Shown here: piece after piece, positions 1 through 22,987 of the stretch
How positions within the stretch are numbered: position 1 is the stretch's first letter
Layout of the letters: every line of letters begins with the position of its first letter
Source: a virus
Virus record (IMG/VR): IMGVR_UViG_3300047446_000273
Coordinates: 1 to 22,987 of that record
Length of the DNA: 22,987 nucleotides
Direction: 5' to 3' (one strand)
Program-made: the position numbers and the translations under genes
Notes under the pieces: model-generated
What the model was told of the DNA's origin: nothing
Database searches by the model: none
What the model saw: the letters and a program-made list of their open reading frames with translations, nothing else

Positions 1-1035
1 TCACTTAGTTGGCGTGACCTTTTTGCCGATCCGTTTGCGGATGTAATTCTCGGTCATTACCACCGTGGTGTGCCCAAGTTGGTCCCTCGCTTGCAGGATA
101 TCTCCACTGGATTCCGCTTTATCGGTACCAGCCTTTGCACGTAAGTCGCGCATCTGAAAGTCTCCTTTTTCAACGCCGGCCGCCTCGCGGGCCGCATCAA
201 ACCTCCCTCGCAACATGCTGCTGGTCATTGGTTGCCCGTTATCCATAACGATGAGCCTACTTGTTCGTATCTTGTGCCCGTCCTTTCTAGCCATGATTCG
301 ATCAATCACAACCTTCAGCTCGCCCGTTATCTCAATCCTCCGCTTTGCGTTCGTCTTGCCTTGTTTCACGGCCAGCCTGTTGTCGCGGATGTCACGCTCG
401 TCCATTTTCAGCGTGTCCGCTATACGTTGGCCCGTCAGGTAGAACAGATCAAGCGCATCTCGCAGCGGCTGTTCGGCGTGCTGATACACCAGGGCGAACA
501 TCTCATCCTCAATGTATTGATCACGGCCTGACTCTTTGTGCCCCTTTACGCCGGCGCACGGGTTGGCTAAGGCCGTATAGCCGCTGCTCCTGGCAAAGTT
601 CCAGATGGCGCTGAGCAGTGCCTTCTCTCGGTTGGCTCGCACTGGCGCTGTCTTGCCGCGTTGGCGCAGGTACTGCACAACGTGCTGTGGCTCAATCGCT
701 TCCAGTGGCGCTGGCGGATCGTCGAAGAACTTCAGCAAGTGCTTCAACTCTCGGACGTTATCTTTTTGTGTGGCCACGCCCTTGGTGGGAACCACCTCGA
801 GCATGTAGATCTCCGCCACATAGGCGAAGGTGAGCACGGTCTGAACCAAAGCCGATGACACGCGGCTTTTCTCCATCTTTGCGTATTCTACGATCGCCAG
901 CCCGTAATCGCTGCCTAGCGGAATCTCTTTCCTGGGTGAGCCTCCGACGTCGTAGTAGTAATAGATTGTCCCGCTGCGCTGCTTGCGCTTCCTGAGTCGC
1001 GTAACGCTGTCAGGTGTTGTTGGTTTCCTTCCCAT
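1..1035 (-). CDS. int: Phage tyrosine integrase
   Basis: Site-specific recombinase that would integrate and excise the prophage at its attachment site. The 344-residue protein has a basic N-terminal arm (about residues 1-60), a core-binding domain (about 65-165) and a catalytic domain (about 170-344). Catalytic residues are readable: R204 (TGQR), a beta-hairpin lysine near K227, R299 in RDLR, H322 in LGHT and nucleophile Y331 in ENYIR. The usual box II histidine is R296, a substitution common in phage integrases. Length is normal. The start has a GGTGAG ribosome site and directly abuts the stop of the DUF4224 gene, so the two are probably co-transcribed. The stop codon is at the window edge, so the attachment site should lie just outside. 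Confidence 0.95.
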   Translation of the reverse strand: MGRKPTTPDSVTRLRKRKQRSGTIYYYYDVGGSPRKEIPLGSDYGLAIVEYAKMEKSRVSSALVQTVLTFAYVAEIYMLEVVPTKGVATQKDNVRELKHLLKFFDDPPAPLEAIEPQHVVQYLRQRGKTAPVRANREKALLSAIWNFARSSGYTALANPCAGVKGHKESGRDQYIEDEMFALVYQHAEQPLRDALDLFYLTGQRIADTLKMDERDIRDNRLAVKQGKTNAKRRIEITGELKVVIDRIMARKDGHKIRTSRLIVMDNGQPMTSSMLRGRFDAAREAAGVEKGDFQMRDLRAKAGTDKAESSGDILQARDQLGHTTVVMTENYIRKRIGKKVTPTK

Positions 1036-1248
1036 TTAACTCACCAGCCGTGGCTGCCATTTTGATTTGTCTGCTGCACCTGCTACTGCCTCGCCGGTGA
1101 GGGCTGACGCGATGACGCAAGGCCACCCGCTGCGCTTGATGGTGTGGCGAATGCCGTTCCTCTTAAGCACCTGAACCTGGCCGGCTTTGGTTCTGGCACC
1201 GGTGAGCGTGCAGACGTCTTCGTGCGATAGGAAGTGAATTCCGTCCAT
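1036..1248 (-). CDS. DUF4224 family small phage protein (possible excisionase-like)
   Basis: A 70-residue protein. The start at 1248 is chosen because GGGAGG lies six bases upstream; a start at 1278 would add ten residues with no comparable site. Residues 4-48 (FLSHEDVCTLTG, then KAGQVQVLKRNGI and the basic KRSGWP) match the DUF4224 pattern, a short winged-helix-like domain usually encoded next to phage integrases. That position suggests a recombination directionality or integrase-regulatory role, but this is inference. Its stop adjoins the integrase start without a gap. Confidence 0.8.
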   Translation of the reverse strand: MDGIHFLSHEDVCTLTGARTKAGQVQVLKRNGIRHTIKRSGWPCVIASALTGEAVAGAADKSKWQPRLVS

Positions 1249-1306
1249 AGCTACCTCCCGTAGCCCATTTTGGGCCACGCTTCATTGATGTTAAAGGGGC
1301 GTCCTT

Positions 1307-1321
1307 GCCGCGCTGGGCGGC
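1307..1321 (-). promoter_or_regulatory. Intergenic hairpin next to Shine-Dalgarno (family 2)
   Basis: Leftward RNA: stem GCCGC/GCGGC with loop CCAGC, followed at once by AAGGACGCCCC. The stem sequence differs from the other copies of this module (1618, 3911, 4588, 13379), but the placement directly before AAGGA or GAGG is the same. It lies upstream of the DUF4224 gene. Confidence 0.55.
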
Positions 1322-1331
1322 AGAAGGCGGG

Positions 1332-1604
1332 TTAGGGTTTGGCCGAATGTTTGGTGAGCATCTCCTTCTTCTTAACGATGGCGTCCGCTCGCTTCTGAAG
1401 AGCTGTCCACTGCTCATCTACCCGGCGCCACCCGGCCTCGATGGCTTTTTCCTTGGAATCGAACAGATCAACCAGGTGGTATGTCTTCCGGCTTTGTGCC
1501 CGCATCCAGCCGTCCACGCTGTAGATGCCAACGATCTCGACTTTCTTTGGCGCAAAGCCAGCAGTCAGTACCCACGCGCCGTAAGGGAACTGGTTTTCAG
1601 TCAT
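1332..1604 (-). CDS. Hypothetical phage protein
   Basis: A 90-residue protein beginning MTENQFPYGAWVLTAG. The start at 1604 is favoured by GGCGAGG nine bases upstream; a longer reading to 1697 would run through the hairpin at 1618-1638. The N-terminal half is hydrophobic/aromatic (GAWVLTAG, VEIVGIYSVDGW) with no clear membrane segment. The C-terminal third (about 50-85) is a charged helix rich in Lys and Glu. I recognise no domain. It is the first gene of the group running into DUF4224 and int. Confidence 0.7.
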   Translation of the reverse strand: MTENQFPYGAWVLTAGFAPKKVEIVGIYSVDGWMRAQSRKTYHLVDLFDSKEKAIEAGWRRVDEQWTALQKRADAIVKKKEMLTKHSAKP

Positions 1605-1617
1605 GCGTGCATGCCTC

Positions 1618-1638
1618 GCCCGCCGTTCACCGGCGGGC
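1618..1638 (-). promoter_or_regulatory. Intergenic hairpin next to Shine-Dalgarno (family 2)
   Basis: Perfect 8-bp stem GCCCGCCG/CGGCGGGC with a 5-base loop. On the leftward transcript it ends directly at GAGG, the ribosome site of the gene starting at 1604. Its right part overlaps the possible rightward promoter at 1626-1654. Confidence 0.6.
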
Positions 1639-1654
1639 ACATGTGGTTTAATAT
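1626..1654 (+). promoter_or_regulatory. Possible sigma70 promoter for the 1681 mini-gene
   Basis: TTCACC (1626-1631) and TAATAT (1649-1654) are separated by 17 bp, giving a start near 1661, about 20 bases before the ATG at 1681. The -35 is weak and the assignment is by motif only. Confidence 0.4.
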
Positions 1655-1680
1655 GAAAAATTCTTGAATGGGATCGAACG

Positions 1681-1857
1681 ATGGATAAGGCGTTCAAGCA
1701 GCCAATTTTTGTAGTGGGACTGCCGCTTACGATTTGTGGCTTTGTTTTTGGAATTACTGGACTGCTCGCGAGTGGAACACTTGCCTATGTCGCGCCGGGG
1801 CTATTGATACCTGGCTTGGTTTTGATGGCGGTTGGTTGGTTGAAACGGGATAAGTAA
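1681..1857 (+). CDS. Small two-helix membrane protein
   Basis: A 58-residue protein made almost entirely of two hydrophobic segments: about residues 9-31 (IFVVGLPLTICGFVFGITGL) and 36-53 (YVAPGLLIPGLVLMAVGW). The N terminus is short and charged (MDKAFKQ) and the tail is basic (LKRDK). This predicts a helical hairpin in the inner membrane with both ends on the same side. The ribosome site is weak (GGGA). It runs opposite to its neighbours, with a possible promoter at 1626-1654, so it may be a lysogen-expressed accessory gene. No family recognised; a role in exclusion or host-envelope modification is only a guess. Confidence 0.6.
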   Translation: MDKAFKQPIFVVGLPLTICGFVFGITGLLASGTLAYVAPGLLIPGLVLMAVGWLKRDK

Positions 1858-2231
1858 ATCGTCGCTCACCGGCAGGTATCTACTGGGATTGGAGTAAGGA
1901 GGCGTGCCGCAGAACTTGCAGCCCTTCCTCATCAGTTATGAGTCGCCTAGTAGGAGTAGAGCACTACCTGTGATAGTTTTTTAGCGTTCGCCCTGCCAGA
2001 ACTTAATTGCAGCCTTACCGGGGGACTTGCATCTGGTTTGGGCGAACACTCTTCATCTCTACGCTTTTATCCAGTCGATAAATGGTTATTGAAAATGTCT
2101 CATGTCTGAGTAGTCTTTTCCTTGCCCACCCGGCATAAGAGGCTCTTTACCGGTCTATGGATGGCGAGGCTAATTCTGCTGGGTGGGCACCTCGTCCTCC
2201 GCTCACCTGCATGCATGTAGTGGGATTGGGA
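1858..2231. other. 374-bp stretch without a convincing gene
   Basis: No open frame with a credible ribosome site on either strand. The notable content is an imperfect direct repeat at the two edges, about 1861-1893 and 2199-2232. Both copies contain CGCTCACC, then CTGC or GGCAGG-like bases, then GGGATTGG, with about six mismatches in 33 bases. The segment may be a remnant of a replaced gene. Confidence 0.5.
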
Positions 2232-2564
2232 TTAGGAAAACGTGTTGCCGATTTGTGCTGCTACGCAGGTGATGGCCCGCCTCAGCGCGCTTCCCCGACC
2301 GGAGTCCTCGGTCCAGCCGATGTTCTCGCCGAAACCACGGCGCTCCACCATCACGTATTGCAGGTTGGTGAACCAGAGGATGCTGAGCTGAAGGCTTGTC
2401 GCCAGGCGCAGCGCATCGCCGTCATTGGTTAGCGGGGACCAGACGACATCCAGTCCTGACTTTTTATCGACGATCCACATCCCGCCGGAAGGGCAGTGGC
2501 GGTTTTCTTCGAGATCAATGCCTGCCGCCTTCGCTGCCAGGTCCAAAAGAGCACAGTCGTTCAT
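2232..2564 (-). CDS. Hypothetical phage protein (WSPLTNDGDALRLA family)
   Basis: A 110-residue protein. Central WSPLTNDGDALRLATSL (about residues 42-58) and C-terminal RRAITCVAAQIG are features I recall from short proteins in many temperate phages of Pseudomonas and Burkholderia. Those are loosely like NinX-type DUF2591 proteins, but the assignment is not firm. The start ATG overlaps the stop of the preceding gene (ATGA), implying translational coupling. Function unknown. Confidence 0.75.
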   Translation of the reverse strand: MNDCALLDLAAKAAGIDLEENRHCPSGGMWIVDKKSGLDVVWSPLTNDGDALRLATSLQLSILWFTNLQYVMVERRGFGENIGWTEDSGRGSALRRAITCVAAQIGNTFS

Positions 2565-2881
2565 GGCCTTGGACCCTCCACAACAGTGATGCCGGCGTCA
2601 GTCAGCATATGGCGCACCTCGATGCCGGGAACCAGGCCCATGGCGCAGTCCGCCGTGTCGTCCTTCTCGCGTTCCAGATGCCCATCATTGTCCCAGGCTT
2701 CAACGGCAGGAAGGCCTACCACCAGAATCTCGCGGGAGCGCTTGAACCAGTGCCAGGCCTTCGCGATGCACGGGTCACCGTAGCTGCCGTTTGAGAGGCG
2801 ACAATTTTTGACAAGGCCCGGGAGGCGGTGTGAATGCGCGCAGTAGTCGGCCTCGAACTCGTCCTGCATTGTCTGCGTCAT
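2561..2881 (-). CDS. Hypothetical phage protein
   Basis: A 106-residue protein, MTQTMQDEFEADYCAHSHR at the N terminus, then LSNGSYGDPCIAKAWHWFKRSREILVVGLP (about 30-59). The tryptophan-rich helix followed by SRE..VV.LP recurs in small phage proteins of unknown function. It ends in GPRP, as does the 18-residue minigene upstream, because both junctions share the GGNCCAAGGCCATGA sequence. ATGA overlaps at both ends place it in a coupled run with 2878-2934 and 2232-2564. Confidence 0.75.
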   Translation of the reverse strand: MTQTMQDEFEADYCAHSHRLPGLVKNCRLSNGSYGDPCIAKAWHWFKRSREILVVGLPAVEAWDNDGHLEREKDDTADCAMGLVPGIEVRHMLTDAGITVVEGPRP

Positions 2882-2934
2882 GGCCTTGGCCCCTTGTAGA
2901 TGAAAACGTAGGCGAACCAGAGGGTGGCGATCAT
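2878..2934 (-). CDS. Possible 18-residue membrane-type minigene
   Basis: MIATLWFAYVFIYKGPRP: a hydrophobic, aromatic stretch of about 12 residues followed by a basic proline-rich end. Its ATG overlaps the stop of the ASCH-like gene (CCATGA), and its own stop overlaps the ATG of the next gene in the same way. It therefore fills exactly the 54-base space between two real genes. This continuity is the main evidence that it is translated; it may act only to couple ribosomes across the gap. Confidence 0.45.
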   Translation of the reverse strand: MIATLWFAYVFIYKGPRP

Positions 2935-3902
2935 GGCGTCACCCGCTTGAACTCGACGACCCAGACCCACGGGTTGGCATCCCAATCGCCGCCGACGGAG
3001 CTCCACAGGTTGGCGAACGCAAAGCGTGGAGTGAAAAGGCATTGTTCGTGGCTGGTGGTCTTGTCCCACGCCCAGCCGTTGCGCTGTTGGTGACCGGCCT
3101 GCGCCGGGCAATCACCGACATCTTTCCAGCCGGTGTCGCCATGGAAGCACTGTTGGCCGTAGTCGGTGAAGAAGCAGCCCTCGGCCTTGGCCTGGTCTTC
3201 ACTGATGTCCTGCAACCGCTCAATGCGAACGGCGGTGACCTCCAGCAGGATGCGGCTGGCCCAGCGCGGCGTGTGAATGCTGGGCTTCCATGTCGGCTGG
3301 TCCTGCTCGTAGGGGTTGAGGCCGTCAGCGGCGTATACCAGGTCGCCGTCCTCTCGCGCCTGATCAAGGTCCACCATGTCGGCGGGTTGCAGGTACGGCC
3401 CTTTCTGGACTTCGGAGTGGTTGCAGTACCAAGTCTCGCGCACCCACAGCCGCTGGCCCCGTCGCCCGTAAGGGCAATTGCCATACAGTGCTAGCTCTGC
3501 CGCGCACTCAGCCTCGGTAGCACCTGAGACGTTGAAGCCGTAGCGCGGGTGATGCTGTGCGGTCGCTGTCCACTCGTTGCCGGGATAGTCCGACCCGCTC
3601 AGCCTTGGCAAGTGATGCGCCTTGACTGCCCGCCGCGTGACTGTCTTCCGCCCCTCCAAAATCGCACGGATCATTGGGCCGCTAAACAGGATCGGTTTTT
3701 CTCTGTGCATGCTGGGCGCCGCTTTCGGTTTCGCCATCTTGGCCAGGCAGCGCTTGCAGGTCACTTTGTCGCGAGTGCCGGTGCCGTTCCATTCGGCATT
3801 GGAGTTTTCGTTCAGGCCGCACGCCGACGAGCAATCATACTCACCGTCCATGTTCTGGCCGCCGCTTATGGTTAAGTGAATTCGTTTAGTCACGGGCAAC
3901 AC
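2931..3902 (-). CDS. ASCH/PUA-like phage protein with N-terminal Cys cluster
   Basis: Up to 323 residues. Start options are GTG at 3902 (near AAGGA), GTG at residue 4 and ATG at residue 18; I keep the longest. Residues 8-52 (HLTISGGQNMDGEYDCSSACG ending CKRC) hold C24, C28, C49 and C52, a possible zinc site. From residue 69 the pattern KPILFSGPMIRAILEGRKTVTRR, then GQRLWVRETW, PSIHTPRWASRILLEVTAVRIERLQDIS and the final NPWVWVVEFKRV, fits a family common in temperate phages. Those resemble ASCH/PUA-fold RNA- or modified-base-binding domains. The function is not established. It heads a run of genes joined by ATGA overlaps down to 2232. Confidence 0.8.
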   Translation of the reverse strand: MLPVTKRIHLTISGGQNMDGEYDCSSACGLNENSNAEWNGTGTRDKVTCKRCLAKMAKPKAAPSMHREKPILFSGPMIRAILEGRKTVTRRAVKAHHLPRLSGSDYPGNEWTATAQHHPRYGFNVSGATEAECAAELALYGNCPYGRRGQRLWVRETWYCNHSEVQKGPYLQPADMVDLDQAREDGDLVYAADGLNPYEQDQPTWKPSIHTPRWASRILLEVTAVRIERLQDISEDQAKAEGCFFTDYGQQCFHGDTGWKDVGDCPAQAGHQQRNGWAWDKTTSHEQCLFTPRFAFANLWSSVGGDWDANPWVWVVEFKRVTP

Positions 3903-3910
3903 TCGTCCTT

Positions 3911-3924
3911 GCCGCTATAGCGGC
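3911..3924 (-). promoter_or_regulatory. Intergenic palindrome next to Shine-Dalgarno (family 2)
   Basis: GCCGCTATAGCGGC, a perfect 14-base palindrome, directly followed on the leftward strand by AAGGA before the GTG start near 3902. Its upstream flank CCCCTCCCCCTTCAAA resembles that at 13400. A further inverted repeat, GAGTAC/GTACTC with a 4-base loop, lies upstream at 3963-3978. Confidence 0.55.
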
Positions 3925-3986
3925 TGACTTTGAAGGGGGAGGGGTTACAGGTTTTGCAGATGGAGTACTAATGTACTCTTGTCGGG

Positions 3987-4283
3987 TCACACGCCAGGGC
4001 GGCCTTTGAAGGCTAGCCAGATGTAGTGCCGTCCTTTGGACGTGACCTTGATTTTGCCAACCTGTCGGTTCCAGGTGATCAGCCGCAGCTCTTCAAGGAT
4101 GCTCGTCAGCGTGTGACCCTGGTGCTAGCCGGCCAGCGCCTTGATACATCCCTGGGCCAGCAGGCCACGGAAGTCATCGTGGCCGAAGTTGGTGCCTTGG
4201 AACGACCCCTGCATCTGCTCGTCGGTCACAAGGTCAGTGACTGCGTTCACGCTTGGGTCGCGTCGGTAGCATTTATGCGTCAT
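3987..4283 (-). pseudogene. Small phage gene interrupted by an in-frame amber codon
   Basis: ATG at 4283, overlapping the end of the upstream gene, opens a frame of 52 codons (MTHKCYRRDPSVNAVTDLVT to GCIKALAG). TAG at 4125-4127 then interrupts it. The same frame continues without a break for 45 more codons (HQGHTLTSILEELRLITWNR to GRHYIWLAFKGRPGV) to TGA at 3987-3989. The downstream half has good phage-protein character (GHTLTSIL.EL.LI then VTSKGR.Y) and normal codon use. The most likely ancestral codon is TAC or TAT (Tyr). Either a recent nonsense mutation inactivated the gene, or a 52-residue product is made, or the codon is read through. Confidence 0.7.
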
Positions 4284-4575
4284 CGCCACCACCCTCGGCT
4301 GGATCGAGTGCGGCGCGATTAAACGGCGTCTCATAAGCCTCTCGCAAATACGCGGTTTGCTTTTTCTCCGCTTCAAGCAACCCCTCAAGCACATCCACCC
4401 GCTCATCCGCAGAGGTCAGGCGCTGTTGCAGGGCCGCAATCGTTTCCCGTCCGGCCGTTTCACGCGCCAGGAAGATCGAGTAAGCCTCCTGCGAGACGCG
4501 CGCCGATCGCCCGTCGATTCCGAAGTCCACGCCGGCGGATTCTTCCGGTACGGCGATTTTGTTTTCTGTGGGCAT
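4273..4575 (-). CDS. Hypothetical coiled-coil phage protein
   Basis: A 100-residue protein starting MPTENKIAVPEESAGVDFG. The start at 4575 has AAGGA seven bases upstream; the longer reading to 4656 would run back into the methyltransferase gene's 3' end. Residues 35-88 (YSIFLARETAGRETIAALQQRL, then VDVLEGLLEAEKKQTAYLREA) form a probable coiled coil. The acidic tail is GGGDDA. Its stop lies inside the start of the amber-interrupted gene. Its first bases (GGANTCCCC then ATG) are shared with the starts at 6716 and 13367. No function assigned. Confidence 0.7.
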   Translation of the reverse strand: MPTENKIAVPEESAGVDFGIDGRSARVSQEAYSIFLARETAGRETIAALQQRLTSADERVDVLEGLLEAEKKQTAYLREAYETPFNRAALDPAEGGGDDA

Positions 4576-4587
4576 GGGGAGTCCTTG

Positions 4588-4602
4588 CCGGGCCATGCCC
4601 GG
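4588..4602 (-). promoter_or_regulatory. Intergenic hairpin next to Shine-Dalgarno (family 2)
   Basis: Stem CCGGGC/GCCCGG with a 3-base loop. On the leftward transcript it is followed by CAAGGACTCCCC and the ATG at 4575. Another copy of the hairpin-AAGGA arrangement, with its own stem sequence. Confidence 0.55.
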
Positions 4603-4619
4603 GCGGTGGAGTGGGGGAG

Positions 4620-6716
4620 TTACGCTGCGCGTGATTGGCGTTGCTCGGCGCGCCACGGGTCGTTGGCCCGTGCCAGCGCTGCCATCGGCGGTGGGCTGAC
4701 GCTGTTACCGCACATGTGCACCTGCTGGGTCTTGGTGAACGGTTTGCCGTCGGCACCGTGGCTGATGATGTAATCGGCCGGGAAGCCCTGGGCCTTGTAC
4801 AGCTCAGCTGGTTTCAGCATCCGCAGGCAGATGTCGACGATCACGTAGGGCGTACCTTTCACCATCACGGTGACCATAGCCAGGCGGTCCTTGGTGGTGA
4901 TCGTCGGCGCCGGTGAGTCGCAAGCGCTGATGTTCTCCGTGCCGTAGTAGCTGATCAGGAATGCCGCGACGCGCAGGGCGCCCGCCTCATGCTCTGGCGA
5001 CAGGGTGAGCGACACCAGCGAGCTTTTGCCACCGCCGCCGGCCGTGATGGTCGGCGCCGGATCATTCAGCCCCTGGCCGACGCTGCCGCCGAATGCCCGC
5101 TCCATGAACGCGCTGACCAGCCCGTGGTGCTGGCCGCCGGCACTGACGGTGTGCAGCGGTTCGTTTACGTCGCGTGCATCGCAGTTGCCGCGCAAGTGCA
5201 CCAGGTTCGCCACCGCCAGTTGCTGCTGGCTGCCGCTGTTGGTCACGGTCGTCATGGGTTCGTGCATGCCCTTGGCGTGCGTGGTGTTGAACCCGCCGTT
5301 GGCCTGAATCATCACTGCGGTGCTGACGGACTGGCCGCCGCCGCTGGCAGTGACGGTGCCCACCGGCCCGTTGATGTCGTTGATTCCGTGGGAGCGGCGT
5401 TTGTTTGCGCCTGAACCCTCGCCATGTCCGGCCTGGACGATGCAGGCTGATGCCAGTGCATGCTTCACGCCGCCTGCGACAACCGTGCCCAGGGGCTGAT
5501 CCAAGCCAGGCACCCGTGGCTCTTGCCCTTGCCGCTCGCCGTAGCCCGACTGAATCAGCGTGGGGCTGATCAGTGTAAGCTCGCCGCGATTCGCGCAGGT
5601 CACCGTGGGTAGCGGCTCAAGCGGGTCATTGATGCGATCGCTGCCTTGGTGTGTTGCCGGGGCAATCACCGGGCTCACCACCGAGAACGCTCCGCCCTTC
5701 GGGTAGGAGGTGATAGTGCGCAGCGGCTCGCCCGCGGATTGCACCGACTCACCCGACCAGTTCGCGATAGGCACAATGAACGGCGCCGGGCTATCGATGA
5801 CGAATTTCTTCATGCCCTTGGCAACCCGGCGCAGGGTGGCGTCGGCCAGGTCTTTCTTGCGGCCGAAGATACTTTTGCCCAGGTCGCTGAAGTCGATGCA
5901 GTCGGCGGCGGTCTTCCACTTCTGCTGACCCTTGACCGGGTTCTTCGCGTGGGTCGGCTCAGGCCACACCACCGGCCGGCCATCGCACCGGGCGATCATG
6001 AATAGGCGTTCCCGGCTGGTTGGTGCACCGAAGTCGCAGGCCTTGATAACTTTCCACTCCGCCACATAGCCCATGCCTTCCAGCAGGGCCACGAAGCGGC
6101 GCCAGGTGCGGCCGCGCTGTTTCGGGTCAGGCACCAAGAACTGGTTCGACACCGGCACTTGTTCGCCCGGTGCCGCCACCCGGTTGGTGGTTTTCCCTTT
6201 CTTGGTCGGGTGCGGCACCTGGTCCAGGGTCACAACCCGGCCGGTGGCCTTGTCGCGCTTGGCGATCAACCGGCCCCATTGCAGGATCTGCTTCACGTTC
6301 TCCAGGCTGATCACCCGTGGCCGCTTCATGCCTGCCCACTTGAGGCCGATCCACGACAGGTTGCGGATCTCGCGCTTGCGCGGTTGGCCGCCGGCTGCCT
6401 GGGAGTGGTGGGTGCAGTCCGGCGACATATGGAACCAGCCAACGGCCTTGCCGCCGCACTCGGTGTCCGGATCACCCTCGAACACGTCGGTGGTGAAGTG
6501 CTGCGCGCCGGGGTGGTTTACGGTGTGCATGCTGATCGCCTGCGGGCTGTGGTTCTTCGCCACGTTCACCGTGCGACCCAATCCCATCTCCAGGCCGGTC
6601 CCGGCACCTCCGCCACCGCAGAAGAAGTCGACAACGATCTCATCGTCCTGAGGGTTGAAGCCGAGTCCGTATTGGGTTTTGAAATCGAAGGGGTGTTTCT
6701 TCTGTTGTGCGGACAT
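4620..6716 (-). CDS. C5 cytosine DNA methyltransferase with internal tandem repeats
   Basis: A 698-residue S-adenosylmethionine-dependent DNA cytosine methyltransferase. It probably modifies phage DNA against host restriction. Motif I is DFFCGGGGAGTG (30-41). The catalytic motif is SPDCTHHS with nucleophile C101, instead of the classical PCQ. ENV is at 139-141, SRERLFM at 234-240, and the final GNSVSPPP at 670-677. Between motifs VIII and IX, where the target-recognition domain lies, are about eight imperfect repeats of 33-49 residues. Each carries P-x-x-T-[VI]-[TVS], starting near 331, 368, 408, 451, 487, 520, 553 and 602, often followed by Gly-Gly and a hydrophobic strand. GAGG precedes the ATG. 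It is longer than typical Dcm (about 470) because of the repeats. Target sequence unknown. Confidence 0.93.
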   Translation of the reverse strand: MSAQQKKHPFDFKTQYGLGFNPQDDEIVVDFFCGGGGAGTGLEMGLGRTVNVAKNHSPQAISMHTVNHPGAQHFTTDVFEGDPDTECGGKAVGWFHMSPDCTHHSQAAGGQPRKREIRNLSWIGLKWAGMKRPRVISLENVKQILQWGRLIAKRDKATGRVVTLDQVPHPTKKGKTTNRVAAPGEQVPVSNQFLVPDPKQRGRTWRRFVALLEGMGYVAEWKVIKACDFGAPTSRERLFMIARCDGRPVVWPEPTHAKNPVKGQQKWKTAADCIDFSDLGKSIFGRKKDLADATLRRVAKGMKKFVIDSPAPFIVPIANWSGESVQSAGEPLRTITSYPKGGAFSVVSPVIAPATHQGSDRINDPLEPLPTVTCANRGELTLISPTLIQSGYGERQGQEPRVPGLDQPLGTVVAGGVKHALASACIVQAGHGEGSGANKRRSHGINDINGPVGTVTASGGGQSVSTAVMIQANGGFNTTHAKGMHEPMTTVTNSGSQQQLAVANLVHLRGNCDARDVNEPLHTVSAGGQHHGLVSAFMERAFGGSVGQGLNDPAPTITAGGGGKSSLVSLTLSPEHEAGALRVAAFLISYYGTENISACDSPAPTITTKDRLAMVTVMVKGTPYVIVDICLRMLKPAELYKAQGFPADYIISHGADGKPFTKTQQVHMCGNSVSPPPMAALARANDPWRAEQRQSRAA

Positions 6717-6785
6717 AGGGGATCCTCGCCGGAGAGCATGCGACTACGGCATAATCTGGTAATGGGTTGAGGTTGGAGAACGATA

Positions 6786-7547
6786 TTGAAAAAGGATTGG
6801 GTGGTCTGGTGCGGATGTATTGGGCTGTTTTTAGCGGGCGGAATCTACTTCAACATGCTTCCCCGAGTTGTTTGGAAAACAGAGGTCGGTGTTGCTGATG
6901 TGGTTGGAGGGTTTTCAGCAATTGCTGCGGCAGTTGCTGCCTTCGCTGCTTGGCGTGCGGCAAGCATTGCCAACAAACAATCAACAGATAGCGCGTTATC
7001 GATCAGATGGCAGATGTACAAGATGCATCTCGATTCTTTCAATGAGTGGTTGCAAGGAATTGAGTTTGATCAAGGTGTGGTTTTTTACAGGAAGCATGAG
7101 CTTTACGAAATAATGTTTCCTTTCAATAGGGATCCATCAGAGGCATTCAGTGATAAAGGTTCATCAGAAGTTGTGTCGTGGGCTAATAGTTTTAAAAGGT
7201 TAGCTGATGTCGCATGCACATACAAAGCTCTGGGGCCTAGAGAGATCGAGGAGTGGATTTTTGACTATGCTCGTATTACTGGATACATGAGGTACTACTT
7301 GTTGTCGCCTGATGATAAACAGTTCTTTTTTGATAATAGGCTTGCTACCGGTGTAAGTATTGATAATTACGAGGATGTATTGCCCGCTATGAATAGTATT
7401 GTTGAACGGCTCTCTAAATTCGCTTTTGTTGATTTGAAGTATGGGTATAGGGGGATGACGGCAGAATTCAAAGAGTCATTTATGGGATTCTACTTTGATG
7501 TTTCTATGAATAACTACAATCAGCATTCATATAGAGAGAATCCTTGA
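6786..7547 (+). CDS. Membrane-anchored accessory protein of unknown function
   Basis: A 253-residue protein beginning at TTG, preceded by GGAG eight bases upstream. Two membrane segments open it: about 6-24 (VVWCGCIGLFLAGGIYF) and about 36-58 (VADVVGGFSAIAAAVAAFAAW). A cytoplasmic domain follows from about residue 65, rich in aromatic and acidic residues (RWQMYKMHLDSFNEWLQGI, FYRKHELYEIMFPFNRDPSEAF). The gene is clearly more AT-rich than its flanks, uses AT-rich codons, and is the only rightward gene between two leftward blocks. These are typical signs of a horizontally acquired 'moron'. The two-helix-plus-soluble-domain design recalls membrane effectors of phage-defence or exclusion systems, but I recognise no family. 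Confidence 0.8.
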   Translation: MKKDWVVWCGCIGLFLAGGIYFNMLPRVVWKTEVGVADVVGGFSAIAAAVAAFAAWRAASIANKQSTDSALSIRWQMYKMHLDSFNEWLQGIEFDQGVVFYRKHELYEIMFPFNRDPSEAFSDKGSSEVVSWANSFKRLADVACTYKALGPREIEEWIFDYARITGYMRYYLLSPDDKQFFFDNRLATGVSIDNYEDVLPAMNSIVERLSKFAFVDLKYGYRGMTAEFKESFMGFYFDVSMNNYNQHSYRENP

Positions 7548-7592
7548 TTCAGTGTTTATTGCTCGACACAGACTTCCGCAGTTTTCTCAAGC

Positions 7593-7632
7593 AGTCGCGA
7601 CTTTTTAAGATATCTCAATATCAAGTCGCGAC
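7593..7632. repeat. Pair of AGTCGCGAC(T) sites 31 bp apart
   Basis: AGTCGCGACT (7593-7602) is a perfect 10-base palindrome; AGTCGCGAC recurs at 7624-7632. The centres are 31 bp apart, about three helical turns. The DNA between is AT-rich and includes GATATC. The arrangement fits two operator half-sites on one helix face. No open frame occupies the 120-bp gap 7548-7667. Confidence 0.45.
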
Positions 7633-7667
7633 GTTGTAGCAAAGGAACCTGGTTTTTTTGTTAGTGG

Positions 7668-8675
7668 TCAGATGGCAGCCCGCTTGAGCTGCTCGGTCAG
7701 TTGGATTGGAAGGCCGCGTAGCGTCAGAGTTCCACCTTCCTCGTCAAACTTGATCTTGTCGCCCAGCAGGTGCGCCTCGAAGCTGATCGACATCCCTTCG
7801 GCCCGACCGGTGAAGCGCCGGAATTTGTTGAGGGTCTTTTTGTCCGGCGGCAGGGTCTCGGAGATTCCGTAGTCCTTTGCCTTAATGAAGTCGTAGAAGT
7901 TCTTCGGGCGGTCTTCGTCGATCAGGCCCGACAGTTCGTCGAGGGTGATCGGCTCGCCCAGCTTGGCCTGAGCCATGGAGTAGCTGACCAGCGTGTGGGT
8001 TTTCTCGCGGGCTGCGTCTTCGACCATGTCCTCGCTTTCAACGAAGTCGCTGAACGCCTTGAGCAGGGTTCGGGTTTCGCCCGGGCCGTCGATCCCTTCC
8101 TGGCAACCGATGAAGTCGCGGAAGTAATCGTTGAGCTTCCGGCCCTGCTTGCCCTTCAGGTACGAGATGTACTGCTTCGACTGGCGGTTGTTCTGCCATT
8201 CGCTGATGTTGATGCGCGCGGCCAGGCGGATGTGATCCAGGTCCAGACGATTCACCGTCATCAGGGCCAGCTCTTCGGTCATCGTCACCGCTTCGGTTTC
8301 CTGCACCAGGGCAATGACCAGGTAATCGGTCAGGCCTTGTTGGTAGTGGCAGAAGAGGGCGTGCCCGCCGGTGGTGAGGTTCGATTCTTCCATCAGCCTG
8401 GTCAGGTGTTCGACGGCCGTGGTGCTGAATGACAGGAAGTCGGAAACGCCGGCCAGGTACTTGCCGAGCCAGCCGCTGAATGGGTAAGCGCCTGACTCCT
8501 GATGAAAGAACCCCCAGCCCTTGCCGGCTGTGGCGTTGTAGCTGTCGTTGAGATGGCTCATCAGGTCGTCGCGGGCCTGGCTGTCGACCTGCTCGGATGC
8601 GCCCAGGAAAAGAACAGCCGGGTTGCCGTCGGGCTTCTTGTCGATCTTGTGGATGACGCTATGGCGTACAGGCAT
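7668..8675 (-). CDS. ndpA: Nucleoid-associated protein NdpA/YejK family
   Basis: A 335-residue protein, the same length as E. coli YejK. The start at 8675 has TGAGG eight bases upstream and begins [18 protein letters not shown]; a start at 8771 would add 32 residues unlike the family. Recognisable stretches are [12 protein letters not shown], the [22 protein letters not shown] region, [65 protein letters not shown] and C-terminal [21 protein letters not shown]. The chromosomal family is a nucleoid-associated protein of poorly defined role; in a prophage it may affect DNA packing or silencing. A 13-base palindrome covers its ribosome site. Confidence 0.92.
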
Positions 8676-8680
8676 TTCGT

Positions 8681-8693
8681 TTACCTCAGGTAA
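8681..8693 (-). promoter_or_regulatory. Palindrome over the ndpA ribosome-binding site
   Basis: TTACCTCAGGTAA, six-base arms around one base. On the mRNA it contains the GAGG that serves the start at 8675, so folding or protein binding here would control ndpA translation or transcription. This is motif evidence only. Confidence 0.45.
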
Positions 8694-8781
8694 GCGCCGC
8701 CCTCCGTATCCGGTGGTGGCAATTTGGTTTGGGTTGGGGTATGACGAGTATCTGGCATGAGGCCAGAACAAGGAGATAGGC

Positions 8782-9051
8782 GTGGTACAAAGATCAAATG
8801 CTTTCGAACAATGGTCGCCGCAGCAAGGCGATAAACTTATCGAGTATGGGCACGAGAATGGGTGTTACTCGGAGATCCGTTTACGCCGAAGTCACTCGGG
8901 AGCAATCGGCCACATGTTTATAGGCGTTTATCGGGAGGATGGAAGAATGATCACTGAGCAGATACACGATGTTTCCGACGAATCCGACAACGAAGCTTCG
9001 GATTTCGCGATGGAAGAGGCTCGGCGCTGGGCTCTTAATCCGCGCCGCTGA
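8782..9051 (+). CDS. Hypothetical small protein
   Basis: An 89-residue protein starting at GTG with a strong AAGGAG seven bases upstream. It is acidic in the C-terminal half ([31 protein letters not shown]), with a likely beta-rich middle ([26 protein letters not shown]). There is no membrane segment or recognised domain. It is divergent from ndpA, sharing the roughly 105-bp intergenic region, and overlaps no other gene. The final helix EEARRWALN resembles ends of small phage proteins annotated only as hypothetical. Confidence 0.7.
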
Positions 9052-9092
9052 GAATAACTCTGGATGCCAAGTGCGGTGGGCTAGGCGCGCTA

Positions 9093-9581
9093 TCAGTCGT
9101 TTTCGCCGTCATCGTCGGCGTTCATTTGGAGCGACTCGGCAAAGCCTGCTTGCCGTAATTTGCGCGCCACGTTTTGTGGTATGTCGATTGCGTGGCGCTT
9201 AATTTCAAGCATTGGCGCGGATTTCTCGGCGCCCAACGAGTGGGCATGTGCGATAAGTCGCCAGATGGTGGTGCGGTCCTTCGTTTCGCCCAGATCGGCG
9301 GTGAGCGCAGCCAGCAGGTCACGCATCCCCTGGCGGAAGTAATGGCGAATGATGTCGGACGGCCCTTTGATCTTCGGCGGCGCCGGCGGCAGATCCTCGG
9401 CCCGGCCATTCAGCACCAGCAGTTGCACGGCCTCGCTGACCTCTTCGATCTCATGCCAGCACATCAACTCGTCTAGCATCTGCCGGGTTCCGTACGGGAC
9501 CGTGTGTCGCAATTCCTGCTCGCCCAACTCCTGCCGCTTCTCGGCAAGCTTGGCTGTGCGTTCCTTCTGTTCGGCAGCCAT
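9093..9581 (-). CDS. Hypothetical phage protein, possible ribbon-helix-helix segment
   Basis: A 162-residue protein with AGAGG ahead of the ATG. The N-terminal 22 residues are a charged helix. Residues 23-59 (ELRHTVPYGTRQMLDELMCWHEIEEVSEAVQLLVLN) have the strand-helix-helix rhythm of ribbon-helix-helix DNA-binding proteins, a pattern I recall from several phage hypotheticals. Residues 72-160 are helical (IIRHYFRQGMRDLLAAL, TIWRLIAHAHSLG, IPQNVARKLRQAGF). It may be a regulator; DNA binding is inferred, not shown. It follows the 9651-10136 gene after a gap of about 70 bases. Confidence 0.75.
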   Translation of the reverse strand: MAAEQKERTAKLAEKRQELGEQELRHTVPYGTRQMLDELMCWHEIEEVSEAVQLLVLNGRAEDLPPAPPKIKGPSDIIRHYFRQGMRDLLAALTADLGETKDRTTIWRLIAHAHSLGAEKSAPMLEIKRHAIDIPQNVARKLRQAGFAESLQMNADDDGEND

Positions 9582-9650
9582 GGCCTACCTCTTCTATTCC
9601 GCTGGCAGGCAGTGCGAGCCAGGTTTGACGTTTGCGTTGCTGGACGCGGG

Positions 9651-10136
9651 CTATGCGGCGCATGAATCGACCTTCTGCTGATTCCAGGCGCCTACCGCTT
9701 CGAAGATCCGCGCAGCGTGTGCCTCATCCAGCGACATCACTTCGGGAATGGCGATCCAGCCTGAAGCCACCATCTGGCTTTGGTTGGCCTCGTCGCGCAG
9801 TTGCTTGTAGCAATGCTCGATCACGTCTTCTAGGTGATCGGAGAGGTAGACGCCTTCGGGCGCAATCTCCACCGATTTGCTGTAGCGGTCGCCGCGCGCG
9901 TCGATGCAAAGCGCGCTGAGGTAGATCGTCCACCGGTGAGGGATGCCGCACACAGCCTGGCCGATCTTCCCCGGCGCGATGTTCTTCAGCGACTTGTAAT
10001 TGATCATGCCCTGGCGGCCGCTGGGGTCGATGTTCACGACTGCGACGTGGTTGGAGGCCAGCAGCGACCGGCAGGACCGGTCAACGCGGGCTTTGAGGTT
10101 GTGCGGCTTACACCGTTTTTTTGATTGCCTGGCCAT
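9651..10136 (-). CDS. Hypothetical phage protein
   Basis: A 161-residue protein. The basic N terminus MARQSKKRCKPHNLKARVDRS is followed by a beta-rich part (HVAVVNIDPSGRQGMINYK), a conserved-looking RWTIYLSALCIDARGDRYSKSVEI, and helical LEDVIEHCYKQLRDEANQSQMVASGWIA. This arrangement recurs in Pseudomonas phage proteins of unknown role. The ATG follows GGGAGACG and lies 29 bases inside the 3' end of the upstream HNH gene, so translation is probably coupled. No catalytic motif seen. Confidence 0.78.
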   Translation of the reverse strand: MARQSKKRCKPHNLKARVDRSCRSLLASNHVAVVNIDPSGRQGMINYKSLKNIAPGKIGQAVCGIPHRWTIYLSALCIDARGDRYSKSVEIAPEGVYLSDHLEDVIEHCYKQLRDEANQSQMVASGWIAIPEVMSLDEAHAARIFEAVGAWNQQKVDSCAA

Positions 10137-10638
10137 GACCGCGTCTCCCGCTGTTTTTGTGGTACCCGTTTTCAGCCTCGGCGTTCTTTCTGGCAGCTAC
10201 TGCAGCCGCTAGATCTTTGAAATAGCCAAGATTGATGCGCGTCCCGCTGACCGTGATTCTTGCGACCCATCCATCAGCGCGGCTATGCCGCCGAACTCCA
10301 ATGCAGCCCGAAGTACTGTCACAACGAACGGCCCTATTTCGGTCGTTCTCCTGTCGAGTTACTGCACGTAAATTGCACCAGCGGTTATCTGTTACGTCAC
10401 CGTTTATGTGGTCGACCTGATCTGGTGGAAACTCGCCCGTCATCACCAACCACGCAAGTCTGTGCGCTAGGTATTGTTTGGACTTGAGCCGAATTCGGAT
10501 ATAGCCGCTCCCATTTATTGATCCTGCAGGGCTTCCGGCTTTGACCCGATTGCATGTTTTTACCTTTCGGATGAAAGCTCCGGTGACTGGGTCGTAACCC
10601 AACAGACTTCTGGCTTCCTCGGCAGATATATCGCTCAT
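10108..10638 (-). CDS. Free-standing HNH homing-type endonuclease with AP2 domain
   Basis: A 176-residue protein. The HNH nuclease lies at about 50-103: YLAHRLAWLVMTG with H59, then VDHINGDVTDNRWCNLR with the central D76-H77 and N79, and asparagines N85 and N89. An AP2 DNA-binding domain occupies about 111-155 (GCIGVRRHSRADGWVARITVSG, INLGYFKDLAAAVAAR). This is the classical composition of phage-borne mobile endonucleases that cut intron- or insert-less alleles. No intron or intein is visible nearby. Its ATG overlaps the upstream stop (ATGA) and its 3' end overlaps the next gene by 29 bases, so it is integrated into the operon without breaking reading. Confidence 0.92.
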   Translation of the reverse strand: MSDISAEEARSLLGYDPVTGAFIRKVKTCNRVKAGSPAGSINGSGYIRIRLKSKQYLAHRLAWLVMTGEFPPDQVDHINGDVTDNRWCNLRAVTRQENDRNRAVRCDSTSGCIGVRRHSRADGWVARITVSGTRINLGYFKDLAAAVAARKNAEAENGYHKNSGRRGHGQAIKKTV

Positions 10639-10877
10639 AGTGCCTCCGCGAGTTTGCGCAGCGCGTTACGCTCAGCCCTTGTCAGAACTGGCTTGCGGCG
10701 CTTGAGGATGGTTTCGGGATCGATGTTGGTCGAGCGCTTGGCGGGCGGCGGGTTAAGGGCCGGGCTCTCGCCCTGGTAGATCGTTCCGCCGGCGGCCAGG
10801 AACTGGGCTACCTTCGCGTTGATGGCGTCGGATAGCGGTCGGTGTGCCTCGACGATGGTCTGGTGATTGCTGATCAT
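10635..10877 (-). CDS. Hypothetical phage protein
   Basis: An 80-residue protein. Helical HRPLSDAINAKVAQFLAAGGTIYQGESPALNPPP comes first, then a strongly basic tail (TILKRRKPVLTRAERNALRKLAEAL). The basic C terminus suggests nucleic-acid contact. It overlaps its neighbours by ATGA at both ends (exonuclease upstream, HNH gene downstream), so it belongs to the recombination operon. No family recognised with certainty. Confidence 0.7.
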   Translation of the reverse strand: MISNHQTIVEAHRPLSDAINAKVAQFLAAGGTIYQGESPALNPPPAKRSTNIDPETILKRRKPVLTRAERNALRKLAEAL

Positions 10878-11491
10878 GCCGCGATCCCCAGCACCTGGTT
10901 CATACGGTCATCGAGGATTTCGTAGAAGGTCTTCACCCGTTCCGAAAGTTTTCGGATCATCGCCTCGTCCCGGTACGCGCGCTTGATGAACAGCGGCATC
11001 CCCGGCCAGTAGCAAACAAAGTCGATCCACTCGCGCTCTGAGATCCACAGGCCGCCCTGGCACTGGGCGACGTGTTCCTTTGGAATCTCACCGGACAGGA
11101 TCACTTCGACCTGAAACTTCGGCAGTTTGGTTTTGATTTCCGTCAGGCCCTTGGTCCCCACCAGCGAGTCAGGCGAATAGCCGGCGCCGTGGTTGAGGAT
11201 GATTGCCACCTGGCTGGTTTCAACTTCTTCGCGCTCTTCGTAGAGCTTGCGGGCGACAGCCTCCAGCTCGTGGCCGCGCTCAGTGTGCCGGTTGCCCATG
11301 AACGGGTCGGCTGCTTCGCCGGTGATGCGCTCGCCGATCAGCGTGTTCATGTAGGTGATGGCGCCGGCGCCGAAACCGGCCTCGCCTTTGCCGTTGACCA
11401 GCAGACACTCCAGCTCGGAGCAGGTGACGATGCCCAAGCGCAATGCCAGCCACTCAGGCGAGCCTTGCTGTACTTCGGTGATGATTTGCAT
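10874..11491 (-). CDS. YqaJ / lambda-Exo type 5'-3' exonuclease
   Basis: A 205-residue nuclease that would resect double-stranded DNA ends for phage recombination, working with the ERF protein encoded just upstream. The family's opening motif is present (QGSPEWLALRLGIVTCSE, W14 and R18), followed by ERGHELEAVARKLYEE (71-86). The catalytic set is D108 (YSPDSLVG), E118 and K120 (TEIKTK), with the same 10- and 2-residue spacing as D119, E129 and K131 of lambda Exo. QCQGGLWIS (143-151) is the family's substrate-binding helix. An AGGAG site spans the stop of the ERF gene, three bases upstream, so the two are coupled. Confidence 0.93.
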   Translation of the reverse strand: MQIITEVQQGSPEWLALRLGIVTCSELECLLVNGKGEAGFGAGAITYMNTLIGERITGEAADPFMGNRHTERGHELEAVARKLYEEREEVETSQVAIILNHGAGYSPDSLVGTKGLTEIKTKLPKFQVEVILSGEIPKEHVAQCQGGLWISEREWIDFVCYWPGMPLFIKRAYRDEAMIRKLSERVKTFYEILDDRMNQVLGIAA

Positions 11492-11494
11492 GGC

Positions 11495-12256
11495 TTACTC
11501 CTGTGGCCGGCTGGTGGCTTTGCTGATTCGCGCCGAGACGGCATCGAATTCGGATTTGAAGACGTTGGCTGCGCAACCGTACTTGGCGGTGAAATTGTCC
11601 TGGAGTACCTGGCTGCACTTCTTCAGCAGCGCGTCGAGTTGGGCGGCTTGGCCGGGGGTGATAACTGGCTCTGACGGGGTATCGGGCTTTTTGCCGGCGT
11701 CCTGGCCGTCGTCGTCCTCGCCGGTGGTGGTGAAGTTGAGCAGGGCGCCGGCGGTATAGCGCTTGCCGTAGCTGACCGAGCTGGCGACAGCCTGGACAGC
11801 GTTTTTGCTGCCGGTGGCGTCAGCGGGAAGGAGGATCGAGGTGGTTTCACGGTGCCCGTCTTTGTGGCTCAGCACACCCTCAACTTCGACCCCGGTTGCT
11901 CCGCGCGGGATGCGGAACGAAAGGGCGAAGCCGTATTTTGCAAGAATGGGTTTTAGTTGTTCGTTGATGTCTTCCCAGAGGGCATAGGTGGATTGAACGT
12001 TCTTGAATTTGTCGCGGATGGCGCCACGCTCGCGGATCACCGGGAGCTTCTTTTGCATTTCGGACATCGCGGCATCGAAGGCCTGTTTTGCGAGTCGGTC
12101 CTGGTGCTGCTGGTGCATCACCATCAGCCGTTCCATCTTGTCGATGTCGGCGGCGGGGTTGGTGGCCACCTGCTGGATGATCGCCATGATCGTGGCGGAT
12201 TCGCTTTGTGCGGCCGGCACGCGCTCGACCGGGTCTTTCACTGCAAGATTGCTCAT
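11495..12256 (-). CDS. erf: ERF-family single-strand annealing protein
   Basis: A 253-residue protein of the P22 Erf class, which anneals complementary single strands during phage genome circularisation and recombination. The family core spans about residues 55-180: FDAAMSEMQKKLPVI, FKNVQSTYALWEDINEQLKPILAKYGFALSFRI, and VASSVSYGKRYTAGALLNFTTTGEDDDG, the signature that places it with ERF rather than Redbeta. The C-terminal 70 residues are variable (PSEPVITPGQAAQLDALLKKCSQVL, a helical tail). GAGG overlaps the stop of the coiled-coil gene upstream. The start context GAGGTCGCCATGAGC is repeated at 14913. Confidence 0.92.
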   Translation of the reverse strand: MSNLAVKDPVERVPAAQSESATIMAIIQQVATNPAADIDKMERLMVMHQQHQDRLAKQAFDAAMSEMQKKLPVIRERGAIRDKFKNVQSTYALWEDINEQLKPILAKYGFALSFRIPRGATGVEVEGVLSHKDGHRETTSILLPADATGSKNAVQAVASSVSYGKRYTAGALLNFTTTGEDDDGQDAGKKPDTPSEPVITPGQAAQLDALLKKCSQVLQDNFTAKYGCAANVFKSEFDAVSARISKATSRPQE

Positions 12257-12263
12257 GGCGACC

Positions 12264-13367
12264 TCAGTAGGAAATTGAAATGGCGGGGATTTTGCGCTGG
12301 GCGATCAGTGTGACCGCTTGCTTGGCACAGGCCTCTGGCATGCCGCCGGCGATGAACGCCTCCAGCGCTGCGCGGTTGATCTTCGCTTGGTGGACCTTGT
12401 CCGCTTCACGGGCTGTTGCCTGGCGCAGGATTTCGTCGGCTGCTGCATCGGCGCGTGCTTGCTCATCCAAGAGGGCTTGTTCGACGGCTTTTTTCTGATC
12501 TTCGATGCCTTGCAGGCGGTCGCGCTCGGCCTTCTGTTCGGCCTCGATTTTCTCGCGCTTCGCTTGTTCGGCCTGGCGTTCGGCTTCGGTGGCCTGCAAT
12601 TTGAGATCGTTCTCGCGCTTCTCGGCGGCGGCCTGTTCGTCACGCACACGCTGTGCTTCGGCTTCACGATCACGCAGGGCCTTCGCTTCGGCTTCGCGGG
12701 TGGCTTGCTCGGCGGCTTCGCGGGCAATACGATCCTCGATGTCCTTCTTGTCGCGTGCTTCCTTCTCCAGGCGCAGGCGGGTCAGTTCGGCCTGTTCGGC
12801 TTCGTACTGGGTGCGCTCGACGTGCAGGGCGCGCAGCTTCGCAAGGGTCTGGTCCTTCACCTGTGCGGCTTCGGCCAGGAACTCTTCCCAGGCATCGCTG
12901 ATTGCGACCAGCTCAAGCTGGGCGATGATGTCGGCGACATGGGCGGCGGCCGGGGCCGCTTCGAAAACGGCTAGATCCTTGATGGCCTGGATACCGTCGA
13001 CGTGCTTGTCTTTGCGGGCCTGCTCGGCCTGCTCCCACTCCGTCAGCGGCTGGCGGGTGGTATCACGCAGTTCGTCCATCTTGGTGACGAACTCGCGCAG
13101 CTCGGCTTCCACCACCTTTGGCATTTCTTTGAGGACGCGCAGATAGTCGCGCCCCGGCTTTTCCACGGCAGCCTTGGATTTTCCGACCTTGGCGGCCAGG
13201 GAGGCGATGCGCTCGCGACCCTTGCGGGTGGTCAAGTCGGGAACCTCGGCGGAGACTTCAGCCTTCACCGCGTCGAAGAACTGGCCCAGGCCGCCTTTAA
13301 CGTAGATGGTCGGCGCGTTGTCGGCGCTGATGTCGTCGATGGTGATTACTTGCTGTTGTGCGGACAT
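12264..13367 (-). CDS. Long coiled-coil phage protein next to recombination genes
   Basis: A 367-residue protein. Residues 1-100 are a mixed domain (PTIYVKGGLGQFFDAVKAEV, LTTRKGRERIASLAAKVGKSKAAVEKPGRDY). About 100-320 form an Ala/Glu/Arg/Lys-rich coiled coil (EAEAKALRDREAEAQRVRDE and similar), often mislabelled TolA by similarity of composition. The C terminus IAGGMPEACAKQAVTLIAQRKIPAISISY is a compact helix-strand conserved in phage relatives. There is no signal peptide or membrane segment, so it is cytoplasmic. Co-transcription with ERF and Exo suggests a recombination accessory or nuclease-inhibitor role, which is inference. The start context is shared with the methyltransferase gene (both begin MSAQQ). 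Confidence 0.82.
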   Translation of the reverse strand: MSAQQQVITIDDISADNAPTIYVKGGLGQFFDAVKAEVSAEVPDLTTRKGRERIASLAAKVGKSKAAVEKPGRDYLRVLKEMPKVVEAELREFVTKMDELRDTTRQPLTEWEQAEQARKDKHVDGIQAIKDLAVFEAAPAAAHVADIIAQLELVAISDAWEEFLAEAAQVKDQTLAKLRALHVERTQYEAEQAELTRLRLEKEARDKKDIEDRIAREAAEQATREAEAKALRDREAEAQRVRDEQAAAEKRENDLKLQATEAERQAEQAKREKIEAEQKAERDRLQGIEDQKKAVEQALLDEQARADAAADEILRQATAREADKVHQAKINRAALEAFIAGGMPEACAKQAVTLIAQRKIPAISISY

Positions 13368-13378
13368 GGGGAATCCTT

Positions 13379-13395
13379 GCCGCGATGCTCGCAGC
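13379..13395 (-). promoter_or_regulatory. Intergenic hairpin next to Shine-Dalgarno (family 2)
   Basis: Leftward RNA: GCTGCGA/TCGCGGC, seven pairs including one G-U, with a GCA loop. It is followed by AAGGATTCCCC and the ATG at 13367; CTCCCCCTTTAAA lies just upstream. This is the copy most similar in its flanks to that at 3911. Confidence 0.55.
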
Positions 13396-13421
13396 GTTTA
13401 AAGGGGGAGTGGAAATAAGGG

Positions 13422-13466
13422 TTGATAAACGTTCTTATTCGCATTTAAGATACGTAATAACATATC
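13422..13466 (+). promoter_or_regulatory. Promoter with candidate Zur-type operator for the L36 gene
   Basis: TTGATA (13422-13427), 18-bp spacer, TAAGAT (13446-13451). Overlapping the -10 and start region is the imperfect palindrome GATACGTAATAACATATC (13449-13466), symmetric at 14 of 18 positions. Its TAACAT half resembles known Zur half-sites, but half-site spacing differs from the E. coli consensus. Host type B L36 genes are normally Zur-repressed, so zinc control here is plausible but unproven. Confidence 0.5.
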
Positions 13467-13490
13467 AACTCAACGCAAGGAGCCTCACCG

Positions 13491-13646
13491 ATGAAAGTGC
13501 TGTCCTCACTGAAAGAAGCGAAAAACCGTCACCGCGACTGCCAGATCGTGATGCGCCGGGGCCGGATCTACGTGATTTGTAAATCCAATCCGAAATTCAA
13601 AGCGCGACAGGGTAGTGCGAAGAACAAAAATAAGGGCAAAGGCTGA
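13491..13646 (+). CDS. ykgO: Type B (zinc-independent) ribosomal protein bL36, YkgO-like
   Basis: A 51-residue protein with AAGGAG nine bases before the ATG. The sequence [20 protein letters not shown], then [19 protein letters not shown], aligns with E. coli YkgO, the paralogue of L36 that lacks the zinc-coordinating CXXC of RpmJ. Only C17 and C30 are present. It ends in a basic KNKNKGKG tail slightly longer than YkgO. In bacteria such paralogues replace zinc-bearing L36 during zinc shortage, freeing zinc. It stands alone on the plus strand between two leftward operons, with its own promoter, and its stop abuts the stop of the convergent gene. A ribosomal protein gene in this prophage arm is unusual. 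Confidence 0.88.
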
Positions 13647-13850
13647 TCAGCACTGTTGCTGACTTTGCTGCTCAACCCGGTAGCGCAGGACTTGGAGAAC
13701 GCGACCGCCGTAGCCAGGTTCGGCGTACTGCTCAACCGGTGCGCCGAAGAAGCCACGGCGTTCGGCCAGGCTATAGGCTTCACGCAGGTTGTGAGCGCTG
13801 ATGTCTTCGAGCTGCTCGTCGACCAGTGATTTAACCGGTGCTGTGGTCAC
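13647..13850 (-). CDS. Hypothetical small phage protein
   Basis: A 67-residue protein starting at GTG with AAGGAGG upstream; its GTGA overlaps the stop of the preceding gene. It contains VDEQLEDISAHNLREAYSLAERRGFFGAP (helical) and a glutamine-rich end (RVEQQSQQQC). Its stop directly abuts the stop of the convergent L36 gene. It is the last gene of the early-left group from 14466. Function not recognised. Confidence 0.65.
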   Translation of the reverse strand: MTTAPVKSLVDEQLEDISAHNLREAYSLAERRGFFGAPVEQYAEPGYGGRVLQVLRYRVEQQSQQQC

Positions 13851-14032
13851 GCTGCCTCCTTGCGCGAAACCCTGTTGAGGCGTGCGCAGTAGTGGTCGAA
13901 TTCCTTGAGGGTGAGGGACTGATCAACGAGAAACTGAGTGATCATCCGCTGAACAATTACGGCCTCTGCCTGGGTGCTTGCGGCATGGGAGAGGCTTTCG
14001 AGCGCGTCGTCGATGAGGATGTGGGCGCTCAT
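13847..14032 (-). CDS. Hypothetical small phage protein
   Basis: A 61-residue mostly helical protein (MSAHILIDDALESLSHAAST, then VIVQRMITQFLVDQSLTLKEFDHYCARLNRVSRKEAA). The start ATGA overlaps the stop of the 14029-14466 gene, and its end overlaps the next GTG. The compact coupled arrangement is the main evidence that it is real. Confidence 0.65.
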   Translation of the reverse strand: MSAHILIDDALESLSHAASTQAEAVIVQRMITQFLVDQSLTLKEFDHYCARLNRVSRKEAA

Positions 14033-14466
14033 AGGTCGCTATCCACGTCGTCCTCGACTTCTTCGCGTTCCGCTGCAACTGCCTCGGCGGCGTAGGGCCT
14101 GAGCAGGTCCATCGCGATCCGTTCGGCGGCGGTGATGGGGCGCTGTTCGCCAACCAGGTCGGCGGCGTGGCCGCGTGAATCGGCTTGGCTGCCAAGGATC
14201 GCCGACAGGAACAAGCGGGCGAACGAGTCGCGCTGATCCAGGCCTTCCTCTTGTCGCTTGTTCAAGATGCCTTGCAGGTACGTGCAGTACCGGTCGAACG
14301 TCACGACCTGCGGCTGTCCGTAGCGGCGCTTCCACTTGATGTCCATGCCGCACACCAACTGTTCAGCCGAGTGTTCCAGCCATTCCTGTTCCGGGTTCGC
14401 CTCGCTGACCTCTGGAGGCACCTGAGCGTCGAAACGCTCCTGGCATATCTTCAATGCTGCGTTCAT
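14029..14466 (-). CDS. Hypothetical phage protein
   Basis: A 145-residue protein. The start at 14466 follows GGAGGCGACC; a GTG four codons earlier would include that ribosome site in the coding sequence and is less likely. Residues 25-70 (EQEWLEHSAEQLVCGMDIKWKRRYGQPQVVTFDRYCTYLQGIL) and 80-110 (RDSFARLFLSAILGSQADSRGHAADLVG) recall proteins of Pseudomonas phages without assigned function. The C-terminal end is acidic (REEVEDDVDSDL). Coupled to the next gene by an ATGA overlap. Confidence 0.72.
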   Translation of the reverse strand: MNAALKICQERFDAQVPPEVSEANPEQEWLEHSAEQLVCGMDIKWKRRYGQPQVVTFDRYCTYLQGILNKRQEEGLDQRDSFARLFLSAILGSQADSRGHAADLVGEQRPITAAERIAMDLLRPYAAEAVAAEREEVEDDVDSDL

Positions 14467-14487
14467 GGTCGCCTCCACGGCGGTGGG

Positions 14488-14913
14488 TTAGTCGGTGTAG
14501 GCGATGTATTTGAATTTGCCTTTGCCGAAATACTCGAAGCGCCCGCCGAACGTTCCGCGCACCTTTTCCTCAACTTCGGCACTGGAAAGGCCTTCGGGAT
14601 AGACGCCTTCTTTGATCATTGAAGAGTTCGTGTGCGACTTGCTGTGCCAATCGACTTTGCTGGCATCCAGCGGCCGAGGCTCCCAGGAGCGATACACGCC
14701 AGTGGACTTGTCGACGCTGACTACAAAGCCGTTGATCACCTGGTCTTCCGACTCTTCCCAGCCGCAGGCCTGGCAGAAACCGCGAGGTGAAGTGCATGCC
14801 CCACAAGGTGGCATGCTGTGGCAGGAGCAGTTTTCTACGGGATGCTCTTGGACGATGCCCTTGCAACCTTTGCGGCGGCAGGTTTCGCCCTCGCAATATC
14901 CGAAATCGCTCAT
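14488..14913 (-). CDS. Cysteine-rich, probably zinc-binding phage protein
   Basis: A 141-residue protein with GGAGG before ATG. The first 50 residues carry nine cysteines (C7, C12, C17, C29, C31, C37, C40, C47, C50) plus histidines, including CGAC and CQAC pairs, so at least one and probably two zinc sites are expected. The rest (about 55-141) is predicted beta-rich and ends GRFEYFGKGKFKYIAYTD. Role unknown. The start context GAGGTCGCCATGAGC is shared with the ERF gene. Confidence 0.72.
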   Translation of the reverse strand: MSDFGYCEGETCRRKGCKGIVQEHPVENCSCHSMPPCGACTSPRGFCQACGWEESEDQVINGFVVSVDKSTGVYRSWEPRPLDASKVDWHSKSHTNSSMIKEGVYPEGLSSAEVEEKVRGTFGGRFEYFGKGKFKYIAYTD

Positions 14914-14934
14914 GGCGACCTCCAGTGTTTGGGG

Positions 14935-15249
14935 TTAGGCGATAACGACCGACGACAAATAAGCGCGGCACTCTCGAACACGGTCGGCAGCGGCTTGGAC
15001 TTCGGCGCCGAGCGCCTTCAGCGCACCCAGGTGAATCATTTCCCGGCCACGGATCAACGTTCCTTGGTAGTTGTTGCGGCTGTCGCAGGCGGACACCGCC
15101 ACGGTCACACCGTTGACGGTGACCGAGTAACCAGATTGCCCAGCGTGCCCACGAACAGTAGCGAGCCGATCGGTTGCGACCTGGTGGGACTTTTCGGCCA
15201 ATTCCAGAGCCTTAACCGCCTCCGTGATCGCCTCCGTGTATTTGCTCAT
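14935..15249 (-). CDS. Hypothetical phage protein
   Basis: A 104-residue protein. The start at 15249 is chosen from GGAG eight bases upstream; eight more codons are possible. An N-terminal helix (YTEAITEAVKALELAEKSHQVATDRLATV), a beta section (GYSVTVNGVTVAVSACDSRNN) and a C-terminal helix (LGALKALGAEVQAAADRVRECRAYL) suggest a small dimeric coiled-coil fold. No family recognised. A long inverted repeat precedes it. Confidence 0.68.
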   Translation of the reverse strand: MSKYTEAITEAVKALELAEKSHQVATDRLATVRGHAGQSGYSVTVNGVTVAVSACDSRNNYQGTLIRGREMIHLGALKALGAEVQAAADRVRECRAYLSSVVIA

Positions 15250-15280
15250 TACTTGCTCCATTCGTTGGTTCACCTGTATT

Positions 15281-15335
15281 CGTCAACACTCCTTCCTCCC
15301 GCTGGTTGCCGATGGGCGCGGGGCGAGTGTTGACG
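15281..15335 (-). repeat. Perfect 11-bp inverted repeat, large intergenic hairpin
   Basis: CGTCAACACTC (15281-15291) and GAGTGTTGACG (15325-15335) pair perfectly across 33 bases. The enclosed GC-rich DNA can extend the structure (CCTCCCGC against GCGGGGCG). It lies between the genes at 15368-15553 and 14935-15249, has no T-run, and so is not an intrinsic terminator. Confidence 0.65.
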
Positions 15336-15367
15336 GGTAGAGGTGTGGCGTGGTGAAACTGACCTGG

Positions 15368-15553
15368 TCAGGCCAGTCTGAATTTATTGCCGGGGAAGTC
15401 TTTTTCGAACTCGCGCAGGATTTGGTCGGCGAGCTCAGGACATTTACGGGGGAGGGCGTGACGGCGCTCTTCGGTGATTTCGACTTTTCTCTTGCCGATG
15501 GCACAAAGAACATATGCCCAGCCGCCTTGGGTCATGACTTGAAGCTTTTCCAT
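15368..15553 (-). CDS. Hypothetical small phage protein
   Basis: A 61-residue protein with GGAGG before ATG: MEKLQVMTQGGWAYVLCAIGKRKVEITEERRHALPRKCPELADQILREFEKDFPGNKFRLA, described here by parts. An N-terminal beta hairpin (LQVMTQGGWAYVLCA) is followed by a charged helix (ELADQILREFEKDF). It is the first gene after the intrinsic terminator at 15600-15629, so it needs its own promoter or antitermination; no clear promoter is visible in the 45 bases between. Confidence 0.65.
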   Translation of the reverse strand: MEKLQVMTQGGWAYVLCAIGKRKVEITEERRHALPRKCPELADQILREFEKDFPGNKFRLA

Positions 15554-15599
15554 TTTTACCTCCGAGTAGATGGGGAGCGCTGATGCAATAAAGACGCAT

Positions 15600-15629
15600 A
15601 AAAAAGCCCAGTCGAAACCGGGCTTTTCC
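15600..15629 (-). terminator. Intrinsic terminator (works leftward, possibly both ways)
   Basis: AAAAGCCC (15602-15609) pairs with GGGCTTTT (15620-15627) around a 10-base loop, followed by six Ts on the leftward strand. It lies downstream of the tRNA-like element and across the path of the early-left transcript, so passage to 15553 and beyond would depend on antitermination. Confidence 0.8.
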
Positions 15630-15777
15630 CTCTTTCCGTAACAAGCCTGCCGGGCGCATGTGGCGTCGGGCAGTTGATTTGCTAGTCCATGATGAAACCC
15701 TCCGTTGCTCGCTCACTGGGAAGGCAGTGGCCACCGATTGAGCCTGCATCGGGGTGTGATCTGGCCGGGTGCGATAC

Positions 15778-15850
15778 CGGCATCCATGGGTGGGCTCGAA
15801 CCACCGGCGCGCCTTTTGCGAGGCCGCTCTACCAACTGAGCTACATGGTC
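15778..15850 (-). tRNA. Degenerate tRNA-like gene
   Basis: Leftward strand: acceptor GACCATG, then TA, D arm GCTCAGTTGGTAGAGC, anticodon region, T arm GGTGG-TTCGAGC-CCACC, then CATGGAT and discriminator G followed by CCG rather than CCA. The acceptor has a mismatch (second pair A/A) and a G-T pair. The stretch between D arm and T arm is 20 bases instead of about 23, so the anticodon arm is short (best stem GCCT/AGGC) and the identity cannot be assigned. It is either a decayed phage tRNA or a tRNA mimic. The intrinsic terminator at 15600 lies about 150 bases downstream. Confidence 0.6.
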
Positions 15851-16001
15851 ACGCCCTGGTCACCCGGCCTAGGAATCCGGTCACCCATTACGCTTAGCGC
15901 ATCGCCTGCGCTTAACCTCAGATCACACTCCGATGCAGCCTGGTGCTGGGGAGTACCAGGGCCTCGGGCAGTTAACGACAGGCTGTCGTGGCGCTGGTTG
16001 T
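15851..16001. other. Gene-less stretch with inverted repeats
   Basis: No convincing coding frame. It holds CCTGGT/ACCAGG (15939-15944 with 15955-15960) and a 15-base palindrome with a one-base centre, ACGACAG-G-CTGTCGT (15975-15989), placed just after the stop of the 16002 gene. GGTCAC repeats three times near 15847-15885. Together with the tRNA-like element, this may be the body of a structured non-coding RNA. Confidence 0.4.
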
Positions 16002-16169
16002 TCAGTTGCTCGCCTGGATGAACAAGTCGACCAGGGCGGTCAGCAGTGCATCGTGATCAAGGTTTTCAACAGGCAGGCCAACATCCTGAAAGGTTGCAAT
16101 TGCCCGCCCCAGTGCATCGCTCACGATTTCCTGATCTTCGGGCTCAAGGTCTGCGTATTCGGTTTTCAT
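16002..16169 (-). CDS. Hypothetical acidic small protein
   Basis: A 55-residue protein, MKTEYADLEPEDQEIVSDAL then IATFQDVGLPVENLDHDALLTALVDLFIQASN. The start at 16169 has GGAGG eight to ten bases upstream; longer reading would cross the hairpin at 16202-16227. Strongly acidic and helical. Such small acidic early proteins in phages often bind host enzymes or mimic DNA, but that is only a possibility here. Confidence 0.65.
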   Translation of the reverse strand: MKTEYADLEPEDQEIVSDALGRAIATFQDVGLPVENLDHDALLTALVDLFIQASN

Positions 16170-16201
16170 CGTGTTGCCCTCCAGGGCGGTGATTACATCC
16201 G

Positions 16202-16227
16202 TCTGCCCACTCGGTGGAATGGGCAGA
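16202..16227 (-). promoter_or_regulatory. Intergenic hairpin, family 1 copy D
   Basis: TCTGCCCA/TGGGCAGA (8 bp) around a 10-base loop that reads TTCCACCGAG on the leftward RNA. It lies just after the stop of the 16238-16498 gene, and a GGAGG-led gene follows. Flanks are the most diverged of the four copies. Confidence 0.6.
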
Positions 16228-16237
16228 GGTGATGCGG

Positions 16238-16498
16238 TCAGATTTCTTGAACTTCGCCGGAAGCGATGCGGGCAGCACAAAGCGCATCGCCTTGTGCCTG
16301 GTCGTCATCGTCCTTGCCAAGAAACATGAAGCCTTCTTCCGGCACTTCCTGAAATTGCGCGTAGAGCCCAGGGCCGCTGTGGGCGCTGTTGTCCTCAACG
16401 AGGATCAGCGTCATGTCGTCATAGGCTTCGGGGTCGCTGCTGCCTTCGGAAAGCTCCAACAGCTCTTTGATTTGGCGGTGCGTGATGTGGATTCGCAT
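16238..16498 (-). CDS. Hypothetical small phage protein
   Basis: An 86-residue acidic protein (MRIHITHRQIKELLELSEGS, then PEAYDDMTLILVEDN, GPGLYAQFQEVPEEGFMFLGKDDDD). The start at 16498 is supported by CGGAG nine bases upstream; starting at 16606 would translate the family 1 hairpin. The N-terminal helix plus two-strand pattern is compatible with a small regulatory domain; no family recognised. Confidence 0.65.
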   Translation of the reverse strand: MRIHITHRQIKELLELSEGSSDPEAYDDMTLILVEDNSAHSGPGLYAQFQEVPEEGFMFLGKDDDDQAQGDALCAARIASGEVQEI

Positions 16499-16523
16499 GT
16501 CTGTTGCTCCGGTTGTTTTCCCA

Positions 16524-16545
16524 ATGCACCCGTCGCCAGGTGCAT
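16524..16545 (-). promoter_or_regulatory. Intergenic hairpin, family 1 copy C
   Basis: ATGCACC/GGTGCAT (7 bp) with an 8-base loop. On the leftward RNA it is preceded by TTTTCACTG and followed by TGGGAAAACAACCGGAG and the ATG at 16498. The flanks match copies A and B while the stem is different. Confidence 0.7.
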
Positions 16546-16562
16546 CAGTGAAAAGTCCCGCT

Positions 16563-16841
16563 TTATCGCCAGGGATAACCGGGATACGGCTCTCCAGAAA
16601 GCCCATGCTCGGCTTGTCCGGCCAGCTTCTCCCAAAGCGCTTTTAGGCGCTTTCGACCCTTCCTCGTCTCCTGATCCGGTATCACCGTCTTCGCCAAAGC
16701 GAGGCCGCATTCTTCGCTGCAACAGCTGAAGCCATGTCCCCACGAAGTGCTCCACATGCGCGCTCCGCCCCATTCATCTTTGGCATCTTTCGCGCCGCAT
16801 TGCGGGCAGTCGTGGGTGAGGAAGTACTGTCTGGAACGCAT
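16563..16841 (-). CDS. Zinc-ribbon-like small phage protein
   Basis: A 92-residue protein with GAGGG upstream of the ATG. CPQC (residues 12-15) and CCSEEC (about 40-45) form a likely four-cysteine zinc ribbon with an aromatic, Gly-rich turn between (EWGGARMWSTSWGHGF). The C-terminal half is basic and helical (ETRKGRKRLKALWEKLAG). Nucleic-acid binding is plausible. It is flanked on both sides by family 1 hairpins. Confidence 0.7.
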   Translation of the reverse strand: MRSRQYFLTHDCPQCGAKDAKDEWGGARMWSTSWGHGFSCCSEECGLALAKTVIPDQETRKGRKRLKALWEKLAGQAEHGLSGEPYPGYPWR

Positions 16842-16867
16842 GTCGCTGCCCTCGGTTGATTTCCCGT

Positions 16868-16889
16868 CAGGCCCTCTTGCGAAGGCCTG
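16868..16889 (-). promoter_or_regulatory. Intergenic hairpin, family 1 copy B
   Basis: CAGGCC/GGCCTG (6 bp) around a 10-base loop reading TTCGCAAGAG on the leftward RNA. It is preceded by TTTCACTG and followed by GGGAAATCAACCGAGG before the ATG at 16841. Confidence 0.7.
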
Positions 16890-16901
16890 CCAGTGAAATC
16901 T

Positions 16902-17102
16902 TCACTCCGGCACCCTGATCGGCTGCTGGTCGATGATCGTGATTGAACCCCGATCAGTTACCGCGACCCTGGCAGTCAAGCCTGGATGGAGCTCAGCAAG
17001 CCGCGGGTGCGACTTAAAGTCCGTGACTCGACCGGTGCGATCGCCAAGGCCGAGGTAGATCACGTCTCCTATTTCAATTTCACTGCCGCGCTTCGTTGGC
17101 AT
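16902..17102 (-). CDS. Hypothetical small beta-rich phage protein
   Basis: A 66-residue protein, MPTKRGSEIEIGDVIYLGLG, then GRVTDFKSHPRLAELHPGLTARVAVTDRGSITIIDQQPIRV. The start at 17102 has CCGGAG nine bases upstream. The alternation of short strands suggests a small SH3-like barrel, possibly nucleic-acid binding; this is a fold guess. It is the second gene of the early-left transcript. Confidence 0.65.
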   Translation of the reverse strand: MPTKRGSEIEIGDVIYLGLGDRTGRVTDFKSHPRLAELHPGLTARVAVTDRGSITIIDQQPIRVPE

Positions 17103-17119
17103 TTCCGTATCTCCGGTTG

Positions 17120-17332
17120 TCATCCCAAGCAGCCCTCGCGAGAAGGCTGCTCAGTGATGCTGTTCAGTTGAACCCGTGCAAAATTTGCATTAGTTCGTTT
17201 CTCCACCACGCGCATCGCCCGATTCATATCTCTGGCCAGGTCACACATTCCGTGAACGGTGTTCTTCCCGGCTGGCTTGCGTGGTATCGCGTACTCACAT
17301 GAGGGAGTACGGCAGCTATCCAGAGGCTGCAT
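17120..17332 (-). CDS. Possible first gene of the early-left operon
   Basis: The frame from ATG at 17332 encodes 70 residues, with a protein-like stretch YAIPRKPAGKNTVHGMCDLARDMNRAMRVVEKRTNANFARVQL. The frame is open further upstream to 17500, but that would begin before the promoter's start point, so an internal start is needed. The ribosome site at 17332 is poor (GGAAGAAG at a long distance). Its 3' end runs through hairpin A. A TGA in another frame sits just before that hairpin, so the end may be altered by a frameshift. Confidence 0.45.
   Translation of the reverse strand: MQPLDSCRTPSCEYAIPRKPAGKNTVHGMCDLARDMNRAMRVVEKRTNANFARVQLNSITEQPSREGCLG
17128..17151 (-). promoter_or_regulatory. Intergenic hairpin, family 1 copy A
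   Basis: AGCAGCC/GGCTGCT (7 bp) around a 10-base loop reading TTCTCGCGAG on the leftward RNA. It is preceded by ATCACTG and followed by TGGGATGACAACCGGAG before the ATG at 17102. Confidence 0.7.
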
Positions 17333-17355
17333 GGGCGGCGGTTTAGCTTCTTCCG

Positions 17356-17410
17356 ACCCAGGTAATGGCCTGGGTACGTCGCGGGGGTCACGTCGGGTTG
17401 TTAAAGAGCG
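17356..17410 (-). promoter_or_regulatory. nut-like antitermination site (boxA and boxB)
   Basis: CGCTCTTTAACA on the leftward strand (17399-17410) matches the bacterial boxA consensus bound by NusB/NusE. About 25 bases further along the transcript, ACCCAGG and CCTGGGT (17369-17375 and 17356-17362) form a 7-bp hairpin with a 6-base loop, in the position of boxB. It lies in the leader of the operator-controlled leftward promoter, as nutL does in lambda. No lambda N-like gene is recognised, although the first small genes are candidates. Confidence 0.65.
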
Positions 17411-17458
17411 GCGCGGCTTTCGCTGCTGGCCGGCGTTGTTGCTGCTGGCTTGGATGCA

Positions 17459-17487
17459 AATATAGGCACTCCCATATTTGTCGTCAA
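17459..17487 (-). promoter_or_regulatory. Early leftward promoter (PL-like)
   Basis: Leftward TTGACG (17482-17487), exactly 17 bp, then TATATT (17459-17464), giving a start near 17452. One operator covers the spacer and the other overlaps the -35, so repressor binding should block it. It drives the leftward early genes through the nut-like leader. Confidence 0.75.
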
Positions 17488-17500
17488 TGGGTATTCCCAT
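17462..17500. promoter_or_regulatory. Left operator pair (OL)
   Basis: ATAGGCACTCCCAT (17462-17475) and ATGGGTATTCCCAT (17487-17500), centres 25 bp apart. The second is a near-perfect palindrome. Both match the three sites at 21139-21200 beside the repressor gene, indicating one repressor controls both regions. Confidence 0.8.
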
Positions 17501-17518
17501 ATATTTTATAGGAGGCGA

Positions 17519-17544
17519 TAAAAAAGCCCGCTCAATGGCGGGCT
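17519..17544 (-). terminator. Intrinsic terminator of the DUF1654 gene
   Basis: AGCCCGC/GCGGGCT around a 6-base loop followed by six or more Ts on the leftward strand, immediately past the stop at 17548. It insulates the early leftward promoter from upstream transcription. Confidence 0.85.
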
Positions 17545-17547
17545 CAT

Positions 17548-17799
17548 TTATGCGTCGCAGTATTCTCGCCAGCCGATCCTGACGGTCCCGCCTTCCAAGG
17601 TCTCGACACGGACGCCGGCGGTTTCGCCGATTTCATCCAGCAGGCGCTTCCAGTCCTCGGGGCTTTCGTGCTCCAGCCTACACACCGTGACCACCTGGAC
17701 CTTTTGAACGCCCGGCGAGGCGATCAGGGCTTGCAGGCGCCGGCCTGCGGATTCGTAGGAAGAGGGTGGCTGCGAGGTGGTGAAAGCTAGACTGGGCAT
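17548..17799 (-). CDS. DUF1654 family protein under SOS control
   Basis: An 83-residue protein. The start at 17799 has AAGGAG eight bases upstream. The sequence PPSSYESAGRRLQALIASPGVQK, then CRLEHESPEDWKRLLDEIGETAGVRVETLEGGTVRIGW, matches my recollection of DUF1654, a small family in Pseudomonas genomes and prophages. The first half is helical and the end is a beta hairpin. Molecular function is not known to me. It is monocistronic, with its own terminator and a promoter overlapped by a LexA box, so it should be induced by DNA damage together with prophage induction. Confidence 0.85.
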   Translation of the reverse strand: MPSLAFTTSQPPSSYESAGRRLQALIASPGVQKVQVVTVCRLEHESPEDWKRLLDEIGETAGVRVETLEGGTVRIGWREYCDA

Positions 17800-17815
17800 G
17801 TGGTACTCCTTACCT

Positions 17816-17859
17816 ATACTGGATGCATGTACAGTATTGGTGTTGTCATATCTTGGCAA
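17816..17859 (-). promoter_or_regulatory. LexA-box-controlled promoter
   Basis: Leftward TTGCCA (17854-17859), 17 bp, TACTGT (17831-17836). The -10 lies inside the palindrome CTG-N10-CAG (17819-17834) with flanking ATA and TAT. The 20-base core matches the E. coli LexA consensus at 16 positions. LexA bound here would occlude the promoter of the DUF1654 gene. Confidence 0.85.
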
Positions 17860-17923
17860 GCGTCAGATGAAGATTTAATGCACAAATGCATAGTGGCTGA
17901 GGCAAGTCACCTTCTCGCGGGCA

Positions 17924-17947
17924 CAAAAAAGCCCGCACTTGGCGGGC
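17924..17947 (-). terminator. Intrinsic terminator after the zinc-ribbon membrane protein
   Basis: GCCCGC/GCGGGC stem with a 5-base loop and a T6 run on the leftward strand, just beyond the stop at 17965. A third GCGGGC at 17918 gives an alternative pairing. Confidence 0.8.
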
Positions 17948-17964
17948 CTCGGAGCTGCTGATGA

Positions 17965-18540
17965 TCAGTCGGTAATTGGAGGGTACTTGCCACTCGCCGA
18001 GTCACGATAGACGACCTCACAGAAAAGCCGTGGCCCGTCGCGGAGAGCCGCAAGGGCGCGCTTGGCTTCTTCCTTGGTTTCGTATGGGCCGGCACCGACC
18101 GCTAGGCCGATCATTGATACAACGGGAAGACCAGCCATCGCTATGGCGTCCATAGTTCGCTCCTGCTCATCTTTGTCGCGGCAGGACGTCGAAGCTACCC
18201 AGCCAACCTTCAGTCGAGGGGGCTTTGCTGGTTCAACGTCGGCGCCGCAGTGCTTGCACTTGATAGCGGCATTTTTGATTGTTTCAGCGCACAAAGGGCA
18301 AGGGCGCGACCCGGATTCCGCTTGAGCGTGTGCGGTCGGTGCTCTGCCGCCCAGAAGAACCATAAGCAGGCCAGCCAGCGCAATGACGCCCCCGACGATT
18401 GTATGGACCTGGCGATCCGCCATGAGACCCAGATTGTTTACACGTCCACCGGCGCCAGTCGGTACGGACACATCCATGCTCAGCGCGAAAATCAGCCAGC
18501 ACACGCCGACGATCAACGCGAACGCCCCAAATCCCTTCAT
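17965..18540 (-). CDS. Membrane protein with zinc ribbon and SPOR-like domain
   Basis: A 191-residue protein; the start at 18540 has a strong AGGAGG six bases upstream. Membrane segments lie at about 4-22 (FGAFALIVGVCWLIFALSM) and 47-65 (IVGGVIALAGLLMVLLGG). A zinc ribbon follows (CPLC at about 81-84, CKHC at about 95-98), then a C-terminal domain (VGWVASTSC to KEEAKRALAALRDG). Its VGAGPYETKEEAKRAL stretch has the SPOR pattern of peptidoglycan-binding domains. Whether the C-terminal part is cytoplasmic or periplasmic is unclear. It is isolated between two terminators in the lysogen-expressed region, fitting a superinfection-exclusion or lysogenic-conversion role (inference). Confidence 0.78.
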   Translation of the reverse strand: MKGFGAFALIVGVCWLIFALSMDVSVPTGAGGRVNNLGLMADRQVHTIVGGVIALAGLLMVLLGGRAPTAHAQAESGSRPCPLCAETIKNAAIKCKHCGADVEPAKPPRLKVGWVASTSCRDKDEQERTMDAIAMAGLPVVSMIGLAVGAGPYETKEEAKRALAALRDGPRLFCEVVYRDSASGKYPPITD

Positions 18541-18636
18541 TGGAACCTCCTGTAATTGAGCAAATAATTTACCAGCCCTGGCGAATAGACTCCAAAAACT
18601 TGAGGGCAATCAATGCTATAAATTAGTGCTCATTAA

Positions 18637-18663
18637 AAAAAGCCCGTGCGTGGCGGGCTTTTT
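18637..18663 (-). terminator. Intrinsic terminator (bidirectional form)
   Basis: AAAAAGCCCG/CGGGCTTTTT, 10 bp with a 7-base loop, with T-rich continuation on the leftward strand. It closes the cI-HipA-HIRAN unit, about 40 bases after the last stop. Confidence 0.88.
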
Positions 18664-18702
18664 ATATTTTGAAAATAATGGAGCAATCTCAATATGAGAT
18701 TT

Positions 18703-19398
18703 TTATGTATATTTAACAAGTACCAAAAGTCTTGGCTTTCCCTTGGTGTTAGTGAACTTTATAATGCTGCCTGTTAAGTCGCCAGAATTAATCAGATTTG
18801 TAAAGCTAGGCGCAAGAGCTTTATTAATATATCCGACATGTTTGTTGTTGTGTATTATCTTCACAGCTGATGTGTCATGAAGGTTTGTCGGGTCTTTTTC
18901 AAAGAAAACTCTATCTGATTCAGAAAATACTGAATCACCCATGTGATGAGTTAAGCCCGCGACTTCCACGATCAAGTCTAGCGGCGCCTTTGCGTCACTG
19001 AGGTCGGGGCATAGTTCAAAGGTATCACTGGGCAAGCGAGCACCAGTGTAGGCCAATAGGGCGAAGGAAGATCCAGCAAAATCTATCGGGAGATTGTACT
19101 GCTTGAGGTACTCTTGAAAATCCTCACGCCTTCTGGGAGGCAACCTGCGAACAAACACGTCCAAGGCCCCTAATTTATCATGTTCTCCTTTCGCGTCCGC
19201 AAACGCAGGGAACTCATGAAATCCTTCTTCCAAAGCAAGTCTAAAGTCGTCTGTCCCTTTTAAATATTTGAAAGAGGCGTCATCACCATGTCTCAATAGC
19301 TCACCAACAACACGCCTGTTTTTCGGCGCATCGGCATTTGCGTGATGCCAGACAAGCAACAACCTTGACGGCTCGAAAATGTGTTCAATTTCGTTCAT
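18703..19398 (-). CDS. HIRAN-domain protein with HipA-N-like region, partner of the kinase
   Basis: A 231-residue protein. The C-terminal 90 residues (RVFFEKDPTNLHDTSAVKII, HNNKHVGYINKALAPSFTNL) fit the HIRAN domain, which in other proteins binds DNA ends or damaged forks. The first 130 residues look like the N-terminal lobe of HipA (LVWHHA, VGELLRHGDDASFKYLKG, LGALDVFVRRLPPRRREDF, LLAYTGARLPSDTFEL), a part missing from the adjacent kinase. The ATG overlaps the kinase stop by ATGA, so the two are translated together. The gene is AT-richer than its surroundings. It probably regulates or targets the kinase; both domain calls are by eye. Confidence 0.75.
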   Translation of the reverse strand: MNEIEHIFEPSRLLLVWHHANADAPKNRRVVGELLRHGDDASFKYLKGTDDFRLALEEGFHEFPAFADAKGEHDKLGALDVFVRRLPPRRREDFQEYLKQYNLPIDFAGSSFALLAYTGARLPSDTFELCPDLSDAKAPLDLIVEVAGLTHHMGDSVFSESDRVFFEKDPTNLHDTSAVKIIHNNKHVGYINKALAPSFTNLINSGDLTGSIIKFTNTKGKPRLLVLVKYT

Positions 19399-20354
19399 TT
19401 TAGGATATCCAGTGCCAGCTGCGCACGTCTACTTGTCAGCCTGAAAATGAAATCGGCTCGTGCTTGGGTGAGATTACCACCACCAGGAGCCGGAATGTCA
19501 ACGAGAGACTGTAGGATGTCTCGGAAGGTTCCTAGGTCAAAATCCTTTAGTTTTTTCAGGAGAAGACCGCGAACGTCCTTACGCGCTTTTGATATGAAAG
19601 TGAGTGATTCCAAGTGCCCAATGCGGTCGAGTTCGGCTTGCGAAATCCTTATGTGGTGCCTGCCACGATTTATGTACCTTTCCAGGGCTTCATCGTCCCA
19701 TTGCGAGAATTTTGCAGGCAGCAATTCGTGTCCCAAGCTGGTGCCGTTGTCAAACCAGGGTGCAAACCTCCACTTAATTTCATAGAGTTCTCCTCTGCGT
19801 CTGGCAACGCTTTTCGGGAGTTTGACCGCTTGCAAAAGGTGTCCCCAATTATCTTGGTGTCGATCAGTGTTACCTATTATTGAATCGAAAAGCATCATAG
19901 ACCAAAACTCATAAATATGGTCTCGACCCAATGCCCCACTGTTGAATTTATCAGCATCTAATATATTGTGTTGCGTTCCACGCTCCCGGTCAAAACCAGG
20001 AATTATTTTGTGGAAGAAGTTGCCCGCAGAGTAAAAGTCTGTCTCGCCCTCTTCATAGAACCACGCGCTTAATGCTCCACATTGACCATTAGTCGAATCG
20101 AAGGCTGCGTAGCAAGGAGGGGCGGGTACTTTAAGGAGTACTGAAATTTCGTAAGCAATAATCTCAGCCCAAAATTGCTCGGGATATCTGTTTGCCGAGC
20201 GCTTAAACATGTGACGCCAATCGGGCTTTATAAAGCTTTCATTGGGTACACTTGGTGAAAAAAGCGTTCGCTTCGGCCTAGCTCCCTCGGGATAGGCGGC
20301 AGGCGAAGCCTCATCTTCCGGCCAATTTGCGATATCTATAAACTTCTCTTGCAT
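19395..20354 (-). CDS. HipA-like serine/threonine kinase
   Basis: A 319-residue protein kinase of the HipA superfamily. Visible kinase features: FIKPDWRHMFKRS (41-53) for nucleotide binding, FWAEIIAYEIS (61-71) with helix-C glutamate E64, catalytic loop GNTDRHQDNWG (161-171) with D164 and N169, and the metal-binding FDNGTSLG (201-208) with D202. The usual HipA N-terminal lobe is absent and appears to be encoded by the overlapping next gene. AAGGA and GGAG precede the ATG. It lies about 100 bases downstream of cI on the same strand, so it is probably expressed in the lysogen from the repressor promoter. HipA kinases act as growth-arrest toxins; a defence role here is inference. Confidence 0.85.
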   Translation of the reverse strand: MQEKFIDIANWPEDEASPAAYPEGARPKRTLFSPSVPNESFIKPDWRHMFKRSANRYPEQFWAEIIAYEISVLLKVPAPPCYAAFDSTNGQCGALSAWFYEEGETDFYSAGNFFHKIIPGFDRERGTQHNILDADKFNSGALGRDHIYEFWSMMLFDSIIGNTDRHQDNWGHLLQAVKLPKSVARRRGELYEIKWRFAPWFDNGTSLGHELLPAKFSQWDDEALERYINRGRHHIRISQAELDRIGHLESLTFISKARKDVRGLLLKKLKDFDLGTFRDILQSLVDIPAPGGGNLTQARADFIFRLTSRRAQLALDILK

Positions 20355-20428
20355 TCTCCATCCTTAGGAACTAACTCTCGCCGGGTAGAGCTCTTGGCTT
20401 GCTGGGCCCAATTTATGCCACCACCGCT

Positions 20429-20446
20429 AGCGCCAGTTCGGGCGCT
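20429..20446 (-). promoter_or_regulatory. Hairpin between cI and the kinase gene
   Basis: AGCGCC/GGCGCT with a 6-base loop, about 12 bases beyond the cI stop. No T-run follows on the leftward strand, so it looks like an attenuating or mRNA-processing hairpin rather than a full terminator. This would allow partial read-through to the HipA-like gene. Confidence 0.5.
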
Positions 20447-20457
20447 GTAAGTTCTTT

Positions 20458-21126
20458 TTAGTAAAACTTCTGAAGCGCCTGAACAACCACACCCACGATC
20501 CGACATTTCTCGTCTACGGCCTCGATGGGGTAGCTCGGGTTCAATGGTTTGAGGAACAACCGGCCGCCGTCGCTGACCAGCTTCTTGAATGTGGCTTCGT
20601 TGCTGTCCGGCAGCTTGGCCACTACCAGCTTACCTGGCGCAACCTCAGCCTCAGTGTCCACCAGAATCAGCGTGCCTTCGGTGATGCTTTGGCCGGCGGG
20701 CGCCGTCATCGAGTCACCTTTAACTGTTAGCCAGAACGCCGGTCCTTTGGAGTCGTACTCCGAAAATTCGTAGGTGTCAGAAATTCCAGCCGGGTAAGGC
20801 TCTACAGCTTCCGACCAGGCGCCGGCGGCAACCCAGCTCACAACCGGGTAGCGGAAAGATTTGGTGGGCTGGGCGGCAGGGGAGACGTTCGATTCACCAG
20901 TGCCGGACGTTAACCCAAGAGCAAGCATTGGCCCGATCTCGTCTGAGAGCCATTTGGCGTTAACCCCACATGCATCGGCGATCTTCACGACGTGTGCGGT
21001 GGCTTTCGATTTTCCACGCTCAAGGTCAGAAATCGACGTCTGCGTGATACCAGCTTTAGCGGCCAATTCGCCCTGATTGAGCTTGGCGTGCCGGCGCGCT
21101 GCCTTTAAACGATCTTTGAATTCCAT
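20458..21126 (-). CDS. cI: CI-type phage repressor, LexA-like self-cleaving
   Basis: A 222-residue repressor that maintains lysogeny. The N-terminal helix-turn-helix is at about 7-57 (LKAARRHAKLNQGELAAKAG, ITQTSISDLERGKSKAT). The C-terminal S24 peptidase domain has the cleavage Ala-Gly at 101-102 (WVAAGAW), Ser139 in GDSM and Lys181 in TFKKL, so RecA-stimulated autocleavage on SOS induction is expected. The start at 21126 is set by family length; reading on upstream would cross the operators. The ATG is within a few bases of the predicted transcript start and has no ribosome site, as for lambda cI from PRM. Confidence 0.95.
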   Translation of the reverse strand: MEFKDRLKAARRHAKLNQGELAAKAGITQTSISDLERGKSKATAHVVKIADACGVNAKWLSDEIGPMLALGLTSGTGESNVSPAAQPTKSFRYPVVSWVAAGAWSEAVEPYPAGISDTYEFSEYDSKGPAFWLTVKGDSMTAPAGQSITEGTLILVDTEAEVAPGKLVVAKLPDSNEATFKKLVSDGGRLFLKPLNPSYPIEAVDEKCRIVGVVVQALQKFY

Positions 21127-21133
21127 GCAGCGA

Positions 21134-21162
21134 GTATTACGGGTGCTCCCATATCCTTGCAA
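21134..21162 (-). promoter_or_regulatory. Repressor maintenance promoter (PRM-like)
   Basis: Leftward TTGCAA (21157-21162), 17-bp spacer, TAATAC (21134-21139). The -10 is followed by seven bases and then the cI ATG, so the mRNA is nearly leaderless. The spacer holds one operator (21139-21152), whose occupation should repress cI. Confidence 0.75.
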
Positions 21163-21200
21163 ATCGGTATTCCCATAATCTACTATATGGGTATTCCCGT
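21139..21200. promoter_or_regulatory. Right operator triplet (OR)
   Basis: ACGGGTGCTCCCAT (21139-21152), ATCGGTATTCCCAT (21163-21176) and ATGGGTATTCCCGT (21187-21200), with centres exactly 24 bp apart. They share the ATGGGTATTCCCAT consensus with the two sites at 17462-17500. The first lies in the leftward promoter spacer, the second in the rightward promoter spacer, and the third over the rightward start. Confidence 0.85.
21157..21186 (+). promoter_or_regulatory. Early rightward promoter (PR-like)
   Basis: TTGCAA (21157-21162), 18-bp spacer, TACTAT (21181-21186), giving a start near 21193. TTGCAA is its own reverse complement and is also the -35 of the leftward repressor promoter, so only one polymerase should be able to use it at a time. 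Confidence 0.7.
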
Positions 21201-21213
21201 ATGGAGGGGCGAC

Positions 21214-21429
21214 ATGAACACTATCTATAAGGACCTCGTTGCCTTCTTCGGCACCCAGGAGGTCACCGCTGAAAAGCTCAAGGTTGATCAAAGCACCGTT
21301 TCCGGTTGGGTTCGCGAAAAGCACGGCATGTCTCCAGTGGTTGCCAAGCGAGCGGAGGCGTTGACCGGAGGTGCTTTCAAAAAAGAGTCCCTTTGTCCGT
21401 CGTTTCCCTGGGCCGAGATGGCCGCCTAA
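21214..21429 (+). CDS. cro: Cro-like regulator, YdaS-type helix-turn-helix
   Basis: A 71-residue DNA-binding protein. The start at 21214 has GGAGGGG five bases upstream. Helix-turn-helix at about 16-38: VTAEKLKVDQSTVSGWVREK, followed by GMSPVVAKRAEALTGG and SLCPSFPW, the typical layout of YdaS/Cro-like phage regulators. It is the first gene of the rightward promoter and divergent from cI, so it should act as the lytic-side repressor of the cI promoter. It may be a poor relative of lambda Cro in sequence; the call rests on the HTH and position. Confidence 0.88.
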   Translation: MNTIYKDLVAFFGTQEVTAEKLKVDQSTVSGWVREKHGMSPVVAKRAEALTGGAFKKESLCPSFPWAEMAA

Positions 21430-21515
21430 GCGACATCCCCGTCCGCCGCTCCATTGAGCAAATGATCGCCTCTGCACTTGTAGGGCGCCACGGAAACAAA
21501 TTTGAGGTTTTACGA

Positions 21516-21938
21516 ATGGAAGACTTTTTGGATGCATGCCAGGCAGCAGTGAAGGGCAATGAGCCCAAGACCCTGGCTGCAAAGATGGGTGTTCCTCACG
21601 TTGGCCTGCTTCAGCGCGCAAATCCAGATAACGAGGCTCACCACCTGACCGTGGAGCATCTTTTCGGGATCTTGCTGCACACCGGCGACATGCGTCCGCT
21701 TGAAGCCTTGGCAAATGAGTTCGGCTTTGAGCTGGTGGCGAAGGCCGCGCCCAAGCCGCAAGGGCTCACAAAGTCGCTGATCAATGTCGCGAAGGAAGTG
21801 GCCGACCTGACCATCGCCGTGCATGAGGCGCTGGACGACAACCACGTCAGCACCTTCGAAAAGAACCTAATCCGCCAAGAGATCAACCACGTCCGCCAGA
21901 GCCTGGACGTGATGGATGCATCGGTAAAGGCCGCCTGA
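21516..21938 (+). CDS. cII: Phage CII-type regulatory protein (CP76 family)
   Basis: A 140-residue protein. The ATG at 21516 has GAGG eight bases upstream; the frame is open further left, but those residues overlap cro. The sequence MEDFLDACQAAVKGNEPKTLAAKMG, then LLQRANPDNEAHHLTVEHLFGILLHTGDMRPLEALANEFGFEL, matches the Phage_CP76 family of lysogeny-establishing regulators of gammaproteobacterial phages. The C terminus is helical (SLINVAKEVADLTIAVHEAL). A DNA-binding N terminus is presumed. It follows cro on the same transcript. Confidence 0.85.
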   Translation: MEDFLDACQAAVKGNEPKTLAAKMGVPHVGLLQRANPDNEAHHLTVEHLFGILLHTGDMRPLEALANEFGFELVAKAAPKPQGLTKSLINVAKEVADLTIAVHEALDDNHVSTFEKNLIRQEINHVRQSLDVMDASVKAA

Positions 21939-21949
21939 ATTTCAGGCAC

Positions 21950-21975
21950 AAAAAAGCCGACGGTCGAGGTCGGCT
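21950..21975 (-). terminator. Hairpin with T-run on the leftward strand
   Basis: AGCCGAC/GTCGGCT with a 7-base loop, followed by T6 only when read leftward. On the rightward strand, along which the cII and antirepressor genes are transcribed, no T-run follows. No leftward gene feeds it, so it may stop antisense transcription or act as a weak rightward pause. Confidence 0.5.
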
Positions 21976-22005
21976 AATTCGATAACACTTTGTGAGGCCG
22001 ATTAT

Positions 22006-22854
22006 ATGCAAACCCCGCCACATATCAATAGCGCTACCAATCTCGCGCCACGTTTTCCGCAATCTGAAAACGTGGCGCGCAATCCCTCAGTGATTCCGTT
22101 CGACTTCGACGGCGCCGCAATCCGCGTCATCACCGACAAACTCGGCGATCCGTGGTTTATCGCGCGCGATGTCGCTGATGCCCTGGGCTACTCCAAACCT
22201 GAGAACGCCGTGGCCCGCCACTGCAAGGCCGCGACCACTACCCCGAAACAGGGTGGTGGTTTCATGACCATCATTCCTGAGCGCGATCTGTACCGGCTGG
22301 TGATGAAGTCGAAGCTGCCGGCCGCCGAGAAGTTCGAAGAGTGGGTGGTGGGCCAGGTGCTGCCAAGCATCCGCAAGACGGGCTCGTTTTCTGCCCAAGG
22401 CCCGAACAACTCCAAGATCGTTGGCGAACTCGCCATTCTGGAATGCTTCGACCGCCTGCTGAAGCCTGCGAACTCCAGCAAGATGATGATGCTGGCCAAG
22501 ATCGCTACCAACAACGGTCTGGACGCCAAGTTCCTTCCAGGCTACGCCGTGGATGCGGCCCCTGACGCCGCTGGCGGCTCTTCGATGCCAACCAAGGCCA
22601 TCACCGCTCTGATCAAAGATCACACCATCGCCAGCACGGCGCGCGCCTTCAACCTCGTACTTCAAGCCCACGGCTTCCTGGCGCTACTCCAGCGCAAAAA
22701 CTCCAAGCAGGAAACCGTCGACTTCTGGTCTGTGACCGAGAAGGGCATGACCTACGGCAAGAACCTCACCAGCCCCCAATGCCCCCGCGAAACGCAGCCT
22801 CATTGGTACGTGGATCGCTTCCTCGAATTGGCCGCTAAGGTCGGGAAGGCCTGA
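22006..22854 (+). CDS. BRO-N family phage antirepressor
   Basis: A 282-residue protein. The BRO-N domain is at about 29-130: VIPFDFDGAAIRVITDKLG, PWFIARDVADALGYSKPENAV, IIPERDLYRLVMKSKLPAAEKFEEWVVGQVLPSIRKTGSF. The middle is variable. The C-terminal domain (about 215-282: FLALLQRKN, FWSVTEKGMTYGKNL, PHWYVDRFLELAAKVG) resembles antirepressor C-terminal regions of the KilAC or P22 Ant type. Such proteins bind and inactivate phage repressors or alter early gene control. GAGG precedes the ATG at 22006. It follows the cII gene after a 67-base gap containing the hairpin at 21950. Confidence 0.9.
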   Translation: MQTPPHINSATNLAPRFPQSENVARNPSVIPFDFDGAAIRVITDKLGDPWFIARDVADALGYSKPENAVARHCKAATTTPKQGGGFMTIIPERDLYRLVMKSKLPAAEKFEEWVVGQVLPSIRKTGSFSAQGPNNSKIVGELAILECFDRLLKPANSSKMMMLAKIATNNGLDAKFLPGYAVDAAPDAAGGSSMPTKAITALIKDHTIASTARAFNLVLQAHGFLALLQRKNSKQETVDFWSVTEKGMTYGKNLTSPQCPRETQPHWYVDRFLELAAKVGKA

Positions 22855-22855
22855 C

Positions 22856-22987
22856 ATGCAATACACTGTCACGATTAACCAGGTGAAGGCGCTGGAGTGG
22901 GGGCTGAATTCTCAGCAGGCCCTGCTGTTCGCCTTTGTCTACGGCTGCCCGAGCTGGACCAAGCCAATCAAAACCGATGACGGGATC
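22856..22987 (+). CDS. Partial gene, probable phage replication or regulatory protein
   Basis: ATG at 22856 begins a frame open to the window end (44 codons): MQYTVTINQVKALEWGLNSQ, then QALLFAFVYGCPSWTKPI. It starts right after the antirepressor stop. N termini of this sort (ALEWGLN..QALLFAFVYG) occur in my memory in helix-turn-helix proteins preceding or belonging to phage replication modules, but with only 44 residues the identity is open. Confidence 0.65.
   Translation, partial: MQYTVTINQVKALEWGLNSQQALLFAFVYGCPSWTKPIKTDDGI

Follow-up and report, generated by a model that had tools for sequence, protein, structure and literature searches.

Recurrent hairpin RNAs ahead of small early genes: a widespread, apparently undescribed element of early mRNA in Pseudomonas phages and genomes

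The window analyzed here is the whole stretch of 22,987 nucleotides of the virus record IMGVR_UViG_3300047446_000273. According to our analysis, its early-left region contains a promoter-like site, a boxA, a leader and four consecutive small genes, with one hairpin for each of these genes. The features are given below, all of them on the minus strand; the E values of the hairpins come from a held-out covariance model, which was built without any window sequence.

17459..17487, minus strand: promoter-like site, TTGACG, 17 nt, TATATT, a putative early-left promoter from a consensus scan
17399..17409, minus strand: boxA GCTCTTTAACA, a perfect match to the consensus GYTCTTTAANA (PMC5725501), with 0.04 expected by chance
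17165..17398, minus strand: early-left leader between boxA and copy 1
17114..17164, minus strand: hairpin copy 1, lower stem CAUC/GAUG, bulged A, upper stem, tetraloop UCGC, CAACC tail (E = 1.1e-16)
16902..17102, minus strand: small gene 1, 66 aa, its ATG behind copy 1, no known family
16853..16903, minus strand: hairpin copy 2, GAUUUC/GAAAUC, bulged A, tetraloop GCAA, CAACC tail (E = 3.8e-19)
16563..16841, minus strand: small gene 2, 92 aa, several cysteines, no known family
16510..16558, minus strand: hairpin copy 3, UUUUC/GAAAA, bulged A, tetraloop GCGA, CAACC tail (E = 4.6e-12)
16238..16498, minus strand: small gene 3, 86 aa, weak PHROG match of unknown function
16189..16239, minus strand: hairpin copy 4, diverged, without CACTG and without CAACC (E = 0.0018)
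16176..16187, minus strand: mini-hairpin GCCC-UGGA-GGGC behind copy 4, with the Shine-Dalgarno (SD) sequence in its loop, from folding
16002..16169, minus strand: small gene 4, 55 aa

The promoter-like region aligns with DNA of D3 and PMG1, and a promoter is annotated there in PMG1. The same early region also encodes an Erf-like annealing protein (11495-12256), a RecE/exonuclease-like protein (10874-11491) and a long C-5 cytosine methylase (4620-6716), and ARAGORN reports a tRNA-like sequence with an ambiguous anticodon at 15779-15850, whose DNA resembles tRNA-Met genes of Gordonia phages.

The four hairpins of the preliminary description were all present where it had placed them, on the minus strand of the window and with significant folds. 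Every copy forms a single uninterrupted hairpin of −24 to −27.7 kcal/mol, with z scores of −5.8 to −7.0 against dinucleotide shuffles. The four are copies of one RNA module of approximately 50 nt. Its stem of 17 to 19 bp contains two near-invariant U·G pairs as well as a bulged A and is capped by a tetraloop; the CAACC tail is unpaired, and an SD sequence and then the start codon follow it downstream. In the numbering of the model (1 to 51), the lower stem of copy 1 pairs positions 6 to 9 with 41 to 44; above it come the bulged A10, the pairs C11-G40, U12-G39 (a wobble) and G13-U38, and a variable middle, and the top is formed by C19 C20 U21 U22 with A29 G30 G31 G32, with the tetraloop at 24 to 27 and the CAACC tail at 46 to 50. 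The upper part of copy 3 is shorter and carries a GCGA loop. Copy 4 is a diverged member of the module: its fold is similar to that of the other copies, but CACTG and CAACC are missing, and the held-out model detects it far more weakly than copies 1 to 3. The hairpins are longer than the stems of 6 to 8 bp originally proposed, with the CACTG and YGGGA flanks paired and forming a lower stem with the bulged A. The 10-base sequence TTCNCNNGAG is indeed there, but it is not a loop, being mostly paired (UUC with GAG) so that only a tetraloop is left. The TGGGA and CAACCGGAG said to follow the stem occur in copies 1 and 3, whereas copy 2 has CGGGA and CAACCGAGG in their place.

The module extends well beyond the window. 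A strict pattern matched 109 viral stretches as well as 27 stretches in 84,980 species genomes, all 27 of them from Pseudomonas; with such a recurrence, the window hairpins are not a chance occurrence. An initial loose pattern scan also picked up many chance matches; once pairing was required, these dropped out and about 46 true hairpins remained in viral contigs. BLAST retrieved 26 Pseudomonas phage records, including phiPSA1, psageK9, Aurca01, Medea1, MD8, phi297, LESphi3, 5371 and phi2. When 40 whole phage records were inspected, 39 were found to carry one to three copies (E ≤ 0.01), nearly always clustered, and another 24 records gave the same picture; the window has four. The exception among the 40, D3, has at the same place a diverged form (7 bp, a 2×2 internal loop, 10 bp and a CCAACC tail), which was recognized by eye and is supported by folding. 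As the window itself is a virus record, the genome samples were centered on Pseudomonas genomes obtained from the strict-pattern matches. In these samples, the covariance model matched 136 of 298 genomes from one Pseudomonas genus (E ≤ 1e-4; 75 of the 136 reach E ≤ 1e-9) and 61 of 298 from the family, and in the class sample only the center genome matched out of 369, with 0 of 368 other gammaproteobacteria. Detected copies are thus restricted to Pseudomonadaceae and their phages. The model search proposed in the preliminary description for this phage, its relatives and Pseudomonas prophages has yielded many further copies. Some of the weaker genome matches correspond to a related hairpin, GCAUUACUGAAAAGCC..GGCUUUUUGGAAUGC, which stands in the leader sequence of tailocin-like clusters (loci L267, L268, L270, L271, L272 and L276). 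This terminator-like variant of the module is flanked by a gene for a PrtR-like repressor on one side and a holin-like gene on the other, and lies near mutS in L270, the gene names being assigned by eye.

Covariation was evaluated in two sets. With 48 distinct copies aligned by MAFFT alone, 92% of the cells pair, two-sided changes are found at 13 of 19 pairs, and the covariation score is 0.495, compared with 0.143 for shuffled alignments and at most 0.119 when partners are slid. The second set, mainly Pseudomonas genomes together with named phages, was aligned to the model and is hence biased toward it; here two-sided changes occur at 15 of 19 pairs and the score is 0.568 versus 0.167. The module is therefore under RNA-level selection: the selection for RNA structure supposed from the four original hairpins is strongly supported by the covariation in both sets, and more copies as well as more covariation were found beyond these four. 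Taking one copy per downstream family (n = 87), the 51 nt carry 1.04 bits per position, versus 0.05 to 0.24 in the flanks, and positions 15 to 18 and 33 to 36 hold only 0.03 to 0.64 bits yet are still paired. Two blocks of the module are near invariant. Among the unique cores, the bulged A is kept in 105 of 110 and the two U-G wobbles in 103 and 96 of 110, while the tetraloop is variable and has no conserved GGA. Because the near-invariant wobbles and the bulged A make the two strands of the element unequal, they favor an RNA structure over a palindrome in DNA; positions that vary yet stay paired, next to fixed ones, are the pattern expected from a specific reader of an RNA helix.

The collection assembled comprises 298 module copies, of which 223 have an SD sequence and ATG 8 to 35 nt downstream on the hairpin strand, compared with 4 on the other strand. 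The genes downstream belong to about 95 unrelated families, and a single identical core precedes 17 unrelated gene families, another one 16. The copies share ancestry by recombination, so some of the conservation may simply reflect descent. In several prophages (L073, at 5795-6040, L260, L275 and L282), a copy is directly followed by a gene of the CsrA family (Pfam PF02599, with E = 4.6e-26 in one case). The mini-hairpin pattern CCC[TC]GGAGG recurs behind 22 module copies, in 17 gene families, and mini-hairpins with the SD sequence in the loop, as at 16176-16187 of the window, were also noted in L073, L094, L184, L194, L227 and L228.

The named phages usually present the order of promoter region, boxA-like CGCTCTTT, leader, hairpin and first gene. 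In 118 of 164 loci, compared with 2 of 136 control stretches, a boxA-like site precedes the first hairpin by no more than 700 nt, and the median distance between the two is 226 nt across loci. The hairpins belong to a shared boxA-led early transcript region, and their position before start codons between early-left genes, as initially described, is borne out by the SD and ATG counts, the locus order and the boxA counts. The leader has its own blocks common to different phages (window 17165-17398; L002, L228, L230, L232 and L233), e.g., GCCTCTACCGGCGACCGGCGATC, and the leaders of the window and of psageK9 have CCACGCAAGCCAGCCGGGAAGAACACCG in common. These shared blocks upstream of the first hairpin are possibly nut- or put-like RNA.

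The hairpins had been suggested to be mobile or duplicated; identical hairpins before unrelated genes agree with this, but recent duplicates within a phage are missing. In 80 distinct loci with at least two hairpins, none of the 123 within-phage pairs shares 20 exact bases, whereas permutations expect 7.7 such pairs when free and 4.2 when order is kept (P = 0.017). Neighboring hairpins lie about 300 bp apart, and there is no locus in which two downstream genes are of the same family. Long direct repeats at this distance would be lost by recombination, so that copies would persist only with diverged letters and with their pairing kept. The divergence of stems within a phage is thus probably an avoidance of recombining direct repeats, as judged from a moderate statistic, and this may explain why stems differ within the same frame; the avoidance could partly reflect order-specific classes, given that the order-stratified P is only 0.017.

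Several known elements resemble the module. RNase III hairpins are known in the early mRNA of T7 and in the N leader of lambda, where the hairpin lies between nutL and N. Like them, the module is found in intergenic or leader positions of an early polycistronic phage mRNA, near a downstream start, and has the double-stranded stem of an RNase III site; unlike them, it is under stronger sequence constraint, and its cleavage is only a candidate function. By position and form, we deem the T7 and lambda hairpins the closest working analogues. HK022, a lambdoid phage, likewise has a structured RNA in its early leader; this put element comprises two hairpins, whereas the module consists of single hairpins recurring before several genes. 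In Rfam release 15, no match was detected at the gathering threshold in the window or in seven related loci, and a relaxed threshold gave chance-level matches only. Searches of the open literature, outside most subscription journals, turned up no description of the module, and we regard it as a candidate element for the control or processing of early mRNA that is widespread and apparently undescribed. Start-associated repeats in phages are already known as a kind. The ESAS of Cluster K mycobacteriophages, whose arms follow a conserved 17-bp consensus beside the 13-bp GGGATAGGAGCCC repeat, are imperfect inverted repeats with a variable spacer and unknown function (PMC3203893). As with ESAS/SAS, the inverted repeats described here recur within one phage just upstream of translation starts of unrelated, non-structural genes. 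They differ in the free and covarying middle of the stem, the bulged A, the tetraloop and the hosts; moreover, GGGATAGGAGCCC was not seen between hairpin and start, where CAACC and the SD sequence stand instead.

On balance, we favor the reading that the hairpins are a cis-acting element of the early-left mRNA that would be recognized by a trans-acting factor. Each copy fills the space that separates two small genes, or that separates gene 1 from the boxA-led leader, and ends about 18 nt ahead of a start codon. Its shape is fixed (approximately 19 bp with an irregularity beyond the lower stem, a pair of U-G wobbles, a tetraloop and the CAACC tail), with mid-stem letters free as long as they pair. 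The factor, whose existence we infer, would recognize the two conserved helix blocks. No phage protein family was common to all 11 named carriers (BLAST, E of 1e-4), a search that could miss a fast-evolving phage protein, and a universal phage-encoded binder was set aside on this result; the reader is therefore probably a host protein, or else such a missed phage protein. The plausibility of this reading would be divided about evenly between two kinds of reader, with RNase III as the leading candidate and another RNA-binding regulator nearly as likely.

If the reader were RNase III, the host enzyme would cut each hairpin of the polycistronic transcript and thereby separate the small cistrons from one another and, at copy 1, gene 1 from the boxA leader, giving every small gene a 5′ end of its own. 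We consider this possible in view of the near-continuous 17- to 19-bp stem with its irregularity, the intergenic place in an early polycistronic transcript with one copy per gene in the window, the failure of the search to find a phage-encoded binder, and the distance of the first copy from boxA, which compares with the structured interval of about 200 bp by which nutL precedes N in lambda (PMC5725501). RNase III acts on T7 and lambda RNAs, and its sites in E. coli have no striking sequence pattern (PMC5371410), whereas the near-invariant bases and fixed length of the module are stricter than the known needs of the enzyme and seem to fit a more specific reader better. This is where an operator for a host or phage RNA-binding regulator, e.g., a binder of bulged-A hairpins tuning translation or decay of the small genes, has its appeal, as it would explain the two conserved blocks with their bulged A and wobbles; it is hardly less possible than RNase III, even though no phage protein is common to all carriers. 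A CsrA-family binder would be a weak special case, suggested by the csrA-type genes that some copies precede in several prophages; these genes stand behind few copies only, and the variable tetraloop has no conserved GGA, and thus CsrA was rejected as the reader.

The remaining readings appear less convincing. The position ahead of the SD sequence, which is slightly more open than with a shuffled hairpin (0.516 versus 0.489, P = 0.0003), would suit a passive structure, i.e., a generic stabilizer or insulator of the mRNA by which ribosome-binding sites would stay accessible. In silico deletion of the hairpin, however, has no significant effect on predicted SD access (0.516 versus 0.507, P = 0.15), and such a structure would not require invariant letters. 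Since the deletion barely alters access, the hairpin is unlikely to act through local folding alone; insulating or sequestering the SD sequence locally has little effect in folding, and we hold the passive reading to be unlikely as well. A transcription signal (terminator, attenuator or put-like antiterminator) would agree with the boxA-led early transcript and with the terminator-like appearance of the related tailocin-like leader hairpin (AAAAGCC..GGCUUUUU), but 0 of 298 copies have four or more consecutive T in the 20 nt after the stem, and several copies lie between genes. An intrinsic terminator is rejected on this count for the early-left copies, and the wider transcription reading is improbable. 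Most doubtful of all is a recombination linker, i.e., a conserved boundary sequence for the exchange of small genes among phages: the identical cores before 17 and 16 unrelated families speak for it, whereas the compensatory changes on both sides of the stem and the conserved U-G wobbles indicate RNA, and copies within a phage avoid identity. Any linker role may be secondary to a function of the RNA. A mimic of the type I-F CRISPR repeat (Racr), prompted by TTCACTG, was also discarded, its 5-bp stem CTGCC/GGCAG being present in 0 of 298 copies and having no match in the window.

Returning to a cis-acting element read in trans, we tentatively propose, as a bolder extension that may well be wrong, that one host RNA-binding protein or nuclease would read this hairpin in early transcripts from a very large number of unrelated prophages, as a Pseudomonas-specific code and a common point of post-transcriptional control, with phages diversifying their stems against tandem recombination. 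In any case, a structured RNA that is absent from Rfam is present in nearly half of the species genomes sampled from one Pseudomonas genus and, in a diverged form in D3, in named phages such as phi297, LESphi3, MD8 and phiPSA1, being unannotated in the records viewed. If the statistic holds, the divergence of paired stems within one genome would be a natural example of repeat avoidance under structural constraint. For many tiny early genes, most of them of unknown function, the module indicates the true start, and covariance models together with exact mutants would give a handle on the processing and regulation of early mRNA in Pseudomonas phages.

Follow-up and report, generated by a model that had tools for sequence, protein, structure and literature searches.

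A hipIN kinase-HIRAN gene pair, a likely defence module, downstream of the cI-like repressor of a D3-like prophage

The window, by which we mean the whole stretch of DNA analysed, is a complete virus record of IMG/VR, 22,987 bases long, that runs from a phage integrase gene to a Bro-N gene (22006-22854). Directly downstream of a CI-like repressor of the S24 type, and on the same strand, lie two genes, hipI and hipN (Table 1). They follow cI after a gap of 103 bp (the cI start, an ATG at 21126, is our choice of start codon), share an ATGA overlap and are followed by a terminator-like stem. The G+C content of the pair is 46.2%, against 58.2% for the remainder of the record. A scan of the minus strand between cI and hipI revealed no promoter-like site, although scans of this kind are weak evidence, and searches of Rfam and NCBIfam returned no match and no useful match, respectively. 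The gap between cI and hipI holds a short hairpin (AGCGCC...GGCGCT, 20428-20447), with T-rich sequence on the plus-strand side only.

Table 1. Features of the window, in window positions.
Feature	Position	Strand	Remark
Phage integrase	1..1035	-	at record end
Zinc-ribbon/SPOR-like phage gene (PHROG 8032)	17965..18609	-	bounds the cargo slot
Terminator-like GC stem	18637..18663		downstream of hipN; T runs on both strands
hipN, putative antitoxin/sensor, HipS-like + HIRAN (PDC-M03B)	18703..19398	-	231 aa
HIRAN domain of HipN	18706..18975	-	about residues 142-231
HipS/HipA-N-like part of HipN	18994..19398	-	about residues 1-135
ATGA overlap	19395..19398	-	hipI stop / hipN start
hipI, HipA-superfamily Ser/Thr kinase core without N-subdomain-1 (PDC-M03A)	19395..20354	-	319 aa
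Mg-binding motif FDNGTS	19737..19754	-	HipI residues 201-206; intact
Catalytic motif GNTDRHQDNW	19845..19874	-	HipI residues 161-170; intact
Gly-rich-loop-like segment YPEGARPK	20271..20294	-	HipI residues 21-28; HipA correspondence is our reading of the sequence
cI-like repressor, HTH + Peptidase_S24	20458..21126	-	222 aa; directly upstream of hipI
Cro-like ORF	21157..21429	+	divergent from cI; DNA similarity to PseuP_222 and D3 cro region
ORF with CII/CP76-like regulator	21306..21938	+	Pfam Phage_CP76, 7.8e-26

Pseudomonas phages, PseuP_222 and D3 among them, have similar immunity regions. PseuP_222 has both flanks of the pair in common with the window, the side running from the cI start through cro to cII at 81% and the zinc-ribbon side at 71%, but the stretch of about 4 kb that they enclose is different. 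The same flanks thus surround different contents, a new observation, which indicates that the slot holds exchangeable cargo. Our best reading is that hipIN is cargo in the cI-downstream slot, of the rexAB/bstA type, of a D3-like Pseudomonas prophage. BstA and RexAB are phage-exclusion systems that also lie directly downstream of cI (PMC8585504). The window pair shares with these systems of lambdoid prophages its position right behind cI and its probable character of lysogen-expressed cargo. However, the proteins are unrelated, and the exclusion function of RexAB and BstA is experimental whereas we infer that of the window pair. Kinship with RexAB was rejected, since neither Pfam nor PHROGs gave any Rex match and the genome position is all that is common.

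Two other genes of the record deserve mention. A 253-residue ORF (6786-7547, plus strand) looks from its sequence like a second acquired cargo gene: its G+C content is 42%, it lies on the strand opposite to that of its neighbours, and the encoded protein is hydrophobic in places close to the N terminus. A 698-residue ORF (4620-6716, minus strand) reads like a Dcm-type cytosine-C5 methyltransferase within which a PLxTVxxGG-like unit is repeated several times.

HipI matches the Pfam family HipA_C with an E-value of 1.1e-5 and 25.7 bits, under the cut-off of 30.5. Among kinases of solved structure, a profile built from 12 of its relatives retrieved CtkA (2.2e-11) and, as a weak match, HipT of Legionella (3.3e-4). 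We regard the kinase fold as settled through a predicted structure: E. coli phage 899 encodes kinase and HIRAN as a natural fusion, and the AlphaFold model of that protein (pLDDT 94, pTM 0.81) matches in the PDB the kinases CtkA, HipA and HipT as well as the HIRAN domain of HLTF. The N-terminal subdomain of HipA (N-subdomain-1) is absent from HipI. K51 is intact, and G161, N162, D164, R165, H166, N169, W170, D202 and N203 are invariant across 101 aligned kinases. In our alignment, Tyr21 of HipI occupies the position of the autophosphorylated Ser150 of HipA, and a tyrosine or phenylalanine stands there in 94 of the 101 sequences; HipI has a serine further along, at position 33.

The second protein, HipN, matches Pfam HIRAN above the cut-off (residues 142-209, E-value 9.9e-10), and the profile of its family retrieved the human HLTF HIRAN structures (5.8e-7). 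Its AlphaFold model (pLDDT 95, pTM 0.90) matches the complex of HLTF HIRAN with DNA (4s0n). The columns expected to contact DNA, which we placed by aligning the family profile with HLTF and from the HLTF structures, are largely conserved (N172 in 79, D175 in 75 and A178 in 85 of 86 members), whereas the window protein has T150 where 71 of the 86 relatives carry an arginine. As for the first half of HipN, Couple_hipA matches residues 27-123 with an E-value of 0.089, weak by itself; the same family matches 26 of the 86 members, at best with 1.4e-8, and exceeds the cut-off in the fused protein. Foldseek with the window HipN returned no HipA or HipS match for this half, so the HipS-like assignment comes from the relatives matched by Pfam and from the fused protein. 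On this basis, the first half of HipN appears to correspond to the N-terminal piece of HipA that is missing from HipI. No helix-turn-helix match was obtained in HipI or HipN.

Much of the original prediction, made from the DNA, agrees with these data. It had described two overlapping AT-rich genes closed by a terminator in the rexAB-equivalent slot behind cI, the first for a HipA-superfamily kinase with intact catalytic residues and no N-lobe, the second for an N-lobe-like region joined to HIRAN. All these elements were recovered, and both the kinase and the HIRAN fold are supported by PDB matches of the AlphaFold models.

The pair is not a new kind. We are nearly certain, from anatomy and family, that it is a hipIN module, also known as PDC-M03: PADLOC recognised, side by side, PDC-M03A (2.1e-34) in HipI and PDC-M03B (6.3e-33) in HipN, the two components of one of its candidate phage defence systems, and no difference from that system was seen. 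The hipIN organisation described by Gerdes, Baerentsen and Brodersen in 2021 consists of a short kinase without N-subdomain-1 followed by HipN, itself a HipS-like domain plus HIRAN (PMC8262856). The window module displays every testable defining feature of hipIN, while the residue usual at the Ser150 position differs. The kinase gene comes first with its partner immediately downstream in an ATGA overlap, HIRAN is C-terminal in HipN, no HTH antitoxin is present, and HipI, with its 319 residues, core motifs and missing N-subdomain-1, fits the 279-321 residues of the short kinases in that group of families. The window copy differs in being phage-borne, behind cI, and in having a tyrosine instead of Ser/Thr at the position of HipA Ser150.

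HipL combines the hipIN domains in one chain (PMC8262856); HipL proteins, also grouped as PHROG 26212, have the same three domains in identical order, but as a single chain that follows a DEDD exonuclease gene in P2-like phages. HipBST likewise associates a HipA-type kinase without lid with a separate HipS-like protein, but it possesses HipB, lacks HIRAN and has another gene order. The dedicated HTH protein HipB that characterises HipBA and HipBST is absent here, the upstream gene being the S24-type CI. Finally, the diDNase-HipA-HIRAN clusters of Gram-positives (PMC11706625) also place HipA and HIRAN genes by a DEDD nuclease on mobile elements, whereas the window pair has no adjoining nuclease and the nuclease of P2-like relatives is Rv2179c-like.

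One part of the original prediction is not supported. It had set the arrangement apart from HipAB and HipBST for its lack of a dedicated HTH antitoxin, with CI itself as the regulator. HipN, however, has a HipS-like domain, and the antitoxin of HipBST is such a protein, an inhibitor acting beside the Gly-rich loop (PMC10627512). Nor is the arrangement new, since it is the hipIN organisation already described (PMC8262856). We thus rejected CI as a needed antitoxin or regulator, also because the module occurs without an adjoining CI. Altogether, the earlier interpretation is partly supported and was largely anticipated in print, including the proposed mechanism.

Our scans found 39 viral and 80 bacterial loci with relatives. 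The HIRAN partner lies directly downstream of the kinase gene (105 loci) or is fused to it (16 loci) in all 121 loci with sufficient contig, two further loci being left out of this count since their contigs end before the partner position. Such constancy in every testable locus, which is a new observation here, implies that the pairing is not due to chance. Distances among kinases and among partners are correlated (0.835, 82 pairs), a value that shows stable pairing rather than contact, as shared ancestry alone raises such a correlation. The module is rare in the likely host family, where 3 of 298 sampled genomes have it. Of 5426 complete E. coli genomes, 61 carry the fused form with at least 99% identity. 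Among 72,556 plasmids, we obtained a single weak match.

For 66 of the 104 loci in the nonredundant set, we scanned the same-strand gene immediately upstream. It encodes an Rv2179c-like DEDD exonuclease in 13 cases, an S24 repressor in six and the type I restriction specificity protein HsdS in four; the others are of many different kinds, ordinary chromosomal genes included. The six repressor-linked loci are the window, L006, L010, L020, L048 and L050. Identity among their CI proteins is mostly 21-40% (79% for L006 and L050) and among their kinases 35-73%. The occurrence of the pair directly behind CI-like repressors of at least four backgrounds is another observation that is new here. On the kinase tree, the label "behind cI" has to change five times, gains and losses being inseparable. 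However, four of the six copies fall in one Pseudomonas-rich group of eight rows, and five in a group of 11 rows, which makes the number of independent arrivals uncertain. In L009, we read a repressor-like gene two genes upstream of hipI, and in the C. difficile phage phiCDKH02 hipIN lies between repressor/ImmA genes and the integrase.

The 13 exonuclease-linked loci are P2-like (L002, L016, L021, L022, L024, L027, L028, L032, L033, L034, L037, L038 and L097). The gene for this 3'-5' exonuclease lies 3-19 bp upstream of the kinase (e.g. L002:7440-9644), and kinase and HIRAN are often fused. Phage 899 has the module between its genes for replication endonuclease and portal, an interval that in P2 is the tin/old slot, and in other exonuclease-linked loci the large genes follow the order of phage 899. 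By analogy with the diDNase-HipA-HIRAN clusters (PMC11706625), exonuclease, kinase and HIRAN may perhaps form a three-part system in P2-like phages. A larger local system was rejected for the window, which has no further conserved neighbour, the exonuclease being confined to the P2-like group.

In bacteria, hipIN lies 3-9 bp downstream of the hsdS gene at L061, L069, L074 and L079, and at L053 it overlaps an MmeI-type gene at that gene's end; it is thus embedded in restriction operons at these loci. The occurrence of the fused form in the P2-like tin/old slot, together with the HsdS, MmeI and AbiE-like neighbours in bacteria, is new here. The survey of homologues gave the prophage and defence association that the original prediction had called for, although many bacterial copies stand beside ordinary genes and the association with defence is to that extent partial.

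Other neighbourhoods were noted, mostly by eye. The closest bacterial relative (72%; L046:8101-9562, minus strand) stands beside an AbiEii/AbiEi-like pair within cobalamin-type genes. In a Stutzerimonas prophage (L005:5683-7939, plus strand), the genes just upstream of hipI read like those for another HipA-like kinase (292 aa), a DUF3037-like protein (295 aa) and a CsrA-like protein (68 aa). Related proteins of about 210 residues, with no Pfam match, are encoded directly upstream of hipI at L004:3555-4193 and L009:7277-7897, the latter with a BRCT-like stretch. On the P. saliphila chromosome (L049:9983-13679, plus strand), hipIN adjoins a tyrosine-integrase-like gene and may be the main cargo of a small integrative element.

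What could be the benefit for a prophage of carrying such a pair? HIRAN is associated with damaged or replicating DNA, and Gerdes et al. proposed that it recognises DNA ends or replication intermediates of an invading phage and activates the kinase so that infection is aborted, the toxicity and neutralisation of hipIN being putative in their work (PMC8262856). A defence role is likely for the window pair, and we hold it reasonably probable that hipIN is here a lysogen-expressed abortive-infection toxin-antitoxin module in the cI-downstream slot of a D3-like prophage. This reading is drawn from the domains, the intact catalytic motifs, the obligate pairing, the natural fusion, the recurrence in phage exclusion slots and the defence-gene neighbours. 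The PADLOC matches, the different cargo of PseuP_222, the shared position of BstA and RexAB and the largely conserved DNA-contact columns of HIRAN also speak for it. On the other hand, we count against it the T150 of the window HIRAN, the tyrosine at the HipA Ser150 position, the ordinary neighbours of many bacterial copies and the grouping of most cI-linked copies in the kinase tree. The repeated presence in slots of superinfection-blocking genes supports, without proving, a role against other phages.

One could imagine the following course of events. Transcription from the repressor promoter would run through cI, hipI and hipN, and the HipS-like domain of HipN, judging from HipBST and from the natural fusion, would dock where HipI lacks its lid and keep the kinase inactive. 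A superinfecting phage would expose DNA ends, single strands or replication intermediates, and their binding by HIRAN would release the kinase. The freed HipI could then phosphorylate a host factor that the cell cannot do without, an aminoacyl-tRNA synthetase being the target suggested by analogy, and the cell would arrest, aborting the infection. A sensor of replicating phage DNA would, however, also meet the DNA of its own prophage after induction. The prophage might spare itself if expression from the cI promoter falls once it is induced, or if it had an element like the aba of BstA. A more elaborate version, in which HipN is a true DNA-end sensor gating the kinase, temperate phages have repeatedly installed the module in exclusion slots and the P2-like exonuclease edits the DNA-end signal within a three-part system, is tentative and rather doubtful.

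The same toxin-antitoxin-like anatomy, with its HipS-like antitoxin, could also serve addiction: loss of the prophage would deplete HipN, and HipI would kill or arrest the segregant, defence being at most a by-product. Location on mobile elements, including the copy beside an integrase in P. saliphila, is consistent with this. We nevertheless find it unlikely, as differential loss of the antitoxin is impossible at the 16 loci where both activities reside in one chain, the module is nearly absent from plasmids and exclusion genes are what the slot behind cI is known to hold. That six loci have the pair next to cI might instead point to control of lysogeny, HipI adjusting induction by phosphorylating a regulator of the phage or the host while HIRAN reads DNA damage. 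The link of HIRAN to damaged or replicating DNA (PMC8262856) would suit such a role, and a parallel can be drawn with the KKP module of Pf prophages, which shows that kinases of prophages can fill both roles (PMC11341870). But the module is also found in P2-like phages, which have another control circuit, beside restriction genes and on chromosomes without an adjoining repressor, and we consider this explanation quite improbable. Lastly, a base composition unlike that of the phage and the rarity in the likely host family would be expected of a horizontally acquired passenger with no selected function in the window phage; with both frames open, all catalytic residues kept and conservation in more than 100 relatives, this seems very unlikely.

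Defence by hipIN and HipL, and sensing by bacterial HIRAN domains, have been testable guesses since 2021, and we found no experiment on them in the literature searched. The recurrence of the module behind prophage repressors, in the P2-like tin/old slot and by restriction genes brings independent support to the idea that hipIN and HipL act in defence. The prophage and E. coli P2-like copies offer laboratory-friendly test cases. If the proposed mechanism is true, structures in phage DNA would themselves turn on the kinase of hipIN.
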